Source: Methanooceanicella nereidis (lineage in GTDB: Archaea; Halobacteriota; Methanocellia; Methanocellales; Methanocellaceae). Taken from it: a stretch of DNA of 64,000 nucleotides. The DNA lies in the NCBI RefSeq assembly GCF_021023085.1, contig NZ_PGCK01000001.1, positions 62,001 through 126,000 of the forward strand. Direction: 5' to 3'. Below the pieces are notes generated by a model. It worked only from the letters and a program-made list of their open reading frames with translations, searched no databases and was not told the origin of the DNA. The first letter of the stretch is position 1. The number at the start of each line of letters is the position of its first letter. The position numbers and the translations under genes were made by a program. Below are positions 1 to 64,000 of this stretch, piece after piece.

Positions 1-1299
1 ACTAAAACGAGGTATATCCTTGGAAAAGCATTGAGTAATTTCTCAGTGTTCTCGGTAATTACTTTCATAATGTTCTTAGGAGCCATAGGCATGCAGCTAT
101 TAAGAGGCGAAAGCAATGTCATCGACCTCTGGGCTCTTGCGTCTCCTTTCCTGTTATTATTGTTGCCGGGAATGGCTTTAATAGCGTCAGTGGCCGTGTT
201 TTTTGAGTCCGTACCCATACTCAGGGGAGGACTGGGGAACATAATATATTTCTTTATCTGGATCGCCCTTATCTCCACTTTGCCGGTGACTGTAATGCTG
301 ACCGAGCAGTCAAGCAATGAAATATTGATGTTCGGCGACATTTTCGGGTGGAGCATACCGCTGGCGAGCATGAACCAGGCCATAGCTGCCATGTATCCGG
401 GCTTTGGCTCCGGGTCGGTCTCCGCGGGTTTCCAGATCTTTGAGCCGCCCATATACACTTTTCAATGGTCGGGAACGGAATGGTCTCCGCTTCTACTGCT
501 GACAAGAGTGTTCTGGCTCCTGGTGGCGGGCCTTGTCGCCATAGCGGCATCCGTCTTCTTCGACCGTTTCGATACGGCAGCCATTTTAAAGAGCAAAAAG
601 AACAAAAAGGGCACCGTCGAAATTGAAGAGCCAAAAGAGCATGTAAAGAACGTGAAGGAACTGCGTTTGAATACTCTTCTTCTGGAGAATATCAGGTTTG
701 GTTTTTTGACGATACTGGCCGCGGAGCTAAGGCTGATGTTAAAAGGCCAGCGCTGGTGGTGGTATACGGTATCGGCGCTTTTGATCGTCACAGGCCTGTT
801 CCTGCCGCTTGACGTATCGTTAAAGTTCATATTACCGGTCGCGTGGGTATGGCCGATACTGATATGGTCATCGATGGGGACCAGAGAGAATATCCATAAT
901 ACCTCCCAGCTAGTATTCTCAGCTCCGAACCCGGTCAGAAACCAATTACCAGCGACCCTGCTTTCAGGCATTATCGTAGCCATGGTACTGGGAAGCGGCG
1001 TCCTGTTACACCTGATAGCCGCAGGAAGCTGGATGAACGTTCTTGCCGTTCTCGCAGGGGCCGTATTTGCACCTTCTATGGCGCTTGCCATGGGCGTCTG
1101 GACCGGCAATAACAGGCTTTTCGAGATAATTTACCTGCTGGTATGGTATACAGGCCCGGTGAACGGTGTTAAATACTTTGATTTCCTGGGGACGACCGCA
1201 AGAAGCGTCGCCATGGGAATACCGGTATATTTCCTCGCCTTCACAGCCATACTCATGATACTTGCCGTGATTGGACGGAAAAGACAGGTCGGGATGTGA
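1..1299 (+). CDS. ABC-2-type membrane permease-like protein (5' end outside window)
   Basis: The frame is open from base 1, so the gene starts upstream of the window and about 432 residues are visible. It is a polytopic membrane protein: hydrophobic segments group into an N-terminal set, then a charged Lys/Glu-rich cytosolic linker (KSKKNKKG and following, around 200-220), then a second hydrophobic set. This arrangement, with large non-conserved helices and no ATPase domain, resembles permease subunits of ABC-2-type exporters. The partner ATPase would be expected upstream. The internal TTG at 31 is not needed as a start because the frame is open before it. The family call is inferred from architecture only, and the substrate is unknown. 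Confidence 0.6.
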   Translation, partial: TKTRYILGKALSNFSVFSVITFIMFLGAIGMQLLRGESNVIDLWALASPFLLLLLPGMALIASVAVFFESVPILRGGLGNIIYFFIWIALISTLPVTVMLTEQSSNEILMFGDIFGWSIPLASMNQAIAAMYPGFGSGSVSAGFQIFEPPIYTFQWSGTEWSPLLLLTRVFWLLVAGLVAIAASVFFDRFDTAAILKSKKNKKGTVEIEEPKEHVKNVKELRLNTLLLENIRFGFLTILAAELRLMLKGQRWWWYTVSALLIVTGLFLPLDVSLKFILPVAWVWPILIWSSMGTRENIHNTSQLVFSAPNPVRNQLPATLLSGIIVAMVLGSGVLLHLIAAGSWMNVLAVLAGAVFAPSMALAMGVWTGNNRLFEIIYLLVWYTGPVNGVKYFDFLGTTARSVAMGIPVYFLAFTAILMILAVIGRKRQVGM

Positions 1300-1325
1300 C
1301 CGGTAAATATTTTTTCCGACAATGA

Positions 1326-2171
1326 TCACAGGATCAATAATATGGCGGTAAAGAGCACCGTCAGTATAATGAATATTTGATCCTCTTTTTTTAACGAGAT
1401 CTCCCGGAATATAGTGGGCTTTTTCGTATACCCGAAACCTCTCGACAGCATGGCTTCCGAGATATTTTCGGAACGATTTAGAAGACATACCACGGTAGGT
1501 ATGAACAACGCCAGCAGCTTTTCATAATTCTTAAAAATATTACCTTTATCGAACTCAAGACACCTGGAACGCTGGGCATCCATGATGTTTCTGACATCAC
1601 TGCCCATATAGGTCATGGACCTGAGAGCAAGCCCCAGCGAGAAAGAAACGGTATATGGGACATGTAGTTTCCTGAGCCCTTTTACGAAATCTTCATACCT
1701 TGTGCTCATTATGAAGAGCATCGACACGCCGACGAAGTTTAGAAGCCTGAATCCCATGGCAGTGCTGAATAAAAGGCCCCCATACGTGACCTCCGGATGT
1801 AAGAACAGGATGTCGCCGGAAAATATTACCGGGCCGTATGACACCCTCGGAAATAACGAGTCCAGGACCAGGACAAGCACCAGGAAAATGGCGAATTTCC
1901 TTAACATTTTTAGCCAGTATCTCAACACTCCGGAAAACGCCGCGACCAGTACCAGCGACACAAATAACAGTGCCATTGGAAGAAGATCGATGGTAAGGAG
2001 CGAGATACAGGTGATCAGCAGAACAGTAAAAAATTTTGTGCGAGGGTCCAGCCTGTGTATGAACGTGTCTGCCTCGACATAACTAAGGACCGGCCGGCGT
2101 TTTTTCATGCCGCCAAAAGGGTTTTTATTTTGACCCGGTTTTGTAGAACGATCTGTGTTAAGCCCGAACAT
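1326..2171 (-). CDS. ECF transporter transmembrane component (EcfT/CbiQ family)
   Basis: Energy-coupling-factor T component that couples paired ATPases to a substrate-binding S subunit in the membrane. The 281-residue protein has a hydrophobic N-terminal half and the family's amphipathic coupling region: the Ala-Arg-Ser-type motifs are visible as LRSMTYMG and DAQRSRCLEFD, followed by LSRGFGY near the C terminus, as in CbiQ/EcfT. It follows the fused ATPase gene with a one-base stop/start overlap at 2171, so translation is probably coupled. The order S, A-A, T matches the YkoEDC type of ECF importer, which carries thiamine precursors. That substrate is inferred from the arrangement only. Confidence 0.9.
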   Translation of the reverse strand: MFGLNTDRSTKPGQNKNPFGGMKKRRPVLSYVEADTFIHRLDPRTKFFTVLLITCISLLTIDLLPMALLFVSLVLVAAFSGVLRYWLKMLRKFAIFLVLVLVLDSLFPRVSYGPVIFSGDILFLHPEVTYGGLLFSTAMGFRLLNFVGVSMLFIMSTRYEDFVKGLRKLHVPYTVSFSLGLALRSMTYMGSDVRNIMDAQRSRCLEFDKGNIFKNYEKLLALFIPTVVCLLNRSENISEAMLSRGFGYTKKPTIFREISLKKEDQIFIILTVLFTAILLIL

Positions 2172-3835
2172 TATAATGCCCTCGTGAACTCTTCCACATT
2201 AAGTATACGTTCCATGCCCATCCTTATGCCGATCTCCGTCGCCTGAGGCAAATGAAGAGATGCCTTACTAATCAATTCCCGGGAGGTAAGTATGTCCCTG
2301 GTGTGACCGTCAGCGATCACATAACCCCCTGACATCAGTATGACCCTTTCGGCATTTGCCGCCGCGAATTCCACATCATGCGTTATGACGATTATGGACT
2401 TACCCTTACCCTTCAAAGCTCTTACCATTGCAGCCAGGTCATCCTTATGACCTTTATCAAGCCCTAGAGTTGGCTCGTCCATGACGATGATATCAGGCTC
2501 AAGCGTCAGAATGCTTCCGATGGTCACACGCTGCTTTTCTCCGCCGGATAAAAGATGAGGCGAGGAAGACATGCCGAGCATATCCAGTCCAAGAGCTCCG
2601 GCCACATCGTTCACCCTGCGATTAATATCGATCTCCGGCAGCCCGACATTTTTAGGAGCGAAAGCCAATTCGCCATAAATGGTCTCCTCAAATATCTGGT
2701 AGCTTGCGTTCTGGAAAACAAGACCGATCTTTTTTGAGATCTCCGCTATCGTCTTATTTTTTATATTATCCCCTTTGACAGTAACTTCGCCGCTATCAGG
2801 CCTTAAAAGCCCGTTCATATGTTTCACGAGAGTGGTCTTCCCGGACCCGTTACCGCCCATGATCATGGCGATCTCGCCTGGATAAAAGTCTAAAGACACA
2901 CCATTTATCGCATTATGCTTTCTCCCGTGATATTTAAAATACAGGTCTTTTACCGATACGACTGGCAAGGGCCTGTTTATCTCCCTGTCCTGCGTATACG
3001 ACCCGGATATGCCATTTAAGTTGATGCCGGACACGGATGTATCAAGTGAAAGGCCGAATCTCTTTGAAAACCTCACAAGAGGCGGCTCCCCGATACCCAT
3101 GCTTAAAAGGTCGTTCGTGAATACATCTTTAGGATGGCCATCAAATATTATACGGCCTTCGTTCATGACTATCAGCCGCTTCATGACATCGAGAAGCCTC
3201 TCTATCCGGTGTTCCACCAGTATGACGGTGATGCCGTGGATCTCGTTAAGGTCCTTCAATGTCTTTATAAGACTAAAAGCGCCGGCAGGGTCGATCTCGG
3301 AGGTGGGCTCGTCCATGACGAGGATCTGCGGCCTCATCGCCATAGCCGAAGCTATAGCGACTCTCTGTTTTTCTCCTCCGGACAGGTCATCGACGGGACG
3401 GTCCCTGAGATGTTCGATGCTGACCGCTGACAATGCGCTCCGGACTCTTCGCTCGATCTCATCGCGGTCCAGGCCGAGGTTTTCAGGCCCGAAAGCCAGC
3501 TCGGACTCCACATTATTAGAAAAAAGCTGATTGTCGGGGTTTTGAAATACCATGCAGACGTAGGGCGCGAACTCATACACCGGGTGTTCGACCGTATCCA
3601 TACCGCATACATTTACGGTTCCTTCGAATATCCCCTTCGAGGCCTGAGGAATGAGGCCGTTCAGACACTTACAGAGGGTTGATTTTCCGCAGCCGCTTGT
3701 CCCGGTTATGACTACAAAATCGCCCTTTTCGATGTTTAAAGAAATATTATCAAGGGCTTTTTTGCGGCCGTTTTTTGGCGCCTGTTCATAGAGGAAAGAT
3801 AGGCCGCTAACTTCTATCAGGCGTTCTCTGTTCAT
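2171..3835 (-). CDS. ECF transporter ATPase, two fused ABC domains
   Basis: A 554-residue protein made of two ABC ATPase domains in tandem. The first has Walker A GTSGCGKST near residue 45, signature LSGGEKQR and Walker B ILVMDEPTS. The second has Walker A GGNGSGKTT near 330, signature LSGGEKQR and Walker B IIVMDEPTL. Each domain has a switch histidine (VEHR, ITHD). In many ECF systems these are two proteins (EcfA1/EcfA2); here they are one chain, as in YkoD. It lies between the S-component gene, which it overlaps by 29 bases, and the T-component gene, so the three should be one transcript. It powers uptake of a small vitamin-like molecule at the inner face of the membrane. Confidence 0.93.
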   Translation of the reverse strand: MNRERLIEVSGLSFLYEQAPKNGRKKALDNISLNIEKGDFVVITGTSGCGKSTLCKCLNGLIPQASKGIFEGTVNVCGMDTVEHPVYEFAPYVCMVFQNPDNQLFSNNVESELAFGPENLGLDRDEIERRVRSALSAVSIEHLRDRPVDDLSGGEKQRVAIASAMAMRPQILVMDEPTSEIDPAGAFSLIKTLKDLNEIHGITVILVEHRIERLLDVMKRLIVMNEGRIIFDGHPKDVFTNDLLSMGIGEPPLVRFSKRFGLSLDTSVSGINLNGISGSYTQDREINRPLPVVSVKDLYFKYHGRKHNAINGVSLDFYPGEIAMIMGGNGSGKTTLVKHMNGLLRPDSGEVTVKGDNIKNKTIAEISKKIGLVFQNASYQIFEETIYGELAFAPKNVGLPEIDINRRVNDVAGALGLDMLGMSSSPHLLSGGEKQRVTIGSILTLEPDIIVMDEPTLGLDKGHKDDLAAMVRALKGKGKSIIVITHDVEFAAANAERVILMSGGYVIADGHTRDILTSRELISKASLHLPQATEIGIRMGMERILNVEEFTRAL

Positions 3836-4364
3836 TTTTCCTGATCACACCAGCCCTGTATAGCCTGTTCAAAAGTATCGATGCTATCAGGCCGCCGAGT
3901 CCCCCGAAAATAAAGTGGGAGACCGATGCAAGGCCTATACCCATCAGGATAAATGAGGCGGGTACGCCCAGCATAACGTCCACATAGTAGTTGACGACCA
4001 TTTTTGAGAGATTCCCGGCTGCGCCTAACATGATCCCTACAATTGGGTTTGTAAGATGACCTTTGAATACCTGCCCGAGCACGTCTATGGTGATCCCCAT
4101 GGTGAGATATTTAAAAAAGTCAAATATCCCTGAGTCGCCCATGCCCAGGAAAGCTGCGAGCACGCCTGATATGAAGCCGATATACGTACCCGAGCCGGGG
4201 CGGGATACGATCGCTACCCCAAGGATTATAGGTATGACCCAGAATAGCCCGCTCTTACCCGGAATGTGCATCGGCACCCTGAGGTATACGCGCAATATGA
4301 ACACGAGCGCGCCCAACAGCGACAGTATCGTGAGCTCATAAAGGGAAAAATATGTTTTTCTCAT
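3807..4364 (-). CDS. ECF transporter substrate-binding S component (YkoE-like)
   Basis: A 185-residue, very hydrophobic protein with about five to six membrane segments and few charges, the right size and character for an ECF S component. The fused A-A ATPase gene starts inside its 3' end and the T component follows, which is the main evidence for the role. The gene order matches the YkoEDC hydroxymethylpyrimidine/thiamine importer. No thiamine riboswitch is apparent upstream, so the substrate remains open. A short hydrophilic tail (RKNEQRTPDRS) ends the protein. Confidence 0.8.
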   Translation of the reverse strand: MRKTYFSLYELTILSLLGALVFILRVYLRVPMHIPGKSGLFWVIPIILGVAIVSRPGSGTYIGFISGVLAAFLGMGDSGIFDFFKYLTMGITIDVLGQVFKGHLTNPIVGIMLGAAGNLSKMVVNYYVDVMLGVPASFILMGIGLASVSHFIFGGLGGLIASILLNRLYRAGVIRKNEQRTPDRS

Positions 4365-4391
4365 GGTGCCACGGTCGGATCATCCTGTATC

Positions 4392-5180
4392 TTATATTGC
4401 CCCTGCCTTGAGCTTTATCTGGAATCCGTCGGGTATCGTACCATTCACGGCCACAAGGAGAATAATGTCGTCAAGACCCCGGTCGCCCGAGTATGTTATA
4501 TAGAAAGTTCCCGAAAGGTCACCGGTACTGGTTACCTGTCCGCCGAATACCTCGGCGTCGTTCGTGACATGAAGGTTGTTAAGTCCGCCGCCCGGCTTCT
4601 GGAACTTAATGAAGTAAGTATCGTTACCCTGATCGTCGTATCGGGCACCTTCGTCGTTAACGACCTTTACGTACACATTATTATTTTCTTCCAGCGATTT
4701 AGCGGCCGCCTGAGTTCCGCTGCCTGAGACGGTACCGCTTACCAGAAGACAGCTGCTGTCCACATTGTTGGTCCATGATATCCCGCCTGAAGAATAGCCG
4801 TATGCATGGAACGCCGCGGTCCCTGCAAGGTCTTTTATGCCATAGTCGACCCTTATAGTCCTTGACTCGGAAGATATGCCTGCGGAAGTGTTCAGGTCAA
4901 CGAACATTAAATAAAAATCACCGCCGCCGTCAACATTCTGTCCCGGGACTATGGGCAGTTTTGTGTTATAGGGTTTCCATGCCTGAGGACCGTATATAAG
5001 GTCATTCTTATCGAAAGACTGGTCCAGCGTCCAGTTTACATTCGCTACGTCGGCGACCTGGCCATCATCCGATGCCTGACCCCCGCTATTGTTCGAGGTA
5101 AAATACTGTAAAGCCACCATCGCAGCCAAAAATATGATTATTATTAATACGCCTGCAATAAGTTTATTTTTGATATCCAT
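4392..5180 (-). CDS. membrane-anchored extracytoplasmic protein, unknown function
   Basis: 262 residues. An N-terminal hydrophobic helix (about 8-26) follows a short KNK-containing start and acts as an uncleaved anchor or signal. The rest is Gly/Ser/Asp/Asn-rich and beta-like, with no cysteine lipobox, consistent with a secreted domain. It begins one base after the stop of the TiaS-like gene and ends 27 bases before the ECF S-component start, so it is probably co-transcribed with the transporter genes. An accessory role in substrate capture is possible but unsupported by any recognised domain. Confidence 0.6.
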   Translation of the reverse strand: MDIKNKLIAGVLIIIIFLAAMVALQYFTSNNSGGQASDDGQVADVANVNWTLDQSFDKNDLIYGPQAWKPYNTKLPIVPGQNVDGGGDFYLMFVDLNTSAGISSESRTIRVDYGIKDLAGTAAFHAYGYSSGGISWTNNVDSSCLLVSGTVSGSGTQAAAKSLEENNNVYVKVVNDEGARYDDQGNDTYFIKFQKPGGGLNNLHVTNDAEVFGGQVTSTGDLSGTFYITYSGDRGLDDIILLVAVNGTIPDGFQIKLKAGAI

Positions 5181-5181
5181 C

Positions 5182-5874
5182 TTAATCCCTCTTTAAAGCG
5201 ACCAGCCTGCCGTCACACTCATCGACGAACAGGACCGCTTTACCCTGCACAAATGAAGGGGTTTTCGACTTCCCGACGTCAATGTTGCCATCTGTCAACA
5301 CCCTGCCGTCAAGTGTCATAATGTGGTCGATACCTGCACAGAGGATATCCCGGACGTTCAGGACGCCGGTAAGATCTCTGTTCCCCCCTTTTAGCAGGAA
5401 TCTTCCGTCATTCTTAATTGCCGCAAGTCCGATGCCTGCGACGGCCCCTATGACCCCGCCTTCGGTGCCTCCAAGCCCTTCCAGCCTGATACCGGCGTTT
5501 TTAGCGACTTTTCTTGCCCGGTCCTGGTTCAGTACGATCTTCTTCGCATCGATACCGAATGCAGTTACCCCATATGTGACCTGGTGACTTGAGGCGATAG
5601 CGATACCGGGATCGCTCCCTTCGACAAAGTCAGACAGCATCAGGTCTTTTGCCGTGTCGAAAATATCATCCATCTCTGCCTGATGGCGATCCTCGACGTG
5701 AATAACGGCACAGCTGTTATGGGATGTGAACGGTATGCTCTCATGCACGTAGAGCTGATGCCGCGTTACTCCGAATATGCCGTATCTTTTTGAAAGCTCT
5801 CCGGCAATCTCCCTGGCCAGCCTCCCGGTTCCCCGGGATTCAAGATTATCCGTATCATCTATTGCAAGATATAT
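5182..5874 (-). CDS. TiaS-like protein (N-terminal domains only), unusual start
   Basis: The frame is open up to 5883. Its N terminus reads AIDDTDNLESRGTGRLA, and further on come NSCAVIHV and GLGGTEGGVIGAVAGIG. These blocks resemble the IDDTDS and GTDGVIGALA motifs of TiaS, the archaeal tRNA-Ile2 agmatidine synthetase, but the TiaS OB-fold and zinc ribbon are absent, so the tRNA reaction is unlikely. No ATG, GTG or TTG precedes the IDDTD motif in frame; the first is GTG at 5748, which would remove it. The start given is an ATA at 5874 behind a GGTGTGATG sequence. A one-base frameshift near 5875-5885 joining it to the ATG at 5885 is an alternative. The function is unknown. Confidence 0.6.
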   Translation of the reverse strand: MYLAIDDTDNLESRGTGRLAREIAGELSKRYGIFGVTRHQLYVHESIPFTSHNSCAVIHVEDRHQAEMDDIFDTAKDLMLSDFVEGSDPGIAIASSHQVTYGVTAFGIDAKKIVLNQDRARKVAKNAGIRLEGLGGTEGGVIGAVAGIGLAAIKNDGRFLLKGGNRDLTGVLNVRDILCAGIDHIMTLDGRVLTDGNIDVGKSKTPSFVQGKAVLFVDECDGRLVALKRD

Positions 5875-6070
5875 CGTAGTACATCACACCCATGTCAATC
5901 GTTTTTGATTACATTTTACTGGTATTGTAAAATAACATATCTACTTAATCAGTATAAATATAGTTTGCTGTTTAACCTGTCACCATACGGATAAATTACA
6001 AAATATTGAAAGACCGAAATAGTATTATATAAAAAACCAGGGTATAGAAAAATACATCCTGAGTGAGATC

Positions 6071-7255
6071 ATGCTCGATAAAAAGACCATAATATTTTCA
6101 TTAGTATCATTTGCCCTGTTCATGGACATGATGGTATACGGGCTCATCATCCCGGTAGTTCCATCATACTCACTGTCACTTGGAGCGGACGAGCTGATCA
6201 TCGGGATAATATTCGGGGCGTATTCAGCCGCATTACTGATCGCAGGCATCCCGTTCGGCTTTTTAGCAGACAGGATCGGAAGACGGCCTTTATTGATATC
6301 AGGTATGCTCCTGCTGGCACTGTCAACTGCCATATTCGGACTGGCGAGCGACATCAACATTTTGATAATCGCGAGAATAGTCCAGGGCATCTCGGCGGCC
6401 GCCACCTGGACTGCAGGGCTGGCTTTGCTGGCAGACACGTTTGACAGGTCGGAGCGCGGCCAAAAACTCGGGCTGGCGATGTCGATGAACGTTCTGGGAG
6501 CACTGACGGGGCCGGTCATCGGAGGATTGATATTTGATAATCTTGGCTATACGCCAACTTTCCTGATACCGTCTGTCATGGCCGCTGTAGCGGGAGTATT
6601 GTTCTTTGCCATACCACATGAAAGCAGGAAGAATCCATCCTTCAGTCCTTTCGAGATTTTACGCAGGCCGAATGATAAAGCACTGCTGCTCGTACTGGCA
6701 GCCATCAGCATCGCAGGAGCCGCGACATTCGGCATAATCGAGCCATATATGCCCGTATATTTTTATGAGAAGTTCTCGGCCACGCCTACAGTGATAGGCC
6801 TCATGTTCGGATTAATGGCATTCCTGAGCATGATAGCCCAGCCATTAGCCGGAAAGATATATGATCGCAGGGGCGGCGGGATGATGATACCGGCCGGAAT
6901 GATGCTTACGGCAGCGATCATAACAGCTTCGACTTTAATGCCCTCTATCCTGCTTACCGGATGCATATTTTCACTGCTCGGAGTGACCACGGCAATCGCA
7001 CTGATGCCTATGCTGCCGTTAATATCGGATCTCTACGGAGGAAATGAAAAGGATAATTCATACGGCCTTATCTACGGTGCATACAACACGTTGTTCTCGA
7101 TCGGCCTGGCGGCCGGGCCGTTCATAGGAGGGATATCCATATCATTTTTAGGTTTTCCCCATACCTTGTACGGATTTTCGCTGGTGCTGGTGATCGCGGG
7201 TGTTATCGGATCCATATATTTTAAAAAGCCAAAAATGAAAAAAACAGGTCAATAA
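6071..7255 (+). CDS. MFS transporter
   Basis: 394-residue major facilitator superfamily protein with about twelve hydrophobic helices in two halves. The loop after helix 2 carries the family motif (GFLADRIGRRPLL), and the corresponding loop of the second half reads GKIYDRRGG. The length is typical of small-molecule or drug exporters. The start is the ATG after a GAGTGA ribosome-binding sequence. It is divergent from the TiaS-like/ECF operon across an AT-rich gap (5885-6070) and converges on the gene at 7249 with a 7-base overlap of their 3' ends. The substrate cannot be told from sequence. Confidence 0.88.
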   Translation: MLDKKTIIFSLVSFALFMDMMVYGLIIPVVPSYSLSLGADELIIGIIFGAYSAALLIAGIPFGFLADRIGRRPLLISGMLLLALSTAIFGLASDINILIIARIVQGISAAATWTAGLALLADTFDRSERGQKLGLAMSMNVLGALTGPVIGGLIFDNLGYTPTFLIPSVMAAVAGVLFFAIPHESRKNPSFSPFEILRRPNDKALLLVLAAISIAGAATFGIIEPYMPVYFYEKFSATPTVIGLMFGLMAFLSMIAQPLAGKIYDRRGGGMMIPAGMMLTAAIITASTLMPSILLTGCIFSLLGVTTAIALMPMLPLISDLYGGNEKDNSYGLIYGAYNTLFSIGLAAGPFIGGISISFLGFPHTLYGFSLVLVIAGVIGSIYFKKPKMKKTGQ

Positions 7256-7560
7256 ACCTGCACATATTTGCCCTTTATCTCTGATATAACTAAAAAATCA
7301 CAGGCATCTTCCGAGGACAATATATCGCTGCTCAGGTATTCCGGCCATGCGGCGCTCACTGTCGAGCAATTAAGGCCTTTCCTGACGGCGAGCTCCCGGA
7401 TAGTGTCAACATCCTCATCCATTCCATCATAAACCGGGATGACTATAATATCTCTGTCCCGTAAAAAATACGTCCGCATATCGCCATACCTGTGCCTGAT
7501 ATAATTGAACATCTGTACGGCGCTCATCGGGCCGTCCGGCAGACAGGCATCGCATACCAT
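7249..7560 (-). CDS. hypothetical protein, 103 residues
   Basis: Not recognised. A soluble acidic protein with an alternating hydrophobic pattern, no membrane helix and no metal motif beyond an N-terminal CDAC. It starts at ATG 7560, six bases after the stop of the zinc-motif gene 7567-8079, so the two are probably co-transcribed. Its 3' end overlaps that of the MFS gene on the other strand. Confidence 0.6.
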   Translation of the reverse strand: MVCDACLPDGPMSAVQMFNYIRHRYGDMRTYFLRDRDIIVIPVYDGMDEDVDTIRELAVRKGLNCSTVSAAWPEYLSSDILSSEDACDFLVISEIKGKYVQVY

Positions 7561-7566
7561 GAAGCA

Positions 7567-8079
7567 TCACTTTTTATCGGCACTCTTGAGCTCAAGAGTA
7601 TATAAGAATTCGTCGGACCGCAGGTATTTGATCGCTATGGTAATAGGATTCTTACCCCTGCCCTCCCCATACTCGTAGGCGGGAAAAATATTCCCGTCCT
7701 CGATCCTGAACATTCCGGAACCCAGCATCTCCTCGAGAGCGCCGCCCTCAAGACATGACCTGTGAAAGCCCCAGTTCACGAAAGGATAGTATCTCTCGCG
7801 ATAGAAAGGGACAAGCTCGTCTCTCTTGACCGTACCGTCACAAATTAGACAACGAACCCTGGGAAGGTACGTATCGCTGTTTAAAAAGACACTATCCCCG
7901 GATATGGAAACAGCCCCCTCTTCGCTGATCTCTTTTAGGTTACTGATAGCATCCTCTTTTGTGAGCGACATTGACTCCAGGAAACCTGTCACTTCTTCAA
8001 TATCAGCTATGTGGCCTTTCTTAGAATGTAAGAACTCTATGACTTTTTCTTTAATATCGCCGACGGATCCGGAACTCAA
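7567..8079 (-). CDS. hypothetical protein with HTH-like N terminus and zinc-type Cys/His cluster
   Basis: 170 residues. The first ~75 residues look like a winged-helix or helical domain (IKEKVIEFLHSKKG, SNLKEISEEGAVSI). Residues ~75-115 contain CLICDGTVKRDE and then HRSC, a possible CxxC...HxxC zinc site. The remainder is a short alpha/beta tail. The start codon is a TTG preceded by GTGATGG; no ATG or GTG is available in frame. It may be a small DNA- or RNA-binding regulator, but nothing shows its target. Confidence 0.65.
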   Translation of the reverse strand: MSSGSVGDIKEKVIEFLHSKKGHIADIEEVTGFLESMSLTKEDAISNLKEISEEGAVSISGDSVFLNSDTYLPRVRCLICDGTVKRDELVPFYRERYYPFVNWGFHRSCLEGGALEEMLGSGMFRIEDGNIFPAYEYGEGRGKNPITIAIKYLRSDEFLYTLELKSADKK

Positions 8080-8154
8080 ATTGCCATCACAATAAGTCAG
8101 ATTGACAGCTTATTATTTAAAATCAATGTAAAAGGAAAAATAAAAAAGATAGGA

Positions 8155-8481
8155 TCAGTCGCCTGAACACTCGTCACAACCGCATTCTATCTCGCCCAGC
8201 TCGACGTCGAACACGGCTATTCCGGCATCCCTCAGTATGACCTCTATCTCGTCCCTCACGTCCCTGGCATCTTCCTCATCGATGCAGGTGATGGTGGCCT
8301 CGATCACTTGCTTCCTTGTCGGGATGTCATAAGAGAGGTCATCGATCTCAAGCTCTATATCACCGATCGTGATATGTAAGTCTTCGGAGACCGCGGGCAT
8401 GTCCGTAGTAAATCCCATAGGGTATCCCAATACTTCTTCTGTACCCTCTATCTCGAATAACAGTATTACATCAGTAAGCAT
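8155..8481 (-). CDS. small acidic protein with C-terminal cysteine motif
   Basis: 108 residues, strongly acidic, with a regular beta/alpha pattern and ending in CGCDECSGD, a compact three-cysteine tail that could bind a metal ion. It has no signal peptide or membrane segment. ATG start at 8481. It stands alone, 75 bases from the neighbouring minus-strand gene. The family is not recognised. Confidence 0.6.
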   Translation of the reverse strand: MLTDVILLFEIEGTEEVLGYPMGFTTDMPAVSEDLHITIGDIELEIDDLSYDIPTRKQVIEATITCIDEEDARDVRDEIEVILRDAGIAVFDVELGEIECGCDECSGD

Positions 8482-8611
8482 GTATATAACCGGTTAAACT
8501 CTGTATGCAAAGTATTAAAGGATAATGGTATCACGTCACCGACCTAAATTATTTGAACTATCAAGGATAATCTGATGTGACCGGATGAACGGAAAAAGGA
8601 AAGGGTGCCAG

Positions 8612-9637
8612 ATGACAGGGAATGTACTTTCTTATCAGGATTTTAAATGCCGCATGTGCGGCTTATGCTGCAAAAGACAAAAAGTTGTGCTGCTGACGGT
8701 CTATGATATATTTCGCTTATCAGGACATCTGGGCATTAAGCCTGAAGAGTTCTTTAAAAAATATTGCATCAAGTCGGATAAGTTTAACGAGGAAGGAAGG
8801 CTGAGGATCTTTTTAAGGTCTCAAGGCGGATGCCCGTTCCTGAAGGATAATATGTGCTCTATCCATAGCGTCAAGCCCATGGTCTGCTCTCAAAACCCGT
8901 TCTATTATCTGGAGTCGTCGCTTGCCGTTTATAAAGTATTCAGTATCACCCAGGACGAATGCATCATAAGCGAATTGCCATACGATACTATGACGAAGGG
9001 AGATACGGAACGCCTTATAGATCTCGAGATCCTGGTCAACATAACTGACGAATATATGGAAAGGCATAAAAAGTTCAGCGAAGCCACAGCACGGGAATAT
9101 TTTGAAAGGTCCCGGGACGCCATAGCCGATGAAGCCCGGCGAAGCATCACATATGCCACATTGCTGGACCAGTCTATAAGAAGGGAGGACATGTGCAGGA
9201 ACGACCCGTATTACAAGGGCTCTACCGGCATGTACCTTAGCGGCTTCTATAAAATGCACCTTGAAGATGCAGGGAAAGAAAAAGCCGGAAGCGATAAGGT
9301 ATTTGCGTTCCAGCCATCTGCGCTCGGGACCGTTGACGGCCTCGCCACCCTTGTCCTTTTTGACGATGACTATAAGAGCGTCAAAAGGATGTTATCAGGC
9401 GGAGATAACGGCGATATTAGCGTAAAAACCCTTATGCATGAGGATACGGAATACGTGACAATGACGATAAGACCGGCGACAAATGATATTACCATCGTTA
9501 CTTATTATTATATTGATAAGAAAGAAAAGCCGCATATTCAATCGCCACCGGGAGAGATATTGCTTAACATCAGGAACGGTAAAGGGAAAAGTTTCATCTA
9601 CCGGGGCAGAGATAAGGATGGCTGGCTGAAAAAATAA
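8612..9637 (+). CDS. YkgJ-type cysteine cluster (zinc/iron-chelating) protein
   Basis: The N terminus carries the typical CRMCGLCCKRQK motif, followed by GCPFL, NMCSIH and VCSQNPF: the spaced cysteines of the UPF0153/YkgJ (CxxCxxCC) family, thought to bind zinc or an Fe-S cluster. The remaining ~200 residues are unrecognised. ATG 8612 is preceded by AGGGTG; an in-frame ATG at 8585 would add nine residues and cannot be excluded. Proteins of this family are common in methanogens, and their biochemical role is unknown. Confidence 0.75.
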   Translation: MTGNVLSYQDFKCRMCGLCCKRQKVVLLTVYDIFRLSGHLGIKPEEFFKKYCIKSDKFNEEGRLRIFLRSQGGCPFLKDNMCSIHSVKPMVCSQNPFYYLESSLAVYKVFSITQDECIISELPYDTMTKGDTERLIDLEILVNITDEYMERHKKFSEATAREYFERSRDAIADEARRSITYATLLDQSIRREDMCRNDPYYKGSTGMYLSGFYKMHLEDAGKEKAGSDKVFAFQPSALGTVDGLATLVLFDDDYKSVKRMLSGGDNGDISVKTLMHEDTEYVTMTIRPATNDITIVTYYYIDKKEKPHIQSPPGEILLNIRNGKGKSFIYRGRDKDGWLKK

Positions 9638-9667
9638 CAGCATCAATAGATCAGCAGGTAATACGGG

Positions 9668-9934
9668 ATGAAAATAAGATATACGAACCTTGTAGGGCTA
9701 TTATCGCTACTGGGTACGATTATAGGCCTGATATTAGCGGGAACGCTACATGAGAGCAGTTCTTTGTTAGCCGCGCCTTTTGTACTACTGGCGATCGCTT
9801 CTTTCTTTATTTTCTTGAAATTCCTGTACCACTTTTTAAAATACAGCCCCCTGGGAGACATACCAGACGAAGAGGCGAGAGAGGCGTACATGGATCATGA
9901 TGACTTTCCGCCAGAACAGGATAAAAATAAGTAA
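9668..9934 (+). CDS. small two-helix membrane protein
   Basis: 88 residues with two hydrophobic helices (about 8-28 and 34-54) and an acidic C-terminal tail (DEEAREAYMDHDD). ATG start behind GGTAAT. It begins 31 bases after the YkgJ-like gene and is probably co-transcribed. Its 3' end converges on the CPBP-like gene. No family recognised. Confidence 0.55.
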   Translation: MKIRYTNLVGLLSLLGTIIGLILAGTLHESSSLLAAPFVLLAIASFFIFLKFLYHFLKYSPLGDIPDEEAREAYMDHDDFPPEQDKNK

Positions 9935-9944
9935 TGGTCTTTTC

Positions 9945-10865
9945 TTATGCGATAGTGCCGGCTAAGACCGGTAATACTATCAGCGTATAAAAACCCGTAT
10001 GGAACAGGATAGGGCCGATAATGCTGTCATTCTTCACTGTGACCCTGCCCCAGTAGTATCCCAGGCCGGCTGCTGCGACCAGTGCAAAAATCGTTATGAT
10101 CATATCCTGCGTCAGCGTGAAAGCTATAAGCGCCTCAAACACGGCAAAAACCCCTGCCTGGATCACGATGGCCGCATCTTTTTCGACGACATCTAATAGT
10201 CTTGACAACAATAATCCCCTAAACCATATCTCCGCGGATATAGCTCCTGCAGCGCTCAATAATAAGACAGCTATCGCAGTATCCGGGCTTGCCGAAAGGA
10301 AGGATAGCCCCCCGCCATAAAGGAAAAGCTGTGCCGCGATGAATATGACGCCGCATATTAAAAGTCCTGCGACGCCGACCTTAATGCTTTCCAGCATATT
10401 TCCTGCTTTTATGAAGATGTCCGACATGCGGTCCTTTTCAAAAAATAACAACATGGCTATGAGCATCGCCGAAAGCACAAGATATGCAAGATTATAATAC
10501 ATTATTCCCGTTATGCCTTCGAAAGCTGCCGGGCTTAATATTCCGGCCATCTTACCCAGGCTGATGACCAAAGGAGCTGTGGACAGGATAAGGAAAGCGT
10601 CGATCACCTTCGTAAAAGGCTCCATGCGCTTCAATGAAGTGCGTACGGCATATGCCAGTATAGCGAACATTATGAATGAGAATATTTCCAGTATGAGCGA
10701 GTCATCGCCGCCCCCGATAGCGCCGCCGATAAGAAAAAGCAGGTATAGGGAGACCAGCATCGAAGTTATGATCATCTCCGAAGGAACAAAATGGCCTGCT
10801 ATATTCATCCCATAGAAGTCGTCCGGACTTTTTGATTTTCTCCTGCCTTTTACGTAGCCGCTCAT
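9945..10865 (-). CDS. CPBP-like membrane protein with degenerate active site
   Basis: 306 residues with about eight hydrophobic segments. The segment AEIWFRGLLL corresponds to the EExxxR motif of CPBP (Abi/CAAX-processing type) intramembrane proteases. The first glutamate is alanine, the expected FxxxH motif reads FAVFE, and the HxxxN motif reads HTGFY. Two or three of the usual catalytic positions are therefore changed, and the protein may not be a protease. The N-terminal ~35 residues are basic and cytosolic (KGRRKSKSPDD). Start ATG 10865. Confidence 0.65.
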   Translation of the reverse strand: MSGYVKGRRKSKSPDDFYGMNIAGHFVPSEMIITSMLVSLYLLFLIGGAIGGGDDSLILEIFSFIMFAILAYAVRTSLKRMEPFTKVIDAFLILSTAPLVISLGKMAGILSPAAFEGITGIMYYNLAYLVLSAMLIAMLLFFEKDRMSDIFIKAGNMLESIKVGVAGLLICGVIFIAAQLFLYGGGLSFLSASPDTAIAVLLLSAAGAISAEIWFRGLLLSRLLDVVEKDAAIVIQAGVFAVFEALIAFTLTQDMIITIFALVAAAGLGYYWGRVTVKNDSIIGPILFHTGFYTLIVLPVLAGTIA

Positions 10866-10973
10866 ATTTCTTCATGAATGCTATGCCTTATAAAAAGCTT
10901 TACGGATGAAAAGTGGCAAGGAGCCCGGAATGGATTAAAATCAAAATATAATAAAAAAGAAAGGTGGATGTTA

Positions 10974-13802
10974 TTAATCCACCTTGAGCTTGCTAACCTC
11001 TGCCTTAAGCTCGTCAGCGATCTTGCTGAGCTGCTGGGACATGTTAGCGATCTCTTCCATCGTCGCCGTGCTCTCTTCAGCAGATGCGGACACTTCCTCG
11101 GTAGATGAGGCGCTCTCTTCTACGACAGCGCTTATCTGCTCTATGGACTTGACTACCTCTAACGTGTCGCGTACCTGCTTCTCAGTGGCTGTGGATACGC
11201 CGTGCGCAATGGTCGCGGTCTCATTTATGAGATAGGATATCTCTTCAATGGACTTCAAGGCCTTGGCGACCACGTCGCTTCCGGAGGACACTTCATCAGT
11301 GCCGCGATCCATCGATTCTACAGCCATGTCCGTCCTTTCCTTGATCTGGTTGACAAGATCGGATATCTGTTCGGTCGACTTTGCGGCCTCTTCGGCCAGT
11401 TTCCTGACCTCCTCTGCAACTACGGCGAAGCCTCTTCCGGCCTCTCCTGCCCTGGCTGCCTCAATGGCCGCGTTCAGTGCGAGCAGATTAGTCTGGCTTG
11501 CTATCGATGTGATGACATCCACTATCTTTCCGATCTGCTTGGACTTCTCGCCAAGGTCCTTGACGATCTCTGCAGAGCCGTTCACTGACTTCTGGATATC
11601 GGACATCTTCGAGATAGCCACGTTAGCGGCTTCTCCGCCGGCACGGCTGGTCTCGGACGCTGCCTGAAGAGCTTCTGAAGCCTTTTTAGACGAGTCTGAC
11701 ATATTAGACGATTCAGTGGATATGCCCCTGATCAGGCGACTGATCTCATCCACCTGCTGCGCCTGGCTCTGGCTTCCGCTTGCTATCTGCTGTATGCTTT
11801 CGGATATCTGCCTGGAGGACGTCATCGCCTGGTTCGTCGAGGAAGACACCTGCTGTGAAGCTTTTGCGACACGGTCAGCTATCTCGTTAGCCTTTACGAT
11901 TATGGCGTTAAGGTTAGCCTGAGCATCTTTCTCCTTTGTGATGTCGCGGGCGATAATGCTGAGACCGGTAGTGTTGCCGTTGGCATCCTTAATGATCGTG
12001 CCGTTAATGAGCACTGGCAGGTATTTGCCGTTCCTTAGCGATATTGAGTCATCAAGGCCGAGAATGTCCATGCCGGTCCTGAGAGCGTCAATTAGCTTGC
12101 CGCCATTCTTCTCCAGCTTTGTAATATCGGTCAACCGCTTTCCGGCCATTTCGGAAGCCGAGTAACCTATATAGTTCTGGGCAGGCTCGTTGGTATATGT
12201 TATATTGCCATCTTTGCTGATCACAACATGTATGTCCTTGATGCTCTTGAGAATAGCCTCGCTGTAGGTGGCTTTCTCCCTTGCCTCTTTCTCTGCCTTT
12301 TCGATCTTGACCTTGGCGAGCTTTGACTCGGTGATGTCCTGAAGCAGCTCCATTCCACCCACGGTCTTACCATGCTGGTCCTTTACAGCTGTCGCATCGC
12401 ATGAGAAGTCGATGACCTTTCCGCCCCTTAGAGTTATATTACCCTCGGCTCCCTTCAGGTCGCCCTCGCGCCATGCACGTTTCAGCATACACTGCTCTGT
12501 ATGGCACACAGGCGTGTTGAATACGTCCTTACATTGCTTGCCGATAACATCTTCGCGGCTGAATCCGGTCATCTCGCTGCAGGCATCGTTAAAGTACGTG
12601 ATCTTGCGGTCCATGTCCGTGACGAACATCGGCGTCCTGATACCTTTCAGGATAGATTCGTTAAAGGCGATCTTTTCCTTGATGTTGGCTACCATCTTCT
12701 TTACAGCATCGGTAAGTTCGCCTACTTCGCCGCCTTTTGCCCCTGTCTCGACAGGAGTATCGAGATTGCCTTCCGCGACACTGTTCGCTACTACGACAAG
12801 CTTATTGATCGGCCTGGTGACACGGTTCACTATCAAGAACCCGACAAGGACTGCGATAATGGATATTACAGCGCCTATCATAAGCGACTGCATGGTCATG
12901 TTGTTCAGCTGTGCAAGGCCGGGGCCGATGTCGTAGCCGACGAAGAGCATTCCCACGGTCTTGCCATCCGCGTTCTTTAAAGGCTCGTAGTGGACATAAA
13001 GCTGCAAGCCGTTTACGGTGATTATGTCCTCGAACTTTTGGCCGTTAGTTATAACGGTGGACACGACCTGTTCGCTTGCCTTTGTACCGATGATCCTCTC
13101 CCCTTTATCATTCTTTAGAGTGGTCGATACGCGGGTGTCTCCCTGGAAAACAGTACAGTATGAACCGCTGTGGCCCGAGACGTAGTCTACTACCGAGAAC
13201 TCGTTGTTTAATATCTGCGCCGTGTAGACCGAACCGATGATAATGCCGTTTTCATCCTTTACCGGCAGGCAATTGATCATCGCAAGACCGTCCGAGGTCT
13301 TAGTCGCTGATATCATGTTCTCCAGATTGTTCGCCCTGATCGATTCGGCAGGGATCAGGTCAGTCACTGCGTACTCTTTACCGCTAAGTGCCCCGAGTAT
13401 ATGAGAGTTTGAAGTGACGTCACCGTGATTGGTTGACGCTGACCTTGCCATTACTACTGCTTTTTCATCCGTTATAGTGATAACATGCATGTATGAGTTC
13501 TTTTTAGAATACTCGTCTATCAATTGCTTTAATGTCGTCGCATCATCATTCTTTAAAGCATTGACTATTCTCGGATCGTTCCCGATCTTTACGGAGGAAA
13601 TAGTGGCGCGGTCCAGCTGGGACTTATAGGCCTGTTCGGCCATGACGTATGCGTCGTCCGTCTTATCCTTAAAGTTCGCATACTTATCCGCGCTGATCGT
13701 ACTGTTCGTGTTATAGCTTAATACTATTACAGGTACTATAGCTACAATCAATACAAGTGCTAATAATTGTATAGAGATACTTCTGAAGTCCAGTTTTTTC
13801 AA
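10974..13802 (-). CDS. methyl-accepting chemotaxis protein: Cache, HAMP, two PAS, MCP signalling domain
   Basis: A 942-residue transmembrane receptor. TM1 is at about 10-29, an extracytoplasmic Cache-type sensor at about 35-300, TM2 at about 305-325 and HAMP at about 327-380. PAS1 (about 385-495) contains the Cys-containing stretch [13 protein letters not shown] and may bind a cofactor. PAS2 lies at about 515-635. A long coiled-coil signalling domain follows, with its conserved hairpin tip [19 protein letters not shown]. It would control CheA through a CheW. The nearest CheW domain in the window is the CheW-CheC fusion at 19063; no CheA is visible. The gene is monocistronic, with a ~300-base AT-rich upstream gap. 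Confidence 0.95.
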
Positions 13803-14102
13803 CGAGGAAACCCTCCTAGAGTAACCGTTATAATACGAAAAAATAGAAATGAGATTAAATATAATTTTTGTACATATTATGAAAATTAATAATTGAAGTT
13901 AAAAATTCGTAATGACAGATTGATAAGTGGTTAATATATCAGTATAAAGTCATTCGCATATCGTGAAATCATTAAAGAATATCACATATCACGATCGAAA
14001 CTTGCTTAAAAACTGGTAAAATGACTTTTACAACACTATCGTATCATTCATGATAAAAAACCGAAAAGTATATTGAAAGAGTTATTGAATATTTTAAAAA
14101 TC
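13803..14102. other. AT-rich divergent intergenic region
   Basis: This gap between the divergent receptor and HAD-hydrolase genes is AT-rich and probably holds both promoters. No ORF, repeat or RNA gene was recognised. Confidence 0.5.
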
Positions 14103-14729
14103 ATGTCACGCATTAAAGGCCTCATTTTCGATCTTGACGGCACCATTATCGATAATGACGAAAGGTACATGGAGCTTATGCTGTCCCGCGTCGGCAAGGA
14201 GCTGGGCCGCAGCCTGACTCTTGACCATGCAAGGCAGCTATGGTACTCCATGAACGCCGTATCAAGGGACGAGGTAATATCAAGATGGGGCCTTGACCCT
14301 GACGAGTTCTGGGCGATCTTTAACACATTTGAAAACTTGCAGGAAAAGCTGAACAGTACCTATCTTCATAAGGACGCCCCTTTTCTTAAAAGTATAGACT
14401 TGCCTAAGAGCATAGTCACTCACACCACATATGATCACACGGATAATCTTTTAAAGCTCGTAGGCATGAGGGACCTTTTCAACCCGATAATCTCCTGTAC
14501 CGAAGACCTGGGATTTAAGCCGTCCCCGCTCCCCCTTATACATTGTGTCGTAAACATGAAGCTAACCGTTGACGAGGTCATATTCGTCGGCGACACCATC
14601 TCCGATATGCTCGCTGCCAAAGACGCAGGTATAAAAAGCGTTTACATAAACCGATTCAAAAGGCCGATAGACTACAAGCCAGACTATGAGATAGATAGCC
14701 TGGAAAAGATAGCGGAAATAATAAAATAG
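14103..14729 (+). CDS. HAD-superfamily hydrolase (phosphoglycolate phosphatase-like)
   Basis: Starting at ATG 14103 the protein begins MSRIKGLIFDLDGT, with the nucleophile and acid/base aspartates of HAD motif I (DxDGT) near residues 10-12. Motif II threonine is in IVTHTTYDH, motif III lysine in GFKPSPLP, and motif IV acidic residues in FVGDTISDM. A helical cap domain lies between motifs I and II. About 208 residues is normal for Gph-like phosphatases. An upstream in-frame TTG (14073) would add ten residues with no ribosome-binding support. The substrate is unknown. The gene is followed by a structured repeat. Confidence 0.88.
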   Translation: MSRIKGLIFDLDGTIIDNDERYMELMLSRVGKELGRSLTLDHARQLWYSMNAVSRDEVISRWGLDPDEFWAIFNTFENLQEKLNSTYLHKDAPFLKSIDLPKSIVTHTTYDHTDNLLKLVGMRDLFNPIISCTEDLGFKPSPLPLIHCVVNMKLTVDEVIFVGDTISDMLAAKDAGIKSVYINRFKRPIDYKPDYEIDSLEKIAEIIK

Positions 14730-14788
14730 CGCTATTTACAGATCAAGACTTTTTTCAATTGAATTTATTAATAATCTTTATAGCTTCA

Positions 14789-15018
14789 GCCGCGTTCGGC
14801 GAGATGTTTAGGGTTTGCCCGCAGCGAGCGAACGAAGTGAGCGAGCGAAGGGATGCGTAGATGGCAGGGTAATGAGCGCGGCGTCAGTCCGCGCTGCTTA
14901 GGGCTTGCGAGCAGAACTCGGCGAAGCCGGAGTTCTGCGGGGTGCAAGCCCGGCCCTGACATCGAAGCACCCTAAACACCGAGTAGCGAGGCCAAAAGGC
15001 CGAGCGTCGAACCGCGTG
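14789..15018 (+). ncRNA. candidate structured RNA, copy 1 of a dispersed ~230 nt element
   Basis: GC-rich block between the HAD gene and the SRP RNA gene, about 230 nt, with a second copy at 34801-35025. Complementary segments form a multi-branched fold: 14791-14798 with 15008-15016, 14805-14814 with 14969-14978, 14860-14869 with 14954-14963 (one mismatch), 14875-14881 with 14889-14895 (loop CGTCAGT), 14901-14908 with 14944-14951, and 14911-14919 with 14930-14938. The two copies differ at paired positions so that pairing is kept. The plus strand is favoured because internal loops are tandem G-A pairs (GCGAGC...GCGAGC). No ORF. Function unknown. Confidence 0.7.
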
Positions 15019-15131
15019 AAAAAATAAAGAAGGGACTACTAGATATAACTAGCAGGGAACAACCAAAAACAAAAACAACAAAATAATCAAGATCCAGAGC
15101 ATGAAAACAAAATCAAGAATATAATATCAAG

Positions 15132-15444
15132 CGGCGAACACACCATCGGTCGACGCTCTACCACATGGAAGTTATCTTACTCCTGTCCTCCAATCCGCTA
15201 CCCCACAAGCGTTAGTTGTTCACGGTAAGCATGCTCCCTTCCGGGCCTGTGCCGGTTTCCGCAATTAAGCCAGGCCACATGCTCTCCAGCATGAGGACTT
15301 GACACCGCCAACCCAGCAGGACGGATCTTCACAGTCGAGAAATAAGGCCTCCATACAATAGAAACGCCTTCTTCAGGCTTCGTCCCTCGCATACCGACGA
15401 TTTCGAGTTACAGGTAACGCCGAGTCACCCAGACTAGTTCGCCA
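15132..15444 (-). ncRNA. ffs: SRP RNA (archaeal 7S RNA)
   Basis: Read on the minus strand, the sequence has the hallmarks of archaeal 7S RNA. The 5' domain matches the family (GACTCGGCGTTACCTGTAAC, then GTCGGTATGCGAGG). Helix 6 is CATGCT-GGAG-AGCATG, with the GNAR loop that binds SRP19. Helix 8 reads GGAAACCGG followed by CAGGCCCGGAAGGGAGCA, the SRP54-binding symmetric and asymmetric loops with a GGAA tetraloop. The ends pair as helix 1: GGCGAAC (15437-15443) with GTTCGCC (15133-15139). About 313 nt is the usual length. Ends were set from helix 1 and may be off by a few bases. Confidence 0.93.
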
Positions 15445-15516
15445 AAATGATTAATTAATTATCCATGTGCAATAAACTTTTTGGACAATGACACGAATAT
15501 TAGTACTGGTGATATC

Positions 15517-15762
15517 ATGATAGAAGAACTGGTAGGGTACGTCAGCAGCAACATAAAAAGGAAACAGATAATCGACGTACTGGAAAAGAACGGAAGCGAT
15601 ACGGCCGACCATCTCGCCAAGGTAACCAGGATACCGAGGATCTCGCTGGAGAAGATGCTGGACGAGATGATCGAGAGGGACATGATCAAAAAGGACAATG
15701 AAAAATATTCCTTGACCGAGACGGGAGACCAGGTCGTTAACGTTACCAGGTCCCTAAAATAA
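15517..15762 (+). CDS. small winged-helix domain protein
   Basis: 81 residues from ATG 15517, preceded by GGTGAT. The pattern helix-helix-turn-helix (RKQIIDVLEKNGSDTADHLA, TRIPRISLEKMLDEMIERDMI) followed by a short wing (YSLTETGDQVV) is typical of archaeal MarR/ArsR-like winged helices. The LTETG wing ending is a common feature. It is likely a DNA-binding regulator with unknown targets. A TTG at 15481 opens the frame earlier but lacks a ribosome-binding site. Confidence 0.75.
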   Translation: MIEELVGYVSSNIKRKQIIDVLEKNGSDTADHLAKVTRIPRISLEKMLDEMIERDMIKKDNEKYSLTETGDQVVNVTRSLK

Positions 15763-15957
15763 ATTTTTTTAATTACCGGATTATGAATATTAAGGCCATA
15801 CAGGCTGGATAATGATATTATCCCATATTTTTCGTTTTATACTCAGACGCAGATTTTAGCAGGAAAGTTAATTCGTCCGAAAATTTATTTATATGGCCTT
15901 GATGTACGTGCATGGATATAAAAAATGCCCTGCCATAATCCATTCGTTCTTCACAAG

Positions 15958-15967
15958 TTTTATATAC
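15958..15967 (+). promoter_or_regulatory. TATA box for the MC1 gene
   Basis: The sequence TTTATATAC lies about 60-70 bases before the MC1 start codon, which fits an archaeal TATA box with a leader of about 35-45 nt. It is followed by a strong GGGAGGT ribosome-binding site directly upstream of ATG 16028. Confidence 0.6.
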
Positions 15968-16027
15968 ATTGATTTTGTATCTAACCCAGTACGTTGTACA
16001 TCCAAGTACTACAGGGAGGTAAAAATA

Positions 16028-16351
16028 ATGGTGACAAGAGAAAAGAAGAACTATGGCCTGTTAAATGAGAAGGGTGAGGAGATCGGTACCTTTACAGGAG
16101 CGCAGCCAAGGGACGCAGCATTAAAGGTCGCCGGAAGAGGCGTCAAGAAGATCATTCTCAGGGAAAAGGGCACCAAGAAGCTCCATTTCTTCATCGGAGA
16201 GAGAAAGAATGTCCCAAGACCGGCAAATTCACCTTCATGGTTACCTGAAAAGATCTGGAAATCAAATGTCAAGAAAGTCGGGATAAAGCACATGGAGTAC
16301 AATGAGCTCGCAAGGAACGAAAAAGAAATTTTCAAGTTCCCCAAAGAGTAA
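16028..16351 (+). CDS. MC1 family non-histone chromosomal protein
   Basis: A 107-residue basic protein matching the Methanosarcina MC1 family along its length: EKKNYGLLNEKGEEIGTF, then PRDAALKVAGRG, ILREKGTKKLHFF, and a C-terminal VKKVGIKHMEY. MC1 binds and sharply bends double-stranded DNA and is an abundant chromosome-packaging protein in Methanosarcinales-type methanogens and haloarchaea. The start is ATG 16028 behind GGGAGGT; the frame extends upstream but without support. A TATA box at 15958 and a terminator-like hairpin after the gene suggest a strong monocistronic unit. Confidence 0.95.
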   Translation: MVTREKKNYGLLNEKGEEIGTFTGAQPRDAALKVAGRGVKKIILREKGTKKLHFFIGERKNVPRPANSPSWLPEKIWKSNVKKVGIKHMEYNELARNEKEIFKFPKE

Positions 16352-16378
16352 GTCGTTTTTATAAGGTATGAGCTCTGT

Positions 16379-16432
16379 CAGAGGAACAAAACCTGTTATG
16401 TGTTCTCTGGCCGATCAATTTTTATTCTTTTT
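16379..16432 (+). terminator. terminator-like hairpin after MC1
   Basis: CAGAGGAAC (16379-16387) pairs with GTTCTCTG (16402-16409) apart from one bulged G, and a T-rich tract (16419-16432) follows. Its position 28 bases after the MC1 stop suits termination of a highly expressed gene. Confidence 0.5.
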
Positions 16433-16670
16433 GAAAAATGTCCTACTATCATACTAAATTTATGTCTGATGGCCTGTTATCGATATTAAAAGATCATCCG
16501 GCGATCACGGTTGACTTATCAAATGATAGATCCTGCCGGTAACATTAGAAGACCATTTTATATAAATAAATGATTCAATATAACAATATTGACATCGACA
16601 GGTAGTCTTATAACCATCCGGAAAACGGAAGAAGTCCTCAGAAATAAAATATCTTAAAGGTGAAAGAGTA
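16433..16670. other. intergenic leader of the sulfur-enzyme gene
   Basis: No gene seen. It includes a TATA-like TTTATATAAA near 16556-16565 and the ribosome-binding AAAGGTGA shortly before ATG 16671. Confidence 0.45.
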
Positions 16671-18044
16671 ATGTTCCTAAAACAATTTTTTGTGGAAGGG
16701 CTCGGACAATCATCATATATGCTCGGCACGGACGGCATATGCGCGATCATCGACCCGGAGCGCGATATAGACGAGTATCTCCGGGCGGCAAAGACGAACG
16801 GATTTAAGATAGCCCACATTTTCGAGACACACCTGCACGCTGATTTTGTTTCCGGGCACATAGACCTTTCAAGAAAGACGGGAGCAAAGATATATGCGCC
16901 GGCATCGGCAAACGTCAAGTATGATCATGTTCCGCTGAAAGAAGGAGACGTTGTGAGTATGGGGGCGCTGGACATCAAAGTAATAGAATCCCCGGGACAC
17001 ACCCCGGAGATGATAAACCTGATCGTAAGCGACAAAGAGCGCTCGGACGATCCCTATATAGTTTTCACCGGAGATACCCTGTTCGTCGGCGATGTGGGAA
17101 GGCCTGACCTGTTCGGCGAAGAAATGGCGAATAAGCTGACATGGTCGCTTTATGACAGCCTTTACAATAAGCTGGGAAAATTGCCGGACTGGGCGGAGAT
17201 ATATCCCGCCCACGGTGCCGGCTCGCTATGCGGTAAGAATATCGGCTCGAAGCGATGGTCAACGATAGGCTATGAAAAACGCAATAATCCGGCGATGATG
17301 CATGGATCATTTGAAGAGTTCAAGCATTTTATCCTCGAAGACATGCCGGAGGCACCATCATATTTCTTCAGGACTTCCGAGGTGAATAGAGAAGGGCCTA
17401 AACCGCTGGACACCCTGCCCGGAAAGAAGCCTCTCAGCCCGGGGGAAGTGGAAGAGCTGATAGCCGCAGGCGCCGTCGTTCTAGACACGAGAAGTATCGA
17501 CGCCTTCGCCGGAAGCCACATTAAAGGAGCAATAAATATAGGCATAGCGCCCGCATTCTCAACATGGGCAGGTAATTTCATCCCTTATGATAAGCCCGTA
17601 GTGCTGGTCTTAGAACAAAAAGAGGAGCTTGATAAGGTCGTAAAAATGCTGATCCGCGTGGGGCTGGACAATATTGCAGGCTATCTTGGCGGAGGCATGA
17701 CAGCATGGCATGATAAAGGTATGGAAGAGTCACGTTTTGATCTGCTGACGGTCGACATGCTTAAGACGGAACTTATGGAGAAAGGAGGGCTCAAGGTCGT
17801 CGACGTGAGAACTCCCGCCGAGTGGGACTCAGGCCATATCAAAGATGCCATACACCTGCAGATCATGAGCATCGAGAAGAACCTCGATAAGCTGGATAAG
17901 GACGAGAACTATGCAGTAGTATGCGGAAGCGGATACAGGGGGAGCATAGCTGCCAGCATACTGGCCGGGAAAGGCTTCGGGAAAATGAGTAATGTTGCCG
18001 GAGGAATGAGAGCCTGGAAAGCGAAAGGATATCCCACAGTGTAA
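16671..18044 (+). CDS. metallo-beta-lactamase fold hydrolase with two rhodanese domains (persulfide dioxygenase-like)
   Basis: 457 residues. Residues ~1-235 form an MBL domain of the ETHE1/glyoxalase II group, with THLHADFVSGH at 53-63 and later SPGHTPE and FTGDTLFVGDVGRPDL. Two rhodanese domains follow (about 256-350 and 365-455). The first lacks the catalytic cysteine (the position reads VLVLEQKEE); the second has it in VVCGSGYRGS. Related proteins oxidise glutathione or other persulfides, or transfer sulfane sulfur; here the thiol carrier is unknown. ATG start behind AAAGGTGA. The gene stands alone and is followed by a palindromic repeat. Confidence 0.9.
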   Translation: MFLKQFFVEGLGQSSYMLGTDGICAIIDPERDIDEYLRAAKTNGFKIAHIFETHLHADFVSGHIDLSRKTGAKIYAPASANVKYDHVPLKEGDVVSMGALDIKVIESPGHTPEMINLIVSDKERSDDPYIVFTGDTLFVGDVGRPDLFGEEMANKLTWSLYDSLYNKLGKLPDWAEIYPAHGAGSLCGKNIGSKRWSTIGYEKRNNPAMMHGSFEEFKHFILEDMPEAPSYFFRTSEVNREGPKPLDTLPGKKPLSPGEVEELIAAGAVVLDTRSIDAFAGSHIKGAINIGIAPAFSTWAGNFIPYDKPVVLVLEQKEELDKVVKMLIRVGLDNIAGYLGGGMTAWHDKGMEESRFDLLTVDMLKTELMEKGGLKVVDVRTPAEWDSGHIKDAIHLQIMSIEKNLDKLDKDENYAVVCGSGYRGSIAASILAGKGFGKMSNVAGGMRAWKAKGYPTV

Positions 18045-18212
18045 GATATAAAACATATTTTAGATCACAAGTATACACTGGCGGCCGATGACCATCACTA
18101 CAAAGGAACACTAAACTGCTTACCACGAAATCCTTGATGAGCGGGGTCTTGCTCAAGTTTTAAGAATTAAAAATGTCTCTTACTAAATGGTCTTTGAGAT
18201 GAAGTTTTTATG

Positions 18213-18760
18213 GTTGTTCCTGTCGGATGGCAGGTAGACACGTAACCTCACAAAAACACGGAAACACAAAATTTTTTTTATGATTTTTTAAGGGCGCAAA
18301 AAGCACTAAGAATTTACTCACCAAACCACAAAGGGCTCAAGTATCACCGTCAACGCTCTAACACCTCTAACGCTCGGCTCAACGCACCAACCTGCTCTAA
18401 GTCACCAACGCTAAAACAAGACACGAACATTCCCCAAACCACAAAAGTTCAATATCCCGGTTTGTGTTCCCCTTGACCTATAGCAGGGATATATTTGTCG
18501 TGTAAGCGTCAACCGTGCAGTTAAAATTTAGTGTTTTTGGAGAATGTTCGGGGTCTTGTTTTAGCGTTAGTGAATTAGAGCACTTCGAGCATTAAGCCGT
18601 GCATTTGAGACTTTAGCGCGTTGACGGTGATACTGGAGCATTTGTGGTTTGGTGAGTGAACCTTTGGGTTTTCGTGACCTTAAAAAATCATATAAAAAAA
18701 TTTGTGTTTCTGTGTTTCTGTGAGGTTACGTGCCTGCCTGCCATCCGACAGGCACAACGG
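18213..18760. repeat. ~550 bp long imperfect palindromic element, copy A
   Basis: The left arm (18213 to about 18465) is nearly the reverse complement of the right arm (about 18515 to 18760). Shared blocks include GTCGGATGGCAGG, CGTAACCTCACA, ATCACCGTCAACGC and AACGCTAAAACAAGAC. It contains no ORF. A diverged relative lies at 29203-29732 and a shorter one at 24162-24308. It fills most of the gap 18045-19062 (1018 bases), which has no gene otherwise. As RNA or single-stranded DNA it would form one very long hairpin. It is probably a non-autonomous mobile element or an expanded inverted repeat. Confidence 0.75.
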
Positions 18761-19062
18761 CAGAACATCGATCCCATAATGAATGTTACATGCAAGTCTT
18801 TACAGAGACCATTAAAAAGTTTTTCATGGTAGCGCACAACGGCGAATAAGGACCACAAAGGACTTTTTTATTGATGGGCATATCCTTATAAAATTGACCG
18901 ATATGGTTTTTTGAGATGACAGTTAAAGTCCTCGACACTTAACATTTAGTAATTAGGATTTTTGTTCAAAAAGGCTTAGTATAAGCCCTCACGACATATT
19001 TCATTAGTTACGTGATGTCTCCCGGCTGAGGGATGACCACAGGCATATGACGAGGATAACGT

Positions 19063-20193
19063 ATGAAAGATAAAAATAACACCGGCGTGAGGCAGTTTGT
19101 AGTCTTTAAGATAGACGACGAAGAGTTCGGGGCGGAGATCAACCAGGTAAGGGAGATCATTAAGATAGACAATATCGCGAGAATACCCGAATCCCCGGAA
19201 TACGTTGAGGGCGTTATAAACCTGAGAGGAAAGATCACACCCGTAGTGAGCCTGAGGGCACTTATAGGTGCCTCCCCGCGGGAGATAGATGAGGATATGA
19301 GAGTCATGGTCACGGATACCGGTGCCGGTTCTTTTGGGATCGCGGTGGATTCCGTGACAGAGGTAAAATATATACAGGAAAGCATGATAGAGCCGCTTCC
19401 GAAGATACTGAGCTCATCGTATGATAACGCATTTGTGAAAGGCGTGGGGAAGCTTCCTGACAGGATATTGATACTACTGGACTTGAAGGAGATGCTAAGA
19501 GAGATCGATCTGGGTGAACCAATGAGCAGTGAAGATGAGAGCATAATGACAAAAAACGATGCGCAGGACGAGAACGGTATATCGGAATTCTATCTGGACG
19601 CGTTAAGAGAATTGGGCAACATAGGAGCGTCCCACTCTGCGACGTCGCTCTCGCAGCTCATAGGAAAGCCGATAAACATGTCCGTGCCGCATATCGAGGT
19701 CGACAGGATAGAGAACGTCCCCCACATCATGTCGGATAACCAGCGGGTAGCAGGACTCCTATTCGAATTGAAGAACGACGAGATGACGTCTAACTATGTG
19801 TATCTCCTGTTTGACGAGGACAGCGCGTTTAACATAGCGGATATTTTACTGGGACAGCCGGCCGGCACCACCAAAGAGCTGGATGATCTGAGCAAGTCGG
19901 CGATAATGGAAGTGGGCAATATTCTCGCGTCATCCTTCTGTGATGCGATAGCGGAATTTTTAGGCTTGATAGTGCTGCCTTCGCCGCCTAACTTCGTCAT
20001 CGACATGGCCGACTCAATAATAGACCCTGCGCTCATACAGATAAGCATGGTGGCCGATGACGTCATATTGTTCAAGACGGTACTTTCGGATGACAGTAAC
20101 CATATAAACGGCTTCCTGATATTATTCCCGAACCCTGAGACGCTGCAGAGCATACTCAACATACTTGAAAACAAAGCTGCTCCGCAGCAATAA
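19063..20193 (+). CDS. CheW-CheC fusion chemotaxis protein
   Basis: 376 residues. Residues ~8-150 are a CheW domain: FVVFKIDDEEFGAEINQVREI, then VEGVINLRGKITPVVSL, then a second subdomain ending GVGKLPDRILILLDLKEML. After an acidic linker, residues ~175-370 are CheC-like with both phosphatase-type motifs, DALRELGNIGASHSATSLS and SAIMEVGNILASSFCDAIA. Each keeps the E..N pair that CheC/CheX use to dephosphorylate CheY-P. One protein would thus scaffold the receptor-CheA complex and carry a CheY-P phosphatase. It may act with the receptor at 10974. No other che gene is in the window. Start ATG behind GAGGAT. Confidence 0.9.
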   Translation: MKDKNNTGVRQFVVFKIDDEEFGAEINQVREIIKIDNIARIPESPEYVEGVINLRGKITPVVSLRALIGASPREIDEDMRVMVTDTGAGSFGIAVDSVTEVKYIQESMIEPLPKILSSSYDNAFVKGVGKLPDRILILLDLKEMLREIDLGEPMSSEDESIMTKNDAQDENGISEFYLDALRELGNIGASHSATSLSQLIGKPINMSVPHIEVDRIENVPHIMSDNQRVAGLLFELKNDEMTSNYVYLLFDEDSAFNIADILLGQPAGTTKELDDLSKSAIMEVGNILASSFCDAIAEFLGLIVLPSPPNFVIDMADSIIDPALIQISMVADDVILFKTVLSDDSNHINGFLILFPNPETLQSILNILENKAAPQQ

Positions 20194-20241
20194 AAGCTAT
20201 ATTTTTTTACCCCGTTATTTTTTGATGTCTTAGGTGTCATC

Positions 20242-20916
20242 ATGAGATTTACCAGGGAGATCACGGATAAGTTTCCCGGCCTTCATGTCATGGTCGGGAG
20301 GATGTCGGGAGTCAACGTCAGGGAAAGCAAAGACGCCGACCTTGAGGCGTTTAAACAGGAAGTCAGTGGTATCATAAGGTCAAAGCATACGATCGAGGAC
20401 GTAAAGAACGACCCGGATTTCAGAGCGTACAGGGATTTTTTCTGGAGTATCGGGGTCGACCCGACCAAGACCAGGCCGGCATCCGAGGCGCTCGTAAGAA
20501 GGATACTTTCGGGAGGAAAACTACCCGCGATAAATACGGCCGTCGACGCCTATAATATGGCGTCGGCATCGAGCAGCGTGCCCATAGCGGCGTTCGACGA
20601 TGACATGATAGAAGGCGAGTTGTTGATGAGATTCGCCCTGGAAGGCGAAAAATTCCGGGGCATCGGAATGAAGGACCCGATAGACCTAAAGCCAAACCAG
20701 ATAATCATTACCGATTCAAAGAAGATCATAGCAGTATACCCCTACAGGGATTCTGACGATACAAAAGTGACAGCGGACACGAAGAGCATGCGGGTCATAG
20801 TATGCGGAGTGCCCGGAATAAGTAACGATAAGCTAGAAAAGGCATATGAGACATGCGCTGAAAACCTTGGTAAGTATGCCGGAGCGACAGCGTCAGAAGG
20901 AAAGCTGTTCCCGTGA
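20242..20916 (+). CDS. B3/B4 tRNA-binding domain protein (PheRS-beta-like)
   Basis: 224 residues resembling the B3/B4 editing domain of phenylalanyl-tRNA synthetase beta as a free-standing protein. The typical core is RDFFWSIGVDPTKTRPASEALVRRIL, then LPAINTAVDAYNMAS, then an EGEKFRGIG stretch, with a C-terminal alpha/beta part. Free B3/B4 proteins are thought to act as trans-editing factors for mischarged tRNA, by analogy only. Start ATG 20242 behind TAGGTG, 48 bases after the CheW-CheC gene. Confidence 0.85.
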   Translation: MRFTREITDKFPGLHVMVGRMSGVNVRESKDADLEAFKQEVSGIIRSKHTIEDVKNDPDFRAYRDFFWSIGVDPTKTRPASEALVRRILSGGKLPAINTAVDAYNMASASSSVPIAAFDDDMIEGELLMRFALEGEKFRGIGMKDPIDLKPNQIIITDSKKIIAVYPYRDSDDTKVTADTKSMRVIVCGVPGISNDKLEKAYETCAENLGKYAGATASEGKLFP

Positions 20917-21026
20917 CGCATCATTAGAATGATACGGACAGGTATTTACCGGGCCGGCTAAACCTATACCATCCGGTACGGTAAACCGGTATTTTCCGGC
21001 ATATGGAGGAATAAGGCGGTAACGGC

Positions 21027-21281
21027 CTATTGCTGGGCAGGGGCCATTTCGCTGCTGAGCATTTTTTTAAGCTCATCGACGTTAAAGCCAACTATTGTCT
21101 TATCCCCGTAGACGATCAGAGGCGTTGCCCTTACCTTATATTTATTTACAAGCTCATCCCACGCGGTACGGTCCTTGGTGATGTCCCTTTCCTCATACTT
21201 GATATTGTTCTTGTTAAGGTATTCTTTCAGGTCGTTACAGTAGCCGCATGTAGGCTGAGTATAGATCTTTAGCGTCGGCAT
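21027..21281 (-). CDS. glutaredoxin-like protein
   Basis: 84 residues with a thioredoxin fold. The N-terminal strand LKIYTQPTCGYC carries the CGYC redox site at about residues 11-14, and the cis-proline is in VRATPLIVYGD followed by IVGFNVDELKKML. It is a small thiol-disulfide oxidoreductase acting with an unknown reductant. The start is ATG 21281 (MPTLKIY); the open frame extends 17 residues upstream without family similarity. Confidence 0.88.
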   Translation of the reverse strand: MPTLKIYTQPTCGYCNDLKEYLNKNNIKYEERDITKDRTAWDELVNKYKVRATPLIVYGDKTIVGFNVDELKKMLSSEMAPAQQ

Positions 21282-21703
21282 GATGAAACACAATATCTGC
21301 CTCGAGCTTTGAGGTAAAAAAATATAGTACAATATTTAACGCCATAAGGTGGTATCCGCCAAGATATCCATGTGGTAAGGACATTCACGCACAGATTTTT
21401 TCATGATCTGTTTTTTAATGACCTGTTACTACAAGGGTTAGAGGAGCGATAAGCAGCCTTGATGAGCGAAAACATCCTGGATCGGTACATTTTTACAGCA
21501 TTATATCTGACAGGTGCTTAACCCGGGACTTTCAGTGCCGATATTGTAAAACGGTCATTGATCAATATCGAAGATGATTACAGCAGCAAGACACAAGAAT
21601 AGGAGCCATCAAAAAGGCCTGTGCGCCATAATCGAACAAAAGAGCCCGTAATTCGAATAAATAAGGAATCATATTTATAATATTAATAAAATAATCATTT
21701 TTT
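21282..21703. other. intergenic region between glutaredoxin and TPR genes
   Basis: No convincing gene in these 422 bases. The last ~60 bases are AT-rich with TATA-like stretches (TTTATAATATT), likely the TPR-gene promoter. A weak C/D-box-like stretch was noted and rejected. Confidence 0.5.
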
Positions 21704-22594
21704 ATGAGCCGCCTGAAAGAGATGATGGATGAGATAGAATTGCAGCGCAGGCTGGGGAACTTTAAGGGCGCCGAGAACATTGCCAGGCTCGAGCTAAAAC
21801 GTGCGGAGATGGACGGCAACGAGCCGTATTATCACTTCTACAAGGGTTTGTTATGGTATCTTTACAACTATCCTAAAGAGGCGATGAACAATTTTAATAA
21901 TTCACTTCTCACGGAAAATCTCGATATATACTACGTATACAAGTTCAAGGGCATAATATGCCTGGAAACAGGTGAGCTGGACCGCGCTGAGAACTTCTTT
22001 AAAAGAGCCATGAGCAAAGCGAAACACACCAGGCACAAAGACTGGAAGATGTCCATCGAGACGTGCTTTGGTAACCTTTATAGCAGGATGGGTAAATTCG
22101 ATAATGCGCTCGAGTGCTACCAGAGAGCGCTCAAGACAGCTCTGGAACTTGGATCCGAAGAGTGGATAGAGACAGGTTTTTGTAACGTGGGTGTAGCCCA
22201 CAGCAATCTGGGAGATCATAAAAATGCGGCAAGGTTCCTGGAAGATGCATATGAGGTCGCTACAAGGATCAATGACAAATACGGAAAAAGAGTATGCCTG
22301 AACAACCTGGCCAGCGTATATAACAATATGGGCAGGCACGAAGAAGCACTGGAGCTCTTTAAGGAAGCACTAAAATACGCCGCGGAGATACCGGATAAAT
22401 TCGGCATGCGCATTCTCTATAACAATATGGGATACACATACAGGAAGATGGGCGACCTTAAAAATGCCATAGCACAATATGAAAAAGCGCTGTTGACCGC
22501 CGAGGAGATCGGAGATAAGAAAGGAGCGGCGTTAGCAAAATACTGGATACTTCAGCTTGACAGCGAACTACAAAGAAGTCTCGCAATGCATTGA
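21704..22594 (+). CDS. tetratricopeptide (TPR) repeat protein
   Basis: 296 residues made almost wholly of TPR units of about 34-40 residues, for example ETGELDRAENFFKRAMSKA, YSRMGKFDNALECYQRAL, HSNLGDHKNAARFLEDAY, YNNMGRHEEALELFKEAL and YRKMGDLKNAIAQYEKAL. Each has the usual W/L-G-Y-A-F-A-P spacing. It has no membrane or enzymatic domain, so it is a protein-interaction scaffold with unknown partners. ATG start at 21704 after an AT-rich promoter region. Confidence 0.88.
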   Translation: MSRLKEMMDEIELQRRLGNFKGAENIARLELKRAEMDGNEPYYHFYKGLLWYLYNYPKEAMNNFNNSLLTENLDIYYVYKFKGIICLETGELDRAENFFKRAMSKAKHTRHKDWKMSIETCFGNLYSRMGKFDNALECYQRALKTALELGSEEWIETGFCNVGVAHSNLGDHKNAARFLEDAYEVATRINDKYGKRVCLNNLASVYNNMGRHEEALELFKEALKYAAEIPDKFGMRILYNNMGYTYRKMGDLKNAIAQYEKALLTAEEIGDKKGAALAKYWILQLDSELQRSLAMH

Positions 22595-22646
22595 AAGATG
22601 GATGTTCAGTTCACGACCGGATCTAAACAAAAGTGATTAAAAAACA

Positions 22647-22961
22647 TCACGCAGATATGTGATTTGCCAGACGGCCGTTCAATGCGGCTATTAACCTCTT
22701 TTGCTCGGCAGAGTCTCCGCATAACTTACCGTATGTGCCCAGAAGGCATATTGCCAGTTTTGTGCCCCTGTCAGTTAATTCATAACTATCGGAGATATTA
22801 CATATAAGTCCCGAGCTCGACAGTTCCCCGAGGACCTTTTGTAACAAGTCCGATGACATTATACATCTATTTGATAACTGATCCAGCTCTGTCGGACCAT
22901 AACTCAATGACATTAAAATATTGAGGGTTTGTGAATATACCGTTGTTCTTATAGCATCCAT
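22647..22961 (-). CDS. small winged-helix-like protein
   Basis: 104 residues. Helical N terminus (SQTLNILMSLSYGPTELDQLS), a recognition-helix-like stretch (SSDLLQKVLGELSSSGLI), then a wing ending YELTDRGTKLA, the layout of archaeal MarR/ArsR-like transcription factors. ATG start. It lies opposite the TPR gene (tail-to-tail) and downstream of a gap holding a palindrome and a hairpin that could be its operator region. The target is unknown. Confidence 0.7.
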   Translation of the reverse strand: MDAIRTTVYSQTLNILMSLSYGPTELDQLSNRCIMSSDLLQKVLGELSSSGLICNISDSYELTDRGTKLAICLLGTYGKLCGDSAEQKRLIAALNGRLANHISA

Positions 22962-23090
22962 CTGACATCCCGGCCCTTACTCTAAATTCTAATTACAAAT
23001 GCACACTTATAGTATATAAATATTACTATAATAGCTAAAATATTTTTAAAAAAACATAACTAAAAGGAAAAAATATTTCGTAGAGGTTTC

Positions 23091-23154
23091 AACTTAGGGT
23101 GCAGCATATTATAGTGTGGGGGGTATATAGCTAGATTATCCAGCACCCTAAGTT
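23091..23154. repeat. 12 bp inverted repeat with ~40 nt loop
   Basis: AACTTAGGGTGC (23091-23102) is perfectly complementary to GCACCCTAAGTT (23143-23154), enclosing a G-rich then AT-rich loop. It lies in the 372-base gap 22962-23333, which has no credible gene. It could be a small RNA, a terminator or a regulatory hairpin. Confidence 0.5.
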
Positions 23155-23172
23155 TACCGCTCAACCATATAG

Positions 23173-23188
23173 TATACTCATGAGTATA
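23173..23188. promoter_or_regulatory. perfect 16 bp palindrome (TATACTCATGAGTATA), possible operator
   Basis: TATACTCATGAGTATA is perfectly self-complementary and sits in an AT-rich gap upstream of the winged-helix gene at 22961. Such dyads are typical binding sites for dimeric winged-helix regulators. No regulator is demonstrated. Confidence 0.35.
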
Positions 23189-23291
23189 TAAATTAGTACA
23201 ACATGATTGTATGTACAAAATGTACAGCTTTAAAAAACAGCTTATGCAGTTAAAACTAATAGTGCTTTTATAGGATAAAAACATTAGGCAG

Positions 23292-23308
23292 CCGGGGTTT
23301 AACCCCGG
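23292..23308 (-). terminator. hairpin terminator-like dyad downstream of the secreted-protein gene
   Basis: CCGGGGTT (23292-23299) and AACCCCGG (23301-23308) are complementary around a single T. On the minus strand the dyad follows the stop codon at 23334 by 25 bases and is followed by a T-containing tract, so it may terminate that gene. Confidence 0.5.
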
Positions 23309-23333
23309 ATACTATCCTTCAGCCTCCCTCAGC

Positions 23334-23777
23334 TCAGAAGAAACTGAGAGAGAACGCCGGTATCTGCCCGGCGAAGGAACTGCCTATAAGACCGGGTACC
23401 ACCGGTACTCCGGCATTAGTAAAGCTTGTAGCGAAAACGTTGTCGCAAAGCGCGGATGTGCCGCATCCGGTATTTGCCGCGTTAGAAAACCCGGCAGGGC
23501 CGAACGGCGCGCCACAGAACGGTAATCCCCACGGTCCGTAGCCATACGGCGAATATGCGTTAACGGCCGCGTCAGCAGCAAAACCTGAGTCGACCACGTT
23601 AGTGCTGCGCACTAGCGTGTCAAACGTCGTAGGCCCCGGAGCTGACCACATCCCGGGCCCCCCTATGAACGTCCCTATGGGAAAACTGAATGCAAAAGCT
23701 GCAGTCGTAGTCATGATCATTGTTTGCACCACTATCGCGGCAAGAACCAGTACAAATGCCTTACTCACCTTACTCAT
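23334..23777 (-). CDS. secreted Gly/Ala/Pro/Phe-rich small protein
   Basis: 147 residues from ATG 23777, preceded by a strong GGGGGTG site. A signal peptide is evident: MSKVSKAFVLVLAAIVVQTM then TTTAAFA, probably cleaved near residue 30. The mature part is rich in Gly, Ala, Pro, Phe, Ser and Asn with few charges, four cysteines (PFCGAPF, NTGCGTSALCDN) and a repeated aromatic-Gly character. It is likely exported and cell-surface or structural. No family is recognised. An earlier in-frame start would add seven residues. Confidence 0.65.
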   Translation of the reverse strand: MSKVSKAFVLVLAAIVVQTMIMTTTAAFAFSFPIGTFIGGPGMWSAPGPTTFDTLVRSTNVVDSGFAADAAVNAYSPYGYGPWGLPFCGAPFGPAGFSNAANTGCGTSALCDNVFATSFTNAGVPVVPGLIGSSFAGQIPAFSLSFF

Positions 23778-24161
23778 ACAACACCCCCTCAATGTCATGA
23801 GTAACTAAAACAATTAATAATAAATATATTATTATTGATTCTAACGAAAACAACTTTATTAATCATTTATTAACGCATTAATTTGATAAGAAGGGTTTAA
23901 TCGCAAAAATAACAATAAAATGGCTGTTTTTATAAATGCTGTTCCCATAGATCGTACGGTCTTTAGATTTGCCGCCATGAAGCTAATAATATTGTACCAT
24001 AAGGTTGAGATACACAATGTACAAAACAGGATTTATGTGCCCTTAAATGATATCAGAAAAGAACAGGTGATCCATACTTGTACAGCAATAATCGTTTAAA
24101 TTGATTATTGAGTCATTAATGACTAAAATTATTAAAAAAGACAAGATTGACATATACCACC
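23778..24161. other. AT-rich intergenic region upstream of the secreted-protein gene
   Basis: Contains the likely promoter (AT-rich tract near 23815-23840) of the minus-strand secreted-protein gene. No other gene seen up to the hairpin at 24162. Confidence 0.4.
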
Positions 24162-24308
24162 AAGGCATACCAATTTTTCACCACAAAGCGCACAAAGGCG
24201 AAAAAGGAACATAAATGACTTTTTTAGAAGGTTAGCAAACATTTAAAAAATTTTTGTGTACCTTATTCGCCTTAGTGCGCTTAGTGGGTAACAAAATTAG
24301 TATACCTT
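24162..24308. repeat. 147 bp hairpin element related in style to the long palindromes
   Basis: The left arm (24162 to about 24210) reads AAGGCATACCAATTTT, then ACCACAAAGCGCACAAAGGCGAA. The right arm (about 24260-24308), reverse complemented, reads AAGGTATACTAATTTTG, then CCCACTAAGCGCACTAAGGCGAA. The arms enclose about 50 bases without an ORF. The ACCACAAAG-type wording also appears in the elements at 18213 and 29203. It is probably a small non-coding mobile repeat. Confidence 0.65.
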
Positions 24309-24404
24309 CGAGCCCTTAGAGCCCTTCGTGATAGAAAAACCATGTACGATCGTTAGCCTTTGAAATTGAAGAATTATGTCCCAGGATATAGAAAGACTAA
24401 CATA

Positions 24405-24644
24405 TCACTTATATCGCTCGAAGATCGGTTTTCCCCTGTATATGATCTTGTATACTCTGTGGTAAGGGATACATGAGCCGGTATCAAGCTCAAAACAAAA
24501 TTTTTCCAGAGAGACGATCTCACTGCCCGACACTGTCTTCGAGTCGCCGGGAGCGCCCCTGTGGACATAATATATCTCAGCGTCCCTGATATCTTCCCCC
24601 TCCTTCCACTTAAGCATGTTAAGTATTTCTCTGGGGAAGACCAT
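24405..24644 (-). CDS. DUF504 / UPF0248 family protein
   Basis: 79 residues matching the UPF0248 pattern seen across archaea: PREILNMLKW, AEIYYVHRGAPGD, KTVSGSEIVSLEKFCFEL, IPYHRVYKIIYRGKPIFER. The HRGAPGD and IPYHR blocks are the family's conserved core. Function unknown; a role in RNA or DNA metabolism has been suggested from contexts elsewhere. An overlapping longer frame (24374-24718) is a shadow. ATG start behind GTGATCC. Confidence 0.85.
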   Translation of the reverse strand: MVFPREILNMLKWKEGEDIRDAEIYYVHRGAPGDSKTVSGSEIVSLEKFCFELDTGSCIPYHRVYKIIYRGKPIFERYK

Positions 24645-24704
24645 CGGATCACAATAAAAAATTGGATTTCGAACCCTTTAAGTTTTCCAGGGTTCGAAAC
24701 GGTC

Positions 24705-25079
24705 TTACTCGCCTGCAAATTCCAGCGGGTCCATTTCGCCGCGCAGGAACCTTATTGTATTCTTTGCGGACGCGATGCTCGGCGCACCTGCCGTAAGCAG
24801 CGATACGAATAAAGCCTCCATTATCTCTTCTTTCGTGGCGCCAAGATATAATGCCGCCCTTGCATGAGTATCGACGCACTTATCACACTGCAGCGCGGCT
24901 GTGATCGCCATCGCTATGAGACGCTTGTTCTTGGCCGAGATAGCTCCTTCTTTCAGGATGTGATCGTCCATTTGGGATATTACCTCGAACATCTCAGGGT
25001 CTGTATCCTTAACAAGTTCCAGGAGCTGAGGTACGAAGCCCATCCTTTTATGAAATTTCTCGAATTCTTTGTATACCAT
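24705..25079 (-). CDS. carboxymuconolactone decarboxylase / AhpD-like protein
   Basis: 124 residues, all-alpha, with the AhpD-type redox motif in AALQCDKCVDTHARAALYLGA: CxxC followed by H three residues on. It is flanked by the KNKRLIAMAI and TKEEIMEALF helices typical of the CMD family. Stand-alone members act as thiol peroxidase-linked disulfide reductases. ATG start behind GGAGTTAC. It precedes the DUF504 gene by 60 bases on the same strand. Confidence 0.88.
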   Translation of the reverse strand: MVYKEFEKFHKRMGFVPQLLELVKDTDPEMFEVISQMDDHILKEGAISAKNKRLIAMAITAALQCDKCVDTHARAALYLGATKEEIMEALFVSLLTAGAPSIASAKNTIRFLRGEMDPLEFAGE

Positions 25080-25284
25080 AGTAACTCCTCATAGTGCAGG
25101 AATAATGCACTCTTAATTAAGTATTTATGTGATAATCGTTTAAATGGTTGCTGGTATATAATTATATAAAAAATGAAAAATAGCATAGCTTTGACCTTAT
25201 TGTTAAATTATTGATTTGTATAAAGTAAGATTTTTTATAAAATAATGAAATATAACAATAAAAATTAAAATTTTATTATTTGAT

Positions 25285-25926
25285 TCATTTTCCGCCTGCC
25301 ATTTGCTGGCTGTGGTCGACACCGCCTGAGCGTATCTTTAATATGGCCGATATCACGCCGGGAATGTCGTCGATCCCAAAAACTTCTTTTTCACCCACGG
25401 CAAGAACATAATCCCCGCGATCATTACCCTTATCAAAAACCACTATATAATATCGGCCTGCGGCGGATAAACTCGTGTATTTTTTAGGGCCGCGATAATA
25501 AGTAGTCGCTGTAAAAGGCTCATAAAAGATGTCTCTTTCAGCGGACGTATCATCTATGACCAGGGCACCCATGCCATCAGGTATACTAAACGGCAGTCCT
25601 TCGGGCCTTGAACTTATGCCCGGACCAACTACAGCATAACTGGGGCGGAAGTTTACATAAACGTCATTTTTCGGAACGAGCAGGTTAGTGTAAAGCTTGA
25701 ACCCATCTTCTGCGTCAAAATAATAATAGTCGACGTCACCTGAATGATCTAAAAAACCGTATATGGCCCAGGATATTTCGGGATCCGGTATTCTTATGGC
25801 GTCACCATAGCCAGTCGTATCTTTTTCCTCGAATATCGGCTTATGTGCCGAAACTGTAAAAGATATAGCGGCAATACCAAGGGTCATTATAAATAATACC
25901 AATAGCGCATCGAATAATACCGACAT
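25285..25926 (-). CDS. membrane-anchored hypothetical protein
   Basis: 213 residues from ATG 25926 (behind GGAAGGA), or 218 from a TTG at 25941. One N-terminal helix (FDALLVLFIMTLGIAAISFTV) anchors a domain of about 185 residues that probably faces outward. It is rich in aromatic residues and beta-prone (DVDYYYFDAEDGFKLYTNLLV, GRYYIVVFDKGNDRGDYVLAVG). The repeated Tyr-rich strands suggest a beta-sandwich. No family recognised. Confidence 0.6.
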   Translation of the reverse strand: MSVLFDALLVLFIMTLGIAAISFTVSAHKPIFEEKDTTGYGDAIRIPDPEISWAIYGFLDHSGDVDYYYFDAEDGFKLYTNLLVPKNDVYVNFRPSYAVVGPGISSRPEGLPFSIPDGMGALVIDDTSAERDIFYEPFTATTYYRGPKKYTSLSAAGRYYIVVFDKGNDRGDYVLAVGEKEVFGIDDIPGVISAILKIRSGGVDHSQQMAGGK

Positions 25927-26039
25927 CGTATCCTTCCCCAAAAAATTATCTTGTTATAATTATATAAAAAATTGAAGGTTGCTACGCCATCGGTATGCGG
26001 ATAATGTGCCGGTATGATACTCTACCTATAACAGGCGCA

Positions 26040-26183
26040 TCAATCGACGCCCTTCATACGGAGCTGCTCCTCTGTCTCCTCGCCGCGAGGCCGGGAACCC
26101 TCCATGGCGGTACATATCTCTTCTACATCTCCGTCCGGCGTCTTCTGTATACAACGCCTCTTTTTCTTCGGCGTGACTAACAT
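26040..26183 (-). CDS. possible small hydrophilic protein, 47 residues
   Basis: From ATG 26183 the frame encodes MLVTPKKKRRCIQKTPDGD followed by an acidic tail with EETEEQLRMKGVD. Codon third positions are G/C-rich, like neighbouring real genes, and the composition is hydrophilic with two cysteines. The open frame extends to 26258, but that part looks like promoter sequence. No homologue known to me; it may be spurious. Confidence 0.35.
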   Translation of the reverse strand: MLVTPKKKRRCIQKTPDGDVEEICTAMEGSRPRGEETEEQLRMKGVD

Positions 26184-26333
26184 GCATAAGAGATAATTAT
26201 ACAGGATAAAAGCGGTTTGTCTTATCTTTAACGGAAATAGCGCAAATGCCCCGTCCACCGCGATCGATGACCGTTATTCCGCCTTCCTCGTTACCAAACT
26301 TAAATACGACAGAGGCATAATCATAAATGAGGG

Positions 26334-26915
26334 ATGTTCTTGAATGACGTGTTTTTAAACATCTACATGAGAAGATCGGTCAGAGAGTATAAGGAGAGGG
26401 ATATCCCTGACGACATCATAAAAGGGCTGATAAAAGTGGCCACATACGCACCCAGCGGTATGAACAGGCAGCCGTGGAGGTTCGCGGTCATAAAGAACAA
26501 GGCGCTCATAAAAAAATATTCGGCCATAGCAAAGAACAGATGGCTTGAAAACGTAAAAGCCCCATCATTGCCCGAAGAGATGGAGCTTGCCCGAAAAATG
26601 AAAGACCCCGGATTTGACATTTTTTATAATGCTCCTGTGCTGGTACTGGTCTTTGCCGATCCCGGATCATATACCCCGGAATACGATTGCGCCCTTGCCG
26701 CGGAGAACATGATGCTGGCCGCCAGGTCTCTGGACATAGGGAGTTGCTGGATCGGCCTCGCCTCATTCTTAGATAAAGACATGGAAGTGAGGAATGAATT
26801 AGGCATCGCTGAGGGGTACCGCCTGATAGCGCCGCTCATCTTTGGCTATCCGGTCGAGAATGAAAAGAAAGCGCCTCCCAGAAAAGAGGACGTAATAATA
26901 AAATGGATAGACTGA
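26334..26915 (+). CDS. nitroreductase family protein
   Basis: 193 residues with the FMN-binding nitroreductase pattern: an N-terminal MRRSVREYKERDIPDDIIKG (the R-S-x-R phosphate-binding motif), then ATYAPSGMNRQPWRFAVI, a central YNAPVLVLVFADP, and LAAENMMLAARSLDIGSCWIG. It is probably a homodimeric NAD(P)H-dependent flavin oxidoreductase. The substrate cannot be named. Start ATG 26334. Confidence 0.93.
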   Translation: MFLNDVFLNIYMRRSVREYKERDIPDDIIKGLIKVATYAPSGMNRQPWRFAVIKNKALIKKYSAIAKNRWLENVKAPSLPEEMELARKMKDPGFDIFYNAPVLVLVFADPGSYTPEYDCALAAENMMLAARSLDIGSCWIGLASFLDKDMEVRNELGIAEGYRLIAPLIFGYPVENEKKAPPRKEDVIIKWID

Positions 26916-26918
26916 AGA

Positions 26919-27191
26919 TCAGCCGTCTTTTAGCCCGAGAGTGTACATTATCTCGTTTTTCTCAAGCGAACTGACCTTGAAGTTAGATTCGAGCTGCCTG
27001 ATAAGAAAGTTGAGTTCCTGTGGCGACTTTAGCTCCATCATGTGAGCTACATGGGACGGATCGAACTTAAATCCCAGCGCTTTTATAGGCTGCAGGAACT
27101 TCTCATGAAAACTGCGGTTATCCATACGGTCATTTAACTTAACGTAAAGCTTGAACGTGTCGATATCAAGCCATATCCTTATGCTTGTCAT
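26919..27191 (-). CDS. hypothetical protein, 90 residues
   Basis: From ATG 27191 (MTSIRIWLDIDTFKLYVKLN): a small alpha/beta protein with no cysteines or membrane segments. The frame extends upstream to 27296, but those residues match nothing and overlap a likely promoter. It is tail-to-tail with the nitroreductase gene, three bases apart. Family not recognised. Confidence 0.55.
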   Translation of the reverse strand: MTSIRIWLDIDTFKLYVKLNDRMDNRSFHEKFLQPIKALGFKFDPSHVAHMMELKSPQELNFLIRQLESNFKVSSLEKNEIMYTLGLKDG

Positions 27192-27499
27192 ATTATCAAA
27201 GTTTAATAACGGCCATATAAATCGATAAAGTAAAACCTGTTTGAAAGTAAATATTTCCCGGCGTGAAATTGCTGATCTTATAATTGTCAAAGGCATGAGA
27301 TAATGCCCGAAATTATATTGACGCGAACAGATACTTTATGATAAGGCCATTATAAACGGCACATGCTGGATTTATAAGACCACATATTTTAAACTTATAC
27401 TGTGATATTCTATTGATATAATAAAAGATACTTACGTGTCGATCGATACGGGCAATTCAAGCACATCATCGGCATATTGCATTTATCGGATGTTTTAGG

Positions 27500-28087
27500 A
27501 TGAGAAAGCTGTTCCTGGTCAAGGTCATTCACACACTGGTGGATATGGGCTCGCTGAAAGATAGCATAATCAAGGAGGAGGTGGCAAAGGTCGGTGTGGA
27601 AAAATGGGAAGAACACCAGAGAAGGATAGAGATCTTCTGGGAAGAGAAAGAAAAGGAGATCGATAATTTAGACCTGGACCACGAGAAGACCAAAATATAC
27701 CAGGACGGCCTTCCATGCGGAGGGGACATCGGAATAGAAGTTGTCAACGATCTTGCCAAAAAAGGCAGTAGAAACTACATGATAGTAAAAAATTTAATGG
27801 ACAAAGGAGCCACTGTCATGGCTACCGAAAATATCCAGCTCCTAAGGGAAGAGTATCAAAAGATAAAAGAGGTCCTGATGGCCCCGACCCCGGAAAAGAA
27901 ATTTGAGGCCCTGGAAAGCTATGAAAAAATAAAGAGCAGACTGATGATAGGAAGGGATGAGCATATAGCGAACACTATAAACAGTACGTTAAAAGAAGGG
28001 GAAACAGGCATACTTTTTATCGGGGCTGCCCACGACATAGTATCCGGGCTGGATAAAGACATTGAAGTTAAAATCATTGGATGCTAG
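27500..28087 (+). CDS. TraB/PrgY-like hypothetical protein
   Basis: 195 residues, charged and helical. The C-terminal part (GRDEHIANTINSTLKEGETG, then ILFIGAAHDIVSGLDKDI) resembles the RDxxIA...GAGHxxGL block of TraB/PrgY/GumN-type proteins, with the histidine kept. The N-terminal block VKVIHTLVDMGSLKD would correspond to the family's VGTAH strand but is altered. Function unknown. ATG start 27500. It precedes a tRNA-Leu gene on the opposite strand. Confidence 0.5.
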   Translation: MRKLFLVKVIHTLVDMGSLKDSIIKEEVAKVGVEKWEEHQRRIEIFWEEKEKEIDNLDLDHEKTKIYQDGLPCGGDIGIEVVNDLAKKGSRNYMIVKNLMDKGATVMATENIQLLREEYQKIKEVLMAPTPEKKFEALESYEKIKSRLMIGRDEHIANTINSTLKEGETGILFIGAAHDIVSGLDKDIEVKIIGC

Positions 28088-28099
28088 ATTTTTAGTAAG

Positions 28100-28184
28100 T
28101 GCGGGGGAAGGGATTCGAACCCTTGAACTCCTTCGAGACGGGATCTTAAGTCCCGCACCTTTGGCCTGGCTTGATTACCCCCGC
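28100..28184 (-). tRNA. tRNA-Leu (UAA)
   Basis: Read on the minus strand: acceptor GCGGGGG pairs with CCCCCGC, discriminator A. The anticodon arm GGGAC-TTAAGAT-CCC gives anticodon TAA. It has a long class II variable arm (TCTCGAAGGAGTTC) and T arm AAGGG-TTCGAAT-CCCTT. No CCA is encoded and no intron is present. Confidence 0.95.
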
Positions 28185-28381
28185 ATTTGAAAAGCGGTTT
28201 CCAGGCGTCGTGCATCGCTTAGAAGCACGGTGAGCGGAGATAATAATGACATTCATGGTTTATAAAGTTATTTGTCGAATACTGTTTGAAATGTCTATTA
28301 TTGGTTTGAGATATTGCCCGATATACGTGCATATCAGGATAAATTACCATAGGACAATCTAAGGATAAATAAAATAAAAGA

Positions 28382-29050
28382 TCAATCTCCCGGCTTTCCA
28401 TATTTTTCTATTAATTCATCCGTCGACATTTTGCGTTTTTCAAGTTCCGGAAGGATGATCTCGTTATACTGGCTGCCATAGACCTCCTTGCCAGTCATGC
28501 GCTGGAATGCGGCTATGACCTTGTATTTGTATCTCTCGTCAACAGGCTTTTCTTCCAGCTTGCCGATAGGCTTTGCAGATATGGTGGCCAGGGTATTTTC
28601 GGGCTTATAATACCTGACTTTTTCTTCGGGACCGTAGACGCTGTATACTTTATAGATATACGGGTCCCACTTGCCCGGTATACCGGTAGTTATGATCTTG
28701 CCGCCATGCTCTACGAAGGCGTCGGAATCGTCGATGAACACAGCATGCTCTTTTTCGTTAAACCATACGTTAGCCGGATCATCCTGAGAATGCTCGAACA
28801 TTATACCATGCCTGTAAGACCTTAACGGCGCAGGGACAGTCACTTGAGCGGCTTTAAGCGATTCTCCTGCTTTGGCTTCTTTCTTCTTAGCCTCTTCAGG
28901 CTCAACCTTCCCCTTTTCCATAAAGCCCTTGACTGCTTTTTCTATAGCTGACGGCTCTTCTTTCTTTTCAGCCATTTTTTTCTGAGGCTCTTCAGGCTCG
29001 ACTTTTCCCTTTTCAAGGAACTTATTTACCACGTCTTCCACGAAACCCAT
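28382..29050 (-). CDS. hypothetical protein with duplicated charged N-terminal segment
   Basis: 222 residues. The first ~65 are two copies of a charged helical unit (KFLEKGKVEPEEPQKK and GFMEKGKVEPEEAKKK). The rest (about 80-222) is a globular domain with WFNEKEHAVFIDDSDAFVEH and YKYKVIAAFQRMTGKEVYG, not recognised. No signal or membrane segment. ATG start 29050. It lies alone between tRNA-Leu and a long palindromic repeat. Confidence 0.65.
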   Translation of the reverse strand: MGFVEDVVNKFLEKGKVEPEEPQKKMAEKKEEPSAIEKAVKGFMEKGKVEPEEAKKKEAKAGESLKAAQVTVPAPLRSYRHGIMFEHSQDDPANVWFNEKEHAVFIDDSDAFVEHGGKIITTGIPGKWDPYIYKVYSVYGPEEKVRYYKPENTLATISAKPIGKLEEKPVDERYKYKVIAAFQRMTGKEVYGSQYNEIILPELEKRKMSTDELIEKYGKPGD

Positions 29051-29202
29051 AAAGCGATCACATTAATAAAAAATAAGCTAATTAATATAAATTTATACAA
29101 AGGAATGATGGAAAACTACACAAAAGACAAGCATTGATAGTGAAGAAATAAGCGGGATAAAAATAGAGGGTCTTCGGCTTTTTTATGAGGATGTTTTTAG
29201 AG

Positions 29203-29732
29203 TTGTTCCTTTCGGATGGCAGGTAAACACAAATTTCAAGAAAACACAGAAACACAAATTTTTTGATCTTAAGGGCACGAAAGCCCTAAGGGTTTACTCG
29301 CCAAATCACTAAGGTTCTACCATCACCGTCAACGCTCAAACGGACCAAACGCTCGACTTAACGCACTATAATCGCTAATTCACTAACGCTAAAAGAAGAC
29401 CCGAACCCTTCCAAGCCACTAAAGTTTAATAGCGCGGTTGACGTATAGATCGACTGAAAAATACCGATATAATGATGATCAACAAGGTGCAACACAAACC
29501 GTGGTTTAAACTTTCGTGCTTTAGGGAGGTTCGAACATTGTTTTAGAGTTAGTTGTTCTGTGCACTTTGAGCATTGAATTGAGCGTTTGAGATGTTTGAG
29601 CGTTTACAGTGCTGCTAGAGCATTAGTGGTTTCGTGAGTATATTTTTGTGTCTTAGAGACATTAAATCCTAAAAAATTGTGGTTTTGTGTTTCTGTGAAG
29701 TTAGTGTATACATGCCATACGAAAGGCATAAT
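29203..29732. repeat. ~530 bp long imperfect palindromic element, copy B
   Basis: Same architecture and much shared sequence with 18213-18760: GTTGTTCCT..TCGGATGGCAGG at the left end, ACACAGAAACACAAA, ATCACCGTCAACGCTC and AACGCTAAAA.AAGAC. The right half mirrors these on the other strand (TTTGTGTTTCTGTGAAG, GCCATACGAAAGGCA). It has no ORF and occupies most of the gene-free gap 29051-29806. The two copies have diverged considerably, so neither insertion looks recent. Confidence 0.72.
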
Positions 29733-29806
29733 AAAAAACTTCCAAAAATCGAAGCAGAACTAAAAAAGATTTGTTGGCGCCTTTCAGCGCCATACATAAA
29801 TTGAAT

Positions 29807-30595
29807 TTAGAAGTATTCGAGGAACTCGCCGAGCTTATCAGACCGGTCCTTGATCGATTGTGCTGCCCTGAGGATCATGTCCTTTGCAGTGAAAGAGCCG
29901 TCCGTCTCCACAGTATATATGAACGATGTGTTATCGGTCGACACGTCTATTGCACCGGTATCGCAAGCTTCGACACAAAGCTTACAAAGGGAGCACTTGT
30001 ACATGTCTCCGACCACTAGCTTATTCTTCTCCATACTGTAGATCTCTCTCGGGCATGCATCGACGCATGTTCCGCACAGGTCGCACCTGTCCGAGACAGA
30101 GATTATTGGGACGTTCTTATATCCTGCAGCGCAGACAGGCTGGAACTTGGCGTGTTCATCGCCATATCCAAGCCTTGCAACTGCCGTAAGGACTATCTTC
30201 TGGCCCTCTTTTAGTTCCACGATAGGTATGTTATCGTCCGCGGGCACAGTTTCCGGGTCTGATGATTTCATGTCACCGGAGTGTACCATGCAGGGGCCCT
30301 CAGCAGATAATGTGAAAGAGACCTGGCAAAGGGCACACCCTTCGCCTTTGCATTCACATTCTTCCTTGAGCACGTATTGATCGAGGTTAGTCTTAAGTGG
30401 AATGAGTCCGAGCCTGAGTGCCAGCATCTCGTCGAACAACACTGACGTATGGTCATAGATGTCCACGTAGTCGACGGCCATCTTTGGCACATCTGATACC
30501 ATGGCGCGCCTTAAGCCATTCGCAAATGCCGGTGTGACACCGGTAATCACGAATTTGGCTTTGCGTTCTCCGAGCTCTATGATATCCACTTTCAT
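29807..30595 (-). CDS. rpoD: DNA-directed RNA polymerase subunit D with 4Fe-4S clusters
   Basis: 262 residues. The N-terminal alpha-like dimerisation parts (FANGLRRAMVSDVPKMAVD, then LRLGLIPLKTNL) flank an inserted domain. Its ferredoxin-like core has two cysteine sets, CDLCGTCVDACP and CSLCKLCVEAC, enough for two 4Fe-4S clusters. A separate CECKGEGCALC block precedes it. Subunit D with L and others forms the assembly platform of archaeal RNA polymerase; the clusters stabilise the D-L heterodimer in related archaea. Last gene of the S13-S4-S11-rpoD operon; its ATG directly abuts the S11 stop. Confidence 0.96.
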   Translation of the reverse strand: MKVDIIELGERKAKFVITGVTPAFANGLRRAMVSDVPKMAVDYVDIYDHTSVLFDEMLALRLGLIPLKTNLDQYVLKEECECKGEGCALCQVSFTLSAEGPCMVHSGDMKSSDPETVPADDNIPIVELKEGQKIVLTAVARLGYGDEHAKFQPVCAAGYKNVPIISVSDRCDLCGTCVDACPREIYSMEKNKLVVGDMYKCSLCKLCVEACDTGAIDVSTDNTSFIYTVETDGSFTAKDMILRAAQSIKDRSDKLGEFLEYF

Positions 30596-30988
30596 TTATA
30601 CGCGCCTACCTCTCTTTCCGCCCGGGGCTCTGGTGCCGTCGTGCGGAATGGGGGTTACATCCTCTATCCTGCCTATTCTTAATCCTGCACGTGCGAGTGA
30701 CCTGATCGCGGCCTGGGCTCCCGGACCCGGGCTCCTCTGGAGGTTTCCTCCGGGTGCCCTTACCTTGATGTGTACGCCCTGAATGCCCTTCGCCTTGATC
30801 TGCTCGGCAACATTTGCGGCCATCTGCATGGCAGCATATGGCGAGCTCTCGTTACGGTCCTGCTTAACTACCATCCCACCGGACGTCTTTGCCAGCGTCT
30901 CGGCGCCGGTAAGGTCAGTAACGGTTATGATGGTGTTGTTAAAAGATGAGAAAATGTGAGCTACTGCCCATTTCATCTGCTCTGCCAT
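30596..30988 (-). CDS. rps11: ribosomal protein S11 (uS11)
   Basis: 130 residues, complete and typical: [19 protein letters not shown], a central [22 protein letters not shown]-type [19 protein letters not shown], and the C-terminal [20 protein letters not shown]. Platform protein of the 30S subunit. Lies between S4 and rpoD with minimal spacing. Confidence 0.97.
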
Positions 30989-30992
30989 CTAA

Positions 30993-31592
30993 TTATTCCC
31001 CCTTGGGTGCTTCTTCGGCCCCGGCCTTTACCGGTGCCTTGCCAGGCTTGGCCGCTACCGGTGCCGGCTTCTTTGCGATGGATTCCCTGGTTACCGGGGA
31101 ACCGATGTAGTATCCGATGCTCTCTTCCTCGGTCTTAAGGACCATGTAGCTCGGAACGTTGATCTTTCTTCCGTTGACAGCGATGTGACCGTGTACAATG
31201 AACTGCCTTGCCTGCTTCATGGAGTTGGCTAAGCCCTTCCTGTAAACAAGGGTCTGAAGTCTTCTCTCGAGTAAGTCGTCTATCCTGAGTGCAAGAATGT
31301 CTTCAAGCTTTGCGTCATCCTTTAATATGCCGTAGCTCTGAAGCTTACCGAGAATCTGCTTTGCTTCGCGCGCATAGTGCGATTCCTCGCCTGCCATGCC
31401 CGTGCTCATTACACCAAGAAGTGACCTTGCGTTTGACCTGTACTTCCTGAGCTCTGACTGGAATTTCCAAACACCCTTCTTATTCCTGAGGCCGTATTTC
31501 TTGACAATCTCGGTCTCTTCGTCGATCCTTGCCTTCTGCCACGGGTGGTTTGGCGTATCAAATAATTTCTTAGCTTTACCTGGGTATCCCAT
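30993..31592 (-). CDS. rps4: ribosomal protein S4 (uS4) with Ala/Pro/Lys-rich tail
   Basis: 199 residues from ATG 31592, behind GGTGAGT. The S4 RNA-binding domain is clear ([36 protein letters not shown]). The C-terminal ~30 residues (from about [20 protein letters not shown]) are a low-complexity extension not found in most archaeal S4. An early 30S assembly protein. The alternative start GTG 31601 is the ribosome-binding region. Confidence 0.96.
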
Positions 31593-31608
31593 TCGACTCA
31601 CCTACCGC

Positions 31609-32235
31609 CTATTTCTTTGCTGCTTCTTTCTTCCTTACGACTCCAACGATCGCGCCGGTCCTTCCGGTGGACTTGGTCCTCTGGCCGCGCACCTTCTGGC
31701 CGCGTTCGTGCCTTAATCCCTTGTAGGACCTCATCTTCTTCATGAGGTTGATGTCTTCCTTGATACCCATTGTCAGGTCTATGCCTGTAAGGTGTTTGTC
31801 CTCACCGGTGTATACGTCCCTGCGCCTGTTGAGCATCCATAAAGGTATGTTAGCCTCGAAGTTCTCTACGACGTTCTTGAGCCTCTCGACCTGTTCGGGC
31901 GGTAAGTATCCCATAATAGCGTTGGGGTCTACCTCAGCCTTTCTTGATAATATCTTGGAACACCTGATTCCGATACCGTGTATGCCGGTAAGTGCGTACT
32001 GTACCGTGCTGGTACCGTCGAGGTCGGCGTTAGCGATACGAACGATGTACTTGATCTCGTCTTTGGGCTTTTCTTCGACTGCCGCCTTCTTGCCCTTTGC
32101 GCCGCCCTTCTTTGCCTGGGCGGTCTCTTCTGCCGGTGCCTCTACAGGCTTGGCTGCCTTCTTGCCACCCTTCTTGGGAGCGGCTTCGGCTGCCGGTTCG
32201 GCTGCTTTGACTTTCTTTTCTACTTTTTCTGCCAT
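31609..32235 (-). CDS. rps13: ribosomal protein S13 (uS13) with long Ala/Lys/Glu-rich N-terminal extension
   Basis: 208 residues from ATG 32235 behind GGAG; archaeal S13 is usually about 150. The conserved part begins near residue 64 (YIVRIANADLDGTSTVQYAL) and continues with GIRCSKILSRKAEVDP and a basic end RGQKVRGQRTKSTGRTGA. The first ~60 residues are almost only Ala, Lys, Glu, Pro and Gly. First gene of the S13-S4-S11-rpoD operon; the TATA box is near 32381-32394. Confidence 0.95.
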   Translation of the reverse strand: MAEKVEKKVKAAEPAAEAAPKKGGKKAAKPVEAPAEETAQAKKGGAKGKKAAVEEKPKDEIKYIVRIANADLDGTSTVQYALTGIHGIGIRCSKILSRKAEVDPNAIMGYLPPEQVERLKNVVENFEANIPLWMLNRRRDVYTGEDKHLTGIDLTMGIKEDINLMKKMRSYKGLRHERGQKVRGQRTKSTGRTGAIVGVVRKKEAAKK

Positions 32236-32380
32236 TTGTTTCAACTCCTTTGTTCTCTCTCATCGTTGTGCGTCTTCAGATACCGCGTGCGGTAGTGTCG
32301 GTCTTGAAACAAGCCGGCACAGCACAGACTGTCTATCTAAAACACCGATAGAATGAACAAACGACAAATATCCTCACGCA

Positions 32381-32394
32381 TTAAGATATATAAA
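32381..32394 (-). promoter_or_regulatory. TATA box of the S13-S4-S11-rpoD operon
   Basis: On the minus strand the sequence TTTATATATCTTAA lies about 150 bases before the S13 ATG, implying a leader of roughly 120 nt. The gap 32236-32620 holds this and otherwise no gene. Confidence 0.5.
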
Positions 32395-32620
32395 CCTTTG
32401 TATCGACCTTAGCATAAAACAGGTTTATAAATCATGCTTGCCAGCCAGTAAATAGGTATTGGACCGGCACACATTTTATAAGGCTTAAGCATTAAAAACT
32501 TAATGTATTTTAAAATTATAATTACTCTTTATTAATTATACGATTCATTAACCGATAAGGATATACGTTAAAGGATAATAATATGAATTATTTGGGGGGT
32601 AAGCTATCAGAGAGGGTTGA

Positions 32621-33157
32621 ATGTTCGGCTTACCAAATATTTTCAGGGTCCGAAAAGGACACGAAGGACCTCAAAAACTCGATATTACTATCCAGCAACA
32701 ATGTGTGACAGATCAATATACCTTTTCTGACGATTACTTCGAGTTCGAGAAAGAGGTCTATGAAGTAAAGTTCGCAATAATCGAGGCTTTAACTAAATTC
32801 GATAGTGAAAATTCTATTATGTATCTAAAGAAACTGTCCGGTCTCTCTGCAAAAGCGATATACAGGCGTAACCTGCGAGAGATAATGGTGATAGACGATA
32901 CGACCACGGATATTAAAGAAACGCTGGAAACGATGCTGTCAGAATTAAAAGAGCCAAGGAACCTAACGGAAAACATTGAGGAGACAAAACAATATATGTT
33001 CATCCGCCTGAGCCTTATCCCGGTATGTTCCATGATCAGCACAATGAGGTCCCACACGACGGCAGCTATAGGCGAAGCAAACTATGAGATAGACGATAAG
33101 ATCCAGGCAGTCCAGAAGTTCCTGATGGACTATGAGACTAACGTGGCCAGAATATAA
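32621..33157 (+). CDS. hypothetical helical protein
   Basis: 178 residues, predicted mostly alpha-helical from the heptad-like pattern (FEFEKEVYEVKFAIIEALTKFD, ETLETMLSELKEPRNLTENIEETK, DDKIQAVQKFLMDYETNVARI). No cysteine cluster or membrane segment. ATG behind GAGGGTT. It is divergent from the S13 operon and 75 bases before the photolyase-like gene on the same strand. No family recognised. Confidence 0.6.
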   Translation: MFGLPNIFRVRKGHEGPQKLDITIQQQCVTDQYTFSDDYFEFEKEVYEVKFAIIEALTKFDSENSIMYLKKLSGLSAKAIYRRNLREIMVIDDTTTDIKETLETMLSELKEPRNLTENIEETKQYMFIRLSLIPVCSMISTMRSHTTAAIGEANYEIDDKIQAVQKFLMDYETNVARI

Positions 33158-33232
33158 ATAAAAAAGCCTTCTAATTTTTAACAAATTTTCATTTAATGTT
33201 TTTATACATATTTTACAACGATTAATACGCCT

Positions 33233-34762
33233 ATGGAAAATGAAAGATATAGCGTATTAGTCCTCGGGGATCAGCTTAAACCTGACATCTCGTCCATCGC
33301 ATCATCCGGAACAAAAAACATACTGATGGTTGAATCCGTAAAGAAATGCACGTCAGGAAAATGGCATAAAAGGCGCTTAGCCTTCGTGATCTCTGCTATG
33401 AGGCATTTCCGGGACGTTCTTAAGGATGAAGGCTTTAACGTAGACTATCATGAATGGGCGGATGACTTCACTTCTGCGATCAATGAACATATCGAAGAAA
33501 ATGACATAGAAAAGCTGTTCGTGATGAAGCCAGTTAACCGTGAAGGTGCCGGATTCGTTAATTCTTTGAGTAACATAAATAGTATAGACGTCGAAGTCAC
33601 TGAAAATGACATGTTCATATGCCCGGAAAATGAGTTCGTTGATTGGCTAAACAAACAAAGATCACCGCTGATGGAAAACTTTTACCGCACGATGAGAAAG
33701 ACGAGAAAAGTACTGATGGACGGTAAAGATCCGGCCGGCGGTAAATGGAACTTTGATAAAGAGAACAGGGAAAAACCAAAAAAGGAGTTAAGCTATCAGG
33801 AACCTCCCGGATTTAAGGATGACAAAACAACAAAAAAGGTCATAGATGACATCAATGATAAATTCCCCGACAATTTCGGTAAGCTTAACTCGCTTGAAGT
33901 CCCCGTGGACAGAAAAGGCGCGCTAAGATACATAAAAGACTTCATCGATAATAAACTTGAAAAGTTCGGGCCTTACGAGGACGCGATGGTGTCCGGAAAC
34001 ATGGTGATGTACCATTCAAGGGCATCGATATTAATGAACGTAGGACTGCTGCACCCGGAAGAATGCGTCAGGATGGCTGAAAAAGCATACAACGATAAAA
34101 AAGTCCCGATAAACTCCGCAGAAGGCTATGTCAGGCAGATAATGGGATGGCGCGAGTACATGGCAGGAATGTATATTGCGACATCCTCGAAAATACTGAG
34201 CTACAACTTCTTAAATTGTAAAAGAAGCCTCCCGTCATTTTACTGGGATGAAAACCTCACAGACATGAACTGTCTTTACAACGCGGTAAGATCCGTCAGA
34301 GAAACGGGCTATACTCACCACATAGTCAGGCTCATGGTACTGGGTAATTTTGCACTTATCGCAGGTATAATGCCAAAAGAGGTCTCGGACTGGTTCCTGG
34401 AAACCTATGAAGATGCATACGAGTGGGTAGTCACCCCCAACGTTATCTGCATGTCCCAGTTCGCCGACGGTGGCATCATAGCAACAAAACCCTACGCATC
34501 CTCTGCCAATTACATCAACAAGATGAGCGACTACTGCAAAGACTGTAAATATTCCCCCCACGAAAAGCTAAAGGAAAATGCCTGCCCGTTCAATTACCTG
34601 TACTGGGATTTTCTAAAAAGAAATAGAAAGCGGCTTGAAAGAACAGGCAGAATGGGCCTTGCATATAATCTGTTAGATAAACAAGATCCGGATATGATAA
34701 AAGCCTGCATAAAAAAATCGAAAGAGTTTTTAGAATCGCTCAAGACCGGAAGACAATATTGA
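33233..34762 (+). CDS. photolyase/cryptochrome-related Fe-S flavoprotein (FeS-BCP / DPRP family)
   Basis: 509 residues of the deoxyribodipyrimidine photolyase-related class. The N-terminal Rossmann domain (VLVLGDQL at about 8-15, then VESVKKCTSGKWHKRRLAFVI) is followed by a helical FAD domain with NSAEGYVRQIMGWREYM, the family's conserved G-x-x-RQ-x-x-GWREY block. The C-terminal cysteines in VICMSQFADGG, CKDCKYSP and ACPFNYLYWD supply the 4Fe-4S ligands of this group. Members repair (6-4) UV photoproducts or act as light sensors. Start ATG 33233. It is followed by a structured RNA repeat. Confidence 0.93.
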   Translation: MENERYSVLVLGDQLKPDISSIASSGTKNILMVESVKKCTSGKWHKRRLAFVISAMRHFRDVLKDEGFNVDYHEWADDFTSAINEHIEENDIEKLFVMKPVNREGAGFVNSLSNINSIDVEVTENDMFICPENEFVDWLNKQRSPLMENFYRTMRKTRKVLMDGKDPAGGKWNFDKENREKPKKELSYQEPPGFKDDKTTKKVIDDINDKFPDNFGKLNSLEVPVDRKGALRYIKDFIDNKLEKFGPYEDAMVSGNMVMYHSRASILMNVGLLHPEECVRMAEKAYNDKKVPINSAEGYVRQIMGWREYMAGMYIATSSKILSYNFLNCKRSLPSFYWDENLTDMNCLYNAVRSVRETGYTHHIVRLMVLGNFALIAGIMPKEVSDWFLETYEDAYEWVVTPNVICMSQFADGGIIATKPYASSANYINKMSDYCKDCKYSPHEKLKENACPFNYLYWDFLKRNRKRLERTGRMGLAYNLLDKQDPDMIKACIKKSKEFLESLKTGRQY

Positions 34763-34800
34763 ACACATTTTATACTGCATATCGTCTCTATTTTAAAGGT

Positions 34801-35025
34801 GCCGCGTTCGGCAGAGGTTTTTCAGGTCTGCCCGAGCAAAGCGAGGGGTGCGTAGATGGCAGGGTAATGGACGCCGCCTCAGTCGGCGTCGCTTAGGGCT
34901 TGCGAGCATAACAGAGCGAAGCGAATGTTATGCGGTATGCAAGCCCGGCCCTGCCATCGAAGCACCTGAAAAACCGGAGTAGCGGGGAAGCGAACGAAGA
35001 GAGCGAACGAGCGTCGAACCGCGTG
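34801..35025 (+). ncRNA. candidate structured RNA, copy 2 of a dispersed ~230 nt element
   Basis: Second copy of the element at 14789-15018. Corresponding helices: 34816-34827 with 34964-34975 (12 bp, GGTTTTTCAGGT), 34855-34864 with 34949-34958 (10 bp), 34870-34876 with 34884-34890 (loop CCTCAGT), 34896-34903 with 34939-34946 and 34906-34913 with 34926-34933. The loop and junction sequences (TGCGTAGATGGCAGGGTAAT, CTTAGGGCTTGCGAGCA) are nearly identical to copy 1, while stem bases change in pairs. It lies between the photolyase gene and the minus-strand tRNA-Ser. No ORF. Confidence 0.7.
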
Positions 35026-35094
35026 AAAGAATAAATTAAAGATAAACAAAAAGAACGAGAGTCGAACAACGAAAAAGAATAACTATTAGACGCA

Positions 35095-35120
35095 GGAAAA
35101 CTTTTTTCAAAAAGTTTTCC
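35095..35120 (-). terminator. 12 bp hairpin, terminator-like
   Basis: GGAAAACTTTTT (35095-35106) pairs with AAAAAGTTTTCC (35109-35120) around a two-base loop. It lies downstream of tRNA-Ser in the minus-strand direction and may end transcription of the spc-operon/tRNA unit. Confidence 0.45.
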
Positions 35121-35148
35121 GCTGGCCTTTCAAAAACTTTTAACGGTA

Positions 35149-35167
35149 GCAACTCCTGCGGAGTTGC
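35149..35167 (-). terminator. 8 bp hairpin downstream of tRNA-Ser
   Basis: GCAACTCC (35149-35156) and GGAGTTGC (35160-35167) form a perfect stem with a TGC loop, 35 bases after the tRNA 3' end on the minus strand. A T-rich stretch follows on that strand. Confidence 0.4.
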
Positions 35168-35201
35168 AAAATGATTTCTAAAAGAATAATAAAATAGAAA
35201 G

Positions 35202-35309
35202 CGCCGGGGAAGGGACTCGAACCCTTGCGAGAGTTGCCCCTCACAAGCTCACTGGTCATCCTCATAAAGGAATTTCCAGGCTTGCGCCTTACCACTAGAC
35301 TACCCCGGC
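35202..35309 (-). tRNA. tRNA-Ser (GGA) with 24 nt intron
   Basis: Minus-strand acceptor GCCGGGG pairs with CCCCGGC, discriminator G. Anticodon stem CAAGC pairs with GCTTG; the loop starts CTGGAA, giving anticodon GGA. A 24 nt insertion (about 35243-35266) follows position 37. Exon CTGG pairs with intron CCAG, with three-base bulges AAA and TGA, matching the archaeal bulge-helix-bulge splice motif. A long variable arm is present and the T arm is AAGGG-TTCGAGT-CCCTT. No CCA is encoded. It lies just after cbf5 at the end of the ribosomal superoperon. Confidence 0.92.
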
Positions 35310-35336
35310 ATGTTGCACTCTTAATAAACACTTCTA

Positions 35337-36329
35337 TCATTTAAATTTTTTCTTCCATTGCGATGGGTATATACCGGGCTGAATTATCACGCTATCAGTA
35401 TCAACTGCCTGGCCTTCAGCGTTTTTCATTAATTCTTCGGTCGACATGCGGGAATTCCCGATGGAGACGACCTCACCCATATGTGTGAATATTGCCACCG
35501 TATCACCGGGTTGTATACCCGTTGAGACCTGACTTATGCCCTGCACGTGAAGCTGCGCGCCGCGCGCGAGCGCATCAACTGCAGAATCCTTTACGATGAT
35601 CTTAGGAAGATGCCTTAACCCGAACTCCATAGGGTACAGGTATTTTTTTAGGAGCTTATCATCGCCGCTTTCCTCATAGATGACGTAAGCGTCCTTAAGC
35701 GTATGTAGATTCACTAAGGTCTCATCCTCTGAGAACGGGCCGGATTTCGTCCTTCTGAGCTCGTACATATGCGCACCGGGACCCAGCGCTTCGCCTATGT
35801 CGTGGCACAGTTTTCTAATGTATGTGCCGGCCTCGCAGCCGACCCTGAACAAAACGTCCCTTCCGTCTATCTCTAACAGTTCCAGATAATAAATAGTGCG
35901 TTTTCTAACCTGCCTTTTTACTGCGCTGACAAGCGGCGGGCGCTGATAAATGACGCCCTCGAACTCGCCCATTACGGACTTAAGTTTTGACGGGGGTATA
36001 TCGGCATGAAGCCTCATGACGCACACATATTCTTTACCCGATAATAATAACGTTGAGACAAGCCGCGTCGCATCGCCCAGCATCATAGGCAGCACTCCGG
36101 TGACGTGCGGATCGAGCGTGCCGCTATGGCCTGCTCTTTTGATGTGCAGTATATCCTTGACCCAGGCTGCCACCTCATGGCTCGTGGGCCCCGGAGGCTT
36201 ATCTAGATTAATAACGCCTTTTTCGAGAAGTTCCTTCACGGTACGGGAATACGGGTCCTTTCCGTAGCCCTGGGCCTTATCGTCGCTCCGTACCAGCATT
36301 TCTCGTTTAGTCTCACCGGGTAGTTTCAT
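35337..36329 (-). CDS. cbf5: tRNA/rRNA pseudouridine synthase Cbf5 (TruB family)
   Basis: 330 residues from ATG 36329, which overlaps the cmk stop as ATGA. Core motifs: GVINLDKPPGPTSHEVAAWV, then HSGTLDPHVTGVLPM with the catalytic aspartate in GTLDP, YQRPPLVSAVKRQVRKR, and CEAGTYIRKLCHDIG. The C-terminal ~80 residues are a PUA domain (VDALARGAQLHVQGI, GDTVAIFTHMGEVVSIG). In archaea this enzyme modifies rRNA with H/ACA guide RNPs and can act on tRNA U55. The longer frame to 36389 overlaps cmk and is not needed. Confidence 0.95.
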   Translation of the reverse strand: MKLPGETKREMLVRSDDKAQGYGKDPYSRTVKELLEKGVINLDKPPGPTSHEVAAWVKDILHIKRAGHSGTLDPHVTGVLPMMLGDATRLVSTLLLSGKEYVCVMRLHADIPPSKLKSVMGEFEGVIYQRPPLVSAVKRQVRKRTIYYLELLEIDGRDVLFRVGCEAGTYIRKLCHDIGEALGPGAHMYELRRTKSGPFSEDETLVNLHTLKDAYVIYEESGDDKLLKKYLYPMEFGLRHLPKIIVKDSAVDALARGAQLHVQGISQVSTGIQPGDTVAIFTHMGEVVSIGNSRMSTEELMKNAEGQAVDTDSVIIQPGIYPSQWKKKFK

Positions 36330-36853
36330 TTTGATTTCAGCTCTTCGATAGCTTTGGCGATTATTTTCGTGACACCTTTTGCGTCCCATTTCTTGGTGTC
36401 TATGATCAGGTCATAGTGCGTAAGGTCAGTGAGGTCGATCTCATAATAATTCCTATAGCGAGTGAGTTCGCAGATCTCCCTTACACGGGTCTCATCATAT
36501 GCCTGGTCGTAAGAGATGTTCTCCCGTTTAGCTATTCGCTCCGAACGTATCTCAAGGGGAGTCTTGAGCCATATCTTCAGGTCTGCGTTGATAGTGCGTC
36601 CGGCAAGCCTTCCTTCGACAAGTGTATCGGGATATTTGACAGACAGCTCTTTTTGCCTCTGGTCGATCGCGAGGTCTATGGAAGGGTCCTTTTCAGCCAG
36701 CGCGCCGAACTCCTCGAGGCTCATGCCTTTCTCCTGGGCCAGTTTCCTGAACTGTTCACCGGCAGATATGATCACAAATCCGTACTTTGAGGAGATCTCC
36801 TTAGCTACAGAGGTCTTTCCTGAACCGGGCTGTCCGCCTAGCGTGATGATCAT
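36326..36853 (-). CDS. cmk: cytidylate kinase
   Basis: 175 residues with P-loop GGQPGSGKTSVAKEI at the start, an acceptor-site region (LVEGRLAGRTINADLKIWL), and LID-type arginines in SERIAKRENIS and YDETRVREICELTRYRNYY. It matches the compact archaeal CMP/dCMP kinase (~180 residues). It phosphorylates CMP to CDP. It sits between the DUF106 gene (two bases away) and cbf5, the conserved archaeal order downstream of secY-adk. Confidence 0.95.
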   Translation of the reverse strand: MIITLGGQPGSGKTSVAKEISSKYGFVIISAGEQFRKLAQEKGMSLEEFGALAEKDPSIDLAIDQRQKELSVKYPDTLVEGRLAGRTINADLKIWLKTPLEIRSERIAKRENISYDQAYDETRVREICELTRYRNYYEIDLTDLTHYDLIIDTKKWDAKGVTKIIAKAIEELKSK

Positions 36854-36855
36854 TT

Positions 36856-37485
36856 CTATACACCGACATTGAACGCCTTACGGATAACCTGGCTAACAGC
36901 TAGCGAACACATAATTGACCATACTATCCAGTACTGGAATACGAAGAAAGCAGTGGTGGTAAAGAGTTGCTCTCCCCAGAACGGAAATGTCATTGACATT
37001 CCCGCATGCTGCGGCTGGGAAAGGTACCAGAATGCCCATATGAACAACGGGATAGATATGAGCGTGATATATGCAAGAGGCTTCATCTGCTGTTTGGACA
37101 TTGACGTCTGATCCTCCAGCATGGACATGCGCTCCTCTTCCAGTTTCTTTAGCTTATGCTTGTTCCCTGAAAGCTGTGCCTCACGGAACTCCTTCTGGAA
37201 CACCTTATTTTTCTCAGTGACCCTCCTCATCAATTCCCAGTTCATAGTATATTTCTGGATAAAAGACGAGCATGTAGCCACTATTATAGCGATGACCATT
37301 ATCACTATGTAAAATGGCATGGTCGTAATGATCGGTTCCACCAGCTTATCGACACCACCGGCGACTACGTCCCTGAATGTCGGACCCAGTACGAACGATG
37401 CGATAAGCACACCAAAACCGAGGATCAAAATTATACGTTCAATGTTAGCCATCAGGCTTGATTTTTCCTTCCCCTTGTCGCTCAT
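36856..37485 (-). CDS. DUF106 family membrane protein (archaeal Oxa1/YidC/EMC3-type insertase)
   Basis: 209 residues. Three to four hydrophobic segments (about 15-35, 52-73, 137-155, 165-200) with a charged coiled-coil cytosolic loop between them (KVFQKEFREAQLSGNKHKLKKLEEERM). This is the layout of archaeal DUF106 proteins related to YidC/EMC3, which insert membrane proteins co-translationally. Location between adk and cmk, downstream of secY, is conserved in archaea and fits the role. ATG behind GGTGAG. Confidence 0.9.
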   Translation of the reverse strand: MSDKGKEKSSLMANIERIILILGFGVLIASFVLGPTFRDVVAGGVDKLVEPIITTMPFYIVIMVIAIIVATCSSFIQKYTMNWELMRRVTEKNKVFQKEFREAQLSGNKHKLKKLEEERMSMLEDQTSMSKQQMKPLAYITLISIPLFIWAFWYLSQPQHAGMSMTFPFWGEQLFTTTAFFVFQYWIVWSIMCSLAVSQVIRKAFNVGV

Positions 37486-37535
37486 TTATACTCACCAATA
37501 CATAATTAATAAAATAAATATAAAAATATAAAACA

Positions 37536-38186
37536 TTATTGGAACTTTACAAGAGCAGCCCTTATCTCCGATGTGACATCTTCGATCTCTTTTTCGCCGT
37601 CGACATCTATCAGCAGGTCCTGCCCCTTATAATAGTCCAATACTGGCTCTGTCTGATTCTTATAAACTTCAAGCCTGTTCTTTATAGCGGCCTCTTTGTC
37701 ATCATCCCTCTGATAAAGTTCACCGCCACAGAGATCGCAGAGATCCTTGGTCTTTGACGGATTGAACATCAGGTGATACGATGCGCCGCACTTCTTGCAG
37801 ATCCTTCTTCCGGATAATCTTCTTACCAGCTCGTTAGTGCCCACGTCGATGTTGATGACCGCATCGAGTTTCTTGTTGATCTCATCCAGTATCACGTCCA
37901 GGGCTTTTGCCTGGGGTATAGTCCTTGGGAAACCATCAAGAAGGAACCCTTTGCGAGTGTCTGGCCTTTCAAGCCTTTCCTTTATAAGATCGATAAGTAA
38001 TTTGTCCGGGACAAGCTCTCCCTTATCCATATAAGTCTTAGCTTTCTTGCCCAGCTCGGTACCATTTTTAACGTTCTCCCTCAGGATATCTCCGGTGGAG
38101 ATATGGGGGATGTTGTACTCCTCTGATAAAAATTTAGCCTGGGTGCCTTTACCGGCACCAGGCGGACCGAATAGAACGATCTGCAT
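37536..38186 (-). CDS. adk: adenylate kinase
   Basis: 216 residues, long-type adenylate kinase: P-loop FGPPGAGKGTQAK at 7-19, AMP-binding HISTGDILRENV and LLDGFPRTIPQAKAL, and a LID with zinc-type cysteines CKKCGASYH and CDLCGG, which bind a structural metal. Equilibrates ATP, AMP and ADP. Follows secY by six bases in the operon; the long bacterial-type enzyme is usual in this methanogen class. Confidence 0.96.
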   Translation of the reverse strand: MQIVLFGPPGAGKGTQAKFLSEEYNIPHISTGDILRENVKNGTELGKKAKTYMDKGELVPDKLLIDLIKERLERPDTRKGFLLDGFPRTIPQAKALDVILDEINKKLDAVINIDVGTNELVRRLSGRRICKKCGASYHLMFNPSKTKDLCDLCGGELYQRDDDKEAAIKNRLEVYKNQTEPVLDYYKGQDLLIDVDGEKEIEDVTSEIRAALVKFQ

Positions 38187-38192
38187 CTAAAC

Positions 38193-39722
38193 CTACTCCT
38201 CACCGAGGAATTTACGCATGAGCGGGTGCATCTCCATGAGCTGTTCGCTAGCGAACTTTTCGTAGAGCTGATAGATGATGCTCACAGCAAGAAGCATACC
38301 GGTACCTCCGATGCCACCCAATAGACCGAACATGCTCGCGATAAGCGTAAGAACGCCTATGAAAGCACCGCCTATGACCGTGACCTTCGGGATATAACGG
38401 GATACCACCTTTTCGATGACCTGCTCATTTCTTCTGAAGCCCGGTATCTGCATACCGCTTCTCTGGATCTGCTTCGCGACACGGGAAGCGCCCATGCCGG
38501 TCGTCTCGACCCAGAATATAGCGAACAGTATACCGCCTGCGATCAGGATGAACGCGTCTACGAGGAAGTGTAAACCGATCTGCCATAGCTGTATACCGGG
38601 ATATGCCTGGGCAGCCAGCGACGGGATCCAATCCTGCGGACCCCTTATCGGGTTCAGGTAGAACACAAGGCCTGATACAGGTGTACCATACTGGTCATAC
38701 TGCCCGAGCCATGTGAAATTATACCTGTTATATAACAAGCTGCCGATCAATTGAACGTTCGCCTGCAGTGCCCTGACAAGGATCATCGGTAAGACCGACG
38801 CGTAAATTAATTTTACGGGGAACTTACCGCGTGCACCCCTTACCGAAGAGTGTGCAAGAGGGATCTCTATCCTGGTGGATTCAACGTACACGACAAGCAG
38901 GAAGATGATGACCGTTGCGAATAACGCAAGTATCTCACCGCGGGTCAGCATGAGCAATAGACCGTTAGAGGTCAGCAGATAGTTAAGGCCGATGCTGGGA
39001 TCGGTCAGTAAATACTGCCATTTGAACAGGAAACCAATGGGAAGGTTATCCCTGCCGCCTAACTCGGCTATGTTCAAGCCTATAGGCTTGCCGATGAACG
39101 GCGGGTTCCAGTTGAATATGCCGCTGATGAGAGCCTGTGCCACACCTGCAACGATGAATAAGCTTACACCGCTCCCGATACCCCATTTGGACACAATTTC
39201 GTCCATATAAAGGATCAGGACGCCGCCTATGAATATCTGAATGAATATAATAAAGGCGAGGAGGCCGGTGTCTATACCCAGCGTCGATGCGATACCTGCA
39301 TCGGGCTGGAGGAAGCCTCCGAATATCTGGGGAAGGGTCTCAAGGACTATCATCACAAAAACCAAAAGCTTTTGGAGTCCCTGAAAGATCGCTTGATCCT
39401 TCGGTTGAGAAACATCGAGCGGTAGTATTTCAGCACCTACCAGAAGCTGCAGCACTATCGAAGCCGTGACTATAGGCCCGATACCAAGCAGGATGATTGA
39501 ACCGGACGCACCTGCGAATATCGCACGATATGATTCAAGTACGTCCTGAGAATCCTTGCTTAGCCCGAATACTGCAATATTCGATAGTATGAAGTACAAT
39601 ACTAATATCCCTACAGTCCACATGAATTTCTTCTTGAAGTGGACATGTTTTTCCGGCCGTTTTACGGCCGGAAGCTTCCTGAGGAAGGGTTCAATTCGAT
39701 CTTTTATACCCGTTTCTCCCAT
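38193..39722 (-). CDS. secY: preprotein translocase subunit SecY
   Basis: 509 residues with about ten membrane helices. Recognisable blocks are the plug/TM2 region FAGASGSIILLGIGPIV, the long cytosolic loop RIEIPLAHSSVRGARGKFPVK and the C-terminal loop GASRVAKQIQRSGMQIPGFR, which contacts the ribosome. Central pore of the Sec channel, working with SecE and SecG. Located directly after L15, as in nearly all spc operons. Confidence 0.97.
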   Translation of the reverse strand: MGETGIKDRIEPFLRKLPAVKRPEKHVHFKKKFMWTVGILVLYFILSNIAVFGLSKDSQDVLESYRAIFAGASGSIILLGIGPIVTASIVLQLLVGAEILPLDVSQPKDQAIFQGLQKLLVFVMIVLETLPQIFGGFLQPDAGIASTLGIDTGLLAFIIFIQIFIGGVLILYMDEIVSKWGIGSGVSLFIVAGVAQALISGIFNWNPPFIGKPIGLNIAELGGRDNLPIGFLFKWQYLLTDPSIGLNYLLTSNGLLLMLTRGEILALFATVIIFLLVVYVESTRIEIPLAHSSVRGARGKFPVKLIYASVLPMILVRALQANVQLIGSLLYNRYNFTWLGQYDQYGTPVSGLVFYLNPIRGPQDWIPSLAAQAYPGIQLWQIGLHFLVDAFILIAGGILFAIFWVETTGMGASRVAKQIQRSGMQIPGFRRNEQVIEKVVSRYIPKVTVIGGAFIGVLTLIASMFGLLGGIGGTGMLLAVSIIYQLYEKFASEQLMEMHPLMRKFLGEE

Positions 39723-39762
39723 TATGACACCTTTCTTTTTGTATGTCCGTACAACGCGTGTC

Positions 39763-40203
39763 TCACGCGGTCTCTGTCTCGGTTATAATTTGTCCGCCAA
39801 GCTCTTCAATCTTTGCCTTAGCCGATGCGGACGCGTTGCTTACTGTGATCACGTATTTCTTGCTTACGTTGCCATTGCCAAGTAATTTGTCAATGCCAAG
39901 GTCGTCAAGATTTATCGCGATCGCGCCGTCTTTTTCCTGAGCAAGTCCGGTCTCAATAAGGTTATCGGCGATCTCGTCGATCTCGCCGATGTTAATGAAG
40001 GAGACTACGGTCTGTGTCACAAGAGGCCTCTTGAAGCCGTGTTTACCGTACATCCAGCCTTCCCTCATTGCCCGGAAGGTGTGGTGCTTGCAGGCGCCAG
40101 CGTGTCCTCTGCCACCGCGGCTTCCACCGTTACGGCGGTTCTTGTGGGTTCCTCCCCCACAAGTTCTGGAGCCCCTGTATGACTTATTCTTTTGTTTTAC
40201 CAT
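39763..40203 (-). CDS. rpl15: ribosomal protein L15 (uL15)
   Basis: 146 residues from ATG 40203 behind GGTGAT. The Gly/Arg/His-rich N terminus ([20 protein letters not shown]) and the globular C terminus ([20 protein letters not shown]) are typical of uL15, a late 50S assembly protein. It precedes secY. Confidence 0.96.
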
Positions 40204-40208
40204 GATGA

Positions 40209-40670
40209 TCACCTCATGCGCTCGATGAGATCTGAGATCTCCTCACCGTAGTTGCCCAGAGCACCGCCCTGCTGGTATGTCCTCTTAAGGCCTGAGTGGC
40301 CTTTCCTTGGCGGGTGCATCCTGAATACGGGCTTTAAGTTTGGCATATCATCGAGCTTTGCTTTTCCGTCCACCACTGCAGCCGCGAATTCCGCGATGTT
40401 CTTGTACCCGGAGTTCTGTGCGACGTACTCGTCGGTCAGCTTAACGCCGCCTTCAAGCTTGCCACGGTTCTCGAGTATGGTGACGAGCGCCTCGGAGTTT
40501 ATCGGTCCGAACGCTACAAAGTCCTTTACGACCTGGATCATGCCCTTGTAGTTCGGCGTCTCGGGGACGACGACACAGTGGTTGATCTGGTTCAGGCGGA
40601 GCATCTTTAATGTATCCTTGATCTCCGGCCTGGTATTTACTGTACCCCTGAGCCTTATGATAGCATACAT
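40209..40670 (-). CDS. rpl30: ribosomal protein L30 (uL30)
   Basis: 153 residues from ATG 40670 ([20 protein letters not shown]), the long archaeal/eukaryal form with the C-terminal [20 protein letters not shown]. Its ATG comes immediately before the S5 stop region, so the longer open frame upstream is only S5 read in another frame. Confidence 0.96.
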
Positions 40671-40671
40671 T

Positions 40672-41295
40672 TTACTCTGCCTCCTTCTTGGTCCTGATGG
40701 TATTGGTCTTCTCAAGAGCCCTGTAGGTAGCCAGTGCGTAGTTGATCGTGGTCCTGGTCTCACCCTCGGTCCTTGACCAGACATCCTTGTATCCGGCCAT
40801 CTCGAGCACCTTCTTTGCAGGTCCGCCTGCAGCGATGCCGAGACCTCTTGGCGCCGGTATGAGGGTGACCGTTAATGAGCCTGCCTTGCCCTCTACCTTG
40901 CTCGGTACGGTGTGCGATAAGCCGCAGCCGCATTCCCATGAGCCGCAGCCGCGCTTTACGTTGATTATGTTAAGCTTGGCCATCTCTATGGCTTTCCTTA
41001 TTGCGGGGCCGACCTGTACGTCCTTACCCTCAGCAAGACCCACGTAGCCGTTACCGTTGCCGATGACGACGGTGGTCCTGAATTTTACTCTCCTGCCCGA
41101 GTCAGTCATTCTCTGGACCATCTTAATGTCCAGAACCTCATCTACCAGGTCCGGTATGAGCGCGTCGACGATCTCCGGCTCTTTAATTGGCAGCCCGGTG
41201 TCAAAAGCCTCTTCGATGGTCTTTATCTTACCCTCGGCCACCAGCTTACCTAGTCTGGTCTTTGGGACCCATGCTACTTCCTGTTCGTAGACCAT
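40672..41295 (-). CDS. rps5: ribosomal protein S5 (uS5)
   Basis: 207 residues. Double-stranded RNA-binding domain ([20 protein letters not shown]) and the archaeal insert [17 protein letters not shown], then the C-terminal domain [20 protein letters not shown]. It affects decoding fidelity at the mRNA entry site. Operon neighbours L18 and L30. Confidence 0.97.
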
Positions 41296-41297
41296 GT

Positions 41298-41864
41298 TTA
41301 TTCTCCCTCAAATTCGCTGGTTATCTTGTTCTTCACTTCATCGAAGTGTGCCGGAAGGTCCGACGCTTTCAAGCCTCTCTTCTCGTACTCGGAGAAGCTG
41401 CTCTCGGAGTTACCTGCGACGTGCTCTCCCCTGATCCTCTCATCGGAGGGGAAGATCTCCTCATCACACGGTATCTCAAGTCCTGCGTCTATTGCGCCCT
41501 TAAGCGCGGCGTAGACCCTGGAACCTTTCCTGTTGGTCGCGAGACCTGCATCGAGAACTGCCTCTTCGACACCTGCCTCCAGTGCCCTGAAGCCTGCGAG
41601 CATACCTGTAAGGTACGCTGCAGAGGTGTTCTTTGTCGCACCCTTGTAGTCAAAGTCCTTTGTAAGATCCTTAGAGGTCGCGGAAGCCAGAACATAGTCG
41701 CCGTCCGGCTTTGCGATTATTACCTGGGCGATGATCTGGTTCAGCGTCTTTCTTACTACAAGCCTTGGTTTCTTTGAAACGATAAGCTTAAGCCTCTGGT
41801 GGTAATCGGTCTTACCTTCCCTTCTTCTCCTGAAGGCTACCTTATATCTTGGTCCTGTTGCCAT
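41298..41864 (-). CDS. rpl18: ribosomal protein L18 (uL18)
   Basis: 188 residues from ATG 41864. Basic N terminus ([20 protein letters not shown]), 5S rRNA-binding core ([20 protein letters not shown]) and the archaeal C-terminal part with [19 protein letters not shown]. It binds 5S rRNA with L5. Confidence 0.96.
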
Positions 41865-41876
41865 TCTTAGCACCTC

Positions 41877-42329
41877 TTATTTCTTATGCGCTGAATATGC
41901 TATGTACGACTTCAGGTGCGCAACGTTCCTGAACTCTCCACCTTTCGCTTTTCTGTACAGCTTGCGATACTGGCCCGGAGCGAGACTCTTTTCGTCGTCC
42001 CTCATCTCCTTCAGAAGTTTTCTCTGAGCCCTTATCTTCCTCATCCACAGCTCTTTCTTCGGAGTGCGGGCACCCTTTGCGCCTCTGCGGCTTCCGTGTC
42101 CCTTGCGGTGTCCCTTCTCGCGCTTTATGTCGCGAGCGCGGGCCCTGCCACGGCTAATGCCTACAGCTGCGGTCCTCTTTATGATGCCCTGCTCTATAAG
42201 GCCCCTGATGTCTTCCCTGGTGATCGCGGTCGCAATGTCCTCTCCTCTTTCCGGGTCCATCCATACTCTTGTCTGGCCTACCTTGAGCAGTGCTGCTGCA
42301 AGTCTCTTCTGGTTTGAAAGGTCAGTCAT
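41877..42329 (-). CDS. rpl19e: ribosomal protein L19e (eL19)
   Basis: 150 residues. The conserved start [20 protein letters not shown] is followed by the very basic [20 protein letters not shown] and a helical [19 protein letters not shown]. Archaeal/eukaryal large-subunit protein without a bacterial counterpart. Starts at ATG 42329, directly abutting the L32e stop. Confidence 0.96.
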
Positions 42330-42947
42330 TTACTGTACCTCCTCAAAGGTGTTTAACGGGTTCAGGACCTTGATGTTCAGCTCTTTTGCTAACTTCTCGA
42401 TCTCGATCTTTTTCTTCTTGCCGACGGTACCTGCTATCCTGATAGCCTGTAGCCTGGTCACGCTCCTGACATCTTCGGGCTTGCTTACGTAAACTTCCTC
42501 GTAGCCGGACGGGTGGTATCCGTTGATGACTGCCGGGGAACCGTATCCTGCCTTGACACGTGCGCCCTTTGCCTTGCGGTTCCTTCTCAGCTGTGAGTGG
42601 TGACCCCTTGGCCTTCTCCAGTTAGGTGCGAGCTTGTCCTTTTTGTGAGCGTCAATCCTTCTGAATTCCGGGTGTGATGCCTTGTTGGTCTTTCTCGCTC
42701 CAAGAAGCCTCTTCGTCTCTTCGTCGAGCTCCAGCGAGGATTTCTCGACCGGTCTCGGGAGAGGCCTTGCCTTTACCTGAGGCGCTGCTGCTTTTGCGGA
42801 CTCTTTGCGGACTCCCTTGACTGCTTTGGCTTCTGCCTTTGCAGCGGTCTTGGTCTCGGCGGCCTTGACCTCGATGGACTCTTCCTTTAATTTCTTAGCT
42901 TCTGCCTTGGAGCCCTTTGATTCCTTGGTTGATTTTTTAGCTGCCAT
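42330..42947 (-). CDS. rpl32e: ribosomal protein L32e (eL32) with low-complexity N-terminal extension
   Basis: 205 residues from ATG 42947. The L32e core starts near residue 92 (HPEFRRIDAHKKDKLAPNWR) and continues with GHHSQLRRNRKAKGARVKAG. The preceding ~90 residues are mostly Lys, Ala, Glu and Ser (KESKGSKAEAKKLKEESIEV). An N-terminal extension of L32e is known in some other euryarchaea. Confidence 0.95.
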   Translation of the reverse strand: MAAKKSTKESKGSKAEAKKLKEESIEVKAAETKTAAKAEAKAVKGVRKESAKAAAPQVKARPLPRPVEKSSLELDEETKRLLGARKTNKASHPEFRRIDAHKKDKLAPNWRRPRGHHSQLRRNRKAKGARVKAGYGSPAVINGYHPSGYEEVYVSKPEDVRSVTRLQAIRIAGTVGKKKKIEIEKLAKELNIKVLNPLNTFEEVQ

Positions 42948-42952
42948 TAAGA

Positions 42953-43489
42953 TCACGCCTTCTTGGTTATGTAAATTCCATCCTGGAATACTCTCGGGTC
43001 TCTCTTCCTGATACGGCAAGCCTGCTCGATGTTAGCCGCAGTCTGGCCGACATGCTCCTTGTTGATACCGGTCAAGACCAGCCTGTCACCCTGGAGGTCG
43101 ACCTTAGTGTCGCCCATGATGGTCGCTGACCTTGGCTTTCTCTCTCCGAGGAAATTCCCGATCGATACTTTGCTGTCCTTACCCTCGACCTTCACCTGTA
43201 TAGGGAAGTGGGTATAGACGATCTTCATGTTGTACTCGAATCCCTCGGATACACCCGTGATCATGTTATTGATATGAGATGCGTAGGTTCCGACGGTGGC
43301 CTTGGACTGTTTTTCGTCCCTTACGGTCTCGACTAAGACCTTTTCACCGTCTACCTTGACCGATATTCCCGGATACTTGAAGTCGCGGGATATCTGTCCC
43401 TTTTGACCCTTTGCGGTCAAAGTTGCACCGTTTACAGATACGGTTACACCCTGGGGGATCTCTACCTCTCTGATTTTTTCTGCTGCCAT
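42953..43489 (-). CDS. rpl6: ribosomal protein L6 (uL6)
   Basis: 178 residues from ATG 43489 behind GGGATG. Two L6 repeats (GVTVSVNGATLTAKGQKGQI and SVTGFEY-type VSEGFEYNMKIVYTHFPIQV), ending CRIRKRDPRVFQDGIYITKK. Near the sarcin-ricin loop and factor-binding site of the large subunit. Confidence 0.96.
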   Translation of the reverse strand: MAAEKIREVEIPQGVTVSVNGATLTAKGQKGQISRDFKYPGISVKVDGEKVLVETVRDEKQSKATVGTYASHINNMITGVSEGFEYNMKIVYTHFPIQVKVEGKDSKVSIGNFLGERKPRSATIMGDTKVDLQGDRLVLTGINKEHVGQTAANIEQACRIRKRDPRVFQDGIYITKKA

Positions 43490-43514
43490 TTGAGCATCCC
43501 TCAAAATATTTTAA

Positions 43515-43907
43515 TTAATATACGTAAGCGAGAATCTCTCCGCCTATACCCTTCTTCGCAGCGTCATAATGTGACATGACACCCTGCGAGGTTGTGAGTA
43601 TAAGGAAACCGAAGTTCCTTGCGGGTAAGAATCTCTTTTCCCATTTCTCCATATCGGCTTTGCCTACGGCAAACCTTGGCTTTACGACACCACACTTGTT
43701 TATCCTTCCGACGAGGCTGACCTTAAGCATGCCTGCCTTGCCGTTATCGATGAACTCGTACTCGCCAACGTAGCCCTCGTCCTGCATGACTTTCAGGACG
43801 TTGCCGATGATCTTGGATGCTGGGTTTAATACGCACTCCTGCTTTCCGGTCGCCTCAGCGTTCTTTATGACAGAGAGCGCATTTGCCAATGGATCTAATA
43901 ATACCAT
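43515..43907 (-). CDS. rps8: ribosomal protein S8 (uS8)
   Basis: 130 residues: [20 protein letters not shown] at the N terminus and the typical ending [20 protein letters not shown]. Early 16S rRNA-binding protein. ATG 43907; S14 ends 11 bases upstream. Confidence 0.96.
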
Positions 43908-43917
43908 GATATCGACC

Positions 43918-44070
43918 TCACTCGTACTTTTGGAAACCCATGTCCTGGGCTATTTCCCTGAAGCACTGGCGGCATACATAGACGCCATATTTCCTTATAA
44001 GCCCCTGCTTGCGTCCGCATCTGCGGCAAACGTTGGCGCCCAGTCCGAATTTTTTGCCAGATCTTTCCAT
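43918..44070 (-). CDS. rps14: ribosomal protein S14 (uS14), zinc-binding type
   Basis: Only 50 residues: [20 protein letters not shown], then the [19 protein letters not shown] part. The four cysteines (CRRC and CRQC) form the zinc site of the short uS14 type. The start codon shares one base with the L5 stop (TAATGG). Confidence 0.96.
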
Positions 44071-44579
44071 TATTTTACCTCCACGCCATAGTTCTTAGAG
44101 ATATACTCGATCGAGTCATCCTTTGTAAGCTTGTGGTTCGTGGGTACTACCTTCTTCTGAACCTTTCTGCGCTTTATCCTGTATCCCGGCCTCTCGACCG
44201 ATACGATAACGTCCATTCCATAGATACCTATCTCGGGATTGTATTCCATTCCCGGAAAGTCCGTGTGTTCCTCGATACCGAATGAGAAATTGCCATTGTT
44301 GTCAAAGTTACTCGGACTGAGGGTGTTCTCTCTTATCGCAAAAGCGGTCTTCAGGAACTTATCAGCGAGTTCGCCGCGCAGCGTGACTTTGCAGCCGATA
44401 GGCTCATTCTTCTTGATGTTGAAGCTCGGAAGGGTCTTCTTCGCGACTGTTCTGACGGGTGTCTGGCCTGTGATGGTCTTCATGATCATCTCGGCGTTGG
44501 AAAGTTTCTTACCGGACTCGCCCACGCTCATGTGGACTGTGACCTTCTCTACCCTGGGGATCACCATGTCATTAGCCAT
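44070..44579 (-). CDS. rpl5: ribosomal protein L5 (uL5)
   Basis: 169 residues from ATG 44579 (or 170 from the adjacent ATG at 44582). [35 protein letters not shown] and [20 protein letters not shown] are archaeal uL5 blocks. Binds 5S rRNA and contacts the P-site tRNA. Its start overlaps the S4e stop. Confidence 0.96.
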
Positions 44580-45286
44580 CATGCCTTAACCCCCAGTTCC
44601 AGTACTGGTGAATCCTTTCCGACTACGAATATATAATCTTCAATAGTGTCGAACTGTCCGTCCTTGCCCTCGATGGTCACGGTGTTTGCCGATGAGCTCT
44701 TTACGACGTTTATGTTCTTTACGGTGCCGAGCGTACCTGCATGCTTACCGTCGACGACCATTACAAAGCTGCCTACGTTATACGGTAAGTGCTCTGTGAT
44801 CTTCTTCTCGGGGACGCTTAAGAGTACGCTGTCCTTGGTGTGGAAGTCGTTCGATGCGAGCATCGTCGTGCCGTCGTGGAAGTTCAGCTGGATCTTGCCG
44901 CCCTTTACTGCGGTCTTGTTGACGATCTTGCAAAGCTTGGTGCCTGCGTCGGTTACCTTGACCAGCTTTAACTTTCCGTTCCCGCCGATCATGACCCTGT
45001 AGCTTAACTCAAGGGCCGGTATGGTGATAACGTCGAACATGCCTACGATAAAGCGGTGGTCTTTCCTGACCTTGCCGTCTACCAGAACTTTACCTTCGTG
45101 AAGGATCTGCTTGATCTCCTTGCTCTTGTCAGCGAGACCGAGTATGTCCCTTAATACTATTAAGAGAGGCATTCCGTTCTCTTCGGAGTGCGCGCCTGGC
45201 GTTGGCTTTGCTACCCACGTTGAAGTCTTCCTGGTAATGGGCCACTTGCGCGGTGCTGCGACTCTCTTTAAATGTTTGCCTGCCAT
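44579..45286 (-). CDS. rps4e: ribosomal protein S4e (eS4)
   Basis: 235 residues. Start [19 protein letters not shown], an S4-like RNA-binding domain ([19 protein letters not shown]) and a C-terminal KOW motif region ([16 protein letters not shown]). Archaeal/eukaryal 30S protein encoded between L24 and L5, the normal archaeal order. Confidence 0.97.
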
Positions 45287-45643
45287 CTATTTCCTCTCCA
45301 GTGATGCAACTCTCTTCTCGTCCTCGAGGTTGAGCTTGGTTATCATAAGGTTCGACGGGTGGATGGGCCTTGCCTCTTCCTTTCCGTCTGCCTTCGCAAC
45401 GGATACTCCCTCTACTGTTACGTGCTCCCTCTTGACGTCTACTTCGCGCACCTTGCCCTCTGTCCCGGCATGGTCGCCCCTCATTATCTTTACTACGTCG
45501 CCTACTATTACGCGGGCGCTCCTCTTGCTGTACTTCTTCTTGAGGTCTTCGCTGAGGTTAGCGGTCATGAACTTGGACTTGATGTGAAGCGGTGCGTTGT
45601 ACCTGTACTTTCTCTGCTTTCTTGGCTGTGATGAAGTTACCAT
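45287..45643 (-). CDS. rpl24: ribosomal protein L24 (uL24)
   Basis: 118 residues from ATG 45643 behind GAGGTGG. N terminus SSQPRKQRKYRYNAPLHIKS; KOW motif VGDVVKIMRGDHAGTEGKV. Large-subunit assembly initiator near the exit tunnel. Confidence 0.96.
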   Translation of the reverse strand: MVTSSQPRKQRKYRYNAPLHIKSKFMTANLSEDLKKKYSKRSARVIVGDVVKIMRGDHAGTEGKVREVDVKREHVTVEGVSVAKADGKEEARPIHPSNLMITKLNLEDEKRVASLERK

Positions 45644-45655
45644 ACAATCCACCTC

Positions 45656-46054
45656 TTACACGATTATCGTCGCAGTAGAGCCGATCTTTGCGTAACGCTC
45701 GGCTACTTCCCTTGCGACCGGGCCCTTGATCTCGGTACCCTTCGGGTCATTGTTATCGTCAACTACGACGCACGCGTTGTCCTCAAAAGATACGCGCATG
45801 CCGTTCGGCCTTCTGAACTCTTTCTTCTGGCGGACGATGACACACCTGACGATCTGCTTTCTCATCTCAGGGGTGCCCTTCTTGACGGATGCGATAAGGA
45901 TATCGCCAAGGCCTGCACGCGGCATCCTGTTCTTGCGTCCCCTGTACTTAAGGACTGATATGACCTCTACGACCCTTGCGCCGGAGTTATCCGCGACATC
46001 GAGACGTGTCGCTGTGTGGACGGACCTTGGGACTTTTGCCTTGATCGCCTTCAC
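45656..46054 (-). CDS. rpl14: ribosomal protein L14 (uL14)
   Basis: 132 residues. The start is a GTG lying within AAGTGAAG, so it overlaps the S17 stop. Blocks [40 protein letters not shown] and [20 protein letters not shown] are typical. Part of the intersubunit bridge region. Confidence 0.96.
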
Positions 46055-46374
46055 TTCGATACCTCCACAATGACGAAGGTCTTAGTCTTGGAGAGAGGCC
46101 TGCACTCCGCTATGGTGACCTTGTCCCCTTCCTTTGCATCAATGCAGGGAGGGTTGTGGGCGTGGATCTTTGACCTCCTCTTCTCATACCTGTCATACTT
46201 AATGTTGCGCTTTAAGTACTCGCGCTGCACCACGACGGTCTTATCCATCTTGCTGGAGACCACGACGCCCTCGAGTAACTGTCCTCTGACACTTAAAGTG
46301 CCATGGAATGGACAGTTGGGGTCGGCGCACTCCTCCTGTGGCGCGGTTACGTTCAAACCAATGTCTTTTGCCAT
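46051..46374 (-). CDS. rps17: ribosomal protein S17 (uS17)
   Basis: 107 residues: [20 protein letters not shown], then [20 protein letters not shown] and [22 protein letters not shown]-fold 16S rRNA-binding protein. Archaeal N-terminal extension with two cysteines present ([12 protein letters not shown]). Confidence 0.96.
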
Positions 46375-46438
46375 TTATATTCCTCTTCTCTACTTTACGA
46401 GGGTTAGCCGGTAGACCGACCACTTCCCCTTCAAGTGT

Positions 46439-46708
46439 TCATCTTCTTTTCTTTTTTGGAATCCTGTTTTCAGGTTGTGATAGTAATAGAGTCCCCAGGA
46501 CTTTCACGCGTCTCCCGTCAGGGAGGGTGAATATGAACGAACAGCACGACTTTGGGACTTTTTTGTCGTGCTTTTCGGTCTTCAGGACGAGCATGTTTCG
46601 GGACTCGTCGATGACTGTCCCTTTAAGATCAGGATAGGCCGGGGAAACGACCTCGACCTCCAGACCTATCAGCTCGTGATAGACGATATTCTCCGGCGTG
46701 ATGTCCAT
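46439..46708 (-). CDS. rnp1: RNase P protein component 1 (Rpp29/Pop4)
   Basis: 89 residues with the Sm-like fold of archaeal Rpp29: ENIVYHELIGLEVEVVSPAY, GTVIDESRNMLVLKTE, and SFIFTLPDGRRVKVLG. It is the protein subunit of RNase P that pairs with Rpp21 and helps recognise pre-tRNA. Its place between SUI1 and S17 in the superoperon is conserved in euryarchaea. Confidence 0.95.
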   Translation of the reverse strand: MDITPENIVYHELIGLEVEVVSPAYPDLKGTVIDESRNMLVLKTEKHDKKVPKSCCSFIFTLPDGRRVKVLGTLLLSQPENRIPKKKRR

Positions 46709-46755
46709 AAGACTACCCTTGCCTTCTTATACTTTTCCTATAGAGCAAGAGTTTT

Positions 46756-47061
46756 TTACTTTACGTCTATAGACTCGGATGAATAGCCGATGTTCTCCAG
46801 GATCTCTCTGACCTTTTCTTTGTGGTCGCCCTGGAGCTCTATCGTCCTATCCTTTATTGTCCCGCCGCAAGCACATTTCGCCTTAAGGAGGCTTGATAGC
46901 TCCTTAAGGTCTATGTCCTTGTCATCTATACCATCAACGATCGTTGCAACCTTGCCGAAGCGTCTTTTGTCAGTTGTTATCCTAACTCGCTGGGACTCCT
47001 TGGAGATCTCTTCGCATACGCAAAGGTCCTCCGGGAGTCCGCACTTGTCACATACGGCCAA
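46756..47061 (-). CDS. SUI1 / eIF1-type translation initiation factor
   Basis: 101 residues from a TTG start at 47061, one base after the L29 stop. The N-terminal zinc-ribbon-like [16 protein letters not shown] precedes the SUI1 domain ([40 protein letters not shown]). The archaeal aIF1 family aids start-codon selection. No ATG lies nearby in frame. Confidence 0.93.
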
Positions 47062-47062
47062 G

Positions 47063-47266
47063 TTAACGCTTCTCCTCCTCGTGCTGGATCGTAAGTATCC
47101 TTGCAATGGTCCTTCTGAGCTCGCGTATCTTACCCGGGTTCTCGGGTGCACCGCCAGTCGCCGTTATGGCGCGCTGCTTGAGGAGCTCGTTCCTGAGGTC
47201 CTTGAGCTGCTTTGTGCGCTGGTCCCCGGACATATCGCGTATCTCTTTTGATCTGAGTATAGCCAT
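47063..47266 (-). CDS. rpl29: ribosomal protein L29 (uL29)
   Basis: 67 residues: [20 protein letters not shown], then [20 protein letters not shown] and [17 protein letters not shown]. Two-helix protein at the tunnel exit and SRP docking site. The ATG shares one base with the S3 stop. Confidence 0.96.
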
Positions 47267-48066
47267 TACTCTTCCCTCTTAGGTTTCTTAGAGGCCTTCT
47301 TTGGCTTGTCTTCAGCCGCGGCCCCTGCTTCAGCCTCTTCGACGGATTCGGCGATGATCTTCTCAACGGTTTCGGTAGTGGTCGCCTCGGTGACTGCCTC
47401 GGTTATGTCTGCCTTCGGGGCTGCCTCTGCCGCCCTGGCTGCCGGCTTCTCTACGGGAGCTGGCTCGACATCGATCTTGAGGATCTCGACCTGGTCCGGA
47501 AGCACCGCTCCGGGCGGCATTATCCTGACCTTTACGCCGATGATGCCTAATTTCTTCTTTGCGCGCGCGTATCCGACGTCGACGAGCTGTTCGATCGGCT
47601 TTCCGCAGTGGCCTATGTAGCCAGCTATGAACTTCTCGCGGCGCTTACGGGCACCGGTGAGCTTTCCGGCTATGACGATCTCACAGCCCATGGCCCCGGC
47701 GTCCATGATCCTCTGAAGCGTGGACTGTCCTGCCTTACGGAAGTACCATCCTCTCTCCAGCGCGTTCGCGAGCCTGGTCGCCATCATCTGGGCGTTAAGC
47801 TCGGGCTTCTTGACTTCCTGCACGTCGATCTGCGGGTTGTCCATCTTGAAGCGGGTGTCGAGGTCCCTTGTGTATTTCCTTATCATCTTACCGGCTTTAC
47901 CGATGATCATTCCCGGCTTTTCGGCCTTGATGGTTATCTGGGTACCCATGGGGGTCCTGTTGATCTCCATTCCGCCGTATCCCGCACGGTCGAGCCTCTC
48001 GATGAAGAACTCATCTATCATGGCCTTCTTGAAGCCCTCGTTTACGAATTTCTTCTCTATCGCCAA
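47266..48066 (-). CDS. rps3: ribosomal protein S3 (uS3) with acidic/Ala-rich C-terminal tail
   Basis: About 266 residues from TTG 48066 (encoding [15 protein letters not shown], the usual archaeal start); an earlier TTG at 48081 would add five residues. KH domain: [21 protein letters not shown]-terminal domain [20 protein letters not shown]. The last ~65 residues (from [20 protein letters not shown]) are low-complexity Ala/Glu/Lys. Forms the mRNA entry pore. Confidence 0.95.
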
Positions 48067-48070
48067 CTGC

Positions 48071-48526
48071 TCACTCTCCAATCACTACTTCGACCGTCAC
48101 GGTCTCCTTGTTCCAGGCGGTGGCTCTTCCCATTGCTCTCGGCATGATGCCCTGGATGGTCCTGCCCTTCTTTGAGACTGCATGAACGATCTTCATGTTC
48201 TCGGGCTCGAGACCCTTATACTCGGCATTTGCCTCTGCGTGCTTGAGAAGCTTTAAGATCTCCTTGCTTGCCTTGACCGGGTACCTGCCTGCGTCCCAGC
48301 CGGTCTGGTGCCTCTTGTGTCCGACGTTCCTTGCGAACCTCTTGAAAGGTATGGACTGTTTCTTCTCTATGACGTTCTCGAGGTAAGTCTTGGCGACAGA
48401 TACTTTCTTGCCCTTGATGAAGTTCAGTATCTCGATACAGTGCTTCGGCGAGACGTCGATCTCGTATGCCATAGCCTTGGCCGTTACGGCCGGGTCATAT
48501 TCTGCTGAATAACCTACTTTAGACAT
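48071..48526 (-). CDS. rpl22: ribosomal protein L22 (uL22)
   Basis: 151 residues from ATG 48526 behind GGTTGAT. Conserved [40 protein letters not shown] and [19 protein letters not shown]. Lines the peptide exit tunnel. Confidence 0.96.
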
Positions 48527-48541
48527 CCTGATCAACCTCGC

Positions 48542-48961
48542 TTACTTCAGCGGCACGTACTTGCTGCCTCTCGTTGCACCGATACCTGCGGAACCGTGAG
48601 TAACGTATTTCCTGGTGGGTGCGAACTCCCCGATGTAGTGTCCTACCATCTCGGGGATGACTTCAACTGCTTTCCATTCCTTACCGGTGTGTATCTCAAA
48701 GGTGATACCTATCATGTCCGGAAGTATGATCATGTCCCTTAAGTGGGTCTTGATCTTGGTCTCTCCGGCCTTGACCTGGTTTATGAGCTTAATGTGCTCC
48801 TCACCGAACTCTCTCTTTATTTTCCTTCTCTGGCGGGAGGGTAACATCTCCGCGATCTGGTTGAGGTCCATCTTTTTCATGTCCGCGACCGAGAACCCGC
48901 GGTAGGTGAACTCTTCCTTCCTCTTCGGGATCCTGCCAGCCTGTTTTGCTTGTCTAGCCAT
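48542..48961 (-). CDS. rps19: ribosomal protein S19 (uS19)
   Basis: 139 residues: FTYRGFSVADMKKMDLNQIA at the N terminus and GHYIGEFAPTRKYVTHGSAG at the C terminus, with the archaeal LPSRQRRKIKREF block. 30S head protein. Confidence 0.96.
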   Translation of the reverse strand: MARQAKQAGRIPKRKEEFTYRGFSVADMKKMDLNQIAEMLPSRQRRKIKREFGEEHIKLINQVKAGETKIKTHLRDMIILPDMIGITFEIHTGKEWKAVEVIPEMVGHYIGEFAPTRKYVTHGSAGIGATRGSKYVPLK

Positions 48962-48975
48962 TATTACAACTCCGT

Positions 48976-49692
48976 TTAGTGCCCTATGCCTGTTCTTCTC
49001 GCGGCTATGCTTCCGACCTTCCTACCGGGTGAAGTGTGCCTTCCTACGGTCTTCGGCCTGCCCGGGTGCTGCCTGCCGCCGCCACCGAACGGGTGGTCTA
49101 CGGCGTTCATTGCGACACCTCTGACGACCGGCCACTTGCCAGCCTTGTTCTGCATCTTGTAGAACTTGTTACCTGCCTTCACGAAGGGCTTCTCAAGCCT
49201 GCCTCCGCCTGCGACTACGCCGATGGTGGCCCTGCACTTGGGGTTGAGCCATTTCATCTCGCCCGACGGTAACTGTACTACTGAGCGGTTCGCCTCGTGC
49301 GCTACAAGTATCGCGTATACTCCGGTCGACCTTGCGAACGATCCGCCGTCGCCCGGCTGCGATTCGATATTGCATATCGGGCAGCCTTCCGGTATCTCGC
49401 TGAGCGGGAGGGTGTTTCCGACCTTGATCTCTGCGGATACGCCGTACTTGATCGTGTCCCCGAGACCTAAGCCTTCCGGAGCAAGTATGAGCTTCTCTTC
49501 ACCGTTGCCGAACTTTACGCGGACGATGGGTGCGTTCCTTGCGGGGTCGTGTAAAACCTCGGTGATAACGCCTTCAATGGTCTCGTCACCATAGGTCTTG
49601 ATGTGCTGAAGGTCAGCCTTGAACCTGCTAGAGGTAGCCCTGTATGTCGGGGTTCCCTTACCTCTATTCTGTGACATTAATCGCTTTCCCAT
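48976..49692 (-). CDS. rpl2: ribosomal protein L2 (uL2)
   Basis: 238 residues from ATG 49692 behind GGGGGATT. SQNRGKGTPTYRATSSRFKA, LPSGEMKWLNPKCRATIGVV and the universally conserved VAMNAVDHPFGGGGRQHPGR loop near the peptidyl-transferase centre are present. Confidence 0.97.
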   Translation of the reverse strand: MGKRLMSQNRGKGTPTYRATSSRFKADLQHIKTYGDETIEGVITEVLHDPARNAPIVRVKFGNGEEKLILAPEGLGLGDTIKYGVSAEIKVGNTLPLSEIPEGCPICNIESQPGDGGSFARSTGVYAILVAHEANRSVVQLPSGEMKWLNPKCRATIGVVAGGGRLEKPFVKAGNKFYKMQNKAGKWPVVRGVAMNAVDHPFGGGGRQHPGRPKTVGRHTSPGRKVGSIAARRTGIGH

Positions 49693-49712
49693 AATCAATC
49701 CCCCTTACCGGG

Positions 49713-49961
49713 TTAGAACACTCCTAAGCGGCTTGCGATCTCTTCAGCCGAGTTCTCCGGGCTTAGAGTCACTATAGCCTTCTTTTCTCCACGCGGGGTG
49801 AGCTGGGTGGTTACCTTGATCACCTTAACGTTGTACATTTCCTCTACGGCGTCCTTTATCTGGGTCTTGTTCGCCTGGCGGTCTACCATGAACTGAAGGG
49901 TGTTGTTCTTGTCTAATGATAAGGTCGCCTTTTCTGTTATGAACGGATACTTTATGATCAT
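49713..49961 (-). CDS. rpl23: ribosomal protein L23 (uL23)
   Basis: 82 residues from ATG 49961. IKYPFITEKATLSLDKNNTL and QTQIKDAVE-type NKTQIKDAVEEMYNVKVIKV are diagnostic. Tunnel-exit docking protein for SRP and chaperones. Its start lies next to the L4 stop. Confidence 0.96.
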   Translation of the reverse strand: MIIKYPFITEKATLSLDKNNTLQFMVDRQANKTQIKDAVEEMYNVKVIKVTTQLTPRGEKKAIVTLSPENSAEEIASRLGVF

Positions 49962-49962
49962 T

Positions 49963-50718
49963 TTACTCAACCTCACCCGATAGCATCTTTAACGCGCCTT
50001 CGCCCCAGACTGTAAGGCGGCCTGCGTGGGTTCCCGGTGCGAGTATCTCGACGTTAAGCTGGTCGAGCGTGACTACGTCCACTCCGGGCAAGTTCCTTGC
50101 TGCAATGCCAATGCCCTTGTCCTCTGCGATGACGATGAGAACGCCTTTCTTCTTCTTGTACTGCCTTCCCCTCATCTTTCCGCGGCCTGCGCGTACTTTC
50201 TTCTCCTTTGCCCTCTCGAGGTCTGCCTCTAAGCCCATTGCGGTAAGCAGATCAACTACTTCCTTGGTCTTAGTGAGCGCCTCTATCTCATCGGATACTA
50301 TAAGGGGGAGCTCTCCCTCGTATATGTAGCCGCGAGACTTTACGAGCTCGGGGTTCATCGTTGCTGCCACAGCGGAGCGGATGGCCTTGACTTTCTCCAT
50401 CTTGTTGATCTTCTCGCTGTAGTCGCGGTTCGGGTTCGGTCCGTGGGCTGAGCGTCCGCCTCTTGCCTGCGGGACGACCATTGCCTTGGAGCCGTTTTTC
50501 ATCCTCGGCACCTGTGCTGCGCCTCTGCCGCTACCCCAGGAGTGAGCGGAGCTTAACGTTCCTGCTGTCCTGTCCGGGCCGTACGGCTGGAGCCTGTTCG
50601 CCTGTGCCGCGAGCACTGCCTTCTTGATGATGTCGGGCCTGTACGGCTCGCTGAACACTGCCGGCACTGCTATCTCTGAAGCCTTCTTACCCTTGCTGTC
50701 AAAAACTTTCGCGTTCAT
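49963..50718 (-). CDS. rpl4: ribosomal protein L4 (uL4)
   Basis: 251 residues. The tunnel loop GSGRGAAQVPRMKNGSKAMV and RGGRSAHGPN are typical archaeal L4, followed by LPLIVSDEIEALTKTKEVVD and a C-terminal VVTLDQLNVEILAPGTHAGR. Confidence 0.97.
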   Translation of the reverse strand: MNAKVFDSKGKKASEIAVPAVFSEPYRPDIIKKAVLAAQANRLQPYGPDRTAGTLSSAHSWGSGRGAAQVPRMKNGSKAMVVPQARGGRSAHGPNPNRDYSEKINKMEKVKAIRSAVAATMNPELVKSRGYIYEGELPLIVSDEIEALTKTKEVVDLLTAMGLEADLERAKEKKVRAGRGKMRGRQYKKKKGVLIVIAEDKGIGIAARNLPGVDVVTLDQLNVEILAPGTHAGRLTVWGEGALKMLSGEVE

Positions 50719-50723
50719 CTATC

Positions 50724-51749
50724 TCATCTCCTGCAGCCCTGCTTCGAAAGCTTGCTCGTGTACAATATCTCAGGTGCCTGCTTCGGCGAGTCCTTTGGCC
50801 TTACTGCGGGCCTGATCCTGATCATTCTCTTGACCGGGCCGGGTATGGAACCCTTGAGCAGTATGTACTCGTTCCTTACTACTCCGTAGTTGCTGAAGCC
50901 GCCTGCCGGAGTGATGTCCTGTCCGATGTCGCCGAACTTTATGATCCTCTTGTTGTATTCGGTCCTCTGGTGGAAACCAGTCTGACCGAGCTGCGGTACC
51001 TGCCACCTGACCCTGTGCGGGTTCCATGGACCGAGGTTACCGATGTGCCTCTTCTTACCGGTCCTGGCGTGCTTCCTCTTCTGCATCGCTACGCCCCATC
51101 TTGTGACCGGGCCCTTTGTACCCTTACCCTTGGTTATAGCGGATACATCGACTAACTCGCCAGGTGCGAATACGTCCTTGATGCCTACCTGCTTGCCCAG
51201 GAGTGACTTTGCGAACTCGAACCTCTTGGCCATGTCGCCGCCGCCGATCCTGTTCTCCATTAACTCGGGTACCTTCTTCGGTATACCAGTGACACCGTCA
51301 GTCTCGGTAAAGACCATTACGCGGAGGTCTGCGACCACGCCGCTCTTGATGAACTCTTCCATCTTGGCGAGCTCGTCCTCGGTCTTGTAGCCGTTCTTCG
51401 GTGCCTTGATAAGCTTGGATAACTGCTTGTTGAAGTCGTTAGTCCAGGCCTCAGCGATGACCTTCTTGCCGTACGGGCTGTCATTGTATACCCTGATACC
51501 GGCTACCTTCATCACGGGGGTCTCTACTATTGTTACGGGTACGGATATCTCCATACCTTCGGTGTTGCTCTTAGGCCTGTCATCGATCATTATGATGTGT
51601 GACATTCCTGCCTTAAATCCGACAAATCCTTGTATTCTTGGCTGGTCGCCCAACTCTGCCCAGGATCTGTATTTGGGCTTCTGGCTCCTTGCCCTGACAC
51701 GGGGGCTGAACCCGAGCGAACCACGCCTTGGTGCATGTGCATGTCCCAT
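50724..51749 (-). CDS. rpl3: ribosomal protein L3 (uL3)
   Basis: 341 residues from ATG 51749. GFVGFKAGMSHIIMIDDRPK, then GVTGIPKKVPELMENRIGGG, RTGKKRHIGNLGPWNPHRVR and GQTGFHQRTEYNKRI identify archaeal/eukaryal L3. First ribosomal gene of the superoperon, 83 bases after the SPOUT methyltransferase. Confidence 0.97.
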   Translation of the reverse strand: MGHAHAPRRGSLGFSPRVRARSQKPKYRSWAELGDQPRIQGFVGFKAGMSHIIMIDDRPKSNTEGMEISVPVTIVETPVMKVAGIRVYNDSPYGKKVIAEAWTNDFNKQLSKLIKAPKNGYKTEDELAKMEEFIKSGVVADLRVMVFTETDGVTGIPKKVPELMENRIGGGDMAKRFEFAKSLLGKQVGIKDVFAPGELVDVSAITKGKGTKGPVTRWGVAMQKRKHARTGKKRHIGNLGPWNPHRVRWQVPQLGQTGFHQRTEYNKRIIKFGDIGQDITPAGGFSNYGVVRNEYILLKGSIPGPVKRMIRIRPAVRPKDSPKQAPEILYTSKLSKQGCRR

Positions 51750-51832
51750 TGACAATCCTCCAATGTGTTTCGGGATTAGGCTCTGGCTTTGTCAATCGCC
51801 AGGTATCTTTGTAGATACTTACGCTGTAATTC

Positions 51833-52675
51833 TTACCAGACAAGATTGAAGAGACCCAGTGTAATATATACTGCCTCTTCCGTACGCACCGTGGCTGCGC
51901 CCTGATCTGGTATGGAATTCACCACGTAATCGGAACTGTCCTTAATATTGTGTCCTTCGTCGTGTAAAACAGACTCTACTCCCTTGCTGGGGCTTCCGAA
52001 TATAAAGTGTACCTTATCCCTCGTTTTATTTTTGATCTCGGATAGCGTCGCCTGGTCGAGCATTTGGCCAAACCGGGAGGTGGCTATCCTTAAGCCATCG
52101 GCATCCTTTAATTCTTCATGTAGCGTATTTGCTATACGCACATTATAACCCCAGTACAGCGGGATATCTCTTTTATCCACGAGCTGAACCGTTATTGGTC
52201 TTCGCGAAAAGATCCTGACCGATATGCGCTCTCCTGTATGTAGTTGCCTGCCGTGTGGCGGCTTCAGGAGGACCGGGCTGTCGAGACCGACATCGACCCA
52301 AACGCTCTGGTCAGATCCTACCTTGGTCACAATACCTTCTCGGTATTCCTCTTCGTTTTTGAGTAAGTCGCTGACAGCATGATGGGGTGTCCTTAACGGT
52401 GGAATTACCCCGCAAAAACGCAGGTTGTCTTGCATAGGGAATAGCTTTTTCCGCAGATATGGCGGACATTCCGCATAGCGCAAGACGGTACTTATAAACT
52501 TGCTGTCATCAAGTCCTTTGGTCTTGTATATTACAATCTCATCGACCCGGAATATGGAAGCGGCCCTCGCGATCTGGCCGACTTTATATGTCCTTATTCT
52601 TGGATCAGGACTTTCCTCGGTTAAAGAGGATGGGATGAGTAGGTTTATAAGTGTCTTTCCACGGTTGACACTCAT
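51833..52675 (-). CDS. SPOUT-class RNA methyltransferase (COG2106 type)
   Basis: 280 residues: an N-terminal SPOUT half (LINLLIPSSLTEESPDPRIR, ARAASIFRVDEIVIYKTKGL), an inserted OB-like segment (GIVTKVGSDQSVWVDVGLDS) and a C-terminal knotted SAM-binding part (DKVHFIFGSPSKGVESVLHD, VVNSIPDQGAATVRTEEAVY). This is the family regularly found just upstream of L3 in euryarchaea; it probably methylates rRNA, but the site is unproven. A TATA box near 52711 serves it and perhaps the whole superoperon. Confidence 0.9.
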   Translation of the reverse strand: MSVNRGKTLINLLIPSSLTEESPDPRIRTYKVGQIARAASIFRVDEIVIYKTKGLDDSKFISTVLRYAECPPYLRKKLFPMQDNLRFCGVIPPLRTPHHAVSDLLKNEEEYREGIVTKVGSDQSVWVDVGLDSPVLLKPPHGRQLHTGERISVRIFSRRPITVQLVDKRDIPLYWGYNVRIANTLHEELKDADGLRIATSRFGQMLDQATLSEIKNKTRDKVHFIFGSPSKGVESVLHDEGHNIKDSSDYVVNSIPDQGAATVRTEEAVYITLGLFNLVW

Positions 52676-52710
52676 ACTGTCCTCATACTTGGGGTATTGG
52701 AATGCAATAA

Positions 52711-52723
52711 TAGTATATAAATG
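52711..52723 (-). promoter_or_regulatory. TATA box of the SPOUT-L3 ribosomal superoperon
   Basis: On the minus strand CATTTATATACTA lies about 35-48 bases before ATG 52675, leaving only a short leader. It marks the junction between core and AT-rich island DNA. Confidence 0.5.
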
Positions 52724-52974
52724 TTACGTGGAAATTATTAGCAAGAAATCTGTTTTTTAATCTAATTTACGACTAAGCAACATATAAGAGATATAATATC
52801 GATTCGTTAATGATATATTATAATGCAAGATTGAAATATTTTCACATACCACAATGAATAGATTAATAATCGTATGAAATATTATTAATATTAGATGTAG
52901 TTACTATATGTACTAAATATTATTAATTAATTTAAAATTTAAAATATTCAGAGAAGATTCAAAAAGGGAAGTCG
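52724..52974. other. AT-rich junction region at the start of the accessory island
   Basis: Very AT-rich sequence with no ORF or tRNA. It probably contains the promoter of the plus-strand cassette beginning at 52975. No direct repeat or integrase remnant was found. Confidence 0.45.
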
Positions 52975-53493
52975 ATGAATTATTGCTCAGTAGATATTAA
53001 GGAGTCTAGCAAGAATAGCTATTATCAAATTATTGTTATAGATGACTTAGATTATAATAAAATTAATGATAAACTATTAAAATATAATTTAACAATTAAT
53101 AAAATAGATTTAAAAAGTAGAAAAAATAGTTACTTAATAGAATCAACAGAAATGTTAGGTAGATATTTAAGAGAATTTAAAAATTATAGTTACTATATAT
53201 TTAACAATTCAGAATTTATTGAATTAATAGTGAAAATGAATAATAATGAATATATTTTAGAATATATAGATTATCTAGGATTAGATAATGAAGAAGAAAT
53301 TAATGAAATAGATGAATTGTTAAGATTTAATAATATAATTAAATTAGTAGAAATATTAAAAACATATAATGTCCAAATAAATTCTCAAGATTACATAAAA
53401 AGATATGAAAAAATATCTATTTTCAAATCTGGGCTTATTTATACAAATGTAAATCTTACATTATTAATTAAATTATTAGAAAAAATTATGTGA
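52975..53493 (+). CDS. hypothetical AT-rich island protein, 172 residues
   Basis: First gene of a tight three-gene cassette. It is rich in Asn, Ile, Lys, Tyr and Glu, as forced by very AT-rich codons, far from the usage of core genes. Probably soluble and helical (EINEIDELLRFNNIIKLVEI). No catalytic motif seen and no family recognised. The next gene starts four bases after its stop, so they should be co-translated. Base composition points to horizontal acquisition. Confidence 0.6.
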   Translation: MNYCSVDIKESSKNSYYQIIVIDDLDYNKINDKLLKYNLTINKIDLKSRKNSYLIESTEMLGRYLREFKNYSYYIFNNSEFIELIVKMNNNEYILEYIDYLGLDNEEEINEIDELLRFNNIIKLVEILKTYNVQINSQDYIKRYEKISIFKSGLIYTNVNLTLLIKLLEKIM

Positions 53494-53497
53494 TATT

Positions 53498-54238
53498 ATG
53501 CCAATAAGCCCTGTTGATTTATATGAAATATGTAAAAAAGCATATCCAATAATAAAAAAGATAACACTCAAGAGAGTAGGGGCCATTTTAACTACATTAT
53601 CAATCTTATTTTATATAGAACCATTCAGAAATACTGTTATTCCGTCATTTAACGAGATATGTACAGAATATAATAGTTTATTATTTATGTTTGGATTATT
53701 CGTATTTAGCATAGGATTTTTGAGGACATCCACAAATGTTGAATATAATTATTGCAACTTATTTTCATCATCAAAAAGAGGTAATTCAAAGCGTTCCCAA
53801 ATAATATTTAAAAATATAACATCAATTGATGTAAATGGAAGAGAGGGTACAATCCCCTTAGAGATAATAATAAATAATAATTTCATTTTTAAAAAATATA
53901 TTGTTGATACAATAAAAAGAAATTTAAATATATATTTAGATGTAAAATACAATAGTATTATTATAGACATAACAAGCAGTAATAAATTTGATACAATTAT
54001 AGATGACTGTAATAATGGTGATGCACGATTTATACTTACTAATGATATTAATATAAAGCCAATAAAGCGCCAACTAATGGTTATATTAAAACAAGATGCA
54101 GATGAATATGAGCTTGAAGCAAACATTATAACAGAATATAAAATTAAATCTTTAAAGAATAAATTATTGTTATTAATATGCAAATATATTCTCTTTTATA
54201 ATAAAAGAAATTTTCAAATTCGTCGGCCATATAGTTAA
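53498..54238 (+). CDS. hypothetical membrane protein with two N-terminal helices
   Basis: 246 residues. Two hydrophobic helices (about 27-45 and 63-78) form a hairpin near the N terminus. The remaining ~165 residues are a soluble, beta-rich domain (IDVNGREGTIPLEIIINNNF, IYLDVKYNSIIIDITSS). The layout resembles membrane-anchored effector proteins of defence cassettes, but no known effector domain is recognised. AT-rich codon use like its neighbours. Confidence 0.6.
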   Translation: MPISPVDLYEICKKAYPIIKKITLKRVGAILTTLSILFYIEPFRNTVIPSFNEICTEYNSLLFMFGLFVFSIGFLRTSTNVEYNYCNLFSSSKRGNSKRSQIIFKNITSIDVNGREGTIPLEIIINNNFIFKKYIVDTIKRNLNIYLDVKYNSIIIDITSSNKFDTIIDDCNNGDARFILTNDINIKPIKRQLMVILKQDADEYELEANIITEYKIKSLKNKLLLLICKYILFYNKRNFQIRRPYS

Positions 54239-54281
54239 AAATTTATTATATCATAAATAAGCAAAGATTTATATCTATAGT

Positions 54282-55289
54282 ATGCAATTTATAAATATGC
54301 CCCAGATTAGTGGTAAAAATACATATTATACTTATAAAGTTAGCATTAGAACAGACATTAATTTAAGTGAAAAAATTACCGATTTTGAAAAGCTTATAAA
54401 AATAATAAGCTCCAATAGATTAATAGATTTTGAAGATCCAAGTAAAAAAGGATTTGTCGCATACCAATTTGATAATGATGGACCAATAGAAAATAGTACT
54501 CCAATTGAAAAAAGTACAGTACAAAACATGTTAGTAGTAAAACATATTGAAAAAAAAGTAATTAAAAATAAGCCATTACCTCAAGAGATAATTGATTTAA
54601 AAAAGGAAAAAGATATTCCAGAAAATGCTAGAAATTTATTAGAAAAATTCATAAAAAGAGAGTATATAAGAACAATTCCTCAAGACTTTATATTTATTCC
54701 AGGGGATAGTGTTACATTAATATTTCCATCAAATAATTGTGAAAATACATTAACTTATCAATTAGTACCTTACCTTGGAGACATATTTGATATCGTTCCG
54801 GATATAAATACTAGAAGGATTAACCATGATTTACTTGAATGGTTAACTTGGAAAGTAAAAAGAACTAATAATGGTGCATTAGGCGATATATATATTAGCG
54901 AAATTCAAACATATGATTCGAATGCAAGAGGAAATGATGGAGATTTAAATATTAAAATTCCACACATAGAACAAAATATGTATGCTATGTTATCAATGGG
55001 TTTATGCCAAGGATGTAAAGGAGTTGATGTTACTTTATCATATAATAAGGGAGTTTATAGATTTATTTTACGCCCAGAAGGAAGTTATACCCCCATATGG
55101 ACAGCAACGCAAGCATATGATACAGATAATTCCAAAGTAAATAAAATATTAACGATAAGAGATATTAGTTTAAAAATAATTCCATATCTATATAAAAAAT
55201 ATGTAGAAGATAAACATAACTGGGATAATGAGAAAGGATCCATCCAAGATAATCTTCTAGAGCAGGTAAGGAAAAAAATTGAAGTTTAA
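54282..55289 (+). CDS. hypothetical AT-rich island protein, 335 residues
   Basis: Third gene of the cassette, 43 bases after the membrane protein. Soluble, with an N-terminal beta-rich part, a Lys/Glu-rich linker (IEKKVIKNKPLPQEIIDLKK) and a C-terminal domain with GNDGDLNIKIPHIEQNMYAM and LCQGCKGVDVTLSYN; the CxxC could bind metal. A later ATG at 54297 is possible. No family recognised. Confidence 0.6.
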   Translation: MQFINMPQISGKNTYYTYKVSIRTDINLSEKITDFEKLIKIISSNRLIDFEDPSKKGFVAYQFDNDGPIENSTPIEKSTVQNMLVVKHIEKKVIKNKPLPQEIIDLKKEKDIPENARNLLEKFIKREYIRTIPQDFIFIPGDSVTLIFPSNNCENTLTYQLVPYLGDIFDIVPDINTRRINHDLLEWLTWKVKRTNNGALGDIYISEIQTYDSNARGNDGDLNIKIPHIEQNMYAMLSMGLCQGCKGVDVTLSYNKGVYRFILRPEGSYTPIWTATQAYDTDNSKVNKILTIRDISLKIIPYLYKKYVEDKHNWDNEKGSIQDNLLEQVRKKIEV

Positions 55290-55592
55290 TAGTTAAAAAA
55301 CATATTTTTATTTTACAGTAAATATTACACTTAATTTTAAAATCTTATTCTTAAAAAAAATTGTAATATTTAATATATCTGTAGTATAAACATACTATTG
55401 TTGAGATTTTACAACAGTAAAATATTTAATGATAGTATAAAATAAAATTATATTTAAGAAATAAAGGGTAAGCTTCTTAATACTAGTTTTTTTACATTAC
55501 TTTTGTGAGTTAATACAAAAACGCGAAGTAAACAAAAAATATTAAGTTTCATTTTATACCCCTTGAGCATTTATACGTTGTATCTTATAGAT

Positions 55593-55667
55593 TTAGTTGC
55601 CTACGGGGGTTATCTGCTGCCTTCTTAACGTTTGACCTTGATTGTTTTGCGTCCTGGTTTTTGACAT
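55593..55667 (-). other. possible 24-residue peptide ORF or gene remnant
   Basis: The minus-strand frame begins MSKTRTQNNQGQTLRRQQIT, ends PVGN, and is noticeably richer in G+C than the surrounding island DNA. It could be a decayed gene fragment or a short peptide. The wider gap 55290-55937 (648 bases) otherwise holds only the hairpin at 55821. Confidence 0.2.
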
Positions 55668-55820
55668 TTTAATGATTACATACCTAGATATATTAGAACT
55701 AAAAAATTTAATAAAAGATTTATTGGAAGTCTTAATAGGCTATTAGTATGTTATTATATCCACATAGGCGATTCACTACTTAAAAAGTGAGTATCATATT
55801 TCATTCTGAAATAGATAAAA

Positions 55821-55896
55821 GTATTTTGGTTTTGCCATAGGCCTTTTTGTGCCAAGTATAGAGGTTATTATAGGCTCATAGGAGCCCAAAATACTT
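55821..55896. repeat. nested hairpin (11 bp stem with internal GGCTC-ATAG-GAGCC stem-loop)
   Basis: AAGTATTTTGG (55821-55831) pairs with CCAAAATACTT (55886-55896), and within the loop GGCTC-ATAG-GAGCC (about 55873-55886) forms its own hairpin adjoining the outer stem. It lies in a gene-free gap of the island downstream of two converging transcription units. It could be a bidirectional terminator or a small RNA. Confidence 0.45.
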
Positions 55897-55937
55897 ATAT
55901 CTAATTATGCCATAGCCTCATAAGTAGAAAGATAGGT

Positions 55938-56807
55938 TTATTCAAAACTTGTAATATTTAAGAATTGGTATCTGGGAGATTTTTTATTTTCTGAATAATA
56001 AGCCCCTATTAGGTCATTTTCCATTTCAAGGAGTTGATGTTGAGGAATCGGATTTTCAAATTTATAGTAAGAAAAAGCCATTCTCGATTCATCTATTAAC
56101 TTTTGACTGTGAGTATAAAGACGCGCATTGAAGTACCGTGATTGTCCGATATAGACAACATCTTCAATATCTGTATCAATTAATTTATAAAGTCCATAAG
56201 AAGCTGGAACTTTCCTAGCATTCTCTGATGATAATTGTTCCATATCACTCCATTCTAGCCTCATCCAATCTTTATCAATAGGTTTACTATGTATTATCAA
56301 TGGTGGATGGCTTGGCCCGCTGGATGGATTGACATTATTACCTTGTATTCTTCCGCCACGCCTGTTTGATGATCTATTGCCGGATTTTATGTAATTAGGA
56401 TGAAATCGACCATGGTTTAGTAATGTAGATTCGCCAGTTTCAAGCCGGTATTGCCATAATAAATAACATTCCAATCCCCTTTGGTCAGCTCTATTCATAT
56501 ATGGATTAGGAACATATGAGCATTCAAATTCCATATTTTCAGCATCTTTCCATGCCCAGTGACCAGGCGCGGCTGTATGCGGATCGTTAAAAGGCATCTC
56601 AGGTTCAAGTATTTTTAAACATAACGTTCTTAACCGTGTTTTTAGCTCAGTAGTTTCACCAATATATGATAAAATATTCCTATCTACTGGTTTAATATGA
56701 TAGAGTCCTTGACGGTCAGGTATTCGCTTGAAATTACGGTTTGAGCTTTCAAACTTCACCCATCTACTCCAGTTTAGACCACACCAGTCATAATCTAAAA
56801 AGCCCAT
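55938..56807 (-). CDS. protein with two GIY-YIG nuclease domains
   Basis: 289 residues from ATG 56807 (a start 12 bases earlier is possible). Domain 1 (about 34-135): GLYHIKPVDRNILSYIGETT, arginine in KTRLRTL, glutamate in GLECYLLWQY, asparagine in TLLNHGRF. Domain 2 (about 195-285): GLYKLIDTDIEDVVYIGQSR, arginine in NARLYTH, glutamate in LEMENDLIGAYY and asparagine in FLNI. Both therefore keep the metal and catalytic residues. A Gly/Asn/Arg-rich linker joins them. Divergent from the nitrilase-like gene across 106 bases. Probably a DNA endonuclease of the restriction or defence type. Confidence 0.8.
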   Translation of the reverse strand: MGFLDYDWCGLNWSRWVKFESSNRNFKRIPDRQGLYHIKPVDRNILSYIGETTELKTRLRTLCLKILEPEMPFNDPHTAAPGHWAWKDAENMEFECSYVPNPYMNRADQRGLECYLLWQYRLETGESTLLNHGRFHPNYIKSGNRSSNRRGGRIQGNNVNPSSGPSHPPLIIHSKPIDKDWMRLEWSDMEQLSSENARKVPASYGLYKLIDTDIEDVVYIGQSRYFNARLYTHSQKLIDESRMAFSYYKFENPIPQHQLLEMENDLIGAYYSENKKSPRYQFLNITSFE

Positions 56808-56913
56808 AATACATCTCAACTGTAATCATCAAATTATAAAAACATATTCATAAAGAAAATATTTAAGTTTAGTTTGTTAAAATCAATTGAATATTTTTGA
56901 CTAGTGACAGATC

Positions 56914-58026
56914 ATGATACCTAAGAACATTATTAAGGAAAACATTTTGGAATCTATCAAAACGATTGATAAAAATGGCATACCAGATGATAGAAGATCA
57001 AAAAGATATGATTTGCTTTTTAAAGGGAAAAAGTATCCTCCGAAATATATCATTTCACTCGCTAATGTATTTGCTAATGGTAAAGAATTAGATAGTTGTG
57101 AATTTAATGGTGGGAAAGAATCAAATAGATTTTTAATCAAGCTTGGTTTTAATATTGTTCATAAAGAAAGGGAATATTGTGAAATATCCATTGATGGAGA
57201 CTTAAAGAAAAATTATGTAGTTACGATAATTCTAAAAGATAATGATAATAAAGACAGTAAAAACCTCATAAATAAAAAAAGACTTAAGGCTGCTACTCAA
57301 ATCCTAAATTGTATTGATAAAGAAGTAAATGAGGATACAATAGTATTGTTCCCTGCAGGATGGGTGAACACTGGTAGAAAATCTGCTGATATAATATATG
57401 ATACTGTTGAAAAATATTTTACCAGGATATTACAGAAAAATAAGAATAATATTGTAGCTGTCGTAGGAATTGATGGTAAAATTAACTCAGATAACATTCA
57501 AAGAGACCAGATAGCTTTAGCGATCAATAAAAATGGAATAATAGCAATAGGTAGAAAATTTTATCCTACAAAAGATGAGAATGGTGTAATTTCTATAGCA
57601 AAAAGTTTTAATTGTCTAGAGTGTGGAAAAAACAGATATTTTGAGTTTAATGGTTTGAAATATTTTTTATGCATATGTTATGATAGTTTTGGATTGAAAA
57701 AATTAAAAATTAATAATCCAGGAATGGATGTCATATTAAATCTGGTACATAGATTTCACCCGGCAGGAGAAGGTAATTCAGGAGATGTATATTTTGCGAG
57801 ACATGGTTTCGCTGGAGTATCAAAACAATGGAAATGCAAAGTATATGGATCTGCTATTTATTTCAACAGAGATATACAAGAGACTTGGCCGACAGGGGTA
57901 TACTGGAATAAAGGAGAAATGAGTACGAGCAAATGGAAATACCAATATAATACAATAGGAAGCAAGAAAAAAATATTAATGGATACAATAGCAGGAAAAG
58001 TATTATTAAAAATTTATGAAAATTAA
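56914..58026 (+). CDS. ScoMcrA-like head domain fused to nitrilase-like domain
   Basis: 370 residues. Residues ~1-85 (GIPDDRRSKRYDLLFKGKKY, PPKYIISLANVFA, FNGGKESNRFLIKLGFNIV) match the N-terminal head domain of ScoMcrA-type modification-dependent nucleases. Residues ~100-320 have a carbon-nitrogen-hydrolase pattern: DTIVLFPAGW, GRKFYPT (candidate Lys215), FLCICYDSFG (candidate Cys253 or Cys255) and later GDVYFARHGFAG. The usual catalytic glutamate position reads FPAGW, so the triad may be incomplete. No HNH nuclease is present. It is divergent from the GIY-YIG gene and tail-to-tail with herA, nine bases away. Confidence 0.65.
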   Translation: MIPKNIIKENILESIKTIDKNGIPDDRRSKRYDLLFKGKKYPPKYIISLANVFANGKELDSCEFNGGKESNRFLIKLGFNIVHKEREYCEISIDGDLKKNYVVTIILKDNDNKDSKNLINKKRLKAATQILNCIDKEVNEDTIVLFPAGWVNTGRKSADIIYDTVEKYFTRILQKNKNNIVAVVGIDGKINSDNIQRDQIALAINKNGIIAIGRKFYPTKDENGVISIAKSFNCLECGKNRYFEFNGLKYFLCICYDSFGLKKLKINNPGMDVILNLVHRFHPAGEGNSGDVYFARHGFAGVSKQWKCKVYGSAIYFNRDIQETWPTGVYWNKGEMSTSKWKYQYNTIGSKKKILMDTIAGKVLLKIYEN

Positions 58027-58034
58027 ATTTTTAT

Positions 58035-60170
58035 CTATTCATCACCATATTTTACAATAATCCATGTCGTATAACCAGATCCACTCTTTCTGGGCCTTCT
58101 TTCCGTATCCCACTTACCTTCTCCAAATATCTCATTTAATGCTCTACTTACACGTGTAAAAGCTAATCTTTCTCTTTCTTCATTTTCAATAATGTCTGGT
58201 AATGCATCCTTGATACGAACCTGAATACCTTTCCAAGGAATACCAAATTTTCGTATATTATCAATTAGTTCTTTATCAGCTTTTAAAGTATCAATTGCTG
58301 CTAAAAAGTAAGATTCCATTATATCAATAGAGCTTTTTATACCATCACCGTTATTTTCTATTTCAATATCTTCATCTACATTATCAGAAGACTGAGTATC
58401 TTTTGACAATTCAGTTTTCGGTATCGCTTTATTAAATTTTTCTTTTAATGTACGGGTAAATGTTATTGATTCATCGAGACAGAAATCAGGGTCTCGGACA
58501 TTATACATATTTTCAAACGACAATACTCTTATCGGAATTGGATAAGTTTGATTATCATTTGAGCTACTCCAATAAACACCATGACCTCTAATCGGCTCAT
58601 TGAGAAGTGAGCTTAAAATATCATCACTAAAATGAGCGTTTGCTTTCTTTAAAACCTGTAGATCGTATCCTGATAATAAATGGAAAACGAACCAATTATC
58701 ACCCTGACTTAATATCTCACCAGAAATACTACCGGGCTGTTGGGTGATCATTATCATACCTAGATCATATTTCCTGCCTTCTTTAACCCAGGAAATATAT
58801 GGTCCTTCACCTGAACTTCCAGCAGAATTTCCTAAGACGGTCTGAGCTTCTTCGACTACGGCTATTGTCGGTATTGTTTCTGGTTTTGCTTTTGTGAACT
58901 CTTGCTGATTGATTTCAAATATTTTTTGAAGAATAAGACTCGATAAAACTAATCCCTGTGAACCGCGCATCTGTGATAAGTCCACTATACATATTTTACC
59001 ATTTTTCAGGGAATACAAGATCATGTCCAACATTTGACTGCTCGGATCATGTAACATTTTAACTAACGCAGTCATATTACTTCTTGCTGCTACCATTTCA
59101 GCTTCATTCGTATCCTCAAGTTTAAGAATTCTTCTTATAAGAGCTGCATCAGCACCATTACCATTTTCAAATATCTCATCTACTAATTCTTGCCACTCGC
59201 TATCGTTAAGGCTTTTTAATTTTCTAATGTTTTGTTGCTCCTGCTTTTCTGGAGGCAGTGCTATGGCTAATACTTCCGCAGGCCTTAAACGTCTTATATC
59301 AATTTTAATATCACTTGCAACGAATGATTGATAAAATCGACTGGGAGCTTTTCTTTTTGTGAAAATGACGATTTTATCTTCAAGTTCTTTTACATCACAT
59401 AATCCAGGACGACTTTTATCATCAGGCCAGAAATATTCACCATCAGGATCAAAAATTATTGTGCCTACAGGAACTTTATCCCGTCCTCTTTTTTTAGTGG
59501 TCGGTGTCTCTTTATATAAATTACTAAATAGTAGCTTATTTAAGTTTGATTTTCCAAATCCTGCACGCGCAAATACAAATGTCCTACGTGATACTATATT
59601 ATTAATATCAAATTTTGGTATTATTGCTGGATTTTTTAACTGCATCCATGGTAGAATGGATAACCTACTATCAGTTCCGCTATAGATATATTCACCTAAT
59701 GCGAAGAATCCTAACTCTGCACCTTTAATATTATGACCTGCTACTTCTTTTAATATCTCTTCAGATAAGAAAGCCACCTTGCTGCCCACGTGAGGTAATC
59801 TTCTATGAGAAGCTATAAAGATAAGTTTATCATCAATGATCCTTACAACACCCAAAACCCGTAGATTTATACGATATTTAAGATATTGTTCTCTAATATC
59901 ATCAGGAATGTCCCTACCAGCCGATATTGCCCTTATGTTAAAATCCTCACCTGCACTTGAAGCTAATCTTCCCTCGGAAGAAATCGATGTTATTCTACCT
60001 AATACACCCTCATGGTCATTTCCTAATTGTACAAGTAGGAATTGACCATGCATAGGCATATTTTGATAATCAGCTCGATATGGCAATACTAGATCTGCAT
60101 GGAATTCAAATCCACCTTCACTAAATCCCCTAAATACACCAATAATTTGATCCTGTGGAAAAAGCTTCAT
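58035..60170 (-). CDS. herA: HerA-like hexameric ATPase/translocase
   Basis: 711 residues. N-terminal HAS-barrel-like region (about 1-170), then the RecA-like motor with Walker A FARAGFGKSNLN at 200-211, IIFDPDGEYFW at 239-249, Walker B PTIAVVEEAQ at 434-443 and a Q-rich sensor MIMITQQPGSI. The C-terminal ~110 residues (WKGIQVRIKDALPDIIENEE, FTRVSRALNEIFGEGKWDTE) look like an added winged-helix domain not present in the chromosomal end-resection HerA. The start overlaps the NurA stop by four bases (ATGA). It pumps DNA into or past a nuclease ring, here NurA. Confidence 0.9.
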   Translation of the reverse strand: MKLFPQDQIIGVFRGFSEGGFEFHADLVLPYRADYQNMPMHGQFLLVQLGNDHEGVLGRITSISSEGRLASSAGEDFNIRAISAGRDIPDDIREQYLKYRINLRVLGVVRIIDDKLIFIASHRRLPHVGSKVAFLSEEILKEVAGHNIKGAELGFFALGEYIYSGTDSRLSILPWMQLKNPAIIPKFDINNIVSRRTFVFARAGFGKSNLNKLLFSNLYKETPTTKKRGRDKVPVGTIIFDPDGEYFWPDDKSRPGLCDVKELEDKIVIFTKRKAPSRFYQSFVASDIKIDIRRLRPAEVLAIALPPEKQEQQNIRKLKSLNDSEWQELVDEIFENGNGADAALIRRILKLEDTNEAEMVAARSNMTALVKMLHDPSSQMLDMILYSLKNGKICIVDLSQMRGSQGLVLSSLILQKIFEINQQEFTKAKPETIPTIAVVEEAQTVLGNSAGSSGEGPYISWVKEGRKYDLGMIMITQQPGSISGEILSQGDNWFVFHLLSGYDLQVLKKANAHFSDDILSSLLNEPIRGHGVYWSSSNDNQTYPIPIRVLSFENMYNVRDPDFCLDESITFTRTLKEKFNKAIPKTELSKDTQSSDNVDEDIEIENNGDGIKSSIDIMESYFLAAIDTLKADKELIDNIRKFGIPWKGIQVRIKDALPDIIENEERERLAFTRVSRALNEIFGEGKWDTERRPRKSGSGYTTWIIVKYGDE

Positions 60171-61327
60171 TCATATCTCCTGTTCGCGACATCATATTTT
60201 AATTGAAGTGCATCCATCACACCACGTTTATTATGGGCAATTGTGTCCCTTATTGAATTGAAAATTTGATCTTGAAGAATATCATAGTCAAACTGTACAA
60301 TTTGAGCATGTTCATGTGCTTGCTGGAGGCATCTTGGATAATACGGGATGGGAAAACCATTTATCGCATCAGATAACAGATAACCAAAAATTTCCGATGC
60401 TTGAGGAGATTGTTTTGAGAATAGATCCACAGCCCATACAGGATCATTACTCATCGGGCCGAATCTAACCAGATACATATCTCCTGCCACGAATCTAGGA
60501 ACTTTACCAGTATCTTCTATTTCTGCACCTTGGGCATATTCTTCCCACTGATATGATTTAGCCTCAAGTTCTCTAGGCACACGAACAAATCGCGCTTCAC
60601 CGGCTGGCATTATTTCTTCCAGAGCTAAAGCTAATTGATAACGCGTATAGACTTTACTATGCTTTGCGATACCTACTAAAAACACTTTTTTTCGATCTTT
60701 CTTGAGTATCCGATCAATAGCTTCTTCTACATTTTTTCTCCATTTTTGTGTATACTTATCCCGGAATATCAGACTTCTCAACAAACCATCTCTTACTAGT
60801 AAAGTATTTGTAGCAAATTCTTGAAAACATATTTTTTCATATAAAACAGCCCATTCACAAAGATCACGATAAACCCTTACCCATGAAGGAGAAATTTGTT
60901 CAGGATTTTCACGAATCTTACGTCCAGGAGGGATCATATAACTTAATTCACTTAAAAGTAAAGGTTCAACACCTAGATCAATCATCATTCTTCCGAGAGC
61001 AGTTCTCGGAGTCCCATCAGAATTGAATTGTTCTTCGCTTAATTTATCAGTATCAGTTGTATGGGAAATAACATCTAAACATAACTGTTTTCCATATGAA
61101 TCAACAACTCTGACAAGCTGAACATAAAAAGGATCAAAAACAAGCTGATTATTACCACCATCGCTTGCTACTAATGAAATTGATGTGGCAGTCCTTGGCC
61201 TAATTATTTGAACATCACTTACTAAAGGACGGACCTCATTACGTAAATCCTCAAGTAACTTTTTATCGGCAAATATCCTTTTACTTATTGATTCCCTCAG
61301 ATTCGGAATTTCATCAGTATCGAACAT
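60167..61327 (-). CDS. nurA: NurA-domain nuclease
   Basis: 386 residues. NurA motifs: SLVASDGGNN (motif I aspartate, about residue 54), LLVRDGLLRS (second acidic motif, near 184), VFLVGIAKHSKV, and a late FPIPYYPRCLQQAHEHAQI with the conserved histidine. The 5'-3' nuclease works as a dimer with the HerA motor. Normal archaeal chromosomes carry herA/nurA with mre11/rad50; here the pair stands alone among island genes, which suggests a plasmid, virus or defence variant. Start ATG 61327. Confidence 0.9.
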   Translation of the reverse strand: MFDTDEIPNLRESISKRIFADKKLLEDLRNEVRPLVSDVQIIRPRTATSISLVASDGGNNQLVFDPFYVQLVRVVDSYGKQLCLDVISHTTDTDKLSEEQFNSDGTPRTALGRMMIDLGVEPLLLSELSYMIPPGRKIRENPEQISPSWVRVYRDLCEWAVLYEKICFQEFATNTLLVRDGLLRSLIFRDKYTQKWRKNVEEAIDRILKKDRKKVFLVGIAKHSKVYTRYQLALALEEIMPAGEARFVRVPRELEAKSYQWEEYAQGAEIEDTGKVPRFVAGDMYLVRFGPMSNDPVWAVDLFSKQSPQASEIFGYLLSDAINGFPIPYYPRCLQQAHEHAQIVQFDYDILQDQIFNSIRDTIAHNKRGVMDALQLKYDVANRRYE

Positions 61328-61643
61328 TTATCGACTCCTTTTAGACTATTCATGACTAAGACTAAGTTATATCAATAATATTTTTGATATATGATAGTCA
61401 TTGATTCAACATCCATGATCTAACATTTATTTTCAGATAATTTCGCTAAGAATATTATTGAATTAATTGGTATTCATACATCAATAATTAATCTTTTGTT
61501 GATATTTAATAGGAAAAATGTAATTTAATGGAGAATATATTAAAAATAGATAGTTTATTTATCTGGAAAAATTATATACTAAATCAGTCATTAGTGAACC
61601 AGAATACAAAAAAAGCAATGACATAATAAATAACTGTTTTATA
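61328..61643. other. AT-rich gap upstream of nurA
   Basis: 316 bases of AT-rich DNA containing the presumed nurA-herA promoter. No ORF, repeat or RNA gene recognised. Confidence 0.45.
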
Positions 61644-62246
61644 TTATCTAAGAAGAATTTTTAATTCTACAAGTTCTTCCCTAAGCTTGATGTTTTCTTC
61701 TTTTAACTTTATATTCTCTTCCTTTAGTTGATTTATTTCAGTTTTAAGAGTAAGTATATGATCATTCTGTAAGTCATTATTAAGGGGATTCAATTCTGCT
61801 TTTTCAGGCCCAGTTTCATCAAAAATATCTAAAGATTCCCTAACTTTAGGCAAACTATTAATTTGTGGATTATAATTTTTGTAAAGATACTTTCTTAATG
61901 CGTTATCTGCACGATTTTGTTCTCTAGGTATCCATCTAAAAATTATATCTAAATTTTTTTTATTTATGATACTTTGTATCTTGAATTTCTTTTCTTTTAG
62001 ACGGTCTTCTTTGCATCTATATTGACCATTCAATTGTTTTACGACAAGCTCACTATCAGATAGGATTAAAGCTTTTGAATTAGCTGGTAAATGATCTAAT
62101 GCTAGAATTACTGCATTATATTCGGCATCATTATTAGAAGCTCTATCTTGATATGTAAAGTATGATTCATCATCAGAAAAATATACTGCACTATAACCTG
62201 TGCCGCTTCCATCCACCATTATAGTAATTCTTTTATTATCTAACAT
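61644..62246 (-). CDS. RNase HI family protein with C-terminal coiled coil
   Basis: 200 residues from ATG 62246. RNase H fold: ITIMVDGSGTG (Asp12), NNDAEYNAVILAL (Glu42), LILSDSELVVKQLNG (Asp64) and WIPREQNRADNAL (Asp114), so all four catalytic acids are present. After a linker, residues ~165-200 form a regular coiled coil (KTEINQLKEENIKLKEENIK). Cleaves RNA in RNA-DNA hybrids; the coiled coil suggests dimerisation or a partner. An in-frame ATG seven codons earlier is possible. Confidence 0.87.
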   Translation of the reverse strand: MLDNKRITIMVDGSGTGYSAVYFSDDESYFTYQDRASNNDAEYNAVILALDHLPANSKALILSDSELVVKQLNGQYRCKEDRLKEKKFKIQSIINKKNLDIIFRWIPREQNRADNALRKYLYKNYNPQINSLPKVRESLDIFDETGPEKAELNPLNNDLQNDHILTLKTEINQLKEENIKLKEENIKLREELVELKILLR

Positions 62247-62524
62247 TGATACACCTATAGCATTCATATATAAACTAAGATAGTATTCAAAATTAATTAT
62301 TTACTGTTTAAACCTCAACAATGAACTATACACCAATCGTATATATACATATTATATAAAGCAAATACATTAAAAAAGTCAACATAAATAAATAGTTATG
62401 ATTTAATTGGATACTATTTTTTAAAAAGATTAGATAATTACATTACTAAGGTAAAATTAGAATATTTTAGTTATGTAACAAAAAATTTAACTATGATGAA
62501 TACGAACGCTTAGTATGATAATGT

Positions 62525-62977
62525 ATGTTCAACTTCAATCCCTTTGGCTCAGATGATGATAAAAGAGATAAACGGAGAGCTTTTACACAATCTCAGAAAA
62601 AAGAAATCTTGCACCAGCAGAACTACAAATGCGCTAAATGTCATAAACAATTAGACCTAAGAACAGTGGAATTTGATCATATTAAAGCATGGTCAGATAA
62701 TGGTAAGACCACTATTAAAAATGGCGCAGCCCTATGTGCAAATTGCCACAAACTCAAGACTCATAAAAATACACTCAAAAAGGTCGAATCTAAGACGACA
62801 AAGAAGAAAGAAAGCAACCCATTATCATCTGCTTTGGGTATAAAACCAAAATCATCTTCGAGGAAGAAAGCCAAGGACCCCCTTGGATTAGATTTTAATA
62901 TTGGTTTAGGATCGGCACCTAAGAAGAAAAAGAAAGGTGGCAAGAAAGATTCGTTTGGGTTTGGAGGCATTTTCTAA
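62525..62977 (+). CDS. HNH endonuclease with basic C-terminal tail
   Basis: 150 residues. HNH core about 15-85: KCAKCHKQLDLRTVEFDHIK, then NGKTTIKNGAALCANCHKLK, with the paired CxxC zinc ligands, catalytic Asp-His and the central Asn. The tail (about 85-150) is rich in Lys, Ser and Gly with short repeats (DPLGLDFNIGLGSAPKKKKK, then FGFGGIF). Phe/Gly-rich motifs occur at both ends (FNFNPFG). Likely a small nicking or restriction-type nuclease. Confidence 0.85.
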   Translation: MFNFNPFGSDDDKRDKRRAFTQSQKKEILHQQNYKCAKCHKQLDLRTVEFDHIKAWSDNGKTTIKNGAALCANCHKLKTHKNTLKKVESKTTKKKESNPLSSALGIKPKSSSRKKAKDPLGLDFNIGLGSAPKKKKKGGKKDSFGFGGIF

Positions 62978-62995
62978 TTTTCATATCTATTAGAG

Positions 62996-63130
62996 GTGAC
63001 TGCAGGAGGTGAGACTATAGCTAATGAAAGAATTAACAATCCGAAGACACATGCTGATTACAGAATAAGACAAAGGACTACAAAGAACGGAAAGAAAGGG
63101 CAGATAATGGGCAGATATAAAAAAGATTAA
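62996..63130 (+). CDS. possible small basic protein downstream of the HNH gene
   Basis: From GTG 62996 the frame encodes 44 residues, with core ERINNPKTHADYRIRQRTTK then NGKKGQIMGRYKKD: very basic and hydrophilic. It begins 19 bases after the HNH stop, in the same frame. The GTG is tentative, as AGAGGTGAC and GGAGGTGAG sequences nearby could also serve other starts. No family recognised. Confidence 0.35.
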   Translation: MTAGGETIANERINNPKTHADYRIRQRTTKNGKKGQIMGRYKKD

Positions 63131-63180
63131 TAATAAGCTCAATAAACAAACTGAAATAGAAAAAACCAATTAAATTTATT

Positions 63181-64000
63181 TTAATTGGTTTTTTCTGCAA
63201 ATACATTGTTTACTTCATTAAAGATATTAGAAAAATTCTTAAATGTTTCTTCCGATAGTGTATTCTTTTCATCGTTAATTCGGTTAATTACCAATCTTGC
63301 AATATACCATTTTTCAAATTTATCATATCCCAATCTTTCAAAGGCTTTAGATAATCTCTTCGTAATATTTTTAATTTTCTTTTCATCCTCAGTAAAAGAT
63401 ATATCGAATTTATAGTGCTCTTTTACTAGATCCATATAGAAATCTTCTGGGAACAAATCCTCTAATTCTGCTTCGGAATTATCAATGGAATCGCCTACAA
63501 ATAGACATCTTCTACCGTTACCAGTAAATAATCGATCTTGGAATTCCTTTCCCTTACTACGACCTGCTTTATCACCATCTAAAAGTGCCATTATTTTAAT
63601 ACCATGCCCCATCAACATTGAAGCTAATGGAATTAAAATGCTAGTACCGCCCGCAGGGATTATAATTATATCATCAAATAAATGAGTAAGACCTTTTTCT
63701 TTTAATTTTTCATTAATTGACCAAAGAATTGTATAATCTGTTATACCCTCCACAATTAATTGCTTTTCAGAATAGAACAATGTTTGTGCTATTGAATAGC
63801 CAAGTGCAGCTTGTAAAGGAAATAGAGCGTCTTTATCTTTTGGCCATACATCTTCCGAAACTTTTGTTGTACCATCATCTGATTCATAAACAACTCTTAC
63901 TCGTTCGAGATGCTTACCATCGATCATAAATGGAGAATGTGTAGAGTACAATGTTTGATTATTTTCAGATAACTTTTCAAAAAAATTTACTAATTTACCC
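63181..64000 (-). CDS. OLD-family ATPase/TOPRIM nuclease (5' end outside window)
   Basis: The frame is open to the window end; about 272 C-terminal residues are visible. It opens with the ABC-ATPase H-loop region (NNQTLYSTHSPFMID), so the ATP-binding part lies beyond 64000. Then comes a TOPRIM domain: KQLIVEGITDYTILW (metal-binding glutamate), MALLDGDKAGRSKG (DxD) and a C-terminal helical part. The ATPase-TOPRIM order is that of OLD nucleases, which include phage-defence enzymes such as the nuclease subunit of Gabija. Its subclass cannot be told without the N terminus; no helicase partner is visible in the window. Confidence 0.85.
   Translation of the reverse strand, partial: GKLVNFFEKLSENNQTLYSTHSPFMIDGKHLERVRVVYESDDGTTKVSEDVWPKDKDALFPLQAALGYSIAQTLFYSEKQLIVEGITDYTILWSINEKLKEKGLTHLFDDIIIIPAGGTSILIPLASMLMGHGIKIMALLDGDKAGRSKGKEFQDRLFTGNGRRCLFVGDSIDNSEAELEDLFPEDFYMDLVKEHYKFDISFTEDEKKIKNITKRLSKAFERLGYDKFEKWYIARLVINRINDEKNTLSEETFKNFSNIFNEVNNVFAEKTN

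Follow-up and report, generated by a model that had tools for sequence, protein, structure and literature searches.

Two related blocks in the window

The stretch of DNA analysed here (the window) comprises 64,000 nt of Methanooceanicella nereidis (NZ_PGCK01000001.1, assembly GCF_021023085.1, positions 62,001-126,000 of the forward strand). It contains two similar blocks that differ at paired positions. We asked whether these blocks represent an RNA structure under selection, what kind of element they belong to, and how its copies are placed in the genome.

Both blocks were present as described in the initial annotation, and their exact edges are listed in Table 1. The paired changes reported there were correct for the closing helix (TGTTTAGGGT/ACCCTAAACA versus TTTTTCAGGT/ACCTGAAAAA) and for a hairpin (AGCGCGG/CCGCGCT versus GACGCCG/CGGCGTC). 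The description as a two-copy element holds inside the window but not genome-wide. A BLAST search of the M. nereidis genome (G000; 3.19 Mb, 41 contigs) with copy 1 as the query detected 15 full copies and one truncated fragment, and weaker relatives were found in two further genomes of the family. The initial annotation also lacked the dispersal of the copies, their sharp bounds, their confinement to one class and their preference for facing the 3' ends of tRNA and SRP RNA genes. It had overlooked the SRP RNA gene near copy 1 (~115 nt away) and the intron-containing tRNA gene near copy 2. The element itself matches neither RF00005 (tRNA) nor RF01857 (SRP RNA), in agreement with the earlier statement that it is neither; these RNAs are only its neighbours in the window.

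Table 1 Features of the two copies in the window and of neighbouring genes.
Feature	Position	Strand	Basis or partner
Copy 1, P1 to P1'	14791..15016	+	sequence, BLAST
P1 closing helix, 5' strand CGCGTTCGGCG	14791..14801	+	sequence; P1 pairing counted over 38 copies
P2, 5' strand	14805..14814	+	covariation alignment, helix 1
P3 variable hairpin, GA/GA mismatches, length varies among copies	14815..14852	+	
Conserved GNA/GNA 3x3 internal loop, 5' side	14857..14859	+	partner 14964-14966
P4, 5' strand (GATG-G-CAGGG)	14860..14869	+	partner 14954-14963; helix 4
Junction TAATG; AATG invariant in the 25-copy alignment	14870..14874	+	
P5 hairpin, strong covariation	14875..14895	+	helices 5 and 6
P6 hairpin GGGCTTGC...GCAAGCCC, variable tip	14901..14951	+	helix 7
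GNA/GNA 3x3 internal loop, 3' side	14964..14966	+	partner 14857..14859
P2, 3' strand	14969..14978	+	covariation alignment, helix 1
GAGTAG and hairpin P7, between P2' and P1'	14980..15004	+	
P1 closing helix, 3' strand CGTCGAACCGCG, one bulged C	15005..15016	+	
Archaeal SRP RNA gene, 3' end facing copy 1	15132..15444	-	Rfam RF01857, 205.9 bits
tRNA-Leu gene	28184-28100	-	Rfam at gathering score
Copy 2 (P2 to P2' = 34815-34974)	34803..35023	+	
Copy 2 A-rich tail, one decayed P1' repeat (GAGAGTCGAACAACG)	35024..35092	+	
Intron-containing tRNA gene, 3' end facing copy 2	35202..35309	-	Rfam RF00005

Distribution of the family

The sample of the class Methanocellia consisted of four genomes: M. nereidis, Methanocella arvoryzae MRE50 (RC-I; G001, 3,179,916 bp), Methanocella paludicola (G002, 2,957,635 bp) and a draft relative (G003). 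A covariance model, R1, was built on 25 copies (alignment A1); its E-values are rough owing to a short calibration. It matched 15 sites in M. nereidis, 18 in M. arvoryzae, 8 in M. paludicola and one in G003, which may be an undercount because this draft is split into 220 contigs. The element is thus a ~220-base RNA structure with 1 to 18 copies per genome. The family also includes one truncated copy (L024) and degenerate copies (L084 and L085).

Among the genomes searched, the family is confined to Methanocellia. No match was obtained in other genomes of the phylum, 193 of which were searched with R1 and 390 with R2 (overlapping sets, stricter filters), and nothing was found in phage and plasmid records or viral contigs. 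Two sequence-pattern scans covered a collection of genome contigs that seems not to include this class. The first, with a pattern identical to M. paludicola copies, gave no match; the second returned 17 scattered bacterial matches, approximately the number expected by chance, none of which fits the covariance model.

No Rfam 15 family matched the element at the gathering score, either in the window or at the loci of the four genomes, and no identified transposon end was matched. A permissive Rfam search of 14700-15100 gave only hits far below threshold (radC, 19.4 bits on the minus strand; SCARNA7; DnaX). We found no literature pairing Methanocella with structured RNAs or repetitive sequence, and the sole mention of a repeat in the M. 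paludicola genome paper is a cluster upstream of cdc6 (PMC3146512). Most likely the element is either an RNA-like mobile repeat not described before or a non-coding RNA of a new kind.

Fold and covariation

In the consensus fold, P1 with its bulged C encloses P2, the variable P3, P4 with the 3x3 loop, a three-way junction from which P5 and P6 extend, and then P7 before P1'. Both window copies folded better than dinucleotide shuffles (z = -5.0 and -4.8, with 0/200 shuffles as good), and this was seen on either strand. In alignment A1, 96.5% of the stem cells were paired. Changes on both sides were observed in 17/39 stem pairs, compared with 9.3 in shuffles and at most 5 with slid helices, and 78 cells were doubly changed, compared with 20 in shuffles and 2-13 in slid versions. 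For cells paired, for pairs and cells changed on both sides and for the covariation score, the 25 copies exceeded all 500 shuffles and all slid controls. RNAalifold, run unaided, recovered much the same core, with compensatory changes in 22 pairs. The proposal of selection on RNA structure held on 41 copies in four genomes, and covariation persisted in the further copies. RNA-level constraint on the element is well supported. A protein-coding reading was rejected, as the signal sits in base pairing and none of the ORFs runs through the element consistently.

The pair just outside the P1 core was C-G in 19, A-T in 7, mismatched in 10 and a wobble in 2 of the 38 copies. Among the stem changes private to single M. 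nereidis copies we counted four double compensations, one wobble and seven breaks, the last mostly in the decaying copy L018. Single copies thus seem to keep the fold after dispersal, although the numbers are small.

The palindromic stretch GAGCGAACGAAGTGAGCGAGC in P3 (14824-14848) was matched at 24/24 bases in other genomes of the phylum, which suggests that a separate, widespread short palindrome was captured in P3.

The strand of the RNA was evaluated using 41 copies from the four genomes. The 3x3 loop reads GNA/GNA, with varying middle letters, in 35 of them. Two sheared G-A pairs would explain this conserved loop on the plus strand; the opposite strand would read TNC/TNC. With one non-pair and a hairpin of poor alignment set aside, the stem columns containing G-U outnumbered those containing A-C, an excess that by itself is only suggestive. 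Taken together, the loop and the wobbles favour a plus-strand RNA, the orientation assigned in the initial annotation.

Edges, tails and dispersal

The M. nereidis copies are homologous from P1 onwards, and the sequences upstream of it are unrelated. The element is sharply bounded by this closing helix, whose arms pair in nearly all 38 copies as terminal inverted repeats with a conserved bulge. Target-site duplications were not found at the copies; exact repeats of 2-9 nt were not clearly above random pairing of flanks.

Many copies are followed by tandem repeats consisting of the P1 3' strand (P1', Table 1) and an A-rich spacer. The repeat unit is 39 nt in L017 and L022, 48 nt in L010 and L021, and 28 nt in L016 (about a dozen units); additional P1' units are present in L072, L074, L076 and L080 of M. 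arvoryzae. Within one copy the units are near-identical, and those of different copies differ, a pattern that slippage would produce.

Three head-to-head pairs in M. arvoryzae have ~550 nt in common at 67-83%. Because flanks are not shared, these ~550-nt units have spread in M. arvoryzae and a truncated copy exists, we conclude that the element is dispersed.

In the head-to-head pairs (L072, L074 and L075) the 5' ends lie 22-47 nt apart, and each pair has dispersed as a single unit. At L076, the truncated partner of such a pair is still present. A tandem array of 24-nt units (GCCTAACCATCGTTATACTTGTAG) lies upstream of the element at L032 in M. paludicola, where the copy shares its upstream flank with other copies.

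Position beside tRNA and SRP RNA genes

Neighbouring features were tRNAs and simple ORFs of at least 90 aa rather than gene-finder predictions. The tail side faces a convergent 3' end in 32/41 copies. In M. nereidis, 12 of the 15 copies face the 3' end of a tRNA or SRP RNA gene. L012 is included in this count, as a later insertion (1.7 kb, with 55-bp inverted ends and a 14-bp duplication) came between the element and its tRNA-Glu. Outside these 12, L022 abuts a decayed tRNA-Leu that is 86% identical to an intact gene nearby. In M. paludicola, 5/8 copies face a tRNA and one more is located upstream of a tRNA; in M. arvoryzae the number facing a tRNA is only 2/18. The probability of these counts was about 1e-13 for M. 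nereidis, 7e-7 for M. paludicola and 0.08 for M. arvoryzae, values that indicate order of magnitude only, as the crude null of random intergenic sites assumed its fractions from coding densities and ignored insertion tolerance. The element shows a preference for convergent 3' flanks, above all those of tRNA and SRP RNA genes, in two of the three well-sampled genera.

Most tRNA genes have no element, the SRP loci of the three other genomes lack it, and no decayed tRNA was found beside M. arvoryzae copies in 10 loci. Four orthologous tRNA loci carry copies across genera: tRNA-Asp, tRNA-Met and tRNA-Glu in M. nereidis and M. paludicola, and tRNA-Gly in M. arvoryzae and M. paludicola. At tRNA-Met, M. 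arvoryzae has a copy on the other side of the gene. Despite these common loci, copies are most similar to those of the same genome, a pattern compatible with ancient insertions that conversion has homogenised, or with recurrent insertion at preferred sites.

A copy of the tRNA 3' end beyond the insertion, as left by att-type integration, was present at only 1 of the 18 facing loci: L015, with a decayed tRNA-Met copy (40 nt matched at 97.5%). A tRNA-targeted integrative element using tyrosine integrase att sites was rejected on this basis.

Several further observations concern these tRNA loci. The remnant at L015 lies beyond the element at about 4281-4343, and the tRNA-Leu pseudogene at L022 (3576-3661) is located between the element and the intact tRNA-Leu. 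The insertion at the tRNA-Glu 3' end (L012:4393-6148) has inverted ends beginning GGGGATATATATTGTCCCC... and the direct duplication TACAAAATAGTGCT; its 371-aa ORF encodes no known transposase but an AlkZ-like DNA glycosylase (PF06224). Another repeat, 80 nt long and unrelated to the element, occupies 35093-35172 of the window and contains a AACTTTTTTCAAAAAGTT hairpin and a GCAACTCC..GGAGTTGC hairpin. Its 8 copies in M. nereidis lie about 20-55 nt behind tRNA 3' ends, and copies in M. paludicola and G003 follow tRNAs at a comparable or smaller spacing. It is found at tRNAs without the element too.

Possible origin and role

The reading that we favour, to which we give about an even chance, is a dispersed, non-autonomous, RNA-structured repeat that resembles BOX repeats, prefers tRNA 3' flanks and is moved in trans. 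The element would be, or would have been, mobile through machinery that must recognise the folded RNA. Copies might persist behind tRNA genes either because an insertion at such a site costs the host little or because the machinery is attracted to it, and the A-rich tail would grow by slippage. Several findings count against mobility: the missing target-site duplications, the presence of copies at shared tRNA loci (Asp, Met, Glu, Gly) across genera, and the pairing kept by individual copies, as a useful host RNA would keep it. The enzymes searched for also speak against it. Reverse transcriptase (PF00078) was found in 0/4 genomes, and SINE-like spread by a common, present reverse transcriptase was rejected for this reason. 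Y1 transposase occurs once each in M. nereidis and G003 and is lacking in M. arvoryzae (18 copies) and M. paludicola (8 copies); with two copy-rich genomes devoid of it, IS200/IS605 (Y1) was rejected as a common mobiliser. A past reverse transcriptase or another enzyme may have moved the element.

The same placement could instead reflect service to the host, an alternative that we regard as possible but doubtful. In this view, RNA transcribed from the plus strand, in many cases as the 3' UTR of a gene ending just upstream, would fold where it borders a convergent gene for a tRNA, the SRP RNA or a protein, and would block antisense read-through or stabilise the 3' end. A same-strand gene ends 3-60 nt upstream of many copies (3 nt for L081, 7 for L077, 10 for L013, 17 for L079, 25 for L083, 29 for L017, 36 for L073 and 40 for L023), and such a role is also consistent with the convergent 3' ends faced by most tails, the orthologous tRNA genes flanked in different genera and the four private double compensations in M. 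nereidis. However, the upstream gene is divergent in about a third of the copies and six copies stand head to head at close distance, so that the element would receive no incoming transcript and promoters would have little space, and a search for a positioned TATA box upstream of the element found none. The majority of tRNA genes do without the element, its side at tRNA-Met differs between genera, and copy number varies widely.

Two further explanations were weighed. Archaeal MITEs and PATE-type elements are short, non-coding and dispersed, with inverted ends, and the element is like them in all of these respects. If it were such a MITE, a DNA transposase would cut at the P1 strands as imperfect terminal inverted repeats, and the fold would matter only as a DNA hairpin or cruciform. 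The P1 arms are indeed near-inverted repeats (GCGGTCGNCG / GCGGGTCGACG) that coincide with the edges of dispersal, and head-to-head pairs move as one unit. This explanation is nevertheless improbable: duplications are absent, two host genomes have no Y1 transposase, a typical MITE does not keep a branched interior such as this covarying fold, and the GNA/GNA loop, the G-U wobbles and the conserved junction letters indicate a plus-strand RNA. Least probable is that the paired changes arose without selection, through quasi-palindrome correction (a switch of template from one hairpin arm to the other) and gene conversion among copies. P5 and P6 modules occur in mixed combinations among copies of one genome, so conversion probably occurs. 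Yet P2 covaries with arms about 150 nt apart, the outer pair of P1 covaries too, and the unpaired letters of the junction do not vary between genera, in contrast to the helices.

Comparison with known elements

By analogy, the nearest behaviour in the literature is that of the BOX repeats of Streptococcus pneumoniae, which are over-represented between convergent genes (PMC3049150). BOX repeats are likewise small, dispersed and non-coding, with a predicted RNA fold, a tandem-array module, a preference for convergent genes and an uncertain mobiliser (PMC3049150). In contrast, the present element is archaeal, carries its tandem module in the 3' tail beyond the fold, and strongly prefers tRNA and SRP RNA 3' flanks; the comparison is one of behaviour only. 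For position only, the TRE3 and Skipper-2 retrotransposons of dictyostelids are comparable, as they prefer the region ~100 bp downstream of tRNA genes (PMC5006619). These are eukaryotic and encode their own proteins, whereas the element has no ORF and RVT_1 occurs in none of the four genomes.

The element adds a large, well-supported RNA fold to a cultivable methanogen class where Rfam has nothing. Its position behind tRNA genes poses the question of whether mobile RNAs of prokaryotes are directed to stable-RNA genes in the manner of eukaryotic retroelements, or whether an archaeal structured RNA separates convergent transcripts. We consider unlikely one specific form of the former, in which an enzyme reading the folded RNA would guide an element spreading in trans to tRNA and SRP RNA 3' flanks. 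Such an element would be the prokaryotic equivalent of the yeast and amoeba retroelements that target tRNA genes. As the M. paludicola and M. arvoryzae genomes are complete, both answers can be tested by ordinary RNA-seq and strain comparison.

Elsewhere in the window, an L4-Archaeoglobi ribosomal protein leader was detected above the Rfam gathering score at 52215-52314 on the minus strand, outside Archaeoglobi. The same leader is present in G003 (L086).
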